From Clostridia bacterium (GTDB lineage Bacteria > Bacillota > Clostridia > Christensenellales > UBA1242): 51,828 bases of DNA. The number at the start of each line of letters is the position of its first letter. Position 1 is the stretch's first letter. The translations under genes were made by a program, and so were the position numbers. Where the stretch lies: contig JAFTYD010000018.1 in assembly GCA_017464845.1 (NCBI GenBank), forward strand, positions 1 to 51,828, given 5' to 3'. This document shows, in pieces, positions 1-51,828 of the stretch. The notes under the pieces were generated by a model. It worked only from the letters and a program-made list of their open reading frames with translations, did no database searches and was not told the origin of the DNA.

Positions 1-152
1 TAAATGAATATTATAAAAGCCTTGAAAAATCAATAAAAGATGATGAAAATCGTAAGAATAAAAGAAATTGGATTATAGCAGGAATTGTTGTTGGTATATT
101 TATAATAATTTTAATTATTGGCGAAATTTTAAGCTCAACGCAAAAGAAATAA
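1..152 (+). CDS. C-terminal end of a small membrane protein (5' truncated)
   Basis: The frame opens at base 3 and runs 49 codons to TAA at 150-152; the start lies outside the window. The visible part begins with a charged segment rich in Lys, Asp, Glu and Arg. One clear membrane helix follows (visible residues about 23-40, rich in Ile and Gly), and the protein ends in a short QKK tail. The positive residues before the helix and the short tail suggest a tail-anchored or single-pass protein. It is followed directly by a hairpin terminator, so it ends its own transcription unit. No family can be named. Confidence 0.6.
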   Translation, partial: NEYYKSLEKSIKDDENRKNKRNWIIAGIVVGIFIIILIIGEILSSTQKK

Positions 153-167
153 GAAAATGAATAAAGA

Positions 168-205
168 TAAAAAAGATTTCAATTTTTGAAATCTTTTTTG
201 TTTTT
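168..205 (+). terminator. intrinsic terminator
   Basis: A perfect stem of about 13 bp with core GATTTCA/TGAAATC has a small T-rich loop and a long T-run. It ends the partial membrane-protein gene. Confidence 0.8.
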
Positions 206-214
206 ACAATTAAA

Positions 215-244
215 TTGACAGAGTCGAAAGTTTAGTTGTATACT
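215..244 (+). promoter_or_regulatory. sigma-A promoter of eda-kdgK
   Basis: TTGACA (215-220), an 18-nt spacer, then TATACT (239-244). The ribosome-binding site AGGAGGG lies at 257-263, shortly before the eda ATG. Confidence 0.75.
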
Positions 245-268
245 TATATCTAGATTAGGAGGGTATTT

Positions 269-907
269 ATGAGTGACGTAATGTCTCAAATTCAAAATAT
301 TGGTATTGTTCCAGTAGTAAAATTAAATAATGTTGAAAAAGCAATTCCTTTATGTGAAGCTTTAATAGCTGGTGGAATTAATGTTGCTGAAGTTACATTT
401 AGAACAGAATGTGCAAGCGATGTTATTAAAACTATTGCTAGAGAATGTAAAGATATGATTGTTGGTGCAGGAACAATTATTAATGTTGACCAAGCAAAGT
501 TAGCTATTGAATGTGGAGCAAAATTTATTGTTAGTCCAGGATTTAGTAGAGATATTGTTGAATATTGTCAAAGTCAAAATATTCCAGTAATTCCTGGTTG
601 TATTACTCCAAGTGAAATAATGCAAGCTATTGAATGTGGACTTAATGTGGTTAAATTCTTCCCTGCAAAAGAATTTGGTGGCCTATCTACAATGAAATCT
701 TTGTCAGGACCATTTGGACAAATTAAGTTCATGCCAACAGGTGGAGTTAATCTTGAAAACTTAAAAGAATTTATTTCTGCCAAGTTTATTGTTGCTTGTG
801 GTGGTACATATATGGTAAAAGATGATTTAATTAATAGCGACAACTACGAAGAAATTACTAGATTGTCTAGACAATCAATTGAAATTATTAAGGAGGCAAG
901 AGAATGA
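269..907 (+). CDS. eda: 2-keto-3-deoxy-6-phosphogluconate aldolase (KDPG/KHG aldolase)
   Basis: A class I aldolase that cleaves KDPG to pyruvate and glyceraldehyde-3-phosphate, the last step of uronate/Entner-Doudoroff breakdown in the cytosol. At 212 aa it has the family's usual length. Visible landmarks are EVTFRT (E41 matches the catalytic Glu), VGAGTI at 65-70, SPGFS at 89-93, the Schiff-base lysine K129 in VVKFFPA, and PTGGV at 156-160. A strong AGGAGGG site sits just before the ATG. The stop overlaps the kdgK start (ATGA), so the two are translationally coupled. Together they convert KDG to central metabolites. No isomerase or uronate dehydrogenase gene is visible in the window. Confidence 0.95.
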   Translation: MSDVMSQIQNIGIVPVVKLNNVEKAIPLCEALIAGGINVAEVTFRTECASDVIKTIARECKDMIVGAGTIINVDQAKLAIECGAKFIVSPGFSRDIVEYCQSQNIPVIPGCITPSEIMQAIECGLNVVKFFPAKEFGGLSTMKSLSGPFGQIKFMPTGGVNLENLKEFISAKFIVACGGTYMVKDDLINSDNYEEITRLSRQSIEIIKEARE

Positions 908-1923
908 GAGTTGTTTGTTTTGGTGAGATAATGTTAAGACTTGCACCAGAAGGATATTATAGATTTGTGCAAGCAGACAAGTTTGGTGCAACATTTGGAG
1001 GTGGTGAAGCAAACGTTGCTGTTTCACTTGCAAATTATGGAATGAATGCATCATATGTTACAAAGGTTCCGGATAACGATATTGCTACATCATGTTTAAA
1101 TAGTCTTAGAAGATTTGGTGTTGATACAAGCGATGTTGTTAAAGGTGGCGAAAGATTGGGAATATACTATCTTGAGAAAGGTGCTTCTCAAAGACCAAGT
1201 AAGGTAATTTACGATAGAGCATATTCTTCTATTTCTCAAGCAACAACAGAAGATTTTGATTGGAAAAAAATTTTAAATGGTGCAGAGTGGTTCCATTTTA
1301 CAGGAATTACTCCAGCTCTTTCAGATAACTGTGCTGAAATTTGTTTAAATGCAGTAAAAACAGCCAAAGAACTTGGAATTATAGTATCATGTGATTTGAA
1401 TTATAGAAAGAAATTATGGTCAAAAGAAAAAGCAAAAGAGGTTATGACAAAAATCGCACCTTACATCGATGTTTGTATTGCTAATGAAGAAGATGCTAGT
1501 GATGTATTTGGAATCAAAGCAGATGACACAGATATAACTGGTGGAAAGTTATCTCACGAAGGTTACAAGTCTGTTGCAAAGAAATTAGTTGATACATTTG
1601 GTTTTAAAAAGGTTGCAATAACTTTACGTGGAAGTATATCTGCAAATGATAATAACTGGGCAGGAATGCTTTATGATGGTGAAAATTATTATCTTTCTAA
1701 AAACTATTTAATCCATATAGTAGATAGAGTTGGTGGTGGAGATAGTTTTGGTGGTGGATTAATTTATGCATTAACACACAACTTTGCACCACAAGATGCT
1801 ATTGAATTTGCAGTTGCTGCTAGTTGTTTGAAACATACTATTGAAGGCGATTACAATATGGTATCAGTTGATGAAGTATTAAAATTAGCACAAGGTGATG
1901 GTTCAGGCAGGGTTCAAAGATAA
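904..1923 (+). CDS. kdgK: 2-dehydro-3-deoxygluconokinase (PfkB/ribokinase family)
   Basis: Phosphorylates 2-keto-3-deoxygluconate with ATP to give KDPG, the substrate of the aldolase encoded just upstream. At 339 aa it is normal for PfkB sugar kinases. The N-terminal substrate motif is GGGEANVAVSLANYG (32-46). The C-terminal PfkB signature VGGGDSFGGG (276-285) carries the catalytic base D280 and the anion hole. Its ATG overlaps the eda stop by four bases, and AAGGAGG lies inside the end of eda. The gene is followed by a terminator, so this is a two-gene operon. The pairing with eda makes KDG a more likely substrate than fructose or ribose. Confidence 0.92.
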   Translation: MRVVCFGEIMLRLAPEGYYRFVQADKFGATFGGGEANVAVSLANYGMNASYVTKVPDNDIATSCLNSLRRFGVDTSDVVKGGERLGIYYLEKGASQRPSKVIYDRAYSSISQATTEDFDWKKILNGAEWFHFTGITPALSDNCAEICLNAVKTAKELGIIVSCDLNYRKKLWSKEKAKEVMTKIAPYIDVCIANEEDASDVFGIKADDTDITGGKLSHEGYKSVAKKLVDTFGFKKVAITLRGSISANDNNWAGMLYDGENYYLSKNYLIHIVDRVGGGDSFGGGLIYALTHNFAPQDAIEFAVAASCLKHTIEGDYNMVSVDEVLKLAQGDGSGRVQR

Positions 1924-1931
1924 GAAAACAT

Positions 1932-1970
1932 AAAAAGAAGTCAAGGTTATAAATTGGCTTCTTTTATTTT
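1932..1970 (+). terminator. intrinsic terminator after kdgK
   Basis: Stem AAAAGAAGTCAA/TTGGCTTCTTTT (one G-T wobble) followed by a T-rich tract. Confidence 0.8.
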
Positions 1971-2007
1971 TACAAAGAGAGAGTTAAAGAAAAATATAAA
2001 AAAAATG

Positions 2008-2036
2008 TTACAAACTATATATAAGTATGATATACT
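2008..2036 (+). promoter_or_regulatory. sigma-A promoter with extended -10, lipoprotein 1
   Basis: TTACAA (2008-2013), a 17-nt spacer, then TATACT (2031-2036) preceded by TGA. The block is almost identical to the promoter at 4862-4890, upstream of the second lipoprotein gene. Confidence 0.8.
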
Positions 2037-2064
2037 ATTAATGATTTAAAAATTAGGAGGTTTT

Positions 2065-4755
2065 ATGAAAAAGAAATTTCTTACCTTTTTATTAGCAATA
2101 TGTTTTATGATACCATTTGCATTTTTGCTAACTGCGTGTGGAGACAATCCACCTGATGAACCATCTTTAAATAGTTATACATTATATATCAAAGATGTAG
2201 AAACTTATGAATATAGATGTGTGTATGGTGAAAAAGCGATTCAACCAGAAGACGTTGTTGTGAAAGCTAATTGGTCTGATGATACTCAAACTACTGTACC
2301 ATTAAGTGATTTTGATATAAGTGTGTTATGGTATAACGAAAATAGTGAAGAACAAACAACAATGCCAAATTTCTGGACAAATGGAACAGGTGATACTTAT
2401 CAAGACTTAGCTACAAATTATTCTTTTAAATTGTCACAAGATGGATATATTTTATTTTTCTCTGTGAATATATCTAAAGCTAACAATTCATCTCTTAGTG
2501 TTTTGATTAACTATAATAATGAAAGCAGTGATATAGCAGAAATGGAATGGGCACATAATAGAAGAAACCCAAATGATATATATTCATTAGAGGTTTCAGG
2601 TTTAGAAGAAGGATATGATGAATACATCAATTGGTATCCTATATCAAAAAGTGAATATCTTACATTTTCAACAACTGAAGAGTTAAAAGAATATCTTATT
2701 GAACAACGAGGTGCTTATAGTGAACATAATTTGTTTAATAATTTAACTCCAGATACTTATTATATTTTTGCAAAAGTTTCAGAGTCTGATAACTATAATT
2801 ATGGTGAAGAAGAAGATGGTTGGGTTTCTGATTATGCAACTTTAACCATAACAAAAGCTGATATTATGCAAACAGCACAAAATAATGAAATAGATTATCA
2901 AAGTGATTGGGAATCTGATATTGAGTTATATCAATTAACAGAATTTTTAGATAATGAAATAACAAATATAGAAGGTACAAAAAATTATTTAGCTTATTAT
3001 TATGAAAATGGTGAATGGACCACAAAAGATTTTTCTGGTGAAATCAAAGTTCATGCTATAAAAGATGAGTTAGGTTACACTTTGGTTGATTTAGTAGATT
3101 GGGAAAGTGGTACAAATGAATGGTTTACTATAAATGAAGATGGCTCAAATGCATTACCTGTTACTGACACTTCAAAGATTGAATTAGTTAGTTATTCAAA
3201 ACTTAGACATTATATTAATAGTTCAAAAATAACAATTCCTGTTTACTATATGATAGATGCAGAAAGAATGGGTGGACATTATGATTTTACAGAAGTGTTC
3301 AAAACAAAAGTAAAAATAAACAAGTATATATTAGATATTGGTATGCCTATAGTAGAAAAAGGTACTCCTCTTAATTATGGTGAAGTTATTGAAGATGACT
3401 ATTTCAAATTTACTTATACAACTTCAACATCTATAACACAAAGTCCATCAGCTGTTATGGAACAAGCTTATAGAGCTGTAAACAGAGATGCTTATAACAA
3501 AATTTATACTTTAACTAAACATACAGAAAAAGAATGTACTCAATATTATCATGTTGCAGAAGTAGTATTATTAAATCCAAATTTTGCGTGGAATCTTGGA
3601 TATTCATTACCACATTATGTAAGATACAAATTTGATAAATTAGAAATTGATTTACCTGTATATACAAAAAATGAAGTTGATTATAACGAATATTTTACTG
3701 ATGCCATAGAAGTAACTTGGGACGAAAATGATTGGTATCAAAAAAATTATAAAATAAAAGACCATATTGCAATTAATATGGACTGGGTAGATGCTTATAA
3801 GTATAAAATGACTGAAGAAGATTTTGAATTAACTAGATCTGATTTAATTGAAAAAATAAAAGCACAAGGTGTAAAAGTACAAGGTAATGAAGATATTACA
3901 ACCGAAACAAATAACACTCCTGGAACATTTATTGTTATGTTTGAGTTAAAAAATAAAACAAGTACAGTTTGGATCGATGACACAATTGATGAAAAATTAT
4001 TTAAGTTTGAAATTGTTAAAGCCGAACAAAATCCTAGAATTGTTGATGAAGATGATTTTGAAATAGAAGAAAATCAAGAATTGTATATTTGTGTAAATCC
4101 AGATGGAACTGCAGATTTAAGTACAATTATTTTTGATAAAGAATATTTGGAAAATAATCAATATTATGAAGGTTCAAATGAACCAATAGTATTTGAACTT
4201 GTTGATGCTATTCCTGAAACAGAGTACACAACAACAGGTGTTGGAACATTTGAAGATGATATCATTACTATTACAGTTAATGAAGACACTGAAACAAACC
4301 CACTTGGAATTTTCTGTTTCAAAATCACTAAAGCAGGAAATGAATTCTATAATGATTTTGTAATGTATGTTAGGGTAGAAGTTGTACCTTATTATTATAT
4401 TGAAACAGATGATTATATAGAAGAAATAAGAGGACTTGATAATTATGTAGAAGCATCAGATAATTATGAATATAGTGGTGTAGTTTTCACTGAAGGACAA
4501 AAAATTGGAGAAGTTCTTCCTGAATTACCAACAACAGGATATGGAAGATATGTTTGGGCAATTAGATATTCAGAAAACAATTATGAATACTTAACATATG
4601 ATTCTGTATTGGAATCATCTGAATCTTATGTTGAATTACTCTTTATTGCAAATGAAGGTATGGAATGGTTTATAGATGAACAATATGATGGTGTTTATGA
4701 TGGTTTTGCACAAACAGGTAAAAGTCTTAGTTTTTATGTTGAACAAGCAAATTAA
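2065..4755 (+). CDS. large extracytoplasmic lipoprotein with Ig/MBG-like repeats
   Basis: 896 aa with a type II signal peptide: a Lys-rich start, a hydrophobic core, and lipobox LTAC with the lipidated Cys at residue 25. A Gly-Asp-Asn-Pro-Pro linker follows. The mature part is acidic and rich in Tyr, Asn and Thr. Beta-strand segments ending in a Lys-Ala or Lys-Tyr step recur near residues 138 (ISKA), 261 (ITKA), 416 (INKY), 648 (IVKA) and 752 (ITKA). This is the spacing expected of stacked Ig-like or MBG-like domains. It is probably displayed on the outer face of the membrane for adhesion or binding. No catalytic motif was seen. AGGAGG sets the start; it is transcribed alone. The repeat assignment is inference. 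Confidence 0.75.
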   Translation: MKKKFLTFLLAICFMIPFAFLLTACGDNPPDEPSLNSYTLYIKDVETYEYRCVYGEKAIQPEDVVVKANWSDDTQTTVPLSDFDISVLWYNENSEEQTTMPNFWTNGTGDTYQDLATNYSFKLSQDGYILFFSVNISKANNSSLSVLINYNNESSDIAEMEWAHNRRNPNDIYSLEVSGLEEGYDEYINWYPISKSEYLTFSTTEELKEYLIEQRGAYSEHNLFNNLTPDTYYIFAKVSESDNYNYGEEEDGWVSDYATLTITKADIMQTAQNNEIDYQSDWESDIELYQLTEFLDNEITNIEGTKNYLAYYYENGEWTTKDFSGEIKVHAIKDELGYTLVDLVDWESGTNEWFTINEDGSNALPVTDTSKIELVSYSKLRHYINSSKITIPVYYMIDAERMGGHYDFTEVFKTKVKINKYILDIGMPIVEKGTPLNYGEVIEDDYFKFTYTTSTSITQSPSAVMEQAYRAVNRDAYNKIYTLTKHTEKECTQYYHVAEVVLLNPNFAWNLGYSLPHYVRYKFDKLEIDLPVYTKNEVDYNEYFTDAIEVTWDENDWYQKNYKIKDHIAINMDWVDAYKYKMTEEDFELTRSDLIEKIKAQGVKVQGNEDITTETNNTPGTFIVMFELKNKTSTVWIDDTIDEKLFKFEIVKAEQNPRIVDEDDFEIEENQELYICVNPDGTADLSTIIFDKEYLENNQYYEGSNEPIVFELVDAIPETEYTTTGVGTFEDDIITITVNEDTETNPLGIFCFKITKAGNEFYNDFVMYVRVEVVPYYYIETDDYIEEIRGLDNYVEASDNYEYSGVVFTEGQKIGEVLPELPTTGYGRYVWAIRYSENNYEYLTYDSVLESSESYVELLFIANEGMEWFIDEQYDGVYDGFAQTGKSLSFYVEQAN

Positions 4756-4760
4756 TTAAT

Positions 4761-4796
4761 AAAAACCTACTAGAGAAATCTAGTAGGGTTTTATTT
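4761..4796 (+). terminator. intrinsic terminator after lipoprotein 1
   Basis: Perfect 9-bp stem CCTACTAGA/TCTAGTAGG with a GAAA tetraloop, an A-run before it and a T-run after it. Confidence 0.92.
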
Positions 4797-4861
4797 TAGC
4801 TTATTAGAATAAAATTATAAATTCTTTATACTAAACTTTTTAAAAAAAATTCTAAAAAATG

Positions 4862-4890
4862 TTACAATCTATATATAAGTATGATATACT
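4862..4890 (+). promoter_or_regulatory. sigma-A promoter, duplicate of the one at 2008
   Basis: TTACAA (4862-4867), a 17-nt spacer, then TATACT (4885-4890) with a TGA extension. It shares nearly every base from the -35 to the ATG with the block upstream of the first lipoprotein. Confidence 0.8.
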
Positions 4891-4911
4891 ATTAATGATT
4901 TAGGAGGTTTT

Positions 4912-5670
4912 ATGAAAAAGAAATTTTTAAGTTTTATTTTTGCAATTTGCTTGATGATTCCATGTTTCTTTCTTTTTTCTGCTTGTGGCAAAAACCCACC
5001 AGAAGAACCAGAAACTACTCAGTCATTGACAAAAGCTGAATATGCTGAAGCTTTTGCTGGTGTTCAATCTGCATATAACTCTTATATGAATTCAGGAGAA
5101 CAAAGTTCAAGTTCAGTAATGAGTACAAGTGCATATTTTAATGAAAATGATTTGGAAAAATTAGATAGAGAAATGACTGGAATGGCAAGAGCTTGTATTA
5201 GATTAATTGCTTTCTTGGAGAATTTATGTGAAAATGAAGATTTTGAAGTAACAGAAGATTTTCAAGAAATGATAGTTATTGACCCTGTTTCTGCAGGTTA
5301 TGTTCAAAACTTTGATGTAAGAATCAAAATGAGTTACAATCCAAAAACTGAGGTTATAAATTCAGAAATGTATGTTATAGAAGGAGATTATATAACTTAC
5401 TTGGTGTTTGACATTTTGTATAACTTCAAAACAGAAAAAATAAAATATTTTACTATTACAGGAGCTATGGGTGAAGGTCTTAGTACAAGTAGTGTAAGAT
5501 TTTTTAAGTTTGAAGATAACGAATTTAAAACACTTCCACAATCTTCAGATAAATTTACTTCTTATGCTGAAAGTATTTTAGATATTTGTGACGCTCATAG
5601 TGCAATTGAATGGGGAACAAACTTACCAGATTATTCTGAAGAATATATGAGAGCTATGATGGAAAATTAA
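4912..5670 (+). CDS. lipoprotein of unknown function
   Basis: 252 aa with a type II signal peptide whose first residues match those of the preceding lipoprotein. The lipobox is FSAC with Cys25. After a Pro/Glu linker there is a helical Ser-rich stretch (about 35-75), then a mixed beta region with alternating hydrophobic residues (about 95-200). The general plan resembles the lipoprotein at 25702 (helical N-terminal part, then 'NFDVRI/NFEAEY'-like strands), so the two may belong to one family. No enzyme motif is visible. Likely surface-exposed. AGGAGG lies 6 nt before the ATG. Confidence 0.7.
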   Translation: MKKKFLSFIFAICLMIPCFFLFSACGKNPPEEPETTQSLTKAEYAEAFAGVQSAYNSYMNSGEQSSSSVMSTSAYFNENDLEKLDREMTGMARACIRLIAFLENLCENEDFEVTEDFQEMIVIDPVSAGYVQNFDVRIKMSYNPKTEVINSEMYVIEGDYITYLVFDILYNFKTEKIKYFTITGAMGEGLSTSSVRFFKFEDNEFKTLPQSSDKFTSYAESILDICDAHSAIEWGTNLPDYSEEYMRAMMEN

Positions 5671-5726
5671 TTAAATAAAAAAAGCAGAGTTTAAGGTCTA
5701 GGCAATTTGAAACTAGCGAAATAAAA

Positions 5727-5757
5727 GAGTTAGGAATTAGTTCCTAATTCTTTTTTT
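5727..5757 (+). terminator. intrinsic terminator after lipoprotein 2
   Basis: Stem GAGTTAGGAA/TTCCTAATTC (one wobble) with loop TTAG and a run of seven T. Confidence 0.88.
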
Positions 5758-5780
5758 ATGGCTACTTTATGCCGTGAAAG

Positions 5781-5912
5781 GTACTTGACAAGAGAAGAAA
5801 TGAAAAAACAATATCAAAAGGCAGAGAAACAAAAAAAATAAATAAGCACAACTCTTGTTTCTCTGTCTTAACCAGCAAAAAGAAAATCATTTCAGAGACT
5901 CTTGTCAAGTAC
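5781..5912. repeat. 132-bp nested inverted-repeat element
   Basis: Three collinear helices fold one on another. The outer is 14 bp perfect (5781-5794 with 5899-5912), the middle 7 bp perfect (5797-5803 with 5887-5893), and the inner 13 bp with one wobble (5820-5832 with 5855-5867). A 22-nt loop closes the structure. There is no credible gene on either strand. It could be a small non-autonomous mobile element or a structured RNA. It lies between a terminator and two more hairpins in a ~430-bp gene-free patch. Confidence 0.65.
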
Positions 5913-5946
5913 ACCATGGAATAAATTAGCCAATTAAAATAACAGC

Positions 5947-5990
5947 AAAAAAGCGAAGGTGTGATTTGCTCTGCCACACTTCGCTTTTTT
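5947..5990. terminator. strong bidirectional terminator-like hairpin
   Basis: A perfect 12-bp stem (5947-5958 with 5979-5990) is extended by TGTG/CACA after a one-base bulge. It starts with an A-run and ends with a T-run, so it could stop transcription in either direction. It is orphaned from any gene. Confidence 0.6.
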
Positions 5991-6013
5991 GTCTGCTTTA
6001 ATTTAATTTTGTT

Positions 6014-6068
6014 CGTGTGCTTGTCGTGTTCGAGCGAAGCGAGAACACTTGTATATGACAAGCACACG
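6014..6068. repeat. 55-bp imperfect palindrome
   Basis: A perfect 12-bp outer stem (6014-6025 with 6057-6068) encloses a perfect 6-bp inner stem GTGTTC/GAACAC (6026-6031 with 6043-6048). The apex contains GAGCGAAGCGAG. Its base composition is clearly richer in G+C than its surroundings, which suggests an imported intergenic repeat. Confidence 0.6.
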
Positions 6069-6187
6069 CCTAACTGCCATTTTAATATTTTTTATATAAA
6101 TGTTTAAATTTTTAATACATAATCAGAAAAAATATGTTATTATGTATAGTGTAAGATAAATTTAATAATTTTAAGGAGAAATGTAAA

Positions 6188-7174
6188 ATGCAATACACTA
6201 CGACAAAATGTCCTCATTGCGGATATAGAACAAGAAATAGAGAATCTGGTGTTCCAAAGGTGGAATTGGGACAAACGCTGGCTTGTTGTCCTATGTGTGG
6301 CAAACCTATCATTGACCCTATATATACTGAATATGAATTTATGTCTGAAAGAGAACAAGAAAAATGGTCTACAAGTCATCTAACTACAGTTGATACAGTT
6401 AGAGGTGTGATTATGTTGATTTTAGGTGCTATTTTCTTCATAGCTGGAATGGCATCTGGAGATGGTTCGGGTATTCTTTTAGCATTACTTATGGGTGGTG
6501 GTTTAATTTGGATGGGAGTAAGTAGATTTATTTCCGTACAAAAAGCACGAGAATTAAATATTGGAGAGCAAGCAATCTATGAAAGTTTGCTTAGAACCTC
6601 AAACAATAAATATGTTGAATTATTAAAAAAAGCTTACGGTAAAGAACGAACCTATAAACCTATACCAAATCGTTCTGAAATAATAGATGATTATAAAAAA
6701 TATTCTACTGAAGAAATTCATAAAAGATTTGAAGATGAATTTTTAAAATTATTAAATATAATTGGAGATGAAGATAAAGAAATAGAAACAAAAAAAGCGA
6801 AATCTTCAAGTAGTTTTGTAAATGGTGGAGCTTTAGTTGCTGGAGTTATGGCTGTTCCTTCTGCAATTGTAGGAGCAAAACAAAATAAAGAATTAGAAAA
6901 GAAAAATAATAGTGAAAAGAAATCAGTAGATGAAAAAAGAGATACAATAGAGCAAAATAGCACATCCGATAAAAAAACATTAAAAGATGTAGAAAAAAAC
7001 ACAACAAAAAATGTAGGAACTACAAACAATCAAAAAAATAAAACAACTAAAGGTAAATCATTTGAGAATGTTAATAAGAATAAGCTTTTAGAACTTAAAG
7101 AATTGTTTGATGAAGGACTTATTACAGAAGAAGAATATAATGAAAAAAGAAAAGAAATTTTAGAAAAACTTTAA
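6188..7174 (+). CDS. zinc-ribbon, two-TM membrane protein with C-terminal SHOCT domain
   Basis: 328 aa. The N-terminus carries a treble-clef-like zinc site (C8-x2-C11 and C34-x2-C37). Two membrane helices follow (about 72-89 and 95-112). A soluble region ends in a long Lys/Glu/Ser/Asn-rich linker (about 185-295). The last 31 residues (LLELKELFDEGLITEEEYNEKR core) are a SHOCT domain, a short oligomerisation module often found at the end of membrane-associated proteins. AAGGAG precedes the start; a mini-frame ATG-TAA sits between the RBS and the true ATG. Function unknown; a sensor or scaffold at the membrane is plausible. Confidence 0.75.
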   Translation: MQYTTTKCPHCGYRTRNRESGVPKVELGQTLACCPMCGKPIIDPIYTEYEFMSEREQEKWSTSHLTTVDTVRGVIMLILGAIFFIAGMASGDGSGILLALLMGGGLIWMGVSRFISVQKARELNIGEQAIYESLLRTSNNKYVELLKKAYGKERTYKPIPNRSEIIDDYKKYSTEEIHKRFEDEFLKLLNIIGDEDKEIETKKAKSSSSFVNGGALVAGVMAVPSAIVGAKQNKELEKKNNSEKKSVDEKRDTIEQNSTSDKKTLKDVEKNTTKNVGTTNNQKNKTTKGKSFENVNKNKLLELKELFDEGLITEEEYNEKRKEILEKL

Positions 7175-7187
7175 TTTTATTTAATAG

Positions 7188-7230
7188 ATAATAAAAAGAA
7201 CCCCATATAATAAATGGAGTTCTTTTTATT
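7188..7230 (+). terminator. intrinsic terminator after the SHOCT gene
   Basis: Stem AAAAAGAACCCCAT/ATGGAGTTCTTTTT with one mismatch and flanking A/T tracts. It may serve both strands, since the next gene is convergent. Confidence 0.75.
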
Positions 7231-7323
7231 ACACTAGTTTCAAATATCTTAGACTAAAGTACTCTGTTTTTTTTATATAAATAATATGGTTTTAAAAATA
7301 TAATAAAACTTAATGGAGAAAGT

Positions 7324-7782
7324 TTAAGCATTCCAATATTTTTTCTGTAAGTATCTAACTCTTTGTTGCAAAAAGTAATCTAGTTGACCTATGGCTTTAA
7401 TCATAGCACTTAATAAGTAGTCAAATATATGATTGTCATTTATGTCATTTTCATCACATTCAATAACCAAAAATGCAAAACCATTATGAAACTTAAGTTC
7501 AATGTCAGCATCTGCAAATTTATTTATTTTTTTTATTATTGCTTCAACATTGTGATGGTCAGGGAACATCATAGGGAGTTCTTCAAGTAGTGTTGAATAA
7601 TAACACAACCCTTTCAATCCTTCTTCATCAGCATAATGAATGGTTGCAATATCTGTTGAATGAGCACCTTCAACAAGTATATTTGGTTTTAAAATGAAAG
7701 TGTTTTTGTTAAACAAATATCCGTTTTTTGAACATAAACTAAAACCATAACTTTTTAATTTCTCAATAGTATTGTTATCCAT
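7324..7782 (-). CDS. hypothetical cytosolic protein
   Basis: 152 aa, no signal peptide and no membrane helix. It reads as a mixed alpha/beta protein (strands around ILVEG, GFAFLVIEC) with a long C-terminal helix rich in Arg, Gln and Lys (about 120-150). I do not recognise it. GAGGT lies a few bases before the ATG and an extended -10 sits just upstream, so it is its own short transcription unit. It converges with the SHOCT gene across a shared terminator. Confidence 0.6.
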   Translation of the reverse strand: MDNNTIEKLKSYGFSLCSKNGYLFNKNTFILKPNILVEGAHSTDIATIHYADEEGLKGLCYYSTLLEELPMMFPDHHNVEAIIKKINKFADADIELKFHNGFAFLVIECDENDINDNHIFDYLLSAMIKAIGQLDYFLQQRVRYLQKKYWNA

Positions 7783-7799
7783 GCTTACCTCTTAATTTT

Positions 7800-7805
7800 A
7801 TTATA
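7800..7805 (-). promoter_or_regulatory. extended -10 box of the 152-aa hypothetical gene
   Basis: On the minus strand this reads TGCTATAAT. No good -35 is visible at 17 nt. The leader would be only about 10 nt, just enough for the GAGGT site. Confidence 0.55.
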
Positions 7806-7902
7806 GCATATAAAATAAAAATTTGCTTAATTTAAAATAAAAATTTATTTTTTCTTAAAAACATAAACTTGATTTTTAGATTAATAAATGTTTTGTAATC
7901 AC

Positions 7903-7933
7903 TTGCACATGTTTTATATCTTTATGATATAAT
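7903..7933 (+). promoter_or_regulatory. promoter of the LRR surface protein
   Basis: TTGCAC (7903-7908), a 19-nt spacer, then TATAAT (7928-7933) with the TGA extension. The long spacer is offset by the extended -10. Confidence 0.65.
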
Positions 7934-7962
7934 ACTGATATAAAACAAAAGGAGAATCTTTT

Positions 7963-8883
7963 ATGAATAAATATAAATCTTTTTCTTTTAGTGTATTATT
8001 TGTTTTGTTAGTGGCTTTTAGTTTGCTATTTCACTTGCCTATCAATAACAAAAATGTTTACGCAAATTCTGAAGTAGAGATTGTTGAAAGTGGAAAATTT
8101 GAATTTGATGAAACAAACATTTCTTGGTCATTAGATAGTGAAGGTGTTTTAACTTTTAGTGGTAGTGGAACAATTCCAAATGAAGAGAATTGGTTGGATA
8201 GATTTATTGTGTTAGACCAAGCAAAATCAATTGTTATTAAAAATGGAATTACAGGTCTTGCAGAAGGAGTATTTAGAAACTTTCAATATGTTGAGTCAAT
8301 TGTTTTGCCAAAGAGTATTACGGTTATAAGCAATAATGCGTTTTGTGGTTGTAAAGCACTTACAAGTTTAACGATACCAGATACTGTAATAGAAATTGGA
8401 TATAAAGCATTTATATATTGTGAAAATCTAAAAACAATTAAGATACCTGAAAATATACAAATAATTAACAGTTATACTTTTGTGTTTTCTTATGTAGAAA
8501 AACTTATTCTTCCTTGTGGTTTAGAGTTTAATATTTTAGATTATTATAAAGAAGAAAGTACAACTCAAGGAGTTTATGATACAAAATTTTCTGAAGGTGA
8601 TGTTGAGATTGAGTATTATCACACAAGTTTAAGAGATTGGAGAACAATCAAAGATTCAACAACAACAGAATATGGTAAACAAATAAGAACTTGTGATTGT
8701 GGAGAAATTGAGGAATTTCGTAAAAAAGATAAATTACCAAAAGAAGGTTTAAGTGTTGGAGCAATTGTTGGAATTACACTTGGTTCAGTGTTTGTTCTTG
8801 GAATTGTTGTGTTTGTACTTGTTTGGTTTGTTATCAAGAAAAAAACTTGGTCAGACTTTGTTGCAATATTCAAAAAGAAATAA
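7963..8883 (+). CDS. BspA-type leucine-rich-repeat surface protein
   Basis: 306 aa. A signal peptide (about 1-34, cleavage after VYA) leads to an exported region. This contains three or four LRR_5/BspA-type units, with recurring 'I.LP.SI..I...AF..C..L..I.IP' spacing around residues 85-175. A short Cys-containing segment (TCDCGEIEE) precedes a C-terminal membrane helix (about 266-290) and a Lys-rich tail. The protein is therefore anchored by its C-terminus with the LRRs outside. Such proteins bind host or microbial surfaces in gut bacteria. It is short for the family. AAAGGAGA sets the start. Confidence 0.8.
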   Translation: MNKYKSFSFSVLFVLLVAFSLLFHLPINNKNVYANSEVEIVESGKFEFDETNISWSLDSEGVLTFSGSGTIPNEENWLDRFIVLDQAKSIVIKNGITGLAEGVFRNFQYVESIVLPKSITVISNNAFCGCKALTSLTIPDTVIEIGYKAFIYCENLKTIKIPENIQIINSYTFVFSYVEKLILPCGLEFNILDYYKEESTTQGVYDTKFSEGDVEIEYYHTSLRDWRTIKDSTTTEYGKQIRTCDCGEIEEFRKKDKLPKEGLSVGAIVGITLGSVFVLGIVVFVLVWFVIKKKTWSDFVAIFKKK

Positions 8884-8910
8884 GTGGGCTTTTTTGTCCA
8901 CTTTTTATTT
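8882..8910 (+). terminator. intrinsic terminator after the LRR gene
   Basis: Stem AAGTGGGC/GTCCACTT with a T6 loop, followed by a T-run. Confidence 0.75.
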
Positions 8911-8943
8911 ATATAATTTAATGCACAACAAATTAAAAATATG

Positions 8944-8952
8944 TGCTATAAT
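8944..8952 (+). promoter_or_regulatory. extended -10 of the GNAT gene
   Basis: TGCTATAAT, identical to the -10 of the hpt promoter including the preceding AAAAATATG. No convincing -35. Confidence 0.6.
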
Positions 8953-8973
8953 ATTTTTCAAATAGGAGTTATT

Positions 8974-9408
8974 ATGAAAATAATAAGATATCAAAATGAA
9001 TATAGAGATGATATGATTTATATGTACCTAACTGCAAAAAATGCGCTTGGTACTGTTCCAAAATTAAAAGAAGATTTGTTGGATATTGAAAGCAACTACT
9101 TCAAACAAGGTGGATATTTTTGGTTAGCAATTGACGATAACAATAGAGTTATAGGTTGTATCGGTATTAAAATTTTTGGCAATTCTGCTGAAGTAAAAAG
9201 ATTGTTTATTTTACCCAACTTAAAAAGACAAGGTATTGGAACAAAACTCTTTGACACCTTGGAAGATTACGCAAAAGAAAGAAATGTCAAAGAATTAAAA
9301 CTTCATTTGGGAGATATTAAATATTATTTTGAGTCAAGATTTTTTTATGCAAAAAAAGGTTTTGTTGAGTATGAACCTAGATATATGAGAAAAAGTTTGA
9401 TTGATTGA
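8974..9408 (+). CDS. GNAT-family N-acetyltransferase
   Basis: 144 aa, the usual size of a single GNAT domain. The acetyl-CoA site is RLFILPNLKRQGIGTKLF (Q/RxxGxG at about 90-95). The last strands end at GFVEYEPRYMRKS, as in GNATs with small-molecule or peptide substrates. The substrate is not predictable. An in-frame ATG exists at 8941, but it lies inside the promoter's -10. The ATG at 8974 has TAGGAG 5 nt upstream and is preferred. The gene lies immediately upstream of the reverse-transcriptase locus, in the same direction. No clear terminator separates them, but that locus has its own promoter. Confidence 0.85.
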   Translation: MKIIRYQNEYRDDMIYMYLTAKNALGTVPKLKEDLLDIESNYFKQGGYFWLAIDDNNRVIGCIGIKIFGNSAEVKRLFILPNLKRQGIGTKLFDTLEDYAKERNVKELKLHLGDIKYYFESRFFYAKKGFVEYEPRYMRKSLID

Positions 9409-9432
9409 AATAATTATATTAATTGATAAAAT

Positions 9433-9462
9433 TTGACACAATTTGATTTTGTGTGATATAAT
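9433..9462 (+). promoter_or_regulatory. consensus promoter of the RT-associated RNA, with dyad in spacer
   Basis: Perfect TTGACA (9433-9438), an 18-nt spacer, then perfect TATAAT (9457-9462) with a TG extension. It is among the strongest-looking promoters in the window. A 6-bp dyad ACACAA/TTGTGT (9436-9441, 9449-9454) lies between the two boxes and could be an operator. The predicted start falls at about 9469, the first base of the closing helix of the RNA. Confidence 0.85.
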
Positions 9463-9468
9463 TTGTTT

Positions 9469-9598
9469 AAGAAAGGAAAGTATGTTATACATCTGTGGTG
9501 AGGCGAAGCATATTTTTTATTAAGTCTTGCAGATGGCTAAAGTATGTTCAGTCTTGTAGCATTTTATGCTTTCAAAGCACATTCCTTTCTTTTTTATT
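9469..9598 (+). ncRNA. putative RT-associated structured RNA (~130 nt)
   Basis: The predicted transcript begins with AAGAAAGGAA (9469-9478) and ends with its perfect complement TTCCTTTCTT (9582-9591), followed by a T-rich run. The two ends thus form a 10-bp closing helix with a terminator-like tail. Inside are a GTAT/ATAC hairpin (9480-9490), a CATCTG/CAGATG helix (9490-9495 with 9530-9535) and an AGCAT/ATGCT hairpin (9558-9570). Two direct repeats also occur: AGTATGTT (9479, 9541) and AGTCTTGYAG (9523, 9550). There is no open frame of note. It ends 6 nt before the reverse transcriptase. It could be a template or primer RNA, or alternatively a regulatory leader. Confidence 0.6.
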
Positions 9599-9604
9599 TA
9601 GATT

Positions 9605-10807
9605 ATGATGAGTATAATAAATTCACTATTAGATAAAGGTAAGTGGCAAGAGTTTTTGGAACAAAAGATTTCAAAATCTCATATGACCAAAACAGAAGAA
9701 CAAAACTTAATTGATTTTGTGAACAATGAAGAGTATTATGATGTGGCAAAGGAAATTGTTGATGGCACATATATTTTTTCTGTTCCAAACAAAGCTATGG
9801 TAAACAAAAGTGGTAGCACAAAAAAGAGAGTTGTTTATACCTTTGACAATGTTGAAAGTATGATACTTAAGTTTGTTGTTTTCAATATGTCAAAATATGA
9901 CAGTGTGTTTAGTGACAACTGCTATTCTTTTAGAAAGAACTCAACTGTTAGAAAAGCTTTTTATAATGTTATAGACAACACAGATATAAACGATATGTAT
10001 GTTTACAAATTGGATATTAGTAATTATTTCAATAGTATAGATGTATCAAAATTACTTCCTATGCTTGAAAATATATTTGCTGATGATGTAAAATTATACT
10101 CATTTTTCAAAGATATTCTCACCGTAGATAAGTCTATGTTCAATGGTGAAATTGTAGAAGAAAAAAGAGGAGTTATGGCAGGAACTTCAATGTCAACATT
10201 TTTTGCAAATGTTTATCTTATGGATATGGATAAGTATTTTCAAAATAACGGAACAATCTATGCTAGATACTCTGATGATATAATCATTATGGATAAGGAT
10301 ATTGATAACTTAAAAAAGAATATATCATATATTCATAGTGTAATAAAAAGTCGTGGACTTACTATCAATTCTGACAAAGAAGAACTCTTTATGCCACATA
10401 CACCTTGGAACTTTTTAGGTTTTGAATATAACAATGGTGTTGTAGATTTATCTGATGTTACTTTGAAGAAAATAAAAGATAAGATAAGAAGAAAAGGTAG
10501 AGCTTTGTTTAGATGGAAAGTAAAAAAAGAAAAGACTACCGAACACGCTATAAAAGTTATGTTAAGAGTCTTTAACAACAAATTCTATAGAGAAGACCAT
10601 CAAAAAGATTTAACTTGGAGCAAATGGTTTTTCCCTGTTATTACTACCCATAAGAAGTTAGAGATAATAGATAATTATTTAGTACAATATTTGAGATACT
10701 TGTCAACAGGTAGATTTTCAAAGAAAAACTACAATATCACTTATGACTACTTGAAAAGTTTAGGTTTTAGGAGCCTTGTGAATGAATATTATAAATCAAA
10801 AAAATAG
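9605..10807 (+). CDS. reverse transcriptase of an unassigned (UG/DRT/retron-like) group
   Basis: 400 aa. Motif A is KLDISNYFNSI with D137. Motif C is YARYSDDIII with D224 and D225, so the catalytic triad is intact. The segment between them, RGVMAGTSMSTFFANVYL (188-205), stands where retrons have QGxPxSP, group II introns QGGxxSP and DGRs xGxxxSQ; none fits. The ~120-aa C-terminal region after the palm (WSKWFFPVITT, YLSTGRFSKKNY, LGFRSLVNEYY) is alpha-helical. It has no endonuclease, maturase zinc finger or fused nuclease. No ribosome-binding site precedes ATG 9605 (or 9608), and an in-frame TAG lies at 9599. It sits alone behind the structured RNA, as in single-gene defence RTs. The group assignment is open. 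Confidence 0.85.
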   Translation: MMSIINSLLDKGKWQEFLEQKISKSHMTKTEEQNLIDFVNNEEYYDVAKEIVDGTYIFSVPNKAMVNKSGSTKKRVVYTFDNVESMILKFVVFNMSKYDSVFSDNCYSFRKNSTVRKAFYNVIDNTDINDMYVYKLDISNYFNSIDVSKLLPMLENIFADDVKLYSFFKDILTVDKSMFNGEIVEEKRGVMAGTSMSTFFANVYLMDMDKYFQNNGTIYARYSDDIIIMDKDIDNLKKNISYIHSVIKSRGLTINSDKEELFMPHTPWNFLGFEYNNGVVDLSDVTLKKIKDKIRRKGRALFRWKVKKEKTTEHAIKVMLRVFNNKFYREDHQKDLTWSKWFFPVITTHKKLEIIDNYLVQYLRYLSTGRFSKKNYNITYDYLKSLGFRSLVNEYYKSKK

Positions 10808-10828
10808 ACATCATCGTCTATTTTTTTA
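10802..10828 (+). terminator. intrinsic terminator after the RT gene
   Basis: Stem AAATAGAC/GTCTATTT with loop ATCATC and a T-run. The stem overlaps the RT stop codon and ends just before the convergent hpt stop. Confidence 0.85.
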
Positions 10829-10832
10829 TATA

Positions 10833-11345
10833 TTAATCTTGGTCGTAGATATAGATATCTTTTAAGTTTCTATACTTTTCATCAAGGTCAAGTCCAAAAC
10901 CGATTACAAAAAGGTCTTCTATTGTTTTTCCTATAATATCAGGTTTAAAGTCATGTTTACGCTTTGATGGTTTGTCAAGCAAAGTTACAAATGTTAATGA
11001 GCTTGGTTTTCTGCTATAAAGTTCTTCTTTAAGTTTGCTTAAGGTAAGACCGGTATCGACTATATCTTCCACAATAATGACATCTCTGTCTTTTATGTCA
11101 AGTTCTAAATCTTTCTTAAAATGTAAAACTCCTGTACTTTGTGTACCACCAGAATAACTGCTTACTTGCAAGAAGTCAATGTCCATCATAAGGTCGATAT
11201 GTTTGATAAGTTCGCTATGAAAAGGCGAAGCACCTTTAAGTACACATACAACAATAGGAACTTTACCTTGGAATTTTTCAGTAATTTCTTTTCCAAGTCT
11301 TTTGCTTATTTCGACTATTTCTTCATGTGTTATTAATAGTTTCAT
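10833..11345 (-). CDS. hpt: hypoxanthine-guanine phosphoribosyltransferase
   Basis: 170 aa; salvages hypoxanthine and guanine with PRPP to give IMP and GMP. The PRPP loop is VIIVEDIVDTGLTL (two acidic residues, then DTG). The early VCVLKGASPF segment and the FVIGFGLDLDEKYRNL block near the C-terminus are standard for Hpt. The longer in-frame start at 11372 falls inside the promoter. The ATG at 11345 has AAGGAG 6 nt upstream and yields the usual MKLLITHEEI start. Hpt usually sits by tilS and ftsH in Bacillota; here it stands alone and converges on the RT gene. Confidence 0.93.
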   Translation of the reverse strand: MKLLITHEEIVEISKRLGKEITEKFQGKVPIVVCVLKGASPFHSELIKHIDLMMDIDFLQVSSYSGGTQSTGVLHFKKDLELDIKDRDVIIVEDIVDTGLTLSKLKEELYSRKPSSLTFVTLLDKPSKRKHDFKPDIIGKTIEDLFVIGFGLDLDEKYRNLKDIYIYDQD

Positions 11346-11370
11346 CTTTTTCTCCTTATTTAATAAAAGC

Positions 11371-11399
11371 ATTATAGCACATATTTTTAAATTTGTGTA
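11371..11399 (-). promoter_or_regulatory. hpt promoter
   Basis: Minus strand: TACACA, a 17-nt spacer, then TATAAT with TGC extension. It shares an 18-bp block around the -10 with the GNAT promoter at 8935-8952. Confidence 0.65.
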
Positions 11400-11437
11400 G
11401 GGTTTATTTTATTAAAATTTTAAATATCGTTAATAAC

Positions 11438-11466
11438 TTGACTTTAATTTTTTAAGGTGCTATAAC
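11438..11466 (+). promoter_or_regulatory. promoter of the transaldolase-like/rdgB operon
   Basis: TTGACT, a 17-nt spacer, then TATAAC with TGC extension; AAGGAG follows at 11487-11492. Confidence 0.75.
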
Positions 11467-11502
11467 AATTTTTGGAAAATAATTTTAAGGAGAAAAATAA
11501 TT

Positions 11503-12180
11503 ATGGAACTTATGTTTGATAATGCAAATTTAGAAACTTTAAAGCATTACGCAGAAATTTATCCTTATGTTGGGGTAACTTCAAATCCTACAATCATTAA
11601 AGCAGAAGGAAAGATTGATTTCTTTAATCATTTTAGAAATATTCGTGAACTTATTGGAGAAAGATCATTACATATCCAAGTTGTTTCAACAAACGCAAAA
11701 GATATTATTGCAGAAGCAAAAAGAATAACAACTGAAATAGACAAAGATGTTTATATCAAAATTCCAGTAACAGAAGAAGGCTTAAAAGCTATTAAGGTTT
11801 TAAAATCTGAAGGATACAACATTACAGCAACTGCAATCTACACAAAAATTCAAGGACTTCTTGCGATTTCTGCTGGTGCTGATTATATTGCTCCATACTT
11901 TAATAGAATTGAAAAGAGAGGCGAAGATCCTGTTGATACTATTGCTTGCTTCCATCAAAATATAGTTGCAACAAATGCAAAAACAAAGATTCTTGCTGCA
12001 AGTTTCCATTCTGGTGAACAAGTTATCAAAGCATTAAAGGCTGGTGCAGAATCCGTTACACTTCAACCTAGTCTTTTAAGTGAAATGGTTTGTCAAGATT
12101 ATATTAATAGCGCTGTTGAAGTTTTCGCAAATGACTTTGAAAGCTCTCAAGGATATAAAAATATCTTAGAAATTAAATAA
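11503..12180 (+). CDS. transaldolase / fructose-6-phosphate aldolase family (TalC/FSA type)
   Basis: 225 aa, matching the short TalC/FSA branch. These class I TIM-barrel enzymes either transfer a dihydroxyacetone unit (pentose phosphate pathway) or cleave fructose-6-phosphate. Visible motifs are FDNANLETL, GVTSNPTII (about 24-32), the Schiff-base lysine K86 in YIKIPVT, NITATAIYT and AASFHSGEQV. The transaldolase and FSA activities cannot be separated by eye. It is the first gene of an operon with rdgB 21 nt downstream. The start is set by AAGGAG. Confidence 0.85.
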   Translation: MELMFDNANLETLKHYAEIYPYVGVTSNPTIIKAEGKIDFFNHFRNIRELIGERSLHIQVVSTNAKDIIAEAKRITTEIDKDVYIKIPVTEEGLKAIKVLKSEGYNITATAIYTKIQGLLAISAGADYIAPYFNRIEKRGEDPVDTIACFHQNIVATNAKTKILAASFHSGEQVIKALKAGAESVTLQPSLLSEMVCQDYINSAVEVFANDFESSQGYKNILEIK

Positions 12181-12201
12181 ATTTAGTTAAAGGATACAAC
12201 A

Positions 12202-12786
12202 ATGGAAAAAATTATTTTAGCTTCAAACAACCAACACAAAATCAAAGAGTTTAAACAAATCTTAAAAGACTATGAAATCTTACCACTTAGTGAAATTGGT
12301 TTTGATGAAGAAATAGAAGAAAACGGAACAACTTTTCAAGAAAACTCAAAGATAAAAGTTGATGCAATTTCAAAATACTTAAAAGATAACAATCTTGAAG
12401 GTTATATGGTTATGGGTGATGATAGTGGTCTTTGTGTTGACGCATTAGACGGTGCACCTGGAGTTTTTAGTGCTAGATATGCAGAAGAACATAACACTCA
12501 AGCAAACAGAGACTTACTTTTGAAGAACTTAAACGGAATTGAAAATCGTGAAGCAAAGTTTGTTTGTGTTATTACCTTGAAAAAACCTAACGGAGAATAT
12601 ATAGTAAGTCAAGGTGAAGTAAAGGGTCGTATTTTAACAGAAGAAACTGGCGATACAAGTTTTGGATACGATTGCTTGTTCTTTAGTCACGAACTTCAAA
12701 AATCATTTGGTCATGCAACTCCTGACGAAAAGAATGCTATTTCTCATCGTGGCAGAGCAATTCAAAACTTACTTGCAAAATTATAA
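12202..12786 (+). CDS. rdgB: XTP/dITP pyrophosphatase (HAM1/RdgB family)
   Basis: 194 aa, normal for the family. It hydrolyses non-canonical purine triphosphates (XTP, dITP, ITP) to monophosphates and PPi to keep them out of DNA and RNA. Motifs include ASNNQHKIKEF (SxNxxK nucleotide-binding start), GDDSGLCVDALDGAPGVFSARY, SFGYDCLFF and SHRGRAIQNL. The weak AAAGGA site suggests coupling to the transaldolase gene 21 nt upstream. A second, divergent HAM1 paralogue lies at 42511-43242. Confidence 0.93.
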   Translation: MEKIILASNNQHKIKEFKQILKDYEILPLSEIGFDEEIEENGTTFQENSKIKVDAISKYLKDNNLEGYMVMGDDSGLCVDALDGAPGVFSARYAEEHNTQANRDLLLKNLNGIENREAKFVCVITLKKPNGEYIVSQGEVKGRILTEETGDTSFGYDCLFFSHELQKSFGHATPDEKNAISHRGRAIQNLLAKL

Positions 12787-12790
12787 AAAT

Positions 12791-12820
12791 AAAAACTTGT
12801 CTGTTTTGACAAGTTTTTTT
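12791..12820 (+). terminator. intrinsic terminator after rdgB
   Basis: Perfect 11-bp stem AAAAACTTGTC/GACAAGTTTTT with loop TGTTTT and a T-run. Confidence 0.92.
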
Positions 12821-12835
12821 GTCATGTTAATAAAA

Positions 12836-12864
12836 TTGACATTAAAAAAAATGTTAGATATACT
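12836..12864 (+). promoter_or_regulatory. leaderless promoter of the GNAT gene at 12871
   Basis: TTGACA, a 17-nt spacer, then TATACT. The ATG begins 7 nt after the last -10 base, at the predicted transcription start. Confidence 0.8.
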
Positions 12865-12870
12865 ACCTGT

Positions 12871-13638
12871 ATGGAAAGTATAGATAAAACTTTAAAATAT
12901 TATGAACTATTAATGGCACATGATGATTTAAAAAATATAACAGAGTATCCTTTGCAAGAAGGGTATAAATTTGTTTTTTTCAAATCACATGAAGATATTG
13001 ATGAGTGGATAAGAATACATATTGAAAGCAAAGAGTTTTGTTCACTAATTGAAGCAAGAAAGATTTTTCATGATTACTATGACAAATTGGGAGATAAGAT
13101 TTATTCACAATGCTTATTCATTGAGGATAAAAACGAAAAGAAAATCGCAACAGCAACTTTGTCTTTAAACTGTGAATACGGTTATTCTTGTGTTCTTGAC
13201 TGGTTTGCGATAAGTAAAGATTATCAAGGCAAGGGACTTTCTAAACCTCTATTGTATAGAATGTTAACACTTGCAAAAGAGCAAGGGTTTAATAAAATTC
13301 TTTTACATACTCAAACACATACCTTTGTTGCAGTAAAGGTATATTTAGATTTTGGATTTAAACCGATTTTTACGGACGAAGGAAAAGAAGGTTGGCAAAT
13401 TGTTAACAATATTTTAAATCACGAAAAATTGGCAAATATCGGCAAAATTAACAAAGAAAAGATGTATGACTCCCTTGTGCTAAGTATAAAGGATAAACTT
13501 GACAAAATGCATAGCGATTATAGTTATAGTGTTTGGTACAAGAACGGACGAAATGATGTTTATGTTTATGAGAAAGGAATGTTTTATTCTTACAAGTTTA
13601 TAAAAAGTCAAAAAGGGATTGAATTAATAAAGTTGTAA
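12871..13638 (+). CDS. GNAT-family acetyltransferase with N- and C-terminal extensions
   Basis: 255 aa. The GNAT core lies at about 80-165: CVLDWFAIS strand, then the acetyl-CoA loop YQGKGLSKPLLYRM, then LHTQTHTFVAVKVYLDFGFKP. An ~80-residue helical N-terminal part and a ~90-residue C-terminal part (rich in Lys, Tyr, Asp) flank it. Substrate unknown. There is no ribosome-binding site. The -10 ends six bases before the ATG, so the mRNA is predicted to start at or next to the A of AUG. It is transcribed alone. Confidence 0.8.
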   Translation: MESIDKTLKYYELLMAHDDLKNITEYPLQEGYKFVFFKSHEDIDEWIRIHIESKEFCSLIEARKIFHDYYDKLGDKIYSQCLFIEDKNEKKIATATLSLNCEYGYSCVLDWFAISKDYQGKGLSKPLLYRMLTLAKEQGFNKILLHTQTHTFVAVKVYLDFGFKPIFTDEGKEGWQIVNNILNHEKLANIGKINKEKMYDSLVLSIKDKLDKMHSDYSYSVWYKNGRNDVYVYEKGMFYSYKFIKSQKGIELIKL

Positions 13639-13650
13639 ATGTTTTATTGT

Positions 13651-13679
13651 TTGACTGAAAATTAAATTAATTATATAAT
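13651..13679 (+). promoter_or_regulatory. promoter of the zinc-ribbon membrane protein
   Basis: TTGACT, a 17-nt spacer, then a perfect TATAAT. Here, unlike the leaderless genes, a leader of about 20 nt with AAGGAG follows. Confidence 0.75.
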
Positions 13680-13706
13680 TGATAAAACAAGGAGATATTA
13701 TAAAGT

Positions 13707-14165
13707 ATGTTTGGTGGATTAAAAAAAAAGATATACAAACTAAACGCTGATATATCAGATGTTGATAGAACTTCAAAAGCAAAAAAATTAAAAAGAAAAC
13801 TATTGATTTTCGGGTTGCTTATGATGATTGTTGGATTTGGTGGTGTAGTTGCTTGTTTTATTTACATGATAACAAATATTACAAATTTGACTAGATCAAA
13901 TTTATTTTCATATGCAATAATATATTTGTATATTCCACTTCTTGCACTTGGTGTAGTTGGAGTATCAATAACAAAACTTGCTTTCAAAGTTGATACGTCA
14001 GAATCAATAAGACCTTTTTGTCTAAATTGTAGAACTCCAGTTGAAGGTAATGAAAAGTATTGCATGAATTGTGGAACAAGACTTAATTCAAAGTGTCCAA
14101 AGTGTGGTACGTTTAATGATGGAAAAAGGGATACTTGCAGAAATTGTAACGAAAGATTATTTTAA
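13707..14165 (+). CDS. two-TM membrane protein with two C-terminal zinc ribbons
   Basis: 152 aa. A charged N-terminus is followed by two membrane helices (about 30-53 and 68-92). Two zinc-ribbon units in tandem follow: CLNCRTPVEGNEKYCMNCG (about 111-129) and CPKCG with CRNC (about 132-149). Eight cysteines would bind two zinc ions on the cytosolic side. Such ribbons often mediate protein or nucleic-acid contacts; the role is unknown. AAGGAG lies 12-13 nt before the ATG, slightly far. A hairpin terminator follows. Confidence 0.75.
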   Translation: MFGGLKKKIYKLNADISDVDRTSKAKKLKRKLLIFGLLMMIVGFGGVVACFIYMITNITNLTRSNLFSYAIIYLYIPLLALGVVGVSITKLAFKVDTSESIRPFCLNCRTPVEGNEKYCMNCGTRLNSKCPKCGTFNDGKRDTCRNCNERLF

Positions 14166-14167
14166 AG

Positions 14168-14200
14168 AAATTAAACATTTTTGTTTAATTTTTTTTTAAT
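14168..14200 (+). terminator. intrinsic terminator
   Basis: Stem AAATTAAAC/GTTTAATTT followed by a T-run. It separates the zinc-ribbon gene from the leaderless acyltransferase promoter. Confidence 0.75.
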
Positions 14201-14208
14201 TATTCGTT

Positions 14209-14237
14209 TTGTTAATTAGTGTCGAATATTGTATAAT
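14209..14237 (+). promoter_or_regulatory. leaderless promoter of the acyltransferase
   Basis: TTGTTA, a 17-nt spacer, then a perfect TATAAT. The ATG follows after six bases. Confidence 0.75.
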
Positions 14238-14243
14238 TGACAC

Positions 14244-14969
14244 ATGACTAAGATGAAAAAAGCAAAGAAAAGAAAATTATATTTTAGAATGTTAAAACGC
14301 ATGATGCGTATGAAATACAAACAACCAAGATTTATTTTCCTTGGTGAAGAACTTGACAAAAGTTCAATTGTCCTCAGTAATCATGAAGGAACTGATGCGC
14401 CAATGGCGTTAGAGATTTATTATGATGCACCAATGAGAATGTGGGGTGCTCATGAAATGAATTCAGGACTTGTTAAGATGTATAAATACCAATCTCGAGT
14501 TTATTATCGCGAAAAGAAACATTGGAATTTGCACCTTGCAAGATTATTCTGTTTGATAGCAAGTCCACTTACAAATATTTTTTATAGTGGATTTGATTTG
14601 ATTTCAACTTACAAGGATACAAGACTCAGAAAAACATTGAATGAAAGTATTGAATCCATAAAACAAGGCGACAACATAATAATCTTCCCAGAAGACTCAA
14701 CAAAGGGATATTTGTCAGAACTTGAAGGATTTCATGCTGGCTTTGTTTTGCTTGCTCAAAGATGTTTAAAGGAAGGAATAGATGTACCAATCTTTGTATC
14801 TTATTACAGAAAGTCTGACAATACTTACATATTTGATAAACCAGTTTTATTTTCTGAATTAATCAAAAACGGAGAAAACAAAAAGGAAGTTGCTGACAAA
14901 CTTAGACTTAGATGTAACGAACTAGGAAAAATGCAATTTGAAGAAGAAAAGAAAGAAGGAGAAGCCTAA
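14244..14969 (+). CDS. PlsC-like lysophospholipid/1-acylglycerol-3-phosphate acyltransferase
   Basis: 241 aa. Acyltransferase block I is SNHEGTDAP, with His and Asp separated by three residues instead of the usual four (HX4D). Block III is IIFPEDSTKGY, matching FPEGTxS. A hydrophobic segment near 100-120 probably contacts the membrane. Likely role: acylation of lysophospholipid in membrane lipid synthesis. The shortened block I could change activity. No ribosome-binding site; predicted leaderless. The C-terminus is Glu/Lys-rich. In the +1 frame a further Lys-rich tail continues to a TAG at 15004-15006, suggesting a frameshift or an old indel. Confidence 0.75.
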   Translation: MTKMKKAKKRKLYFRMLKRMMRMKYKQPRFIFLGEELDKSSIVLSNHEGTDAPMALEIYYDAPMRMWGAHEMNSGLVKMYKYQSRVYYREKKHWNLHLARLFCLIASPLTNIFYSGFDLISTYKDTRLRKTLNESIESIKQGDNIIIFPEDSTKGYLSELEGFHAGFVLLAQRCLKEGIDVPIFVSYYRKSDNTYIFDKPVLFSELIKNGENKKEVADKLRLRCNELGKMQFEEEKKEGEA

Positions 14970-15011
14970 GAAGAAATCTAAAAAGGAAAAATCTTCAAAG
15001 GGATAGAAAAT

Positions 15012-15046
15012 AAAAGAAGCAAATAAGTTTTGCTTCTTTTTTATTT
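15012..15046 (+). terminator. intrinsic terminator
   Basis: Perfect 12-bp stem AAAAGAAGCAAA/TTTGCTTCTTTT and a T-run. Confidence 0.9.
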
Positions 15047-15081
15047 GGTTAAGGCTTAGCGAAATACAATTAAAAATTTAC

Positions 15082-15110
15082 TTGAATATTTGTTATGTTT
15101 AAGATATAAT
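15082..15110 (+). promoter_or_regulatory. promoter of the HD-domain gene
   Basis: TTGAAT, a 17-nt spacer, then a perfect TATAAT; AGGAGA follows at 15124-15129. Confidence 0.75.
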
Positions 15111-15137
15111 TAGGTAAACATATTAGGAGAAGAATGT

Positions 15138-15821
15138 ATGAACAAGTTGGAAAGAGACCTTGAAAGATTGAGATTAAAGATAAACAATGATTTTCAAAAC
15201 GAACAAACCGGACATGATGTTGTTCATCTTGAGAATGTTTTAGATTATGCTCGAAGAATAAATCTCGAAGAAAAAGCAGATGAATATGTTATTGCGATGT
15301 CTGCTCTTTTACACGATATTCATAGGCTTATGTCAACCAAAGAACATTATGTAACACCAAAAGAAAGTCTTGAAGTTGTCGAAGAAATTTTAAGAAAAAA
15401 TAATATTGACAAGATTCCTGAAATTCTTTATTGTATAGAAAATCATGAAGACAAACAAAATTCGTATTTATATAATCTTGAAACTCAAATTCTTCAAGAT
15501 GCAGATGCTCTTGATGCAATAGGACAAAGGGGACTTGATAGAACATTGCAGTATTGTAAAGTGAGAAATATTCCTGTAACAAATTTTGAACACACATTAG
15601 ATGATAAAGATTATGTTCCAAACATAAACCCAATTTCAACTTGTCATTTTATTTATAGAACAATGATACCAAATGGGAAAAATCTTAATACAATTACAGC
15701 AAGAAAAATTGCAAAAAGCGAAATAGCAATTCTTGAAAATTTTATAAAAGAACAATATAAAAAGAATGGTAAAAATTTTGACAATGAAAAAATGTCAACC
15801 GACAACAAAATAATACGATAA
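15138..15821 (+). CDS. HD-domain metal-dependent phosphohydrolase
   Basis: 227 aa. The HD metal site reads GHDVVHLENVL (first His, about 25-31), LLHDIHR (HD pair, about 57-62) and LQDADALDAIG (third Asp). This is the pattern of small single-domain HD hydrolases acting on nucleotides or phosphate esters. Substrate unknown. The cytosolic protein is all-helical. A Lys/Asn-rich tail follows the domain. It shares a bidirectional terminator with the convergent gene at 15863. Confidence 0.85.
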   Translation: MNKLERDLERLRLKINNDFQNEQTGHDVVHLENVLDYARRINLEEKADEYVIAMSALLHDIHRLMSTKEHYVTPKESLEVVEEILRKNNIDKIPEILYCIENHEDKQNSYLYNLETQILQDADALDAIGQRGLDRTLQYCKVRNIPVTNFEHTLDDKDYVPNINPISTCHFIYRTMIPNGKNLNTITARKIAKSEIAILENFIKEQYKKNGKNFDNEKMSTDNKIIR

Positions 15822-15850
15822 AAAAAGATTGGAAAAATCCAATCTTTTTA
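15822..15850. terminator. bidirectional terminator
   Basis: Perfect 12-bp stem AAAAAGATTGGA/TCCAATCTTTTT with an AAAA loop, between two convergent genes. Confidence 0.9.
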
Positions 15851-15862
15851 TTTTTGAAAAAT

Positions 15863-16261
15863 TTAGTTTTCTTCATCTCCATTTTTAACTTCAAGGTCAG
15901 CAATAGAAATATTATTCTTTTCAGCAAAAGCTCTAACTCTTTCGTTTTTGTTTTTAATATATTCAAGTCTTTCTTCTTGTGTCATAGAATCAAGAAGTTC
16001 ACTTTCTTTTTTTCTTTCTTCCATAATTTGTTCTTCAAGCAAGATGTCATTAGAAGCATTTTTCAAAGTATGACTGTTTGCAATTTTTGTTTCTAGTTCA
16101 TTTAAATTTTTGTTTAATTTTTTAACATCTTTATTTAACTTAACTAAATCAGCATTATCTTGTGCTAACATTTCAGTTTCTTCTTCAAGTTCAGCAATAA
16201 ACTTTGCTTCATCAAAAGAACCATCTTCATTTATAAACTTATCTTCAAAATTATTTTCCAT
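15863..16261 (-). CDS. small acidic coiled-coil protein
   Basis: 132 aa, very rich in Glu, Asp, Asn and Lys. The N-terminal half contains heptad-like stretches (LEEETEMLAQDNADLVKLNKD region) and a second helix (MEERKKESELLDSM). It is predicted to be a cytosolic coiled coil or intrinsically flexible adaptor. Two ATG codons lie side by side. The one at 16261 has the better 6-nt spacing to AAGGAG, and the longer frame reaches into the promoter. No family recognised. Confidence 0.6.
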   Translation of the reverse strand: MENNFEDKFINEDGSFDEAKFIAELEEETEMLAQDNADLVKLNKDVKKLNKNLNELETKIANSHTLKNASNDILLEEQIMEERKKESELLDSMTQEERLEYIKNKNERVRAFAEKNNISIADLEVKNGDEEN

Positions 16262-16285
16262 CATACACTCCTTTTTCTTAAAAAT

Positions 16286-16291
16286 ATAATA
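16286..16291 (-). promoter_or_regulatory. extended -10 of the coiled-coil gene
   Basis: The minus strand reads TGTTATTAT; the -35 is unclear. Confidence 0.45.
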
Positions 16292-16343
16292 ACACATTTT
16301 TTTTAAAATTAAAAATCTATTTCAAATATTAATAAAATAGATA

Positions 16344-16372
16344 TTGTTTAATTTTTGGTTTTATGATAACAT
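16344..16372 (+). promoter_or_regulatory. promoter of the GNAT gene at 16395
   Basis: TTGTTT, a 17-nt spacer, then TAACAT with TGA extension. Confidence 0.55.
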
Positions 16373-16394
16373 GAGATAAAAAAGGAGAGAAAAT

Positions 16395-16808
16395 ATGAAT
16401 CTAACTATAAGTGAAAGATTTCCAACAAACAAAGAATTTAATAAGCTTTTTGTTTCAGTAGGTTGGGGAGAAAGAGATAACCAAAAAATTGATACACATA
16501 GAAAAAATAGTTGTTATGCAGTTTGCGTTATGGACGAAGATAAAATTGTTGGTATGGCAAGAATTGTTGGTGATGGTTCATATTATACAGTGTTTGATGT
16601 TGTTGTTGAAAAATCTTATCAAGGCAAAGGTGTTGGAAGAATTTTGATGACAAGTATAGTCAATTACTATAAATCAATTTGTGATGAAGATACATATCTT
16701 TATCTTGGAGCAAGTGAAGGAAAAGAAAAGTTTTATGAAAAGTTTGGTTTCAAATCAAGACCTTATGGACATATTGGTGCAGGAATGAAGTATGACCCAA
16801 ATAATTAA
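16395..16808 (+). CDS. GNAT-family N-acetyltransferase
   Basis: 137 aa, a single GNAT domain. It has the central DVVVEKSYQGKGVGRILM (Q-G-K-G-V-G acetyl-CoA loop, about 78-84), LGASEGKEKFYEKFGF, and a Gly-rich C-terminus (GHIGAGMKY) seen in the aminoglycoside- or amine-acetylating subgroup. Substrate not predictable. AAGGAGAG lies at a good distance from the ATG. It is one of three GNATs in the window and is not closely similar to the other two. Confidence 0.88.
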   Translation: MNLTISERFPTNKEFNKLFVSVGWGERDNQKIDTHRKNSCYAVCVMDEDKIVGMARIVGDGSYYTVFDVVVEKSYQGKGVGRILMTSIVNYYKSICDEDTYLYLGASEGKEKFYEKFGFKSRPYGHIGAGMKYDPNN

Positions 16809-16939
16809 ATCGATAATTTTTTAAATTAAAATTAATAAAAAAATATTAAAATAAATTAAAAATAATTAATTTGATAATTATTTAAATAATAATTTAATTA
16901 ATTAGTTTATTTTCTAATTTATTAAATAAAAAATAGTTA
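16809..16939. other. extremely A+T-rich spacer, no gene
   Basis: Nearly all A and T, with many short TTAATTAA-like palindromes. A similar tract lies at 32958-33072. It precedes the first ART-like paralogue. No promoter except the one at 16940, no hairpin terminator and no open frame were seen. Confidence 0.6.
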
Positions 16940-16968
16940 TTGAAATTTTGTTAGGAGTGTGATATTAT
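16940..16968 (+). promoter_or_regulatory. leaderless promoter of ART-like paralogue 1
   Basis: TTGAAA, a 17-nt spacer, then TATTAT with TGA extension. ATG follows after six bases. An AGGAG lies upstream of the -10, so it would not be in the mRNA. Confidence 0.75.
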
Positions 16969-16974
16969 AGATTT

Positions 16975-17703
16975 ATGGAAAAAGATTATTCAAAAATAGC
17001 GAATGAAGAGAAATGTAAAGAGTTTTCAAAAATAGTTATAGATGCCTATAAGTATTATGTTAAACTTTGCAAAAAATACGACAGGATTGTTGGAGAAGAA
17101 AGTGTTCGTGGAATAATGGAAAACGAATTTCAAGACTTTATCTGTGGAAAAGTTTGTCGTGGAGATAAGAGTTTAATTTTCAAAAAGTCAATTGAAAATG
17201 ACCCTGAAAGAAAAATTTATCGTGGTATTGCAAGTATTTCAATTGACAATTATTTACAAATCTTAAAAAGCAAAAACTCATCTGTTTATCGTATGGGTGC
17301 TTATGGTGAAGGTTTGTATTTTAGTGCAGACAAAACATTTGCAACAAGATACAGTGATAGTTTTGGTGGAATGGTTTTTGCAACAATGGGTGATGATTGC
17401 AAAATAACAAATCCGGGAAATCTTGTTGATGAAAGATATGAGTTCAATAAGTTTTATATGCAATCTCCTCAATATAAAAAACTTCCAAGAGAAATAAGAG
17501 ATTGGTGCAGAAAAAACATTATCTATAACAACAGAAACAATACTTTCTATGCTGGCTTTTTAGGTTATGATGCAATTAGAATAGAACATGTTTATTGTAT
17601 TTTTAATCTTGATAAAATAGTGATTGAAGATAAAAAATTAAAAACAAATATTGAAGTAAAAGAAACCAAGAAAAACATTTTTGCAAAAGTATTTGGAAAA
17701 TAA
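16975..17703 (+). CDS. ART-fold-like protein, paralogue 1 of 4
   Basis: 242 aa, soluble, no signal peptide. An N-terminal helical part (1-75: Tyr/Lys-rich, then CRGDKSLIFKKS) leads to a core with IYRG, GEGLYFS, an A-x-x-Y step, GG and AGFLGYD. It ends with FNLDKIVIED and a Lys-rich tail closing in VFGK. The Arg (YRG) and the G-x-G-x-Y-x-S step match the order of the first two motifs of mono-ADP-ribosyltransferases; the late Glu in VIED could be the third. The fold call is inference. It has its own leaderless promoter and terminator. Together with the next three genes it forms a tandem paralogue array. Confidence 0.6.
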   Translation: MEKDYSKIANEEKCKEFSKIVIDAYKYYVKLCKKYDRIVGEESVRGIMENEFQDFICGKVCRGDKSLIFKKSIENDPERKIYRGIASISIDNYLQILKSKNSSVYRMGAYGEGLYFSADKTFATRYSDSFGGMVFATMGDDCKITNPGNLVDERYEFNKFYMQSPQYKKLPREIRDWCRKNIIYNNRNNTFYAGFLGYDAIRIEHVYCIFNLDKIVIEDKKLKTNIEVKETKKNIFAKVFGK

Positions 17704-17732
17704 AGATTTGACTTTTTGTCAAGTCTTTTTTT
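17702..17732 (+). terminator. terminator of paralogue 1
   Basis: Stem AAAGATTTGAC/GTCAAGTCTTT (one wobble) with a T5 loop and a T-run. Confidence 0.88.
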
Positions 17733-17799
17733 AATGTCATCTTAAATAAATTCTAAATTTAGGTTAAAACCTTACTATTCAAAAATTTATAATTTGCTA

Positions 17800-17828
17800 T
17801 TGAAATTAAATTTTAAGTATGGTATAAT
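17800..17828 (+). promoter_or_regulatory. leaderless promoter of ART-like paralogue 2
   Basis: TTGAAA, a 17-nt spacer, then a perfect TATAAT with TGG extension. ATG follows after six bases; no ribosome-binding site. Confidence 0.8.
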
Positions 17829-17834
17829 TTTTTC

Positions 17835-18545
17835 ATGGAAAATATTAGTAACGAAAAATATAAAGAATTTACACAAATCTTAAAAGACTCTTATGCATAT
17901 TATTTAGAGCTTTGTGAAAAGTACAATAGACCTGTCGGTTGTACAATTTGGACAAATGAAGAAATGGAAAAAGAGTTTAATACTTTTTTATATAAAAAGG
18001 TTTGTCGTGGAGATAATCAAATTGTTTTCAAAAAAAGTATTGGCGATGATGAAAACAAAATTTATCGTGGTCTTGCAAATCTATCTTCATATGATTATTT
18101 CAAAATCTTGAAAGCAAAAAATTCAAATATCTATCGTAAGGGAAGTTACGGTGATGGAATGTATTTCAGTGCAGAGGTATCTTGCGCAAAAAATTATGTT
18201 GAAAACAATGGAGCACTTATCACAGCTGCGTTTGCTGATGATTGTAAGTTTGTTAACTGGACAGCTATTGATGACCAAAGAGATACTTTTATTCATGAAT
18301 ATGTTAACTCTGGCGAATATGCAAACTTTACACCAGAAGAAAAAACTTTTGTTGAAAAAAGTTTCTTCAATAACGACATACCAACTTTCTATGCTGGTTT
18401 CTTTGGATATGATGCTTTGAGATTTGGACATGTATATTGTGTTTTCAATCTTGATAAAATAGTTATCGAAGACAAAAATATGGTTGAAGAAAAAGTTGAA
18501 GAAAAACCTAAAAAGAATTTCTTTTCAATGGTATTTGGAAAATAA
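17835..18545 (+). CDS. ART-fold-like protein, paralogue 2 of 4
   Basis: 236 aa, the closest relative of paralogue 1. It shares the N-terminal helical part, the CRGD...FKKS segment, IYRG, GDGMYFS, AGFFGYD, FNLDKIVIED and the Lys-rich tail ending VFGK. The residues between GG and AGF are the least conserved, as expected of a specificity region. No signal peptide. It is monocistronic, with promoter and terminator laid out as in the other copies. The conserved C-terminal tail of copies 1 and 2 could be a localisation or partner-binding signal (inference). Confidence 0.6.
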   Translation: MENISNEKYKEFTQILKDSYAYYLELCEKYNRPVGCTIWTNEEMEKEFNTFLYKKVCRGDNQIVFKKSIGDDENKIYRGLANLSSYDYFKILKAKNSNIYRKGSYGDGMYFSAEVSCAKNYVENNGALITAAFADDCKFVNWTAIDDQRDTFIHEYVNSGEYANFTPEEKTFVEKSFFNNDIPTFYAGFFGYDALRFGHVYCVFNLDKIVIEDKNMVEEKVEEKPKKNFFSMVFGK

Positions 18546-18573
18546 AACTTGACGGAAATGTCAAGTTTTTTAT
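18544..18573 (+). terminator. terminator of paralogue 2
   Basis: Perfect 10-bp stem AAAACTTGAC/GTCAAGTTTT with a GGAAAT loop and a T-run. Confidence 0.9.
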
Positions 18574-18601
18574 TTTAATTAAAAAGTTAATATAAAATAT
18601 A

Positions 18602-18630
18602 TTGAAATTGATTTAAAGATATGTTAATAT
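18602..18630 (+). promoter_or_regulatory. leaderless promoter of ART-like paralogue 3
   Basis: TTGAAA, a 17-nt spacer, then TAATAT with TGT extension. ATG follows after six bases. Confidence 0.7.
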
Positions 18631-18636
18631 ATTTAC

Positions 18637-19338
18637 ATGGAAAACGAATATAAAAACAATTATAAATTTTTTACAGAGATAGTTAAAGAAGCATATGAGT
18701 TTTGGAAAGGTGTATGTCAGGAAAAAAATATTGACATAGACGCACCTGCTTTTACTTTTATTGATGACTTTGAAGAAGCAGAAACTCTTAAAGATTTATT
18801 TATCAAAAAAACTTGTAATGGTGATAAAAGAATGTTTTTTAAATCTGACCTTTCAGAAGAAGGTGGACAAAAGATTTATCGTGGTATAAGAAATTTGTCT
18901 ATTGAAGATTATATCAAATGTTTAAAAAATAGGTCTAGTTCAGTTTATCGTAAAGGTGTCATTGGAGATGGAATATATTTTTCTTATCAAATGCAAACTG
19001 CTCAAAAATACGAAAACCAACAAGGTGGTTTAATAAAAGCTGAACTTGGTAAATGTTTCAAAGTTGTTGACTATTTCACATTAAGTGGAATGATTGACGA
19101 TTATCTTGAAGGTTACCTTATGTCAGAAGAATATAATAATCTAGACAAGGAAGTTAAAGACTGGGCTTGCACAAATCTTTCAAGCGAAGAACTTTTTACT
19201 TTCTATGCAGGTATGTTTGGTTATGATGCAATAAATCTTAGAGATAATGTTTGTGTCTATAATCTTGATAAGGTTGTTATTGAAGATAAATATAATGTAT
19301 TACCAAAACAAAACGAAAACGGAATAGTTAAAATATAA
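18637..19338 (+). CDS. ART-fold-like protein, paralogue 3 of 4
   Basis: 233 aa. Conserved landmarks are CNGDKRMFFKS, IYRG, GDGIYFS, A-x-x-Y, GG, AGMFGYD and YNLDKVVIED. The N-terminus is diverged and acidic. The VFGK tail of copies 1 and 2 is missing; the protein ends soon after VIEDK. No ribosome-binding site lies upstream. The candidate Arg, Ser and Glu positions are all retained. Function unknown; the ART-like reading rests on motif order only. Confidence 0.58.
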   Translation: MENEYKNNYKFFTEIVKEAYEFWKGVCQEKNIDIDAPAFTFIDDFEEAETLKDLFIKKTCNGDKRMFFKSDLSEEGGQKIYRGIRNLSIEDYIKCLKNRSSSVYRKGVIGDGIYFSYQMQTAQKYENQQGGLIKAELGKCFKVVDYFTLSGMIDDYLEGYLMSEEYNNLDKEVKDWACTNLSSEELFTFYAGMFGYDAINLRDNVCVYNLDKVVIEDKYNVLPKQNENGIVKI

Positions 19339-19368
19339 AAGACTTGAGAAAAATCAAGTCTTTTTATT
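19337..19368 (+). terminator. terminator of paralogue 3
   Basis: Perfect 11-bp stem AAAAGACTTGA/TCAAGTCTTTT and a T-run. Confidence 0.9.
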
Positions 19369-19376
19369 TTTTCTTA

Positions 19377-19405
19377 TTGCAATAAGAATTTAGGTGTGTT
19401 ATAAT
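19377..19405 (+). promoter_or_regulatory. leaderless promoter of ART-like paralogue 4
   Basis: TTGCAA, a 17-nt spacer, then a perfect TATAAT with TGT extension. ATG 19412 follows after six bases. Confidence 0.8.
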
Positions 19406-19411
19406 AATTTC

Positions 19412-20146
19412 ATGGAAAATAATAATTTGTTTAATGAAGATGAAAAAGTAGTTGAATTCGCTAATGTAATGAAAGATGCATTTGAATACACTAAATATGT
19501 TTGCGAACATACAAAAGAAAATATTTACAATCCTTTTTATTACACACAAACTGTGGGAGATAAATTGACTAGATTTGTTTATGAAAGATTATGTAAAGGT
19601 AAACAAGGAATGCAATTTAAACCAACACTTGATGATGTGGAAGGGAAAAGAATTTATCGTGGCATACATAAAATGAGTTTGTCAAGATATAGAAAAATCC
19701 TTAAAAGCAAATATAGTACTATCTTTAGACAAGGATATTTGGGTGCAGGTATGTATGTTAGCGAAAGTTATAACAATGCAAAAATATATGTAGATAGAAG
19801 AGGTGGTGTGCTTGAAGCAGTTATTTCACCAGATGCAAAACTTATAACCAAAAACGACTTGAATGAAGCAATATATGAATTTAAGGATAAGTTCTTTAAT
19901 TCAAATACTTTTAAAAACCTTGATGAAAATTTAAAAGAATGGATTATGATAAACTTTCCTTTTGAAGCAGATGATACCTTTACATCAGCTATGGCAGGTT
20001 TCCTTGGTTATGATGGGGTAAAGTTAAGAAGCAATAGTGAAGTTATAAAAGCAATTTGCCTTGTAAACCTTGATAAAGTAACATTCAAAGATAAAGGTAA
20101 TGGAAAGGTAAAGAAAACTAAACCTAATAAAGAAATACAAAAATAA
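19412..20146 (+). CDS. ART-fold-like protein, paralogue 4 of 4 (most diverged)
   Basis: 244 aa. The frame is open further upstream, to an ATG at 19394, but that ATG lies in the promoter before the -10. The start at 19412 gives MENNNLF and the same six-base distance as the other copies. It keeps IYRG, GAGMYVS, A-x-x-Y, GG, AGFLGYDGV and NLDK. The late VIED becomes VTFKD, so the candidate third catalytic acid is lost. The linker before AGFLGYD is longer. The C-terminus is basic. It converges with the next gene across a shared terminator. It may be an inactive or re-purposed copy. Confidence 0.58.
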   Translation: MENNNLFNEDEKVVEFANVMKDAFEYTKYVCEHTKENIYNPFYYTQTVGDKLTRFVYERLCKGKQGMQFKPTLDDVEGKRIYRGIHKMSLSRYRKILKSKYSTIFRQGYLGAGMYVSESYNNAKIYVDRRGGVLEAVISPDAKLITKNDLNEAIYEFKDKFFNSNTFKNLDENLKEWIMINFPFEADDTFTSAMAGFLGYDGVKLRSNSEVIKAICLVNLDKVTFKDKGNGKVKKTKPNKEIQK

Positions 20147-20160
20147 ATTTTGAAAATAAA

Positions 20161-20195
20161 AAAAGACTTGATTAATTCAAGTCTTTTATTTTGTT
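20161..20195. terminator. bidirectional terminator
   Basis: Stem AAAAGACTTGA/TCAAGTCTTTT with a short AT loop; it overlaps the stop codon of the convergent gene. Confidence 0.85.
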
Positions 20196-20731
20196 ATAGA
20201 AGCATCTTCTTTTGCAGCAGGTGCTTTGAATTTTTTGATTTCATCTAAGAACTTTTTAGAATTGTCAACGCAACTTTCATAACTATTTCTATCAATAATT
20301 TCAGGAGAATATTGGAAAGCATTGTTAAAGTCGCATGAAATACTATCAGTAATTTCTTTGAGTGATTTATATTTCAAAGGACATTCTCCATCTAATTTTT
20401 TGAGTAAAGAATTGAAAGTGTCGCTAAAACCTTTTGAATAGATACCAAGTAAGAATCCTCTGTTTTCTTCATGGATTCTATCTCTTCTAAGTTTATGAAT
20501 AGAACCATCTTCCAATACAAAGTCTTCATAATATGTTTCATAAGTATCCATGATTGCGTCATTTTCAAATCTTTTGTTGAAATAATCTGAATAGACATCA
20601 ACAAGTTCATCTAACTTTTCTAAAGTTGTTGTCTTTTTGTCGGCAAGAATCAACTTAGTGTAATCATCAACACTAGGTTCACCGAATAAAAATTTTTTAA
20701 TACATTTAATAATAGGATTTGCTTTTTTCAT
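20186..20731 (-). CDS. hypothetical helical protein, leaderless
   Basis: 181 aa, soluble, almost entirely helical and charged. A basic N-terminus with a short hydrophobic step (IIKCIKKFLFG) resembles a weak amphipathic membrane anchor. The last ~15 residues are low-complexity (KAPAAKEDAS). No family recognised. The -10 (20738-20743) ends six bases before the ATG and there is no ribosome-binding site, the same geometry as the ART-like genes beside it. It may therefore belong to the same regulon or locus. Confidence 0.6.
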   Translation of the reverse strand: MKKANPIIKCIKKFLFGEPSVDDYTKLILADKKTTTLEKLDELVDVYSDYFNKRFENDAIMDTYETYYEDFVLEDGSIHKLRRDRIHEENRGFLLGIYSKGFSDTFNSLLKKLDGECPLKYKSLKEITDSISCDFNNAFQYSPEIIDRNSYESCVDNSKKFLDEIKKFKAPAAKEDASITK

Positions 20732-20737
20732 ATAAAC

Positions 20738-20766
20738 ATAATAGCATATCTTAACTTTTAAGTCAA
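20738..20766 (-). promoter_or_regulatory. leaderless promoter of the 181-aa gene
   Basis: Minus strand: TTGACT, a 17-nt spacer, then TATTAT with TGC extension. Confidence 0.75.
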
Positions 20767-20870
20767 TACCAAAATTTTTAAATTATGGCATTTTTTGATA
20801 ATTTGACAAAAAAAATTTTAAATTAAGGTTTGAAAAGACTTTAAATGATTAATAATTTTTGAGATAGTAC

Positions 20871-20899
20871 TTGAAAAATTATACAAAATGCTGTATATT
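20871..20899 (+). promoter_or_regulatory. promoter of the CvpA-like/rsmH operon
   Basis: TTGAAA, a 17-nt spacer, then TATATT, preceded directly by TG. Confidence 0.6.
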
Positions 20900-20933
20900 A
20901 TATATGTAATATATAAAAAAGTTGGAGGTTAAT

Positions 20934-23432
20934 ATGGGTGATTTAACTATAACATGGATCATTAATATTATATTTTTTGTAGTATTGGGTCTATACTTCC
21001 TTAGTGGATTTATCAGAGGATTTAAAAAATCTATCCTTCATTTGATATTTTCATTTTTAGGAATTGGTTGTTCGTTCCTTTTCTGTGGAACAATAACAAA
21101 AGCTATCCTTGGTATCAAGGTTGTGAAGAAAATGAATCTTTCTGATTATATTATTAGTTCATTGGAAGAAAGTGAGTCTTTTGGTCCAATGATTAGAAAT
21201 TCTGCAACTTTTTCAGAATTCATTGAAAAGATACCTTATATCATTGTTATGCCTATTGTATTTTTATTAATAATGATTCTTGCAAGTTTAATTTGTAAAA
21301 TTGTTTGCAGTATCGTTAATGCAATTATATTCAGAAAACCTAAAAACAAAGGTAGTATTGATGGTTTCTATAAACGTAGAGGACTTGGTGGTGCAATAAG
21401 CCTTGTTGAAGGATTTGTGTTTATGTTGTTCTTAACTTTCCCTCTTGCTGGACTTACTGGAATGGTTTCTTATGCAGTAACTCCACCTGAAAGTGAAATT
21501 GAATATACATCAGACAAAGTTATTGATGATGCACAAGTTTCAATTCAAGCTGCTTTACCAAAAGATGTTTTAGATATTATTATTGCTTATGATGATACTT
21601 TGCTTTCTCAATTTACAAAACTTACAAAATCTGATGCTGGAATGTTTGATTCTCTCACAAGAGTTAAAGTTAATGGCGAAAAGGTATATTTAAGACGTGA
21701 AGTTAAAAATATGCTTGATGTTTACAATAATTCAATTCGTATTTATAATGATTATTACGAATTTAATACTTTGCAAATTGATTACGATGATTTTGAAGAA
21801 TCATTTGACAATCTCTTAAAATCTGGTTTATTCAAAGGAGTTGTAACAGGAACAATTTCTGAAATCGTTGAAAATCACGAAAACATTGTAAGTTCTTATG
21901 AAATCAAAAACAATGATGTTAAATTAGTTTTAAGCAATATGTCTAAGTCAATGACAGAAGACAACGCATTTGATTATATCTACGATGACTTAACAACTGT
22001 TGTTAATAGTGTTACCACATTAGGTGGAGACGGAATTATTGATCAACTCTTTATTTTAGAAGGAAACGTTGATACAAAAATAAATCGTGTTGCTGACAAC
22101 AAGAAAAATAAAGATGTTCCAGAAGTTGTTGATAGTATCTTCAGTATGAACATTGTTCAAGATTGTTCTGAAGTTGTTGTTGATAAAATACAAGACTTCT
22201 TATTAAGCCTTGTAAATGGTGTTGACCTTAAACTTAATAAAGGCGCTAATATGGAAACTGTTGGTGCTCAATTAGAAAAGATAGTTGAAGATACACTTGA
22301 CTTATATAAATATAATTCAAAAGTTATTGACGTTGTAACAAAACCAGAAAATCTCTTCTCAGGTAAGTATGATTCTTCTGCAATACTTTCAAAATCTGCA
22401 GCAATACTTGACCAAGTTAGAAACTTAGATATTCTTGTTGTTACAGAAGATGAATCAACATCTTATGAACTTGATAAAGTTACTGATAAATTATTGAAAG
22501 GTAGTTTACTTGGTGATGAAGTTGTAACAAATGAAGGTACAAAAACAATCACATCTTATACTCAACTTGTTGAATTTGTTGATGGTTCATTGAACAATAT
22601 CATTGATTACAACCTTTACAATATCTATAAAGAAAACAAAAATGTTGATGATGTTATCCTTGCAGTAGCAGATGCATTAGAAACAAATGATACAATCTTA
22701 GAAGATACAATCTTACCAGTAGTTCAAATTTCATATCTTAACAAAGAATTGAATAAAGTAACAGCAAAAGCTGATAGCACAATCTTAGATTTCACAAAAT
22801 TACAAACTTATGAAGATTGGGTAAGAGACCTTGATAACATAAAAGATACTTTGAAATCTTTAAATAAAGGTGATATCGAAGGAAAAACTTATCTTGAAAC
22901 AATCTTAGGTGGCGAAAGCATTGAAACTGTTTTACAAACAATCACAGATGAAGAACTTGAAGATGTTATGACTCCTGTTCTTAGAAGTGATTTAATGAGT
23001 CCAGTTAGAAGAGATATGTTAAATATGATTTCTGATAAAGTTTCAACTTTCACAGGAACTCAAGTTGAAATAGCTACAGATGGACATTATGACGAAACTC
23101 TTGGAAAAAATGACCAAACAGAAGAAGTTGTTGAAGCATTAAAATTGATCGTTGATCTTTATAATGAAGATACAATTGATACAAACTTAATCAAAGCTGG
23201 CGAACTTATGGTTGCATTACAAGCAAATGCTTATAGAACTGAACGTGATGCTGAATGTACAGATGCAGGTGTTCTTACTAGCACATTCGAAGCAATGTAC
23301 ACATACCTTACAACATCATTCACATACAGCGAATTATTCAACTTAAAAACAGAAGGATTACAACCTAACGAAATTGACTTCAATGCAATCTTAACTGAAA
23401 TCAATACTGAAATTAATAGTGTTGGTGTGTAA
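20934..23432 (+). CDS. large CvpA-like membrane protein
   Basis: 832 aa from ATG 20934, which has GGAGG 5 nt upstream; a TTG further upstream overlaps the ribosome-binding site and is rejected. The first ~170 residues hold four membrane helices (about 5-25, 32-50, 80-105, 140-162) and resemble the CvpA/colicin-V-production fold (GFIRGFKKSILHLIFSFLGI). The following ~650 residues are acidic, with repeated helical segments and many Asp-Asp-Val/Ile steps, and no membrane segment. The C-terminal domain is unknown. The stop abuts the rsmH ATG with no gap, so the two are translationally coupled. A cell-envelope or division role is possible but unproven. Confidence 0.7.
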   Translation: MGDLTITWIINIIFFVVLGLYFLSGFIRGFKKSILHLIFSFLGIGCSFLFCGTITKAILGIKVVKKMNLSDYIISSLEESESFGPMIRNSATFSEFIEKIPYIIVMPIVFLLIMILASLICKIVCSIVNAIIFRKPKNKGSIDGFYKRRGLGGAISLVEGFVFMLFLTFPLAGLTGMVSYAVTPPESEIEYTSDKVIDDAQVSIQAALPKDVLDIIIAYDDTLLSQFTKLTKSDAGMFDSLTRVKVNGEKVYLRREVKNMLDVYNNSIRIYNDYYEFNTLQIDYDDFEESFDNLLKSGLFKGVVTGTISEIVENHENIVSSYEIKNNDVKLVLSNMSKSMTEDNAFDYIYDDLTTVVNSVTTLGGDGIIDQLFILEGNVDTKINRVADNKKNKDVPEVVDSIFSMNIVQDCSEVVVDKIQDFLLSLVNGVDLKLNKGANMETVGAQLEKIVEDTLDLYKYNSKVIDVVTKPENLFSGKYDSSAILSKSAAILDQVRNLDILVVTEDESTSYELDKVTDKLLKGSLLGDEVVTNEGTKTITSYTQLVEFVDGSLNNIIDYNLYNIYKENKNVDDVILAVADALETNDTILEDTILPVVQISYLNKELNKVTAKADSTILDFTKLQTYEDWVRDLDNIKDTLKSLNKGDIEGKTYLETILGGESIETVLQTITDEELEDVMTPVLRSDLMSPVRRDMLNMISDKVSTFTGTQVEIATDGHYDETLGKNDQTEEVVEALKLIVDLYNEDTIDTNLIKAGELMVALQANAYRTERDAECTDAGVLTSTFEAMYTYLTTSFTYSELFNLKTEGLQPNEIDFNAILTEINTEINSVGV

Positions 23433-24365
23433 ATGGAATTTAAACATATTCCGGTTATGCTAAACGAAGTTATTGATGGACTTAATATAAAAAAAGACGG
23501 GATATACATTGATTGCACCATTGGTGGTGGTGGCCATTCAAGTGAAATAGCGAAAAGCCTTGACAGCAATGGACATCTTTATGGATTTGATAGAGATGAA
23601 AATGCTGTCAAAGCTAGTAGCGAAAGATTATCAAATTTTTCAAATGTAACAATCATTAGAGCAAATTTTAAAGAAGCAAAAGAAATTCTTGAAAAACAAC
23701 TTATTTTCAAAGTTGATGGAATTTTGATTGACCTTGGAGTTAGTTCTCACCAAATTGATGAAGGTGAAAGAGGTTTCTCTTTTGTACATAACGGAAGACT
23801 TGATATGAGAATGGATCGTAGGCAAAAATTAACTGCTTATGATATCGTAAACAAATATTCAAGAGATGAACTTAAAAGAATTTTCTATGAATATGGCGAA
23901 GAGGAGTTTACTAAACCAATTGTAGAAAATATCTTAAAGTCAAGAGCAAACAAACCTATTGAAACAACTTTTGAACTTAAGGAAATTATTGAAAACAGTA
24001 TGCCAAAGAAAGTAGTGTTCTCAAGAGGTGGTGCTAGCAAAAAAGTTTTCCAAGCACTTCGAATTGAAGTGAATGGTGAACTTGAAGGATTAAAAGAAAC
24101 AATATCAAACTTTATTGATATGTTAAACCCAAACGGAAGAATTGCAATTTTGACATTCCATAGTCTAGAAGATAGAATTGTTAAAACAATCTTCAAAGAA
24201 AAGGCAACCGATTGTATTTGTCCTCCAAAAACCCCAATTTGTATTTGTGGACATAAGGCAGAAGGTAAACTTGTCAATAGAAAACCTATTCTTGCTAGCA
24301 AAGAAGAACTTGAAATAAATTCAAGAAGTTCTTGTGCAAAACTTAGAGTGTTTGAAAAAATTTAG
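23433..24365 (+). CDS. rsmH: 16S rRNA (cytosine1402-N4)-methyltransferase
   Basis: 310 aa, typical for RsmH/MraW. It methylates N4 of C1402 in the ribosomal P-site using SAM. Motifs are HIPVMLNEVIDGL at the start, the SAM-binding IDCTIGGGGHSSEIA, GFDRDENAV, LGVSSHQID, FQALRIEVNGEL, LTFHSLEDRIVK and the C-terminal LRVFEK. The gene usually opens the division/cell-wall cluster (mraZ-rsmH-ftsL-pbp). Here neither mraZ nor any fts or mur gene flanks it; a CvpA-like gene is fused directly upstream and a terminator follows. Confidence 0.96.
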   Translation: MEFKHIPVMLNEVIDGLNIKKDGIYIDCTIGGGGHSSEIAKSLDSNGHLYGFDRDENAVKASSERLSNFSNVTIIRANFKEAKEILEKQLIFKVDGILIDLGVSSHQIDEGERGFSFVHNGRLDMRMDRRQKLTAYDIVNKYSRDELKRIFYEYGEEEFTKPIVENILKSRANKPIETTFELKEIIENSMPKKVVFSRGGASKKVFQALRIEVNGELEGLKETISNFIDMLNPNGRIAILTFHSLEDRIVKTIFKEKATDCICPPKTPICICGHKAEGKLVNRKPILASKEELEINSRSSCAKLRVFEKI

Positions 24366-24398
24366 TCAATAAACTTAATTAGAAAACCAAATAAAAAT

Positions 24399-24433
24399 AA
24401 AAGAATGATTGAAACATATCATTCTTTTTTATT
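24399..24433 (+). terminator. intrinsic terminator after rsmH
   Basis: Perfect 11-bp stem AAAAGAATGAT/ATCATTCTTTT and a T-run. Confidence 0.88.
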
Positions 24434-24501
24434 TGTGTTGGCTTGAAAAGAGTAAAAATAAAGACATTGTTGCTATAAATAAAATGTTAAGACATCTCCA
24501 C

Positions 24502-24530
24502 TTGACAATATTTTGTAATAATGTTAAAAT
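24502..24530 (+). promoter_or_regulatory. promoter of the paralogous pair at 24552/25058
   Basis: Perfect TTGACA, a 17-nt spacer, then TAAAAT with TGT extension; TAGGAGA follows before the ATG. Confidence 0.75.
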
Positions 24531-24551
24531 TATATCATAGGAGAAAAGATT

Positions 24552-25049
24552 ATGAAAAGTGATTATGAGCCGAACTCGAAAAGGTTAAAGTTTAAATCTG
24601 GTGACCTTTATTTGCATATTGATAGATTCAATAAATTCAGATTTTACTATAAAGATGAAAAGAAGGGACTTGTAAGAGTAAGAGATTTAATAGGAGATAA
24701 ATCAAGCGATGATAAGCTTAGATTGTTGAAAGATAGAAGGTTATATAAACTTACAAAAACTTATATAGATTATGTTCAATATGGTTTCAACAAATATCCT
24801 ATGACTTTTGTAAATCCTGATATTTCTCGTATGCTTTCAAAAGAAGCACGTGAAAAATTAAAGAGTTTTGTTACATTGAGATATTTTGGTGTGGTTAGTT
24901 CTTATAAGACTGTAAAACTTGATTCAGTTATTGCTCTTGAAGACGAACTTTCTCGTCTTAATGAAGTTAAGTATCAAGCCAAACAACCTACTGCAAAAAA
25001 AGAAACTTCAATGGCTAAAACAAGTATAGTAGAAGAAAGAGTTAAATAG
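24552..25049 (+). CDS. hypothetical protein, first of a diverged pair
   Basis: 165 aa, basic and cytosolic. The N-terminal beta region LYLHIDRFNKFRFYY has a counterpart in the next gene (LYLYLDPDFKYHFFV). Both then have a Lys/Arg-rich helical region, a TVKLDSVIALEDEL / IVSVDKVLDVEAKL segment and a Lys-rich tail. They therefore look like ancient tandem duplicates. No known domain recognised; the basic charge is compatible with nucleic-acid binding (inference). AGGAG sets the start. Confidence 0.6.
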   Translation: MKSDYEPNSKRLKFKSGDLYLHIDRFNKFRFYYKDEKKGLVRVRDLIGDKSSDDKLRLLKDRRLYKLTKTYIDYVQYGFNKYPMTFVNPDISRMLSKEAREKLKSFVTLRYFGVVSSYKTVKLDSVIALEDELSRLNEVKYQAKQPTAKKETSMAKTSIVEERVK

Positions 25050-25057
25050 GAGATGTT

Positions 25058-25543
25058 ATGCAGAAGAAACAATTAAAGGTAAAGGTTGATGATTTGTATT
25101 TATATCTTGACCCAGATTTTAAGTATCATTTCTTTGTAATAAATCAAAACACAGGCGATAAAGTTAGACTTAGTGGAATTAGTAGATATGATGAAAATAG
25201 TGTATTGAAAGCTGATGACACCACTTGTTATAAACTTGTAAATGAATATTCTAGTACAAAAAGTTATAAACTTCAAAGGGACTTGAATGGTGTACTCAAA
25301 AAGATTGCACCTCCAGCAAGCGTAAGAGAAATGAATTCTCTTGTAAGAAGTTTGTTTAGAGTTTCTCCAGATAAAATAGTTTCAGTTGATAAGGTTTTAG
25401 ATGTTGAAGCAAAACTTAATCAAAATGAAATTAAGGAAACTAGAAAACTCGAAAAACAAGAAATGAAAATTGATATGAAGTATATGGACAAAGATACTGC
25501 TCCAAAAACTCCACAAGATATTTTTGATTCTTTGGTTAAATAA
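25058..25543 (+). CDS. hypothetical protein, second of a diverged pair
   Basis: 161 aa, 8 nt after the previous stop, with AGGAG before the ATG, so clearly in one operon. It shares the beta N-terminus (LYLYLDPDFKYHFF), a central Tyr/Leu/Lys region and the VDKVLDVEAKLNQ segment with its partner. It differs by an acidic/Lys C-terminus ending IFDSLVK. No catalytic motif or membrane helix. Function unknown; the pair could form a heterodimer. Confidence 0.6.
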   Translation: MQKKQLKVKVDDLYLYLDPDFKYHFFVINQNTGDKVRLSGISRYDENSVLKADDTTCYKLVNEYSSTKSYKLQRDLNGVLKKIAPPASVREMNSLVRSLFRVSPDKIVSVDKVLDVEAKLNQNEIKETRKLEKQEMKIDMKYMDKDTAPKTPQDIFDSLVK

Positions 25544-25549
25544 ATATTA

Positions 25550-25578
25550 AGATAGCAAGATACCTTGCTATTTTTTTA
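25550..25578 (+). terminator. intrinsic terminator
   Basis: Stem ATAGCAAG/CTTGCTAT with a 4-nt loop and a T7 run. Confidence 0.88.
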
Positions 25579-25650
25579 TTGTTATTGTGAAATATATAAA
25601 AATAAAGATGTTATATATAATATATATAAATATTAAATTAGTTTAAAAAA

Positions 25651-25679
25651 TTGACAATTAGATTGTTTGGTGATAAAAT
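25651..25679 (+). promoter_or_regulatory. promoter of lipoprotein 3
   Basis: Perfect TTGACA, a 17-nt spacer, then TAAAAT with TGA extension. Confidence 0.75.
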
Positions 25680-25701
25680 ATTTTTATATTGAGGAGGCTT
25701 T

Positions 25702-27399
25702 ATGAAAAAATTTTTTAAAATGCTTGCTTTAATGTTTGTGATTTTACCTTGTACAATTTTGCTTGTTGCATGTATGGGTGGCAAAAAGGATCCAGAAAAA
25801 CCTGCTTCACAAGATCCTACATATGCTGCAGCAGATAGCGTGCTTAGTAATGTTTCTAGCAAGCTTGTTGAAGTTTCAAACACAATGGTTGATGGTGTAA
25901 ATGGTACTGGTTCAAGTACTGCTAGTGCAAGTGGACTTATGTCTGCACAATCAGATGAAAGAGGTTGGGTTGAAGTTAGTGCATCTGGATACCTTTGGAT
26001 GAACGAACTTTCTTCAAGAGTTATGTATGCTGTTGATTATGTTGCTCGTAATGCAACTATCATAAATGGTTATGCAAATGGTTTTGATTATGGTAATACA
26101 TATGTTGGTCCAGTTTCAATGGACGGTATGGAAGGAATTTTGTATTTGACAAGTAGTGTTGGTGGAACTGACGAAAATACAAATGTTGAATTTTTGGTTA
26201 ACTTTGAAGCTGAATATGAAGGCATTGATATTAACTTAAATATTAAAATCTTAATTGATTATAATTCTACAAATAACAAAGTATTAAACTTAAAGATGAA
26301 TTATATTATTCTTCCTTTTGCTGCTGAACTTTGGTCAGTTGAATATGATTTTGAAAAGAACAATTTCAAAGGATATCAATTCTATGATTATACATTTTCA
26401 AGTTCACTTGATGTAGGAACTGAAATTGTTACAAAATATAACAATGGTACTTTAGATTTTACTGCATTGTCTTCTTACAATTGGACACACGGAATGCTTC
26501 TTAGTGGAAATATTACAGACAATCCAAATAACCTTTCATTCAACTGCTATGAATATCAATATTTAGGTGAGGATACTCCAATATCAAATGTTATTGTAAA
26601 AGGTTATTACAATAGTTTGTATAATTCACTTAAAGGAAATAAACTTTTCCTTGATTCATCAGTTATTGACAAAGATAATGCTATATTAGTTAACTACCTT
26701 CAAGATGCTGTAAATTATGGTTGGAACAAAGCAGAATTTGTTGGTCTTCAAGATGAAAATCAAACAGAATATTATATTTACCCATTTATCGAATATGATG
26801 ATATGGTTGACTATGTAACAAAAGTTAAACAAGATATTGACCAAGACACAAATAGTGATGAATACATTAAAAAAATGATAGCAAGTGCTTACAACTTCCT
26901 TCTTGGAAAAAATGCAAACACTTACACTGGTGAACTTGGTTTAAATGCTGGTATTACAACAAAATTAACAATTGACTATGACTATGATTATAACAACGGA
27001 GTTTATTCAAACTTCTCAAAGAAAATATTTATTAGATCAAATGCATCTGTTTATAACATTGGTTTCAAAGTTAAAAACAATGGCGAATTTGATAAGGTAA
27101 TTTATAAAGTTATTCCATCAGGAAAATATTTATATAATCTTATGTATGAAAAAGTTGTTGAATGGGCTGCAACTTATCAAAATCCAGAATATGTTTCATT
27201 CTTAAATGGTTTAGTAGATGTGTTAAATGATAATAAAGATAACAATTCAGCAATCACAAATGGATATACAATAAATGGATATTATATTGAAGATGGCTCT
27301 ACTGAATGGACTACAAGATTCTATATCAAAAAATATGATACAGATGTAAGAATTGAAGTAGCTTTCTATGATGATGAAGAAACTGTTTGGATGTATTAA
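25702..27399 (+). CDS. 565-aa extracytoplasmic lipoprotein
   Basis: Type II signal peptide with lipobox LVAC, Cys24 lipidated, then a Gly/Lys/Pro linker. After a helical Ser/Val stretch (about 40-75) there are two similar beta-rich halves. Each has an 'I.L.I.I.ID' strand pattern (near 190 'INLNIKILIDY' and near 415 'TTKLTIDYDYDY'), suggesting an internal duplication. The smaller lipoprotein at 4912 looks like a one-unit version. No catalytic residues or carbohydrate-binding signature recognised. GAGGAGG sets the start; monocistronic. Likely a surface protein of unknown ligand. Confidence 0.72.
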   Translation: MKKFFKMLALMFVILPCTILLVACMGGKKDPEKPASQDPTYAAADSVLSNVSSKLVEVSNTMVDGVNGTGSSTASASGLMSAQSDERGWVEVSASGYLWMNELSSRVMYAVDYVARNATIINGYANGFDYGNTYVGPVSMDGMEGILYLTSSVGGTDENTNVEFLVNFEAEYEGIDINLNIKILIDYNSTNNKVLNLKMNYIILPFAAELWSVEYDFEKNNFKGYQFYDYTFSSSLDVGTEIVTKYNNGTLDFTALSSYNWTHGMLLSGNITDNPNNLSFNCYEYQYLGEDTPISNVIVKGYYNSLYNSLKGNKLFLDSSVIDKDNAILVNYLQDAVNYGWNKAEFVGLQDENQTEYYIYPFIEYDDMVDYVTKVKQDIDQDTNSDEYIKKMIASAYNFLLGKNANTYTGELGLNAGITTKLTIDYDYDYNNGVYSNFSKKIFIRSNASVYNIGFKVKNNGEFDKVIYKVIPSGKYLYNLMYEKVVEWAATYQNPEYVSFLNGLVDVLNDNKDNNSAITNGYTINGYYIEDGSTEWTTRFYIKKYDTDVRIEVAFYDDEETVWMY

Positions 27400-27411
27400 T
27401 AATAAATAAAA

Positions 27412-27446
27412 TTAAATAACCACTTAACATGTGGTTATTTTTTTGT
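27412..27446 (+). terminator. intrinsic terminator after lipoprotein 3
   Basis: Perfect 10-bp stem AAATAACCAC/GTGGTTATTT with a 7-nt loop and a T-run. Confidence 0.9.
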
Positions 27447-27570
27447 TATTCTAAAGTAGGTTTATTTGTTTCTTGTCATTCTGAAGTGTTTATTACACCA
27501 ATTATGTCATTCTGAGCATAGCGAAGAATCTTCATCTGTTTGTCATTCTGAAGACGAAGTCAAAGAATCT
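27445..27570. repeat. cluster of TGTCATTCTGA-type intergenic repeats
   Basis: Imperfect copies start near 27445 (GTTATTCTAAAG), 27474 (TGTCATTCTGAAG), 27505 (TGTCATTCTGAG...GCGAAGAATCT) and 27541 (TGTCATTCTGAAG...AAAGAATCT). The longest units carry the inverted ends ATTCT/AGAAT. This resembles the TGTCATTCTGAGCGAAGCGA family of dispersed intergenic repeats known from many uncultured bacteria. No gene lies between 27400 and 27665. Confidence 0.7.
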
Positions 27571-27665
27571 AAATTGACTTGAAATTAAAAGAGTATATTT
27601 TCTTGTAATGATATATGCTTTTGTGTTAAACTATTTTTTGTAAAAGGTTATACAAAGGTGAAATT

Positions 27666-28334
27666 ATGAAAGCGATTATATTTGATTTTGATGGAACTTT
27701 GACAAAGTCTAAGAAAGGTAGTAATTGTTGGTACAAAATTTGGGATTATTTAGGCGATTTAGAGTATGATAACAAATTATACGGAATGTTCAAAAGAAAC
27801 GAAATAAACGACGAAGAGTGGCTTGATTTGATATTTGAAAGATATGTCGAAAAAGGTTTAAACGACCATGCAATGCAAGAAATTTCAGATAAAATAGAGT
27901 TGCTTGATGGTGTTGAAGAAACTTTTGAAAAGTTAAAAGAAAATGACGTAAAGATTTATATCTTATCTGGTGGAATTAGACAAATCATTGAAAAGGTACT
28001 CAAAAGAGAAGGAGTCCTTGAATATATTTCTTCTTTTGAAGCTTATGATTTAAACTTTGATGAAGAAGGTAGGCTTGTGAGTTATTCTTCTCCAAAACAC
28101 AATGTTGAAAAGAAATATGAGTTTGTAGAAATATTAAAAAATCAACTTGGAATTGAAAGTGATGAAATCCTTTTTGTTGGAAATGGCAAAAATGATGAGG
28201 AAGTTTATAAAAGTGGTGCAAAAACTTTATGCATAAATCCTGATGGGGCAGATTTTGAAAATAGACTTGTTTGGACTTATGCTATTGAAGAATGTACTTC
28301 AATGTGTGATATATTAAAGTATTGTAATTTTTAA
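27666..28334 (+). CDS. HAD-superfamily phosphatase (SerB/MtnX-like)
   Basis: 222 aa. Motif I is DFDGTLT (nucleophile D7, acid D9). Motif II is YILSGGIRQII. A Lys lies in SPKHNVEKK. Motif III is FVGNGKNDEEV with the metal-binding Asp. The helical cap after motif I (about 20-85) fits the phosphoserine-phosphatase-like C1 group. Substrate unknown. AAAGGTG precedes the start. A CYTH-domain gene follows 30 nt later in the same direction, so the two are probably co-transcribed; both families act on phosphorylated small molecules. Confidence 0.85.
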   Translation: MKAIIFDFDGTLTKSKKGSNCWYKIWDYLGDLEYDNKLYGMFKRNEINDEEWLDLIFERYVEKGLNDHAMQEISDKIELLDGVEETFEKLKENDVKIYILSGGIRQIIEKVLKREGVLEYISSFEAYDLNFDEEGRLVSYSSPKHNVEKKYEFVEILKNQLGIESDEILFVGNGKNDEEVYKSGAKTLCINPDGADFENRLVWTYAIEECTSMCDILKYCNF

Positions 28335-28364
28335 TATTGTACGAAAAAAATAAAAGAGGTTATT

Positions 28365-28934
28365 ATGGAAAAAGAAATTGAAGCAAGACTTTTGGAAGTT
28401 GATGTTGAAAACTTTTTAATCAAACTTAAAGAAAACAATGCAGAGTTTATTGGAGATTGGCTTCAGGTTAGAAAGTGTTATGATTTCAATCCTGTAAGGG
28501 AAAATAGTTGGATTAGACTTAGAACAAACGGAGAGGAAACAACATTAACCATAAAGGAAATTGAAAATAAAAAGATTGATGGAACAAATGAACTTGAAAT
28601 CACAGTTTCTGATTTTGATAAAACAGATGAGATACTCAATAAGTTAGGCTATTTTTGTCGTTCAAATCAGGAAAATAGGCGCATAAGGTTTATTCTTGAT
28701 AAAGTGGAGATAGATATTGATTTCTGGCCTAAAATCCCTACTTATGTCGAATTTGAAGCGAAACAAAAAGAAGATATCGAAAACTTGTGTAAAAAACTAG
28801 ATATCAAATTTGAAAAACTTGTAACACTTGATGTGTCAGCAATCTATAACCACTATGGTTATGATATTTCAACATTTGGAAATATAGTAACTTTGGAAGA
28901 AGAAAGAAAAAATATTTCTTACAATTTAAAATAA
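28365..28934 (+). CDS. CYTH-domain protein (class IV adenylate cyclase / triphosphatase-like)
   Basis: 189 aa, one CYTH domain. The N-terminal signature is EIEARL (ExExK-like, with Arg in place of Lys). Strands with alternating charged residues follow: WIRLRTNGEETTLTIKE, NELEITV, RRIRFILDKVEIDID and YVEFEAK. They would line the tunnel that binds triphosphate and metal. Members hydrolyse thiamine triphosphate or inorganic triphosphate, or cyclise ATP; which applies cannot be told. AGAGG lies before the ATG. Confidence 0.87.
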   Translation: MEKEIEARLLEVDVENFLIKLKENNAEFIGDWLQVRKCYDFNPVRENSWIRLRTNGEETTLTIKEIENKKIDGTNELEITVSDFDKTDEILNKLGYFCRSNQENRRIRFILDKVEIDIDFWPKIPTYVEFEAKQKEDIENLCKKLDIKFEKLVTLDVSAIYNHYGYDISTFGNIVTLEEERKNISYNLK

Positions 28935-28935
28935 A

Positions 28936-28970
28936 AAATAATAGAGGTTTATGCCTCTATTATTTTATTT
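28936..28970. terminator. bidirectional terminator
   Basis: Perfect 12-bp stem AAATAATAGAGG/CCTCTATTATTT. It overlaps the stop of the convergent 639-aa gene. Confidence 0.85.
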
Positions 28971-30868
28971 TGTGTGTTTGTTTTGTTTGGTTCTTCATCT
29001 TTGTTTTTGCCTTTAGGTTCAAATGCGTTTGGAATAATTGAAATTTCTTCGTTATCTAATTGTTCACGGACTTGTTCGTCTATTGCTTCTGAGTCTTTGT
29101 ATCTAAAATCATAAACTGTGTTAATTGCACTATAAACATCATCACGAGAAAAACCAAATTTTGAAAGCATTGAAGAAGAAGGAATTTTAGATGCTGAAAT
29201 TTGAAGTAATCTTTTTTCTTGTTCATTGTTTACTTGATGAAGGTTACCATCATTTCTAAATTCATAGGTATGAGGTGTAGGTTCAAAATCAGGGAATACC
29301 TTTGACAAGATGTCTTTTGCTTTTGCAAGAGCATGTCTTTTTTCTTGGTCCAATCTAATCATCTCTTGTCTTTCTTCTTGTTCTACTTGTTTGATATCCC
29401 TATTTTTTCTCATAAGGCCACACAAGTCATAGTAAGCAAGTTTCTTTGATTCATACAAACTTATATTCTTTTGACCTCTCTTGCTAGATGAGAGCATTTC
29501 TTTTTTATACTTTTTCAAAAATCCTAAAACAATTTTTGAATCTGCTTTTTCTATACAAGGAATCAAAAGTTTTGCTTTTTTCAAAGTTTCTCTTAATTCT
29601 TTTTCTGGAGAGTTATGGTGGTAATGTTCTCCACCTTCATAACTAATCTTTCCCATATGTTCTAAACATTTTTCTAAAGAAAGCACAGGGTCGCTTTCGA
29701 TTGCTGTTTGGTAGATTGTATTAATTTTTCTTATTTTACTTATTTTAACTTGTTGAGGTTCATCACTTTTGTTAATACTTTCAATTCTTCTTGCTTGGTC
29801 CTCTTCCACTTGTTTCAAAGTTTTCTTTGTTCCATTAGGATTGTAAGTTATAGCAAGAGCAGGGTATTGTTGCATAATAAGTGCTCTTTGCTTTGCAGAA
29901 GCAAGGTCAGTGTCAATAACAAGGGAAGCTTTGTGCTGAGCGCTTACTTTGTCATCATTTGGATTTGTGTCATGTTCCCAAGTGATATCTTTAAAGTCTC
30001 TAACTTCAGTTTTATCCTTAACATAGTATGAACTGAAAGAACCTTCAAAAATACTTTTAAGTTTTGGAGATATTTTTTCCATAACCTTTTTACCATATTC
30101 ATAGCCACCAACATTTGCATCAATCTCAAATAAGAATTGGTCATGGTTGTCATGGTAAAGTCTATCAATACCTTCTCTTCTTGATTCACTCCACCATTCT
30201 TTTTCTTCAACTTTCTTTTTTCTTGTCAAATATTTACTTTCTTTTGTGTTAGTAAGAAGTCTAGCAACAGTTTCTTTCATCATAATGTAATACTCAGGAG
30301 AGATATCTTCAATACTTTCAGATATAGTTCTTTCAGGATTTGAAAATTGGTCGGCATGAGTGAGTTCATGGTTTATAACTTTAATTTGATACAAGAATTC
30401 TTTAACACGAGAGTTACCTCCATCATTTCCTGGACGACGAGCAAAGAAGTCAACATTTTCACAAGTATTATGAAAGAAGAAATTGATAGATTTGTCTATT
30501 CCAGAATAGAAAGCACCTGTTCCAGCATCTTTCTCATTGTATGCGTATTTTATTCTAATATCAGAAAGACCATGTTCAATAGCAGAAAGTCTTGTTGTTA
30601 AATAATGTACAGCGAGAGCTTCATAACTTGATATGCTTTGATTGTTATCAAGTATTTTACCTTCAAGAATTTTTTTGCAATAGTCTATTGCATATTTTTG
30701 AGTTTCCTCATCTTGAAAGAAAACTTCATCAAGACCTTTGACAACTTTTTCGTATCCAGCTTTTGTTCCTACTTTAAACACACCATTGATGTTTTTTGTT
30801 GTTGTAGGTAAAGCGCCTCTATCAATATCTGAAAGAACTTTTTTAAGTTTTTCAAGATTTTCGTTCAT
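28949..30868 (-). CDS. large soluble protein with HExxH zinc-protease motif
   Basis: 639 aa, no signal peptide or membrane helix. A zinc site reads INHELTHADQ: H167, E168, H171. The segment FEIDANVGGYEYG downstream supplies a good third ligand, E248, as in gluzincin proteases. Upstream strands (KSINFFFHNT) fit the edge strand of such a fold. The C-terminal ~350 residues are helical, Lys/Glu-rich, with long coiled-coil-like stretches. I do not recognise the family. The absence of export signals is unusual for an HExxH protease. It could act inside the cell or be delivered by a leaderless secretion route (inference). AAAAGGAG precedes the start; monocistronic. Confidence 0.65.
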   Translation of the reverse strand: MNENLEKLKKVLSDIDRGALPTTTKNINGVFKVGTKAGYEKVVKGLDEVFFQDEETQKYAIDYCKKILEGKILDNNQSISSYEALAVHYLTTRLSAIEHGLSDIRIKYAYNEKDAGTGAFYSGIDKSINFFFHNTCENVDFFARRPGNDGGNSRVKEFLYQIKVINHELTHADQFSNPERTISESIEDISPEYYIMMKETVARLLTNTKESKYLTRKKKVEEKEWWSESRREGIDRLYHDNHDQFLFEIDANVGGYEYGKKVMEKISPKLKSIFEGSFSSYYVKDKTEVRDFKDITWEHDTNPNDDKVSAQHKASLVIDTDLASAKQRALIMQQYPALAITYNPNGTKKTLKQVEEDQARRIESINKSDEPQQVKISKIRKINTIYQTAIESDPVLSLEKCLEHMGKISYEGGEHYHHNSPEKELRETLKKAKLLIPCIEKADSKIVLGFLKKYKKEMLSSSKRGQKNISLYESKKLAYYDLCGLMRKNRDIKQVEQEERQEMIRLDQEKRHALAKAKDILSKVFPDFEPTPHTYEFRNDGNLHQVNNEQEKRLLQISASKIPSSSMLSKFGFSRDDVYSAINTVYDFRYKDSEAIDEQVREQLDNEEISIIPNAFEPKGKNKDEEPNKTNTQNKIIEA

Positions 30869-30893
30869 AGGGTACTCCTTTTAATATGAAGAT

Positions 30894-30922
30894 ATTATAT
30901 CATAGTAATTTAAAAAAGTGAA
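30894..30922 (-). promoter_or_regulatory. promoter of the HELTH gene
   Basis: Minus strand: TTCACT, a 17-nt spacer, then a perfect TATAAT with TGA extension. Confidence 0.6.
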
Positions 30923-31044
30923 TAGGTTAAGTTAAATAGAATTTATTTATTTTTTTATTAAATAAAATTAAAAGACAAATATCAATAAAATTTTTCAAAT
31001 TAAAATTATGATAATTTTCTTTTTTGAAAAAGTGCTTATAAACC

Positions 31045-31073
31045 TTGACAAAAAAAAATAATTGTTATATCAT
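31045..31073 (+). promoter_or_regulatory. promoter of the glyS T-box leader
   Basis: Perfect TTGACA, a 17-nt spacer, then TATCAT. The predicted start is at about 31080. Confidence 0.8.
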
Positions 31074-31079
31074 TACTTT

Positions 31080-31224
31080 GCAATGACGGAATTGGCAACT
31101 CCTGAGCAAACGCTTGTCAGCGTAATGACTCCAAATGAGATAGCTATTTTTAGCTATGAAGTAGGGTGGAACAGCGATCACAACTCGCCCCTATGTCTAA
31201 TTTAGACATAGAGGTGTTTTTTTT
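31080..31224 (+). promoter_or_regulatory. T-box riboswitch controlling glyS
   Basis: The T-box core AGGGTGGAACAGCGA (31163-31177) pairs with TCGCCCCTA (31185-31193) to form the antiterminator. The competing terminator follows: a 10-bp stem CTATGTCTAA/TTAGACATAG (31191-31200 with 31202-31211), then a T8 run. Uncharged tRNA-Gly would stabilise the antiterminator. The 5' part is short. A GGA/TCC hairpin (31088-31102) exposes GGC at 31094-31096, a candidate glycine specifier. A GAGC/GCTT hairpin follows at about 31104-31115. The two-purine AACAGCG variant of the T-box is seen in other Bacillota. Confidence 0.88.
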
Positions 31225-31303
31225 GTTATCAAGCTTTTTGTAGTTCAAACTTGATAGTAAAATTTATAACATCTCTATAATAAAAAAGAAAAAGGAGAAT
31301 ATT

Positions 31304-32683
31304 ATGAAAGAAGAAAAAAAAGTAACTATGGACAAAATTTTAAACCTTTGTAAAAATCGTGGATTCGTTTTTCCAGGAAGCGATATTTATGGTGGTTTTG
31401 CTAACACTTGGGATTTTGGTCCTATCGGTGTTGAACTTAAGAACAATGTAAAAAGAGCTTGGTGGAAAAGATTTGTTCAAGAAAGTAAAGATACTTTTGG
31501 TGTTGATGCTGCAATCTTAATGAACCCAAAAGTTTGGGAAGCAAGTGGACACGTTGCAAGCTTTGGTGATCCAAAGATGGATTGTAAAAATTGTAAACAA
31601 AGATTCCGTGCTGACACATTGATTGAAAATCATAGCAAAGGTAGTGTTGCTGCAGAAGCTATGACAAATGAAGAAATGGAAAAATATATTGATGAGAACA
31701 ATATTAAATGTCCACATTGTGGAGTTAAAAATTGGACTCAAATTAGAAAGTTTAATCCTATGTTTATCACTTCTCGTGGAACACTTGAAAGTGATGCAGA
31801 CAAAGTTTATTTAAGACCAGAAACTTGTCAAGGTGAATATGTAAACTTCTTAAATATCCAAAGATCAATGAGAGCAAAAGTTCCTTTTGCAATTGCACAA
31901 ATTGGTAAATCATTTAGAAACGAAATCACTCCAGGAAACTTCCTTTTCAGAACTGTTGAGTTTGAACAAATGGAACTTCAAAATTTCTGCACTGAAGAAA
32001 CTTCAATGGATATTTATAGTGACTACAAAGCACAAGCTTTAAACTTTGTAACAGACCTTGGTTTAGCACCAGATCATCTTCGTTACCATGACCATGACAA
32101 GCTTGCTCATTATGCAAAAGCTGCTTGTGATATTCAATATCTTTTCCCAATCGGTTGGCAAGAATTAAACGGAATTCATCATAGAGGAATTTGGGATTTG
32201 TCAAGACACCAAGAGTATAGTGGAAAATCAATGTTATATACAGACCCTGTAACAAATGAAAAATTCCTTCCAAATATTATTGAATATTCTATTGGTGCTG
32301 ACAGACTTGTTTTAGCGCTTTTGTGTGAAGCTTATGATGAAGAAGTTTTAGATGAAAATGACACAAGAGTTGTTATGCATTTCTTACCAGCAATAGCACC
32401 ATTCAAGGTTGCTGTTTTACCATTACAAAAGAAACTTTCAGACAAAGCAAGAGAAGTTTATGCATTACTTTCAAAAGAGTTTATGACTGACTATGATGAA
32501 GTTGGTTCAATAGGAAAAAGATACAGAAGAGAAGATGAAATCGGAACTCCATTCTGCGTAACTATTGACTTTGATACAATGGAAGATGACACTGTTACTT
32601 TGAGAGATAGAGATACAATGCAACAAATTAGACTTCCTATTTCTGAACTTGTTTCTTATATTCAAGAAAGAATTAAGTTTTAA
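31304..32683 (+). CDS. glyS: glycyl-tRNA synthetase, dimeric (eukaryote-like) type
   Basis: 459 aa, matching the alpha2 GRS1 form rather than the bacterial tetrameric GlyQS. It charges tRNA-Gly. Class II motifs: NPKVWEASGHVASFGDP near motif 1, a Cys-x2-Cys zinc pair in DCKNCKQRF with a second pair CPHCG, motif 2 FRNEITPGNFLFRTVEFEQME, and motif 3 (SIGADRLVLALL). The C-terminal anticodon-binding domain ends VTLRDRDTMQQIRL. The leader is controlled by the T-box. AAAAGGAG lies just before the ATG. Confidence 0.96.
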   Translation: MKEEKKVTMDKILNLCKNRGFVFPGSDIYGGFANTWDFGPIGVELKNNVKRAWWKRFVQESKDTFGVDAAILMNPKVWEASGHVASFGDPKMDCKNCKQRFRADTLIENHSKGSVAAEAMTNEEMEKYIDENNIKCPHCGVKNWTQIRKFNPMFITSRGTLESDADKVYLRPETCQGEYVNFLNIQRSMRAKVPFAIAQIGKSFRNEITPGNFLFRTVEFEQMELQNFCTEETSMDIYSDYKAQALNFVTDLGLAPDHLRYHDHDKLAHYAKAACDIQYLFPIGWQELNGIHHRGIWDLSRHQEYSGKSMLYTDPVTNEKFLPNIIEYSIGADRLVLALLCEAYDEEVLDENDTRVVMHFLPAIAPFKVAVLPLQKKLSDKAREVYALLSKEFMTDYDEVGSIGKRYRREDEIGTPFCVTIDFDTMEDDTVTLRDRDTMQQIRLPISELVSYIQERIKF

Positions 32684-32735
32684 TTAAAAAGTATAATTTC
32701 ATTATTTTAACTAACAATATATTTGGAGGTTAAAT

Positions 32736-32924
32736 ATGAAAACAAAATGTAATACTGGGGTATCTTGTAACGTTTGTGATTGTGTTTATAATGAAGATGG
32801 TCAAAGATGTAACAAAGAAAAAATAGAAGTATCAATGGGGAATAACATTAGTTCAAATGTTGAAGCCGGAAGAGAAACACCTCATCATTTTTGTAAAAGC
32901 TTTATAAGCAAAACTTGTAAATAA
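32736..32924 (+). CDS. DUF1540-type small cysteine-rich protein
   Basis: 62 aa with the DUF1540 cysteine pattern: C-x5-C-x2-C-D-C near the start, N-x2-G-x2-C in the middle, and a late ET...C-x-SF, then a final Cys. The cysteines probably bind a metal ion. The family is common in Clostridia and often linked to sporulation or stress, but its role is unknown. GGAGG sits just before the ATG. It lies 52 nt after glyS with no terminator between, so it may be co-transcribed under the T-box. Confidence 0.82.
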   Translation: MKTKCNTGVSCNVCDCVYNEDGQRCNKEKIEVSMGNNISSNVEAGRETPHHFCKSFISKTCK

Positions 32925-32957
32925 AAAAAAGAGTACATTTTTTGTACTCTTTTTTTA
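32925..32957 (+). terminator. intrinsic terminator after the DUF1540 gene
   Basis: Stem AAAAAAGAGTACA/TGTACTCTTTTTT with a T-rich loop, beginning right after the stop codon. Confidence 0.9.
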
Positions 32958-33072
32958 ATTAGTTTTTTTCAAATTAAATTAAAAAATAATTAAATAATAA
33001 TTAAATAAAAATTAAATAATAATTAATTTGATATTTATTTCATATTAATTTTATTAATTAAAATAAAAAAAT
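32958..33072. other. extremely A+T-rich spacer
   Basis: Almost pure A/T with repeated AATTAAATAATAATTAA-like units, resembling the tract at 16809-16939. No gene visible. It separates convergent units. Confidence 0.5.
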
Positions 33073-33092
33073 AAAAGATAATTAATCTTTTA
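33062..33092 (-). terminator. terminator of the transglutaminase-like/rubredoxin operon
   Basis: Minus strand: stem AAAAGAT/ATCTTTT followed by a T-rich run. It overlaps the stop codon at 33082-33084. Confidence 0.7.
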
Positions 33093-33708
33093 TTTCTTCA
33101 AAAAATTCTTTTCCCATTTTACAAATAGGACAAGTGAAATCTTTAGGAATTTCACCTTCGTGAACATATCCACAGATTTTGCAAACATATTTTTTTGTTT
33201 TATTTTCTTGTGGTGCCTTGTTAATTCTAATCTCATCTAGATAATATTTATATGTAACAGAAGGGATATCGCTTATCTTTTCAATGTTTGTAACTTCAGC
33301 AACAAACATAGTATGAGTTTCATATTTCATAATGTCAACTACCTTTGCAGAAAGGATAGTGTTTACATTATCTGTGAAATAAGAGATACCATTTTCACTT
33401 CTGTTTACATTAGAAATATCACTAAATTTATTAACATTTTTTCCACTTACATAACCGAATTTTTGGAATGTTGCAAGGGGAACATTTACATCTAAAACAG
33501 AAAGATTAAATTCTTTTGTTTCCATAATATAATCATGAGAAAGATTGTTATTGTTGACACCAACAATAATGCGAGTTGGCATACTTGTTATTTGAACAAC
33601 TGAATCAACGATACAAGCATTATCTTTGTCTTGTAATTTTGTTGATAAGATATAAAGACCACAATTTAAGTTTGACATAAGTCTTTGGTCAATTAAAATT
33701 TCTTCCAT
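33082..33708 (-). CDS. flavin reductase-rubredoxin fusion (high-molecular-weight rubredoxin, Hrb-like)
   Basis: 208 aa. Residues 1-160 form a flavin-reductase-like FMN-binding barrel (NCGLYILST, NNNNLSHDYIMET, FNLSVLDVN). Residues about 168-205 form a short rubredoxin: YVCKICGYVHEG, then FTCPICKMGKEFF, two CxxC pairs that hold one iron. This matches Hrb, which passes electrons from NAD(P)H to flavodiiron proteins or rubrerythrin to remove O2 or peroxide in anaerobes. It starts 12 nt after the transglutaminase-like gene upstream, with AAAGGTG as ribosome-binding site. It therefore appears to be the last gene of that operon, an unusual partner. Confidence 0.88.
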   Translation of the reverse strand: MEEILIDQRLMSNLNCGLYILSTKLQDKDNACIVDSVVQITSMPTRIIVGVNNNNLSHDYIMETKEFNLSVLDVNVPLATFQKFGYVSGKNVNKFSDISNVNRSENGISYFTDNVNTILSAKVVDIMKYETHTMFVAEVTNIEKISDIPSVTYKYYLDEIRINKAPQENKTKKYVCKICGYVHEGEIPKDFTCPICKMGKEFFEEIKD

Positions 33709-33720
33709 AATTCACCTTTA

Positions 33721-35436
33721 TCAAGAAACAGATCTATTATTTGAGAAGTTTTGACGCCAGAATTGAGACACCCAATTTTCTGTTTTATTAAGGTCATAAG
33801 TAGCTCTGTTGTTTTCATAATTCCCATTTTCATTTTTTGTTGCTTTTGATGTAACTTTTGCAAGAGTAGGATTTAAGATTTTCTTTCTAGTAATATCAGT
33901 TCCATACATTCTGTTTTCAACTTGAGCAACAACATCAAGACATTTAGCAAGATTTGCAAGAGTAATATTTTTTGGTTTTTCAGTTAATGATTGAATGTTT
34001 AAAATTTCTTGTAAATACATTTTACTAAAAAGTATTTTATCTGCGCTTATTACATCATTAATATCAAACTTGTAACCTTGAACAATTTCTTCTTCTTTAA
34101 CATCAGAAAGAAGTTCCAAAAGGTTTAATTTCTTTGAAAAGATTGAATGTTCTTTAATTTTGAAATCTTGAACTTTATCATAGTTAAGGTTGTAACCATT
34201 AAGTGCACCATTGATGTAATATAAAAGTTCTTTTTTATAACGCAATTTATAATCACATTCAAAGTCAAAACCAAGTGCTTCAAGTTTTTCTTTATCTTGC
34301 ATTACAAGATTATAAAAATTTGTTACTTTGTCATTATATTCAGATTTAACTTTTTCCAAGTTTTCATCTTTTTTGAAACAATATTCTTGAATATATTTGT
34401 CATTTCTTAAATTTTGTAAAGCAAGTTTTTGAAGACAAGAAGTTGAATAAATATCTTTAATATATGTTTCTTCAAGAGTTATTCTTGCTTCTTCAATAGA
34501 CTTGTCATCAACAGGTATTGTGTGAAAATCTTTTTGGAATTCTGTAACCATTACTTTATAATTTTGTAAGAATCTTAAATCATTTAAAGGAACAAGCATG
34601 TGAGCAAGAGTTGTATCTCCAAATTTGTTTTTGCTATCCCAACAAGCATCACACAAAAATACACCTTGAAGTCTGTATTTTGGGTCATCAATATAAACAA
34701 TGTTGTTTTTGTGGTTATAAGTATTTGTACTATCTCTGCTATCTACTCTACCAATCCAAGCAGAGTTAACTTGACAGTTTATTCCACATTCTTTACAAAG
34801 TTGAGCCAAAAGTTTTGCAAAACCAACGCAAACAACTTTGTCGCCTGTGTAAGCAGAAATATGATTTCTTGCATGAAGAAGGTCAGAGTAATCTTCTGTA
34901 TAAAATCTGTCAGCAACATGTCTATAAATCAAAACATATTTTTCAAATGGAGAAAGTTTTGCACCATTGATTTCCATGTTATTTATGTTATAAACAAACT
35001 CTCTTGCTTTTGTATTATAGTTCACAGCTTCTTCAATTGTTGAATTTTCAAAACAAGAAGCTATATTATCTTCTGCTAGTTTATTGTGAATTTTAATAAC
35101 TCTGTTGATTTGGTCAAAGGTATAGTTTCCATTGCCAAATTCACAAAGTATTCTTGATTTGTCAACACCTAAATTTTTAACAAAATCAACGAACTCATAA
35201 ATTGCATCGAAGTTATCACTGAAATCAGTATAGCTAAATTTTATAACAAACATTTCATCAGCGATTTTGTTTTCAATTTTTTTGTATGTGTTTTTATCAA
35301 CCATTTCTGCAATTTCTTTTTTTCTTTTTGGTCCAAGCTTTTTGCTGTATTTTGAATATTCTTCGTCTAATGAATCAACGATTTTGTTGTTGTTCATATC
35401 AAAAAGCATACCATCTTTGCTTGCTGAGAAAATCAT
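33721..35436 (-). CDS. transglutaminase-like cysteine-protease-fold protein C
   Basis: 571 aa, no signal peptide. The catalytic triad of the transglutaminase-like superfamily is complete: C203 in VVCVGFAKLL, H242 in NHKNNIVYIDD, D263 in LCDACWD. A conserved module lies before it (about 115-182): IASCFENSTIEEA, then LSPFEKYVLIYRHVADRFY. A ~300-residue helical C-terminal part follows. Its ATG overlaps the TGA of the upstream gene (ATGA) and AAGGAG is present, so translation is coupled. The reaction (protease, amidase, crosslinking) cannot be told from the triad. The protein is predicted cytosolic. Confidence 0.75.
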   Translation of the reverse strand: MIFSASKDGMLFDMNNNKIVDSLDEEYSKYSKKLGPKRKKEIAEMVDKNTYKKIENKIADEMFVIKFSYTDFSDNFDAIYEFVDFVKNLGVDKSRILCEFGNGNYTFDQINRVIKIHNKLAEDNIASCFENSTIEEAVNYNTKAREFVYNINNMEINGAKLSPFEKYVLIYRHVADRFYTEDYSDLLHARNHISAYTGDKVVCVGFAKLLAQLCKECGINCQVNSAWIGRVDSRDSTNTYNHKNNIVYIDDPKYRLQGVFLCDACWDSKNKFGDTTLAHMLVPLNDLRFLQNYKVMVTEFQKDFHTIPVDDKSIEEARITLEETYIKDIYSTSCLQKLALQNLRNDKYIQEYCFKKDENLEKVKSEYNDKVTNFYNLVMQDKEKLEALGFDFECDYKLRYKKELLYYINGALNGYNLNYDKVQDFKIKEHSIFSKKLNLLELLSDVKEEEIVQGYKFDINDVISADKILFSKMYLQEILNIQSLTEKPKNITLANLAKCLDVVAQVENRMYGTDITRKKILNPTLAKVTSKATKNENGNYENNRATYDLNKTENWVSQFWRQNFSNNRSVS

Positions 35437-38219
35437 TTTATCTCCTTTATTTTGTTGTTATTATTGTTTTTAACATTGTGTAAGTTATCTTTCAAATTAG
35501 AAAGGATTTCATCTGTCATTTCAAAACTTTCTAAATTTGGAATATGTTTTGCTTGTCGCATAAATTCACGAAGATATTGTTCTTCGTTTTCAAAGAGCTT
35601 TCCTTCAAGTTCTTTTAAGGTATCTTTATCACAATCAGGGTTTCCTTTTAGTTTTCTAATCTTGCGATAAAGTTTTGATTGATTTTCGATTATATTAAAC
35701 ATAACAATATTTTCAATAACATTCATATCTTGTGGGTTTCTTGTTTTAAAATATTGTTCAATATTTTTTGAAGTTATTTCGTGATATTTTTGATACATAT
35801 AATCTTCAGCGACTTCTTTTACATCATAATTTTGATGAGATTCTTGTGAAGATAGGAAAGATTTTTGAATATCAAATTTCTTTATATCAAATGGTAAAGA
35901 ATAGAAAATTTGATTTTTTATTCCATACTTACTATCGTTAAGTGAAACAACATTTGCGTAGTAATTGTCTATTTTGTCAGTATCTTCTGTATTGTTAAGA
36001 CATTTTTGTGGGTGACAATTTATTCCCACTTGTTGACAAACAAAAGCAAAAAGAGTGCTTAATGTTTGAGAATTTCCTTTTTTGGTTTTGAAAGCTGATA
36101 TAAAATCATTTTCGCTATTTTCATCACATTCCATATTAGAGAACTTTTCATAGATTATTCTATACTTTTCGAGTTGAGATAATTTTTGACCATTTATTGT
36201 TCTGCTATTTAGGTCTTTGACGAAATTGTCGATGTTTTGTATAAAGCTTTCTACTTCTTTGTTTGAACTATTTGTGTAACAAGAATTTACATTGTACTTA
36301 TCAAAAAGTGCTTTTTGATACTTAAGTAAAGTCTTATATTCTTTTAATGTTAATATTGGAGTAGTGTCAAACTTGCAAATAATTTTTGAAGGAGACACTC
36401 CTGAATTTATAGCTTTCTTTACTCTACCTTTTATGAAATCCATATTGAGTGCCAAGTCTTCAGCTGTGATAGTGATAATAAAGAAATCGTTTTCAAGGTT
36501 GAGTTTTTTGTTAAGTTTATTAAAACTGTTATTTGAAAGTTCTTCTGACAATTTTTCTCTTTGTTCCTTTGGAAGAGGTAATCTCAAAGTTGTTACACGA
36601 CTTTGATATTCTTCATACACTCTTTTATAGAACCAGCCGTTTGCTTCAGAAAGAGTAAAATGTGAATGGAATTTTCTTATATCGTTTCTTTCATAACTAT
36701 TCTTAGGTAAAGTTGATTCAATAGTTGATTCAAGAAGGTCATGTGGTGTTTGATTTGTTCCAAATATTTGATTTTTAGCTTTTGCAACAACTTCCAAACA
36801 TTCCATCATTCTGTCATAATCAAGATTAGATGGGTTTTGAATTGATTCGTAAGCATCACTTATAACCTTTTGAACCTTTTTGCTGTAATCAAGTTTTCTA
36901 GCATTAGATTCTTCAGCAAGACTTTGTTTGTTGCTTTCTCTTATATAAGCTTTACGAGATTTTGCAATAATATCACTGTGGAAGAAGATTAATTCTCTAA
37001 GAGAATAAGTTTCAACCTCATTTTCACTGGCGATATTTTTATTTAATTCGTTTTTGAAATTATTTAAGAATTCTTCATCGTCATACAAGTTTCGTTTATA
37101 AAATTCATTAAAATATTTGTAAATTAATTTTTCGCTACCATTGTAAGAACATCTTTGGTCGATATCAAAACCAAGAGCTTTAAATTCTTCACATTCTTGA
37201 GCTAAAATATATTCCAAGTTTTTGTCAACAAAGTTATTATCAATTTCAAGAGATTGTTTTGCTTCGTATTCAGTTTCTCTTAAAGATATAGTGTAATCTT
37301 TATAGAGTTGGTCGATTTGTGGTTTAAGTAGTCTATAAATAGGAGAATTGCTTGAAATGTTGATAACGCCTTTCTTTAATTCTTCTATTCTAGGGTTGAC
37401 TTCATTAAGATTAAATACCTTTCTTCCATTGGTATGTTTTAAATCTTCAAGTGGTATCATAAAGAAATTGAAACTAGGTTGAGTTTTCTTTTGAGTTTTA
37501 CAATCCCAACAAGCATCACACATAAACACACCTTTGATATTGTATTTAGGGTCATCTATGTAAACGATATTGTTTTGATGGTTGTTATAATTAACCGAAC
37601 TATCAGTGTTTAAAAGCTGTGTTTGACAGTTTATTCCACATTCTTTACAAAGTTGAGACAAAAGTTCAGAAAAGCCAACACAAACCATTTTATCACCTGT
37701 GTAGGTTGATATAGCGTTTCTTGAATGGTAAATATCACTTTCATCTTCAATGTAAAATCTATCAGCAACAAAGTTATATAAAAGAGTGAACTTTTCAAAA
37801 GGTGATAAATTTTCGCCGTCAACCTTTGTGTTATTTATTTTATTGACAAGTTCACTAGCTTCCTTGTTATACTTTAATGCTTCTTCAATAGTAGAATGTT
37901 CAAAACAAGAAGCAATACCTTTTTCAGCAAGTTTGTTGTGTAATCCTATTACATAATTTAAATCATCAAAGTCATACTTTTTGCTTGGGAACACCACAAG
38001 AAGGTCATAAGGAGAATAACCTTCCTTAAGGCGAGTGTTTACTATATAATTTATATAACCTTCATTAACTTGATTTCTATCAAGTATAATTTTCTTTACA
38101 TCAGGTACAATGTCATAGTTCGTTACAAGAGATTTATAAGTGTGTTCTTTAACAAGTGTCATAAGTTTCAAAAACTTCTTTTCACCGTGTAAGTCTTTAA
38201 GTATTCTAGTATTACTCAT
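35433..38219 (-). CDS. double-length transglutaminase-like protein B (active + degenerate unit)
   Basis: 928 aa, two whole units fused in frame. The first has the triad C180 (MVCVGFSELL), H214 (NNHQNNIVYIDD) and D235 (MCDACWD), plus the upstream IASCFEHSTIEEA module. The second starts near residue 515. It repeats the layout (LSQLEKYRIIYEKF, then NSQTLSTLFAFVCQQVGINC, then YYANVVSLND). There Cys becomes Gln or Ser, His is lost and the Asp segment reads FYSLPFD, so it looks catalytically dead. AAGGAG lies 12 nt before the ATG. Middle gene of the operon, 19 nt after protein A. Confidence 0.75.
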   Translation of the reverse strand: MSNTRILKDLHGEKKFLKLMTLVKEHTYKSLVTNYDIVPDVKKIILDRNQVNEGYINYIVNTRLKEGYSPYDLLVVFPSKKYDFDDLNYVIGLHNKLAEKGIASCFEHSTIEEALKYNKEASELVNKINNTKVDGENLSPFEKFTLLYNFVADRFYIEDESDIYHSRNAISTYTGDKMVCVGFSELLSQLCKECGINCQTQLLNTDSSVNYNNHQNNIVYIDDPKYNIKGVFMCDACWDCKTQKKTQPSFNFFMIPLEDLKHTNGRKVFNLNEVNPRIEELKKGVINISSNSPIYRLLKPQIDQLYKDYTISLRETEYEAKQSLEIDNNFVDKNLEYILAQECEEFKALGFDIDQRCSYNGSEKLIYKYFNEFYKRNLYDDEEFLNNFKNELNKNIASENEVETYSLRELIFFHSDIIAKSRKAYIRESNKQSLAEESNARKLDYSKKVQKVISDAYESIQNPSNLDYDRMMECLEVVAKAKNQIFGTNQTPHDLLESTIESTLPKNSYERNDIRKFHSHFTLSEANGWFYKRVYEEYQSRVTTLRLPLPKEQREKLSEELSNNSFNKLNKKLNLENDFFIITITAEDLALNMDFIKGRVKKAINSGVSPSKIICKFDTTPILTLKEYKTLLKYQKALFDKYNVNSCYTNSSNKEVESFIQNIDNFVKDLNSRTINGQKLSQLEKYRIIYEKFSNMECDENSENDFISAFKTKKGNSQTLSTLFAFVCQQVGINCHPQKCLNNTEDTDKIDNYYANVVSLNDSKYGIKNQIFYSLPFDIKKFDIQKSFLSSQESHQNYDVKEVAEDYMYQKYHEITSKNIEQYFKTRNPQDMNVIENIVMFNIIENQSKLYRKIRKLKGNPDCDKDTLKELEGKLFENEEQYLREFMRQAKHIPNLESFEMTDEILSNLKDNLHNVKNNNNNKIKEIK

Positions 38220-38238
38220 TTAACAACATTTCTCCTTT

Positions 38239-39648
38239 TTATAGTTTTATGTTATTACCTTCCTTCTTTGGAGGGTTTTTATATTCTTGTATCATATTTG
38301 CTACCCAACTTTTTGATGTATTAGGATTAAAGGCACAATAACAAGCCTCAACTTTTCCGTCAGCATCAAATTCAATAGCATAATCTTTTGTAGCTTTCAA
38401 TATATCATTCTTTCTACCAAAAAGCTTTTCTTCTGCTTTCTCTACAACTTTAGCCACTTTTCTCATAGTTTTGAAATCTATAGTAGAAGGGTTAGTAAAG
38501 AGAGTATCAAAGTTTTCTCTTTCCTTAATAAAGAGAGTTTTAATCACTTCTTGTCTTTCTTCCTTACTTAAAGTAGAAGTAGGAGAGTACATATTCTTTA
38601 TTTCTTCTTTTTCCTTTAAGCGTTTAAGTATAATGGTTTCTATGTTACTTAAAAACTCAAATGATGTATTTTCACCAGAGAAGAAGTTATCATATTGTTG
38701 TAATCTAAGATGAGAATCTTTGTAGTCCTCATATTCTGTTAAGTGAAAGACATTGTCTTCATGTGCGTTTTTAAGGTCAGAAGCAGGAATAAGGAAATAT
38801 TCCATCAATATATCATGGTCAGGTGCTTTTGCATCTAATGTGGCATCAGCAATATAAATACCATTTACTTTATATTTAGGGTCGTCTATATAGACTAAAT
38901 TGTTCTTGTGGTTATGTAACTTTGTGTGAATAAACTCATCTTTATCACCAATAAATAAATATTGGTCGGCAACAATTACTCCACATTCATCACATAAAGC
39001 AGTCAAGAGTTCTGAAAAACCAACGCATACAGCATATTCACCAGTAAAGGTTGCTATATAGTTACGAGAACGCATACGGTCTTCTTCATTTTCTCTAAAG
39101 TATCTATCAGCGACAAATCTATATAGAACAGCGAACTTTTCAAGGTTCGATAATTTTTCGCCGTCAATTTCAAGGTTATTTATGTTATCAACAAGCTTTC
39201 TAGATTCGGTATTATATTTTATAGCCTCTTCCATAGTACAACCTTCAAAGCAAGAAGATATACCTTTTTCAGCAAGCATATTATGTTTTTCAATTAAAGA
39301 GTTCAAAACTTCTTTATTATATCTTCCATCAGGGAAGGTAAAGAGAAGTCGTGAAGGGTTATAACCAAGCTTCAAAGCACTTTCCAAAGCTTTATCCACA
39401 AGGTTAGGATCTTTTATTAAGTCAAAGTAATTAAAGTTAATGATGCACATTTGTTTTTTGACATCACTTTCAATAAGGAATAGGTTTTTCTTATCAAGAT
39501 TAGTGGCAAGTTTAACCTTAACAGCCTCATCAAGAGGGAATTTCATAATTCTAGGGTTTTTATCAGCGATATATTCTTTTGTCTCTTGTTCAGTAGAATG
39601 AGTATAATCGTGTTTTAATGAACCATTTGAATTTGCAATTAATCTCAT
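38239..39648 (-). CDS. transglutaminase-like protein A
   Basis: 469 aa, first gene of the operon. Triad: C208 in AVCVGFSELL, H247 in HNHKNNLVYIDD, D268 in IADATLDA. The common N-terminal module is present (ISSCFEGCTMEEA at about 130-142, LSNLEKFAVLYRFVADRYF at about 166-184). Its start (MRLIANSNGSL) resembles that of protein C, so A and C are probably direct duplicates. No export signal. A Lys-rich C-terminus ends the protein. AAAGGAA lies before the ATG and a promoter is found 35-60 nt upstream. Confidence 0.75.
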   Translation of the reverse strand: MRLIANSNGSLKHDYTHSTEQETKEYIADKNPRIMKFPLDEAVKVKLATNLDKKNLFLIESDVKKQMCIINFNYFDLIKDPNLVDKALESALKLGYNPSRLLFTFPDGRYNKEVLNSLIEKHNMLAEKGISSCFEGCTMEEAIKYNTESRKLVDNINNLEIDGEKLSNLEKFAVLYRFVADRYFRENEEDRMRSRNYIATFTGEYAVCVGFSELLTALCDECGVIVADQYLFIGDKDEFIHTKLHNHKNNLVYIDDPKYKVNGIYIADATLDAKAPDHDILMEYFLIPASDLKNAHEDNVFHLTEYEDYKDSHLRLQQYDNFFSGENTSFEFLSNIETIILKRLKEKEEIKNMYSPTSTLSKEERQEVIKTLFIKERENFDTLFTNPSTIDFKTMRKVAKVVEKAEEKLFGRKNDILKATKDYAIEFDADGKVEACYCAFNPNTSKSWVANMIQEYKNPPKKEGNNIKL

Positions 39649-39682
39649 AACATAAATTCCTTTTATATATTTCTTAATATAT

Positions 39683-39710
39683 ATTATATATTAAATATCG
39701 AAAAAGTCAA
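39683..39710 (-). promoter_or_regulatory. promoter of the transglutaminase-like operon
   Basis: Minus strand: TTGACT, a 16-nt spacer, then a perfect TATAAT embedded in a run of TA repeats. Confidence 0.65.
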
Positions 39711-39841
39711 GATTCAAATTTTTGAAAGGTTATATAATATAGGAAGAAAGGAATAATTTAGAGAAATTAAACATCTTTTATGGTATATTGTCGTATTAAA
39801 AAAATAATTTGTCTTTATTTTTAAGTTTAATTAATGTTTTC

Positions 39842-39869
39842 TTGACTATTTTTTTTAAATGAATATAAT
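39842..39869 (+). promoter_or_regulatory. probable promoter of the DegV gene
   Basis: TTGACT, a 16-nt spacer, then a perfect TATAAT. The leader would be about 73 nt. Between 39711 and 39841 only A+T-rich sequence without a gene is seen. Confidence 0.55.
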
Positions 39870-39948
39870 TAAGTTAAAGAACAAAAAGACAAAATTGTAT
39901 ATATAGGTATATAATTATATTTAAATTTAGACTGAATGGAGAGAACTT

Positions 39949-40809
39949 ATGGCAGAAACAAAAAAGAAAGAACTTATTATAGCTTGTGATTCAACGGCTG
40001 ATTTTGAAGTGGAAGATGTAAAAAACTTAGGTCTTGAAATTATCCCACTTACTATTAATTTTGAAGATGAGAGTTTTATTGACGGCGAAATTGACAAAAA
40101 TGTGTTTTTTGAAAAATTAGCAGCTTCAAAGAAACTTCCTCATACTTCTCAACCAACTCCAGAAACTTTTGAAAAGCTTTTTGAGAGAGTAAAAGAAAAC
40201 AATCAATCACTTCTTCTTATTTTAATCGGTAGTGGATTTTCTGGTACTTATCAATGTGCAACAATGGTAAAAGAAAGTGTCGGTTATGATGATATTTACA
40301 TAATTGATTCAGGACTTACAATAGGTTCGTTACAAATATTGGTTAGAGAAGCAGTAGCAAAAAAAGATACAATGCCAGTAAATGAGCTTGCAGATTATTT
40401 AAATGAGTTCAAAAAGAGAATAAGAATGTATGCAATTATCGATACTCTTGAATATCTTAAAAAGGGTGGAAGATTATCTTCGCTTAGTGCAAACATAGGA
40501 AAACTCTTAAATTTGAAACTTGTATGTGAAATAGAAGGAAGCATAAAAGTTATTGGAAAAACATTTGGAATAAGAAAAGCTTTTCAATTTATAGCTGACA
40601 AAATCAAAAAAGAACCAATTGACTTTAATTATTATTATTGCTACGGTTATGCACATAAGAAAGATAATATGGAAGCACTTATCAAAAACTTAGATATAAA
40701 GCAAGAAGATTGGCATAAGTGTATCATTGAATCTGTTGGTGCCGTAACAGGAACTCATACAGGACCAAATGCTTGTGCAATATTCTATGTAGCGCAAGAA
40801 CAAAAATAA
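39949..40809 (+). CDS. DegV-family fatty-acid-binding protein (FakB-like)
   Basis: 286 aa, the full DegV length. The N-terminal IIACDSTADFE and TSQPTPETFEKLF (fatty-acid carboxylate-binding Thr/Ser) and LILIGSGFSGTYQCA are the family hallmarks. The C-terminal domain holds KKGGRLSSLSANIGKLL and ends in GPNACAIFYV. FakB proteins carry a fatty acid so that the FakA kinase can phosphorylate it for phospholipid synthesis. No fakA is in the window. It lies 88 nt before cardiolipin synthase, but a terminator intervenes. Confidence 0.9.
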   Translation: MAETKKKELIIACDSTADFEVEDVKNLGLEIIPLTINFEDESFIDGEIDKNVFFEKLAASKKLPHTSQPTPETFEKLFERVKENNQSLLLILIGSGFSGTYQCATMVKESVGYDDIYIIDSGLTIGSLQILVREAVAKKDTMPVNELADYLNEFKKRIRMYAIIDTLEYLKKGGRLSSLSANIGKLLNLKLVCEIEGSIKVIGKTFGIRKAFQFIADKIKKEPIDFNYYYCYGYAHKKDNMEALIKNLDIKQEDWHKCIIESVGAVTGTHTGPNACAIFYVAQEQK

Positions 40810-40833
40810 AATAGCTTTTGCTATTTTTATTTT
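40808..40833 (+). terminator. terminator after the DegV gene
   Basis: Stem AAATAGC/GCTATTT with a TTTT loop and a T-rich run. Confidence 0.75.
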
Positions 40834-40897
40834 TTCAAAGTTAACACTTGTTATGTGTAAAATATATAAATTTACAAATGCTAAATAAGGTGAAAGT

Positions 40898-42424
40898 ATG
40901 AAATTTTTAAAACTTTTCTTTTCAAGAGCAATTCCTATTATGACAGCTATTGTTCTTCAGGTTTTGTTAATCATGGCTGTAAATTTGTATTTAAAAGAAC
41001 ATGAAACATTTATAAATACAATATTTTCAATTGTTGCTGTACTTGTGTTTTTTGCTTTGGTTACAAAAGATCAACCAGCAACATACAAACTTCCATGGGT
41101 AATTATTATTCTTGTTTTTCCTTTTTTTGGAGTTATGATGTATTTGCTTTTTGGTGATTCAAGACTTAGTAGGAAATATGGGAAACAATTTAGAGCAAAT
41201 CTTCATGAACGCAAGAATCAACTTGAACAGAGTCAAAAATCTCTTGAAAAATTAAAACAACAAAGTATTTCAGGGTATGGTCAGGCTGAGTATATCCAAA
41301 AGTCAGCAATGCTTACCATACATGAAAGCACTAACACAGAGTATCTAAATTCAGGAGAAAAGTTCTTTTTGAAACTTATCGAAGAGCTTAAAAAAGCAAA
41401 AAAATACATATTTATGGAATACTTCATTGTTGAAAAAGGAATAATGTGGGACGAAATTTATTCTATTTTAAAACAAAAAGTTAAAGAAGGTGTTGAAGTT
41501 TATTTTCTATATGATGATGTAGGTTGTATAACAAGACTTAAAAGTCGTTTTTATAAAAAAATGAGAAAAGATGGTATAAAGTGTATTGTCTTTAATCCTT
41601 TTAAACCTATCGTGTCAATTATTCATAATAATCGAGACCATAGAAAAATTACAGTTGTTGATGGTGAAAAAGGTTTTGTTGGTGGAGCTAATATTGCTGA
41701 TGAATATATAAATATCAAACAACCTTTTGGAGTTTGGAAAGATTCTGCCATTTTCTTGGAAGGTCAAGGAGTGGATAATCTTGTAAAGTTATTTATTAGT
41801 ATGTACAATCCTTTTTCAAAGCAAAAACTTGATGTAAAAAATTTTATAGTGGAACATAAAGTAGATTATGAAAATGGTTTTGTGCTTCCTTTTGGAACTG
41901 GGCCAAAATACCTCTATGGAGAATATGTTGGAGAGAATATATACGCAAATATAATCAATCAAGCTAAAAAATATGTCTATATAACATCTCCATATCTTGT
42001 TATAGATACACCACTTTTAAATGCTTTAAAGGTTGCAGCAACAAGAGGAGTTGATGTTAGAATTATTTTGCCACATATTCCAGACAAAAAACTTATGCAT
42101 ATTTTAGCAAAGAGCAATTATCCTTTTCTTATAAAAGCAGGGGTAAAAATTTATGAGTTTGTTCCTGGTTTTATCCATTCAAAAACTTTTGTATGTGATG
42201 ATGAAATAGCTGTTGTTGGAACTATCAATCTTGATTATCGTTCATTAATTCATCACTTTGAGTGTGGGGTATGGATGTATAATACAAAATCAGTTAAAGA
42301 ACTTTATGATGATTATAATATACTTTTGACAAAATCAATGTTAATCAGCAAAGAAAATACAAAATTAAAATGGCATCAAAATTTAGTAAAGAAAATCATG
42401 AGTATATTTACACCATTATTTTAA
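40898..42424 (+). CDS. cls: cardiolipin synthase (two-HKD phospholipase D family)
   Basis: 508 aa. Three N-terminal hydrophobic segments (about 10-32, 38-56 and 65-86) are followed by two PLD catalytic motifs. The first is H248-x-K250-x4-D255 (DHRKITVVDG); the second is H427-x-K429-x4-D434 (IHSKTFVCDDE). The enzyme joins two phosphatidylglycerols to cardiolipin and glycerol at the membrane. Length and layout are standard. GGTGA precedes the start. Followed by a terminator. Confidence 0.94.
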   Translation: MKFLKLFFSRAIPIMTAIVLQVLLIMAVNLYLKEHETFINTIFSIVAVLVFFALVTKDQPATYKLPWVIIILVFPFFGVMMYLLFGDSRLSRKYGKQFRANLHERKNQLEQSQKSLEKLKQQSISGYGQAEYIQKSAMLTIHESTNTEYLNSGEKFFLKLIEELKKAKKYIFMEYFIVEKGIMWDEIYSILKQKVKEGVEVYFLYDDVGCITRLKSRFYKKMRKDGIKCIVFNPFKPIVSIIHNNRDHRKITVVDGEKGFVGGANIADEYINIKQPFGVWKDSAIFLEGQGVDNLVKLFISMYNPFSKQKLDVKNFIVEHKVDYENGFVLPFGTGPKYLYGEYVGENIYANIINQAKKYVYITSPYLVIDTPLLNALKVAATRGVDVRIILPHIPDKKLMHILAKSNYPFLIKAGVKIYEFVPGFIHSKTFVCDDEIAVVGTINLDYRSLIHHFECGVWMYNTKSVKELYDDYNILLTKSMLISKENTKLKWHQNLVKKIMSIFTPLF

Positions 42425-42434
42425 AAATAAAAAT

Positions 42435-42463
42435 AAAGAGAGAGAAAAATCTCTCTTTTTTTA
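42435..42463. terminator. terminator between cls and the convergent HAM1-like gene
   Basis: Perfect 9-bp stem AAAGAGAGA/TCTCTCTTT with flanking A and T runs. Confidence 0.85.
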
Positions 42464-42510
42464 GTAATTATTTTTGTGAAATAAAATTTTCAATATGTTA
42501 TAAAAGAAAA

Positions 42511-43242
42511 CTATGCTTTCCTACTTTCAAAATAATTCTCAATAGATTCTTTTAATAAATCTAAAGCAATCCTTCTGTGTGAAAAATTTAAGATATTCTC
42601 ATAACCAATTGCTTGATATAATCGTTTAAATTTAGTGAAATAGAAAATATTATCATAACCAAAACTTTCATAATCATTTGAAGATTTTGCTCTATCAACA
42701 ATTCGGTCTGTAACTTCTCCGTCAATCTTTCCTTCTGCCTTAAAAATTTCACCATTTGGGGTAACAAAAACAAAACACGCAATAAAATGAGCTGTGTGTT
42801 TTAATTGACTCAAAATGTCAAGATTGCTTATTTCTCTAAGTACTTTAATATTGTTTCTTTCATCAAGGTTGTTTGGTATTATGTGTTGATAATTTGGATT
42901 AGTATTTTCAACATCAAGTTCATGAGTATATTTTTCTTCTTCTCCAAGAGAATATGTGGTAGAAGTAATTCCAGGAAAGCCAGATAACAAATCAACAGAA
43001 AATCCTGAGTCCTCTGCAAGAACGGGGTAGTCAAGTTTAATTATTTTTAGATAGTCAGATAAAGCTTTTGCTTTTAGTAAAGCATTTTCATAAAAAGAGA
43101 GTCCTGTCTTTTCAATATTGTCAAAAAAACCAACATCATAAGATGGGACAATCTCTATATCACTTAATATTTTTTCAAAAATATCTTTAACGATTTTAAC
43201 TTTGTTTTTGTTGCTTGAAGCAAATACTATTTTTTTATTCAT
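42511..43242 (-). CDS. second, divergent HAM1-family nucleoside triphosphatase
   Basis: 243 aa, about 50 residues longer than RdgB. Family motifs are kept: FASSNKNKVKIV at the start, LAEDSGFSVDLLSGFPGI, SFGYDNIFYF and FSHRRIALDLL. An insertion of ~35 residues follows the PGI segment (YSLGEEEKYTHELDVENTN, then a second acidic stretch). It would sit near the nucleotide pocket and may change substrate choice. No relation of context to the first HAM1 gene. AAGGAG lies before the ATG. A hairpin terminator separates it from the gene at 43343. Confidence 0.82.
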   Translation of the reverse strand: MNKKIVFASSNKNKVKIVKDIFEKILSDIEIVPSYDVGFFDNIEKTGLSFYENALLKAKALSDYLKIIKLDYPVLAEDSGFSVDLLSGFPGITSTTYSLGEEEKYTHELDVENTNPNYQHIIPNNLDERNNIKVLREISNLDILSQLKHTAHFIACFVFVTPNGEIFKAEGKIDGEVTDRIVDRAKSSNDYESFGYDNIFYFTKFKRLYQAIGYENILNFSHRRIALDLLKESIENYFESRKA

Positions 43243-43313
43243 TTAGTTCTCCTTAAAAATATTTTAGCATAAAGGAAAAATAAAAATCATAATAGTGATG
43301 TCATTTTTGACAT

Positions 43314-43343
43314 AAAAAAAGACTTGGAAACAAGTCTTTTTAT
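43314..43343. terminator. terminator downstream of the 234-aa gene
   Basis: Stem AAAAAGACTTG/CAAGTCTTTTT with a GAAA tetraloop and A/T runs on both sides. It has the same GACTTG core as the ART-like terminators. Confidence 0.88.
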
Positions 43344-44047
43344 TAATCAATATTTACGAAAAATTCATAACTTAAACTTTTAGTCTTTATGAATTTTAAA
43401 TCTTCAATTTCTTCAACGTTTTTCACAGATGTAGAGTTAACAAAATAGATATAATCGTTTTCCAAAATTATATTTGCACCATTTTTTAGAGATTCTTTAT
43501 CGTCTATGGAAAAATTATATTCTGCATTATTATCACATATTAAATTTATAGAAAAACCCCAACTAGAATAGATAGAAAAAATTAATTTTTCATCTTCGTT
43601 TTTGATGTCAAAAATAACAGAATCATCAAAGTTAAAAGCGCAACTTAAAAGGTTTGAAACATCGCTTATTGACTTAACATTTATAACATTTGGAACGATG
43701 AATTTTTCATGAATTTTTTTGCATTTTTGTAAGATTTCATGGTTGTTAAAGTTGTCATTTTCTATCAAATCAAAGATATCTTTTTCACAAGAATTTATCA
43801 AAAAATCAACGCCTTTTGTGTTGTTTTTTGTAACCCATTTTTCAGAATCTCTGTTCAAAATATAAAGTCTACGGTCCTTAATTTCTTCACCATTTTTGAT
43901 GATATTTTCATAGAAATTAACAGAGATTAATTTGTCATAATTTTGATTAAGGGCAATAACTTTTATCTTTGAATCTTGACTTATATTTATTGCAAAAATA
44001 TGAGAAGCGTATACATCTTGCTCATCAGTTTTAATTAAAGAAAACAT
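43343..44047 (-). CDS. hypothetical soluble protein
   Basis: 234 aa, no signal peptide or membrane helix. It is rich in Asn, Asp, Ile and Lys, with alternating beta segments (FAINISQDSKIKVIAL, KLIFSIYSSWGFSINLI, DYIYFVNST) and a helical middle (about 85-120). I do not recognise a domain. AAAGGAG lies before the ATG. It ends at a strong terminator. Confidence 0.6.
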   Translation of the reverse strand: MFSLIKTDEQDVYASHIFAINISQDSKIKVIALNQNYDKLISVNFYENIIKNGEEIKDRRLYILNRDSEKWVTKNNTKGVDFLINSCEKDIFDLIENDNFNNHEILQKCKKIHEKFIVPNVINVKSISDVSNLLSCAFNFDDSVIFDIKNEDEKLIFSIYSSWGFSINLICDNNAEYNFSIDDKESLKNGANIILENDYIYFVNSTSVKNVEEIEDLKFIKTKSLSYEFFVNID

Positions 44048-44376
44048 ATTTTCTCCTTTTTGAATATGTAAAATTTCATGTTTTATTTTGATTAAAATTT
44101 AACATTAATAAGATTAAAACTTATTAATAATTACGATTTATAAATTTTTTCATATGACAATAAAAATAGAAAAAACAATTTTTAATAATTAAAAATATTT
44201 TAAAAAATATTAACCATTTAATTTTCAATAAAACCTAGTATTGATTTTAGCATAAGATAATAAAAAATACAAGAAAATCTATTCTATTAAAAGATATATT
44301 TTAACATTTTTATTTTATCAAAACTTCTAAAAATAAAGAGGATAAATAAAAAATTAAATTTAAAAAAAGAGATAAA
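44048..44376. other. gene-free A+T-rich region
   Basis: About 330 bases without a credible open frame. Only A+T-rich sequence with scattered short palindromes was seen. It must contain the promoter of the 234-aa gene, but I cannot place it with confidence. Confidence 0.5.
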
Positions 44377-44408
44377 AAAAATCACCTCCAAAAAACGAAG
44401 GTGATTTT
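44377..44408 (-). terminator. terminator of the coiled-coil/ABC-F operon
   Basis: Stem AAAATCACCT/AGGTGATTTT, with a T-run on the minus strand. Confidence 0.8.
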
Positions 44409-44450
44409 ATTAAAATTGATTGAAAAAACACTATAAATAAGCTATTTTTG

Positions 44451-46031
44451 TTAGTTTTTATAATTTTCTACATATTCTTCATAAGACATACATTTATCAA
44501 TAATTGTGTTTTCATCAATAATATCAATAACTCTGTTAGCAACTGTTTCAATAAGTTCTTGGTCTTGTGTTGAGAAAATGATAGGACCTTTAAAGTTTAT
44601 CATACCTTTATTTAATGAAGTAATACTTTCAAGGTCTAAGTGATTTGTTGGTTCATCAAGCATCAAAAAGTTTGAACTTTCAAGCATCATTTTTGAGAGC
44701 ATACATCTAACTTTTTCACCACCAGAGAGAACACAAACTTCTTTCAAACTTTCTTCTCCAGAGAATAACATTCTTCCGAGCCAACCTCTAACATAACTTT
44801 CTGTTTTGTCTTTTGAATATTGTCTAAGCCAATCAACTATTGAAAGGTGGCAATCATCAAAGAATTCTCTGTTATCTTGAGGGAGATAAGAATAAGTAAT
44901 TGTTTTACCAAAAAATATCGTACCACTATCAGCTTCTTCTTTTCCTGCAAGGATATTAAACAAAGTTGTAAGCACTTGACTGTTCTTTGATAAGAAAACA
45001 ATTTTTTGATCTTTTTCAACGTTAAATGAAAGGTTGTTGAAAAATCCTTTTTTAGAAAGATTTTCAACTTTTAAAATTTCTTTTCCAATTTCTTTTTCAT
45101 ATTTAAAATCAATGAAAGGATATTTTCTTGAAGATGGTTTAAAATCTTCAATTGTTAATTTTTCAAGTTCTTTCTTTCTGCTAGTAGCTTGCTTTGCTTT
45201 TGAAGCATTTGCAGCGAATCTTGCAATGAAGTCTTTAAGTTCTTTTGCTCTTTGTTCAGCTTTTTTGTTTTGTTCTTTTGCTTGACGAGCAAGAAGTTGA
45301 CTTGTTTCATACCAGAAATCATAGTTACCTAAATACATATTGATTTGACCAAAGTCAACATCACAAATATGAGTACAAACTTTGTTTAAAAAGTGTCTAT
45401 TGTGAGATACTATAATTACGATATTTTCAAAGTCTAACAAGAAATTTTCAAGCCATCTAACAGTTTTGAAGTCAAGGTTGTTAGTAGGTTCGTCAAGAAC
45501 CAAAATATCAGGATTGCCAAAGAGTGCTTGTGCAAGCAAAACTTTAACTTTTATTTTTGCATCAATATCTTTCATTAAGGTGTAATACATATCTTCGCCA
45601 ACACCAATGCTTTGTAGGAGAGACTTTGCTTCAGCATCAGCTTCCCAACCACCAAGTTCAGCAAATTCAGTTTCAAGTTCTCCAGCTTTTATTCCATCTT
45701 CATCAGTGAAATCTTCTTTTGCATAAAGAGCATCTTTTTCTTTTTGAATTTCCATAAGTCTTTTATGACCTAACAAAACAGTATCAAGAATAGTCTCTTC
45801 ATCATATTTGTTTTGATTTTGTTCAAGAACTGACATTCTTTCTCCAGGAGAGATTAAAACTTCACCAGTGTTAGGTTCAATTTCACCTGTTAAGATTTTT
45901 AAAAATGTTGATTTTCCGGCACCATTTGCACCAATAATTCCATAACAATTACCTTTAGTAAATTTTAAATTAACTTCTTTATATAATACTCTACCACCAA
46001 AAGCGAGTGAAACATTTACAGCTTGTATCAT
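44451..46031 (-). CDS. ABC-F family ATPase (YbiT/YkpA-like)
   Basis: 526 aa, two ABC domains in one chain and no membrane part; ABC-F proteins act on the ribosome (translation factor or antibiotic protection). Domain 1 has Walker A GANGAGKST and Walker B LVLDEPTNNLD. Domain 2 has signature LSGGEKVRC and Walker B LMLDEPTNHLD. Its Walker A region reads SKNSQVLTTLF, without the usual Gly-x-x-Gly and without the Lys, so site 2 may bind ATP poorly. The linker (about 240-300) is Lys/Ala-rich, as usual. AGGAG lies before the ATG. It is second in an operon, 16 nt after the coiled-coil gene. Confidence 0.88.
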   Translation of the reverse strand: MIQAVNVSLAFGGRVLYKEVNLKFTKGNCYGIIGANGAGKSTFLKILTGEIEPNTGEVLISPGERMSVLEQNQNKYDEETILDTVLLGHKRLMEIQKEKDALYAKEDFTDEDGIKAGELETEFAELGGWEADAEAKSLLQSIGVGEDMYYTLMKDIDAKIKVKVLLAQALFGNPDILVLDEPTNNLDFKTVRWLENFLLDFENIVIIVSHNRHFLNKVCTHICDVDFGQINMYLGNYDFWYETSQLLARQAKEQNKKAEQRAKELKDFIARFAANASKAKQATSRKKELEKLTIEDFKPSSRKYPFIDFKYEKEIGKEILKVENLSKKGFFNNLSFNVEKDQKIVFLSKNSQVLTTLFNILAGKEEADSGTIFFGKTITYSYLPQDNREFFDDCHLSIVDWLRQYSKDKTESYVRGWLGRMLFSGEESLKEVCVLSGGEKVRCMLSKMMLESSNFLMLDEPTNHLDLESITSLNKGMINFKGPIIFSTQDQELIETVANRVIDIIDENTIIDKCMSYEEYVENYKN

Positions 46032-46047
46032 TTTATCTCCTAATATA

Positions 46048-47037
46048 TTATCTTCTTAATTCTTCTTCTAATTCTTTTAATCTGTTTGCAAATTCAACCA
46101 TTGCTTGTTGAGTTTCTTGAGCAATTTGAGTTTGTTTAACAGCTTCTTGATAAGTTAACTTTTCATAGTTAGGGTTCTTTTCAAACCATTTTTCAGGGTG
46201 GAAAGCATTATGTCCCCAACCTTCCAAGAAACCTTGTACAAGAGGAGCACTTCCACCAGTTAAAGTTTCTTTAACAAAACCAGTTGCAACCAAAGGTACA
46301 TTAAGTGCAGCTTGAGCAAGACCTTTTCCAACATCAGCAACGGCAGAACCTATTTTTGAACTGCTTTTTTCAACTTTGTCAGCAAGTCCAGCCATAGCGT
46401 CATTATATTTTTTAAGTTTATTAAACTTCTTGTTTGCTTTTTCTTTTTGAACGTCTTGCATAACCTTCATATTCATAATAGCAATATCTCTTTGAAGTTT
46501 AGCTTGTTTTTCTTTTTCTTTCTTATTTTCAAGACGAGACTTTAAAAGGTTTTTAATTTGAGAGAAAATATAAAAATTATTAGATTCCTTTTCAAAAGTC
46601 TCTTCCATAAAGTCTCCAATGAGCTTATCTAATGAAGAAACTTCTTGAAAAGACTGAGTTTCATTAAACTCAGGAGAACTCATACTCTCAATTTCAACTT
46701 CCAAAAGAGCTTTTCTCATATCAAAATACCTAGTAATATAGGTTTTTGACTCATTTTCAAGGTCATCACTCTTTTCAGCTTCAGCCTTCATTTCAATAGT
46801 ATTATTGAGCGAATTTTGATAAGCTTCCTTGATTTCTTTTGGTGTTTTTTCCAAGAAATCAGGGAAATTTAGAGTTTTTTCATTTTTTTGAATGTCTAAA
46901 AGGTTGACAACTTCGTCAACTGAAATTTGATAATTATCTCCATAAGGGTTAAAACCTTTCTCAATATAAAGCTTTCCAAGCTTTTCATTATGGAGATTAA
47001 GCATATTATAAACATTAAAATTTATTTCTTTTTCCAT
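46048..47037 (-). CDS. coiled-coil protein, leaderless, upstream of ABC-F
   Basis: 329 aa from the ATG at 47037; the in-frame ATG at 47073 lies in the -35 region. Residues 1-60 are a mixed region. Residues about 75-215 are strongly helical and Lys/Glu-rich with coiled-coil character. A Gly/Ala-rich hydrophobic stretch (about 225-275: VADVGKGLAQAAL, VPLVATGFV) may insert in or touch a membrane. A last helix is Gln/Glu-rich. No family recognised. The perfect TTGACA/TATAAT promoter ends seven bases before the ATG and there is no ribosome-binding site, so it is predicted leaderless or nearly so. Co-transcribed with the ABC-F gene. Confidence 0.6.
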   Translation of the reverse strand: MEKEINFNVYNMLNLHNEKLGKLYIEKGFNPYGDNYQISVDEVVNLLDIQKNEKTLNFPDFLEKTPKEIKEAYQNSLNNTIEMKAEAEKSDDLENESKTYITRYFDMRKALLEVEIESMSSPEFNETQSFQEVSSLDKLIGDFMEETFEKESNNFYIFSQIKNLLKSRLENKKEKEKQAKLQRDIAIMNMKVMQDVQKEKANKKFNKLKKYNDAMAGLADKVEKSSSKIGSAVADVGKGLAQAALNVPLVATGFVKETLTGGSAPLVQGFLEGWGHNAFHPEKWFEKNPNYEKLTYQEAVKQTQIAQETQQAMVEFANRLKELEEELRR

Positions 47038-47044
47038 ATAAAAT

Positions 47045-47073
47045 ATTATAAAGTCATATTGATTTTTTGTCAA
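47045..47073 (-). promoter_or_regulatory. perfect sigma-A promoter of the coiled-coil/ABC-F operon
   Basis: Minus strand: TTGACA, a 17-nt spacer, then TATAAT, all consensus. The ATG follows after seven bases. Confidence 0.85.
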
Positions 47074-47140
47074 CTATTTTTGCTTTTTCCCTTCTTATAA
47101 GCATTTATTTATATAAAATATATAAATAGTCGTATTTTTG

Positions 47141-47170
47141 TTGCAAAAATTTTGTTAAAAAATGTATAAT
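47141..47170 (+). promoter_or_regulatory. promoter of the giant membrane-anchored protein
   Basis: TTGCAA, an 18-nt spacer, then a perfect TATAAT preceded by TG. AGAGGTGG follows at 47199-47206. Confidence 0.65.
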
Positions 47171-47209
47171 TAAATTGTTAAATTATGTTTACAATAATAG
47201 AGGTGGATT

Positions 47210-50200
47210 ATGAAATTTTTTAGCATGCCATTATGGAAAATAATTCTTATTATAATTTCGGGTCTAGTTTTGACAGGTGGTCTTACACTTGGCATTATGT
47301 TTATTACAAACAATCTCGAAGAAGAAAAGGTTTATCCTGAAGAGATTTTGTTTGTATATGACGAAACAGACCAAACTTCATACAATGTAACAACCGATTT
47401 TGAGATTACCATCACAACAAATACGAAAGAGGTAAATCAAGATAAGGTTACTTTATCATTGGTTGGAGAACAAGAATCAAAGAAAGGTTATATAACTGAC
47501 GGAAATATTATCGTTCCAAAAACAGTTAAAATCGATACAGCTTTTAAAGTTGAACTTGTTAAGAATCGTTATTCAGGTCTTGATGAAGACTGGGTTAGAG
47601 GTGGTATATCAACTTTAACTGCAACTTCTGAAAACGAACTTATCGATGCAATTAGAACAACAATCGCTGTTGACGTTCCTGTTTCAGAAATCTCACTTCA
47701 ATTATTTGATAGTGCTGATACAGAGTTTGAAAATGCTAAAACAAACATAACTGTTGGTAGCACCTTTGTTGCGAAAACAATTTTCAATCCATTAAAGAGT
47801 GAATACATTTATAGTAACAATAATATCAAAAAAGAAGTTTTCTATGAAAGTTTAAGTCAAAATATTACTTTTGATAATGAAACTGGATTGTTTAATGCAA
47901 CTCAAATTAACTTAAACTCAGAAACTTCAACTATTAAAGCTTATACATTCAGAACTGCAAAAGATAGAGAAACAGTATTTGCAAAATATGCAGGTATGAC
48001 CGGAACTGACTTCTATAATGCAATTATTACAGAACTTAAAAACAATTCAACAATTTGTGTTTCAACAGAAATTAAAGTAAGCGTTGTTCCTGTTAATATC
48101 AGTTATTTCGCTGTTTCATTGTCAAGCAGTATTACAAATCCAATTAATATTACAACAAATAAAATATTTACAATTTCTGGAAATTCTAAAACATCTCGTT
48201 TTGATTCTAGCCTTGGTATAACAATTCAAGGAGAAGAAGTTCAAGAAGGTTTACCAGAAAACCTTAATTCAATGATAAAACATGTTGGTATTGTTCTTTA
48301 TTACTTTGATACTGATTTACAAAAATATGTTTTAGCAACTGAAGATAAAATAGAAGTTTTAAATAGTAGTGATACAATTACTTTAGAAAATGATGATGGA
48401 TTAATGGTAAATTACTACCTTCCAGATATTTTACCAAGTGATCCAAATGCTTATAACTGGGAAATTGTAACAAGTATTCCTGATTTAGATATTATGATGG
48501 AAGTTTACTTGTTTGAAGAAAATCTTGATGGTACAAAAACATTGTACACAGGAGATGATGATGAAGTAGATTTCTTTGATGTTTACTTATATTCTGTTGA
48601 AAGTCAAGAAACAGCAGTTCGTTGGAACAATACTGATGACATTGAACTTGTATTGACTTATGAAGAAGATTCAAATATTTCTCCTTCTTCAACTTCAAGT
48701 TTCTATGATGCAGAAAAAGATTATATGTATATTGATGAAAATAATCTTTATCAACAAAAAGAACTTTTCGTTACTTTCAAAGAAACAGAAATTCCTGAAG
48801 ATAAAACAGCTCTTTTAGGATATCAAGGTTTCAACTATGACAAATATGGAATTATTAATATTGGCGAAGATAGTTATGTTTTCTACCATTTAAGTAATGA
48901 TTATTTGACAGTTAATAAATATATGACAGGTATGGAACTCTACTTTGCAACAATTATTACAACAATTGATGGAGATCCTATCTATACTGAAGACGGTTGG
49001 TACACAATCGCACAACTTAGTGAAAACTTTATTAGAGTAGTAATTTCAGAAACATTAGATGTTGCAAAAATTGCATCAAGTAGTGCTTATGAAGTTGATA
49101 CTGCTAAGAAATTCTATACAAAAGAAGTTGGAGAAACAAATCCTTATGATATTACATATATTCCAACTGGTTCAAAAGATGCAGTAGAATTAAAAGTTAC
49201 TCAACTTGATCTTGATGAACTTACAACTTTTGAAAATAGTATCAAAAATACAGGCCTTGATGCTTCAAAAGATAAACTCAGAGTTATGGCTTATAGAGAT
49301 GGAAATTATTATGATTTCTTTGATGTCAATACTCTTACAGATACAGAAAATGTAACAATAAGTTTAAAAATATCATTCAATCAAAGTAAATATGAAACTT
49401 ACTTCCCAAATTATAATTTAAGTGGAAGTGACAACGGAATCATATTCTCATTGTATTATGAATATTACAATACAATAGAAACTAGATACTACAAAATATC
49501 AGAAAATCCTGATCTTGCAATTTATTCTGCACAACCTGTAGAAGCATTATATTCTTATGAAAATATGGAAAATCCATTGGTTCCACAAAATCCAATGAAT
49601 GTCAGAATAAAGAGCGATGCAATTTCAATCGCTTTTGCAGAAAATGAAACTCCTATTGATAACTTAACAGAATTAAATAATAGATTAAAAGTAGTTTTAC
49701 TTGATCAATATGGAAGAGAAGTTGATCCAAACGATGGTTTCTATGATTATATTCTTGAAACATCAAATACAAATGCAATCTCAATCAATAGATTAGAAAA
49801 AACAATTTCATTCTATGCAGTAAATGGTGTGACATCAACTTTACATGGTTATGTTGTTGATAGAAATAACAATAGAGTTAAAGCTGTAGATGAAAGTGGA
49901 ATTTATATTGAAGGTGAAAACTTAGTTACAACAAGGTTAACATTCTTCATCGAAAGTGATGGTGTAAGTAGAGTTACTTATGATACTTCAACATCAAATG
50001 AAGGTGTTGATGAAAATAACTTTGTAGTTTGTGAAGACATTAATAAAGGTGTTGTTGTTAGTAAAAATGGATACAATGGAACAACAATCAAACTTAAAGA
50101 TATAATTAGAGTTTATACTGGTGAATATACAGAAGAATCAGCACCAATTGAAACTTTAAAATTTAAATTCTCACCTAGTTATTACAGTAAACTTTCTGAA

Positions 50201-51828
50201 TATTCAAAAAAGGAACTTTTTGTTGGTGGTTATGATGCTAACAATAATACTATAAGTAATTTCTTTAGTTTAAAAAATGATACAGAAGATATTGATAGCG
50301 AAACTTTAACAGCAGATTCTAATATTACAGATATTATTTTAAATTTTAATGCTGGTGTTGATATTGATCTTGAATTTACTGTTTATGATGAAAGTGGAAT
50401 TGTTGATATAAATCTTACATTAAGAATTTTACAATCAGCAACATTCAACAATTTGTTTGCTTCATATTCTACAGCAGAAGAATATAGAAAAAATGTTGTG
50501 AATCAAGTAAATGAACAAACAGGAGATATCGTTTACATTGGTGTTTATGCTCAAGATGAACTTGATGTAAAATCATTCCTTCCAGTTAGTATTATTGGTC
50601 AAGATAATCCACAAATGGATTCTAATAAAATTTTCATACAAGCTACAACAAGTGAAGAATATTTTACTTGCGTAAATGGTATATTAAAATTTAACGATGT
50701 ATTTGAAAACACTTCAAGAACAATTAAAGTATATTATGAATCTGTATCATCATATACAGCTTATACTTCTATAACATTTAATGTAAATCCAAATTATTAT
50801 ATAAAAGAATGTGAACAAGAACCTGGAAAGAATATAGATATCTTGACAGATGATTTAGATTTTGAAAAACATTATAACATTGTTAGAGCTGATGGAATTG
50901 GATTAAAAGATGTTAATATTCAATTTGAAAATATTTCAAATGATAAGTATCTTAGAATTAATAACAATGCAACAAATACAATGATTGAAAGACTCCAACC
51001 AATCAATCTTTCTGTTGGAGAATATATAGTTCAAACATTCAAAATGACTTATAATGCAAATGGTATTACTCTTGATGTAAAAGACAATTTAGGTAACTTA
51101 ATTACTTTTGACCTCTTAGTTACTGCTGACTTTACAATTGCAGAATTTATAGATACAGCATTTATCTATGAAACAGAAAAAATGAGCAGTGTAAGTAGCG
51201 AAGTTAACTACGATGGTGGTGAAAGATTATACCTTGTTGAAAATGGATTCTATTATTATAAAAATAATGTAACATTTAAAGGAACTGAATATAGATTTGA
51301 TTATGATCTTGCAAATAACAATTATGTAAGACAATTTACTCAAGACTTTAGAGTTGGTTCTATTAAAGAACAATTCTTAAATATTACAGATGCTATCAGT
51401 GTAACAATTACAAATACACAATCATCAAATCTTGCCCTTGTTAAAATTAGAATTCCAGTTATGATTTCTGGTTTTGGCGATAAATTTGCTCAATATACAA
51501 ATGATGATTATACAATCATTCAAATGTTAAATACATTACAAGATGAAACAGTATATGAAGAAGTTGATGCAAATAATACATATAAACTTGTTTATGATTT
51601 AAGCAATGATGATGATAAAACAGCACTTGAAAATAATGGTTTTGGTCTTGTTTATACATCACTTATTGCAAACGGAAATGGTGTAAGATATCTTGATATG
51701 AAAGATGTTGCTATCCATGAAGTTTATAGAATAGTTGATGGTGAAAAAGTTTCTCTTTCTTCTACATTAGCAAGAATAGAAGATAGAAATATTATATTCT
51801 CTCATTTAAATAGTAACTATGAAGCTTA
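47210..51828 (+). CDS. giant N-terminally anchored extracellular protein (3' truncated by the window)
   Basis: The frame stays open from ATG 47210 to the end, over 1,530 codons, so the stop is outside. AGAGGTGG precedes the ATG. Residues about 8-33 form one membrane helix (WKIILIIISGLVLTGGLTLG) after a short basic start; no cleavage site is evident, so it should be a signal anchor with the rest outside. The exported part is acidic and rich in Asn, Thr, Tyr and Ser. It has beta-strand patterns spaced like Ig-like domains (recurring 'VTISLKI', 'ISVTITNTQ', 'NVTISLK'-type strands) but no catalytic motif. It resembles large surface adhesins. The lipoprotein at 2065 has a similar composition. Confidence 0.75.
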   Translation, partial: MKFFSMPLWKIILIIISGLVLTGGLTLGIMFITNNLEEEKVYPEEILFVYDETDQTSYNVTTDFEITITTNTKEVNQDKVTLSLVGEQESKKGYITDGNIIVPKTVKIDTAFKVELVKNRYSGLDEDWVRGGISTLTATSENELIDAIRTTIAVDVPVSEISLQLFDSADTEFENAKTNITVGSTFVAKTIFNPLKSEYIYSNNNIKKEVFYESLSQNITFDNETGLFNATQINLNSETSTIKAYTFRTAKDRETVFAKYAGMTGTDFYNAIITELKNNSTICVSTEIKVSVVPVNISYFAVSLSSSITNPINITTNKIFTISGNSKTSRFDSSLGITIQGEEVQEGLPENLNSMIKHVGIVLYYFDTDLQKYVLATEDKIEVLNSSDTITLENDDGLMVNYYLPDILPSDPNAYNWEIVTSIPDLDIMMEVYLFEENLDGTKTLYTGDDDEVDFFDVYLYSVESQETAVRWNNTDDIELVLTYEEDSNISPSSTSSFYDAEKDYMYIDENNLYQQKELFVTFKETEIPEDKTALLGYQGFNYDKYGIINIGEDSYVFYHLSNDYLTVNKYMTGMELYFATIITTIDGDPIYTEDGWYTIAQLSENFIRVVISETLDVAKIASSSAYEVDTAKKFYTKEVGETNPYDITYIPTGSKDAVELKVTQLDLDELTTFENSIKNTGLDASKDKLRVMAYRDGNYYDFFDVNTLTDTENVTISLKISFNQSKYETYFPNYNLSGSDNGIIFSLYYEYYNTIETRYYKISENPDLAIYSAQPVEALYSYENMENPLVPQNPMNVRIKSDAISIAFAENETPIDNLTELNNRLKVVLLDQYGREVDPNDGFYDYILETSNTNAISINRLEKTISFYAVNGVTSTLHGYVVDRNNNRVKAVDESGIYIEGENLVTTRLTFFIESDGVSRVTYDTSTSNEGVDENNFVVCEDINKGVVVSKNGYNGTTIKLKDIIRVYTGEYTEESAPIETLKFKFSPSYYSKLSEYSKKELFVGGYDANNNTISNFFSLKNDTEDIDSETLTADSNITDIILNFNAGVDIDLEFTVYDESGIVDINLTLRILQSATFNNLFASYSTAEEYRKNVVNQVNEQTGDIVYIGVYAQDELDVKSFLPVSIIGQDNPQMDSNKIFIQATTSEEYFTCVNGILKFNDVFENTSRTIKVYYESVSSYTAYTSITFNVNPNYYIKECEQEPGKNIDILTDDLDFEKHYNIVRADGIGLKDVNIQFENISNDKYLRINNNATNTMIERLQPINLSVGEYIVQTFKMTYNANGITLDVKDNLGNLITFDLLVTADFTIAEFIDTAFIYETEKMSSVSSEVNYDGGERLYLVENGFYYYKNNVTFKGTEYRFDYDLANNNYVRQFTQDFRVGSIKEQFLNITDAISVTITNTQSSNLALVKIRIPVMISGFGDKFAQYTNDDYTIIQMLNTLQDETVYEEVDANNTYKLVYDLSNDDDKTALENNGFGLVYTSLIANGNGVRYLDMKDVAIHEVYRIVDGEKVSLSSTLARIEDRNIIFSHLNSNYEA

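Follow-up and report, generated by a model that had tools for sequence, protein, structure and literature searches.

Comparison of the UG26 locus with described reverse transcriptase systems

DRT2, DRT3 and DRT9 are among the small set of "unknown group" (UG) reverse transcriptases (RTs) with a non-coding RNA (ncRNA) (PMC12489045), and DRT10 is a later addition to those with a known RNA and product (PMC12632851). DRT9 is a precedent for such an RNA as template (PMC12483538, PMC12489045), the template loop of DRT10 is poorly conserved (PMC12632851), and the ncRNA of DRT2 contains a pseudoknot of five pairs that is held by the RT (PMC12596737). All experimentally characterized UG enzymes are antiphage (PMC12632851). 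UG26 has been reported in cold-seep viruses (PMC10504277); this was the one relevant paper on UG26 in a literature search with most subscription papers outside its scope, and it does no more than list UG26 in viruses.

The window studied here is a whole stretch of 51,828 nucleotides of a Clostridia bacterium (contig JAFTYD010000018.1, assembly GCA_017464845.1), and the promoter, RNA and RT described below are on its forward strand. A sequence-only reading had noticed a promoter, a closed upstream RNA and an RT in this order, and the observation as a whole was confirmed. The 400-aa RT (9605–10807) was matched over residues 2–400 by the PADLOC profile RT_UG26 (E 3e-155, 514.8 bits). The next-best profiles were UG27 (111.8 bits), a general RT model (108.9 bits) and UG4 (107.5 bits), with further scores of 96 bits for Drt9, 86.6 for UG17 (DRT10) and 65 for DRT2 (UG2). 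The catalytic Asp residues were intact as claimed (YSDD), and the protein contained an invariant Tyr380 and a C-terminal EYY. The RNA matched the Rfam family RT-5 (RF03026) at 9487–9584 with 54 bits (gathering cut-off 45.7), in sequence and structure and over all 104 model positions; the window RNA is a member of RT-5. The proposal of a "new or poorly described RT system", read as a new group, was thus not supported: the RT group UG26 and the RNA family RT-5 were both catalogued beforehand, and newness was further undercut by a PADLOC model that already covers the usual partner protein. The Rfam model comprises the inner part of the RNA only, the closing helix lying outside it and the pseudoknot being without annotation. 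The RT-5 family reportedly stems from a 2017 survey of 224 candidate RNAs, and to our knowledge its function is not stated in the Rfam catalogue. In the literature search, within the same scope, no text was found on the RT-5 RNA or RF03026, nor on COG2852 together with a reverse transcriptase; the link may be published.

NAxxH and VTG are motifs of retron RTs, QG...SP of group II intron RTs and G...SQ of diversity-generating retroelement (DGR) RTs. The window RT was correctly read as AGTSMST, and MAG[TVIS][PS] was matched by 72 of 81 aligned UG26 RTs. QG...SP and QG.P.SP were found in none of the 81 and G...SQ in one; NA..H and VTG, searched anywhere in the protein, occurred in two and five. 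A group II intron RT model scored 101.6 bits on the UG26 RT, under the cut-off of 300 for that model. With the RT profile, the GsI-IIC RT scored 113.6 bits and the best UG-type chain 86.5 bits, so in sequence the RT profile is no farther from group II intron RTs than from other UG RTs. No intron RNA was found in the window at Rfam cut-offs. The locus resembles retrons, DGRs and group II introns in its RT fold, in an RNA beside the RT gene and in a similarity to group II RTs about equal to that to other UG RTs, but differs in that their motifs are absent or sporadic in the 81 UG26 RTs, and from retrons and DGRs in that no repeat target was noted and no msr/msd layout recognized at the UG26 locus. 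The RT motifs, the RT_UG26 score and Rfam spoke against a retron, a DGR or a group II intron, and these were rejected even though group II RT profiles scored as high as other UG profiles. The earlier preference for a comparison with DRT2 and DRT9 was supported.

The UG26 locus shares with DRT9 (UG28) and DRT10 (UG17) a compact RT with one structured ncRNA, a related RT profile and a Tyr/Ser-bearing C-terminal tail, and with DRT10 a poorly conserved candidate template loop. Unlike DRT9, its RNA has no conserved poly-U, and unlike DRT10 no clear A-B-A' arrangement; among the genes that recur beside UG26 none was recognized as SLATT, as judged without a profile search. RT-5 has a pseudoknot, whereas the word is absent from the main texts of two DRT9 papers (PMC12483538, PMC12489045). 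In DRT2, too, an ncRNA lies upstream and forms stem-loops and a short pseudoknot (PMC12596737), but that ncRNA is ~280 nt long (PMC12489045) as against ~125 nt for RT-5, RT-5 is without the endless-frame property, and the DRT2 profile matched the RT more weakly (65 bits). The UG26 + RTasCOG2852 systems of the PADLOC DRT set have an RT of the same group, but no partner was found in the window locus or its genome. UG26 and RT-5 are a UG RT and a conserved ncRNA linked to it, as in the DRT2/9/10 kind.

Linkage and distribution of RT-5 and UG26

In a class sample of 391 genomes, UG26 occurred in 16; RT-5, searched with Infernal's stricter filters, was found in 15 of those 16 and in no genome beyond them. 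A phylum sample of 398 genomes gave two with UG26, and it was these two that held RT-5. A distant UG26-like RT (284 bits, G618) was without the RNA. Homologues lacking an upstream RNA would have spoken against a dedicated RNA, and in a second collection, which overlaps the class sample, RT-5 was present at the Rfam cut-off in 76 of 80 UG26 loci. Our own covariance model R1, built with the window RNA among its members, matched the window at 9465–9596 (77.1 bits) and 74 of the 80 loci at E ≤ 1e-3, and none of 28 loci of other RTs at E < 0.1. R1 was run with default filters and also with filters off; with default filters it missed or weakly scored L072, L089, L092, L097, L105 and L120, of which the Rfam model matched L092 and L097 but not the other four. 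In L120 the RT begins 60 bases from a contig end. The dedicated upstream structured RNA was thus supported by linkage, together with covariation in relatives (below).

Records with RT-5 and UG26 carried the labels Bacillota, Bacteroidota and Actinomycetota, whereas the class sample listed seven other genomes of the window's genus, all without RT-5. A scan of viral contigs with two peptide patterns only gave 27 candidates, none of which was confirmed as a UG26 RT. A phage scan gave only two weak matches, a plasmid scan gave 97 records, mostly group II introns among the matches listed, and a scan of genome contigs with the single window protein as query gave no match. HPRT, used as a landmark, had no match in 12 other genomes of the genus, so no empty site could be demonstrated there.

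Promoter and structure of the RNA

A sigma-70-type promoter (TTGACA-N18-TATAAT, the -10 being preceded by TG) was located at 9433–9462, the perfect promoter claimed before, and was the sole 12-of-12 match within 9200–10900. Promoter-like sites in this region numbered 12, equal to the 12.0 in shuffles, so this single match is only suggestive. The earlier reading that the RNA has its own promoter was supported. The RNA from closing helix to closing helix (9469–9591) is 123 nt, or 127 nt with the T-run. The T-run (9590–9595) follows the closing helix and precedes the RT ATG at 9605; the order noted earlier was right, but the gap is nine bases and not six.

The ends of the RNA paired over 10 bp as described before, the 5' arm of the closing helix H1 being AAGAAAGGAA (9469–9478) and the 3' arm, which the T-run adjoins, TTCCTTTCTT (9582–9591). 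By itself this pairing is weak evidence, since the window holds 16 perfect 10-mer pairs at 80–140 nt spacing, some of them mutually overlapping. The window RNA folded only moderately better than its shuffles (z -2.21), of which 5 in 200 reached an equally good fold. The case for the RNA rests on the Rfam match and on covariation in relatives. Both-side changes were observed in 36 of 38 pairs, and 91.1% of cells were paired versus 69.6% in shuffles. For H1, in an alignment fitted to it, both-side changes were seen in all 11 modelled pairs, with 83.8% of cells paired; the covariation proposed as a check of the closing helix was thus found.

An inner arm (9500–9555), indicated by covariation and fold, consisted of H2 (9500–9504 with 9551–9555), H3 (9508–9516 with 9539–9547) and H4 (9523–9526 with 9535–9538), positioned by hand from the sequence. 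A freely varying bulge, UUAUUA (9517–9522), lies between H3 and H4 and is a candidate template or spacer. The hairpin H5 (9558–9570) is followed by a conserved UYNAA segment (UCAAA in the window). A pseudoknot was formed by AUCUGU (9491–9496) and GCAGAU in the H4 loop (9529–9534). All six of its pairs were formed in 82 of 89 rows, five other rows being gapped there; 99.6% of countable cells were paired, and double changes occurred in five of the six pairs. The pseudoknot was absent from the model that produced the alignment. RNAalifold on the raw MAFFT alignment recovered H2, H3, H4 and a spurious two-pair stem, and neither H1 nor H5; these two rest on the hand-drawn structure and on an alignment fitted with the covariance model and biased towards them. 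Conserved letters were mostly in the pseudoknot, parts of H2, H3 and H4, and the GU and UYNAA elements. The RT-5 RNA holds more than the sequence-only reading had seen: besides the closing helix, which covaries, there are four other helices and a pseudoknot of six pairs.

RT-5 RNA as a probable partner in trans

The RNA precedes the RT by 24–94 nt, and shares its strand, in 13 of 15 sampled genomes, and in the window the T-run stands just ahead of the RT start, as would be expected of a cis-acting leader (an attenuator or riboswitch) controlling expression of the RT gene. In four loci, however, an intact RNA is parted from the RT by genes. The distance is 1.2 kb in G583, with a family-43 glycoside hydrolase (GH43) gene between, and 7.3 kb in G475, where GH43, Fe-ADH-like and HD-domain genes are among those between; TrkA- and TrkH-type genes intervene in L099, and a 155-aa ORF in L115. 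Moreover, where the partner gene is present the RNA starts a median of 20 nt past the partner stop. Such a leader is therefore very improbable, and the RT-5 RNA probably acts in trans, working with the enzyme rather than only heading its mRNA.

Partner protein and neighbourhood

A partner gene was found upstream in 66 of the 80 UG26 loci. PADLOC RTasCOG2852 gave four strong matches in the class sample (172–197 bits), directly upstream of RT-5 and the UG26 RT, and missed at least G222 and G663, both found by our own partner profile. In the window this profile had no match at E < 10, and RTasCOG2852 had none in the window's 94.5% complete genome, in a search whose controls were also without a match. 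The earlier statement that no second gene is attached thus stands for the window and, as searched, for its genome, but not for the family. A search of solved structures with the partner profile gave weak matches only (best E 0.019), taken for chance.

Partner-less loci kept the RNA in 21 of 21 cases by R1 at E ≤ 1e-3 or the Rfam cut-off; 20 were over the Rfam cut-off, and G682 was below. TATAAT stood ahead of the RNA more often without the partner (11 of 20 loci, a set that includes the window) than with it (2 of 69). The GNAT gene at 8941–9408 was rejected as a partner: it is outside the recurrent neighbour family, and in partner-less loci the upstream genes are largely unrelated. The exceptions are near relatives of one another.

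Ten neighbour proteins of the window were scanned and gave one weak PADLOC match (18.3 bits); the window sits in no evident defence island. The lack of a convincing defence gene among these ten and the heterogeneous neighbours of partner-less loci would suit an RNA–RT pair that has the biochemistry proposed below but serves the cell in some way unconnected with phage defence. We consider this improbable in view of the patchy spread of RT-5 (15 of 391 class genomes, none of the seven other listed genomes of the genus), its occurrence in records that bear Bacillota, Bacteroidota and Actinomycetota labels, and the antiphage activity of characterized UG enzymes (PMC12632851).

Proposed mechanism and the template question

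On balance we favour the view that the UG26 RT and RT-5 form a two-part ribonucleoprotein, an ncRNA-dependent UG RT of the DRT2/9/10 kind, present here in a partner-less form. RNA and RT probably work as one DNA-making machine, perhaps with an antiviral role; templating, priming and defence are proposed by analogy. The RNA would be transcribed from its own promoter (9433–9462), end at or near the T-run past the closing helix, fold into the closed form of five helices and a six-pair pseudoknot for which covariation argues, and work with the RT in trans, as suggested by the four loci with intervening genes. As in DRT9, DRT10 and DRT2, the RT would most likely bind the RNA around the pseudoknot, a short unpaired stretch, most likely the bulge at 9517–9522, would be copied into DNA, and the stable helix H3 would form the template boundary. 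Priming would probably be by a residue of the RT C-terminal tail, with Tyr380, Tyr395 and Tyr396 as candidates. The DNA product would probably be antiphage, like the characterized UG enzymes (PMC12632851). With the usual upstream partner absent, the window would represent a minimal RNA-plus-RT form.

A bolder version, possible but doubtful, takes UG26 and RT-5 as a minimal ribonucleoprotein (400 aa, ~125 nt) that resembles telomerase, contains a pseudoknot and has the bulge as template, in which lineage-specific short DNA words are swapped between relatives and the rest of the RNA is fixed. If the bulge were the template, the product in the window could be TAA repeats from UUAUUA, and the partner-less form would show that RNA and RT are sufficient.

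Few of the many UG RTs have a known RNA and product, and UG26 is now tied to a conserved RNA. The pair is a ready test object: it offers likely RNA ends, a pseudoknot for which compensatory changes occur in nature, a putative template and putative priming residues, and forms with and without partner exist naturally. It bears on whether ncRNA-templated DNA writing is general among the UG relatives of DRT9 and DRT10.

Several segments of the RNA were examined for template signatures. For A-B-A' in 77 distinct bulges, the longest repeat averaged 1.831, against 1.794 in shuffles, and 161 of 500 shuffles reached this value. When one or two flanking bases were added, 6 of 500 shuffles (flank 1+1) and 8 of 500 (flank 2+0) were as high; these are two of six flank variants tried, and so no excess is claimed. 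Two other RNA segments gave no clear excess. No conserved poly-U (DRT9) or ACACAC (DRT3) stretch was found, the unpaired segments being variable or not poly-U. In 88 RNAs searched for an endless frame of the DRT2 type, unit lengths were spread 24/33/31 over the residues modulo three, with no preference, and endless whole units numbered 20 versus 14.0 in shuffles (at most 21 in any shuffle). Of the six unit choices, three beat all 20 shuffles (H2–H2, 58 versus 42.6; J1–H2 end, 47 versus 31.9; H5–end, 46 versus 29.4), an excess attributed to composition because the lengths had no multiple-of-three preference. No template signature of the DRT2, DRT9 or DRT10 type was thus established in RT-5.

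This result, a bulge that changes roughly as fast as fourfold sites, and the placing of conserved letters mostly in the pseudoknot, parts of H2, H3 and H4, and the GU and UYNAA elements would agree with an RNA that is an essential scaffold or activator and not a template, the RT making untemplated (Abi-like) or otherwise templated DNA. However, the nearest UG profiles after UG26 include Drt9 and UG17/DRT10, whose RNAs are templates, and the DRT10 template loop is likewise poorly conserved (PMC12632851); we regard a scaffold as rather unlikely. Against the bulge as template in the pair that we favour, its rate of change, close to that of fourfold sites in the RT gene, would equally suit a spacer, and among the six closest pairs it was conserved (0.80 versus 0.47 shuffled).

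UG26 reverse transcriptase and RT-5 RNA

The window RT (9605–10807, + strand, 400 aa) was matched over its full length by the PADLOC profile RT_UG26, of the "unknown group" class UG26, with 514.8 bits, followed by UG27 (111.8), the general RT model (108.9), UG4 (107.5), Drt9 (96) and UG17 (86.6 bits). Pfam gave RVT_1 only, and no NCBIfam model exceeded its cut-off, the top one, for group II intron RTs, scoring 101.6 bits where 300 are required. Because a UG26 profile, run against solved structures, scored group II RTs highest (113.6 bits), above a UG-type chain of DRT9 length (86.5 bits), general similarity was insufficient to place the window RT; as judged by the UG26 profile, it is a UG26 RT. 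In the RNA upstream (9469–9591, + strand), positions 9487–9584 matched the structured non-coding RNA RT-5 (Rfam RF03026; 54 bits, cut-off 45.7), the sole at-cut-off Rfam match across 51.8 kb. A further sub-threshold match at 9430–9480 (22.1 against 60.8 bits) looks like chance. The structured RNA that the sequence-only reading had placed beside the RT is real and well conserved; the "new or poorly described RT system" it had suggested consists of two catalogued families, UG26 and RT-5.

Linkage of RT-5 to UG26

In 391 sampled genomes from the window's class, a UG26 RT (E ≤ 1e-42) was detected in 16 and RT-5 (E ≤ 1e-3, with Infernal's stricter filters) in 15, 14 of them over the Rfam cut-off. 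All 15 RT-5 genomes fell within the 16 UG26 genomes, and the RT of the one genome lacking RT-5 (G618) was the most distant of the 16 (284 bits). Of 398 genomes sampled across the phylum, two had strong UG26 matches (515 and 463 bits; next 140), and these two also had RT-5. A second collection, of one genome per species (84,980 species), was searched with a profile built on 15 UG26 RTs, giving at least 438 confirmed candidates, the best 80 of which were retained as loci. RT-5 was present at the Rfam cut-off, in single copy, in 76 of these best 80 (11/13, 14/14, 14/15, 14/15, 14/14 and 9/9 by batch). The sequence-only reading had named homologues without a conserved upstream RNA as a refutation, and this test came out in its favour. 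It was below cut-off or not found in four of the 80 (L072, L089, L105 and L120); in L120 the RT starts 60 bases from the contig end, and our own covariance model of the RNA, R1, gave weak matches at the expected place in L072 (13.9 bits, E 0.33) and L089 (23.1 bits). On 28 loci of other RTs, R1 had no match at E < 0.1. A tight tie between RT-5 and UG26, new here, is seen in two collections, which overlap (L127 and L033 are identical in sequence).

Fold of the RNA

R1, which covers the closing helix too, was built on 13 of the 15 sampled RNAs, and 89 RNAs were aligned to it. In the 88 distinct rows, 91.1% of cells were paired, against 69.6% after shuffling and 43.8–50.3% with partners slid; both sides had changed at 36 of 38 pairs, and the covariation score was 0.645 against 0.251. 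A pseudoknot absent from R1, 9491–9496 with the loop strand 9529–9534, was paired in 99.6% of countable cells, and five of its six pairs showed compensatory change; 82 of 89 rows kept all six, and a further five were gapped at this place. For the closing helix H1 (9469–9478 with 9582–9591, + strand), where the sequence-only reading had called for a covariation check, 83.8% of cells were paired, and for the hairpin H5 87.0%; the alignment had been fitted to both helices, which are less certain than the rest of the fold. From an unfitted alignment, RNAalifold recovered only the inner-arm helices H2, H3 and H4, plus one two-pair stem. The pseudoknot and the closing helix, both with covariation, are new here.

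Among the unpaired letters, a GU following H2 was invariant, as were the U and the second A of the UYNAA element that follows H5. Between H3 and H4 the 5′ strand forms a bulge (9517–9522 in the window), 5–13 nt long in 78 of 89 rows; in 56 of 89 the opposite strand had no unpaired base there. Read by eye from the alignment, some RNAs (e.g. L069, L073, L076, L077 and L080) had an extra hairpin within this bulge, seemingly inserted in a set of Bacillota loci comprising these five, L137 and L088; the bulge, a candidate template region, can therefore be restructured.

Candidate template and candidate priming residues

Rates of change were compared in locus pairs with RTs 70–85% identical (90 of 96 pairs, mutually non-independent). 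Bulge identity was 0.42–0.44, against 0.38–0.39 for shuffled letters, and in the same 90 pairs that of H3 was 0.84–0.94, H5 and its loop 0.84–0.87, the UYNAA segment 0.81–0.87 and the pseudoknot strand ~0.95. The segment from H1 to the pseudoknot was also fairly variable (0.49–0.66 against 0.38–0.43). Fourfold sites of the RT gene gave 0.43–0.56 in these 90 pairs, so the bulge varies at roughly the pace of silent sites, which does not point to selection for change. In the six closest pairs (RTs 85–90%) the bulge was conserved (0.80 against 0.47). The variability of the bulge is what a lineage-specific template would show, and a spacer would show it too.

The freely varying bulge recalls the DRT10 template loop, described as likewise poorly conserved (PMC12632851); the DRT10 hallmark, an A-B-A′ repeat, had no clear enrichment in UG26 RNAs, which also lacked a conserved poly-U and an endless frame of the DRT2 kind. 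The bulge as candidate template, alongside these negative template-signature tests, is new here. In the window it reads UUAUUA, a tandem UUA by happenstance.

At the RT C-terminus, Tyr380 was invariant in the 81 aligned RTs, of which 71 had Y at position 396 and 78 had Y or F at position 395. For DRT9, published work implicates C-terminal tyrosines in priming (PMC12489045, PMC12483538), and for DRT10 a C-terminal serine (PMC12632851); by analogy, residues 380, 395 and 396 are candidate priming tyrosines.

Position of the RNA relative to the RT

The RNA lay 24–94 nt upstream of the RT in 13 of the 15 sampled genomes, a position that a pure leader of the RT gene could also take. That reading is hard to square with four loci in which other genes intervene. 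In G583 the distance is 1.2 kb and holds an opposite-strand gene for a family-43 glycoside hydrolase; in G475 it is 7.3 kb, with several genes including GH43, Fe-ADH-like and HD-domain genes; in L099 the order is partner gene (see below), RNA, TrkA- and TrkH-type genes, RT; and in L115, 577 bases carrying a 155-aa ORF separate RNA and RT. The G583 and G475 RNAs, both among the 13 used to build R1, scored 136 and 127 bits with it and were the sole strong copies in the stretches searched. An assembly error is possible at any single one of the four loci; RT-5 probably acts in trans, for which this is new evidence.

A partner gene and its absence

When the 716 neighbouring ORFs of the 80 loci plus the window were clustered, one family, the partner, predominated (46 ORFs in 45 loci), with all members upstream and on the same strand. 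A profile built from 45 of the loci searched found a member in 66 of the best 80 of at least 438 and in 6 of 15 sampled RNA loci, the match in G222 being weak (27 bits); of the 14 loci without a match, two (L105 and L120) offer little sequence upstream. No model exceeded its cut-off in Pfam (six members searched) or NCBIfam (five). PADLOC RTasCOG2852 matched five of six members weakly; its strong matches (172–197 bits in G514, G579, G639 and G694) each lie directly upstream of RT-5 and a UG26 RT, so the association is already in PADLOC. COG2852 is a group of restriction-endonuclease-like proteins. By eye, the partner alignment begins with a short helix-like stretch, continues through a linker rich in Q and P and ends in a C-terminal domain; it shows no D and E-x-K set, suggesting that the partner may be catalytically dead. 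L070 has two partner-domain matches in one ORF (4013–4765), L071 is likewise listed twice, and in L133 (3752–4854) the partner is two tandem genes.

Partner profile searches gave no match in the window or its genome, or in the window's closest relatives, L067 and L068; the sequence-only reading's "no second gene" thus stands for the window and not for the family. The window system is a partner-less variant of the catalogued UG26 and RT-5 families. The RT tree had 96 rows: 72 carried the partner, 21 lacked it and 3 were left uncounted. On its well supported branches, partner presence and absence require at least eight changes. None of the 21 partner-less loci had lost the RNA: it exceeded the Rfam cut-off in 20 and fell below it in one (G682, 36 bits). 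An opposite-strand gene downstream of the RT was noted in L130 (6195–6650, − strand), L063 (3467–3883) and L045, and two partner-less loci have such a gene in common (42% identity over 62 aa). The N-terminus of that of L130, MGLFDSLKK, resembles the usual partner's (partner profile 10.6 bits, E 0.32).

Promoter before the RNA

With a partner, the RNA started a median of 20 nt after the partner stop. A perfect TATAAT at promoter distance occurred in 11 of 20 partner-less loci (L097, not in the alignment, was left out) against 2 of 69 with partner (Fisher p 2.9e-7, overstated because the groups differ in ancestry and probably base composition, many partner loci being Bacteroidota); the window, which prompted the test, is one of the 11. 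Bacteroidota promoters differ. The joint occurrence of repeated partner absence and a promoter before the RNA is new here. As the sequence-only reading had stated, the window's TTGACA-N18-TATAAT (9433–9462, + strand) is a complete consensus match, which fits an independent RNA gene. Elsewhere, a perfect 14-base inverted repeat (5781–5912; arms starting at 5781 and 5899, five overlapping 10-mer pairs) includes TTGACA and lies inside a doubtful ORF (5762–6067, − strand).

Genomic setting

Of 12 other genomes of the genus that were searched, 11 had an RsmH 61–68% identical to the window's and one had no match, so the contig is at home in its genus. The RT and RNA were not found in seven other genus members of the class sample, and the adjoining hypoxanthine phosphoribosyltransferase gene downstream of the RT (10833–11372, − strand) had no match in the 12 genus genomes; it may be a recent acquisition too, or have been lost across the genus. 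Ten neighbouring window proteins gave one weak PADLOC match. Many relatives are gut or rumen metagenome-assembled genomes, labelled Bacillota, Bacteroidota, Actinomycetota and, once, Acidobacteriota; L115, a Bacteroidales record, was placed among Bacillota rows on the RT tree, which suggests inter-phylum transfer or a binning error. At 16975–20146 (+ strand), four tandem ORFs (233–250 aa) looked paralogous by eye, with YRG...GxGxYFS-like motifs; the sole Pfam match of the first was to an ADP-ribosyltransferase model below threshold (ART-PolyVal, E 0.083), and the four may represent tandemly expanded ADP-ribosyltransferase-like proteins.
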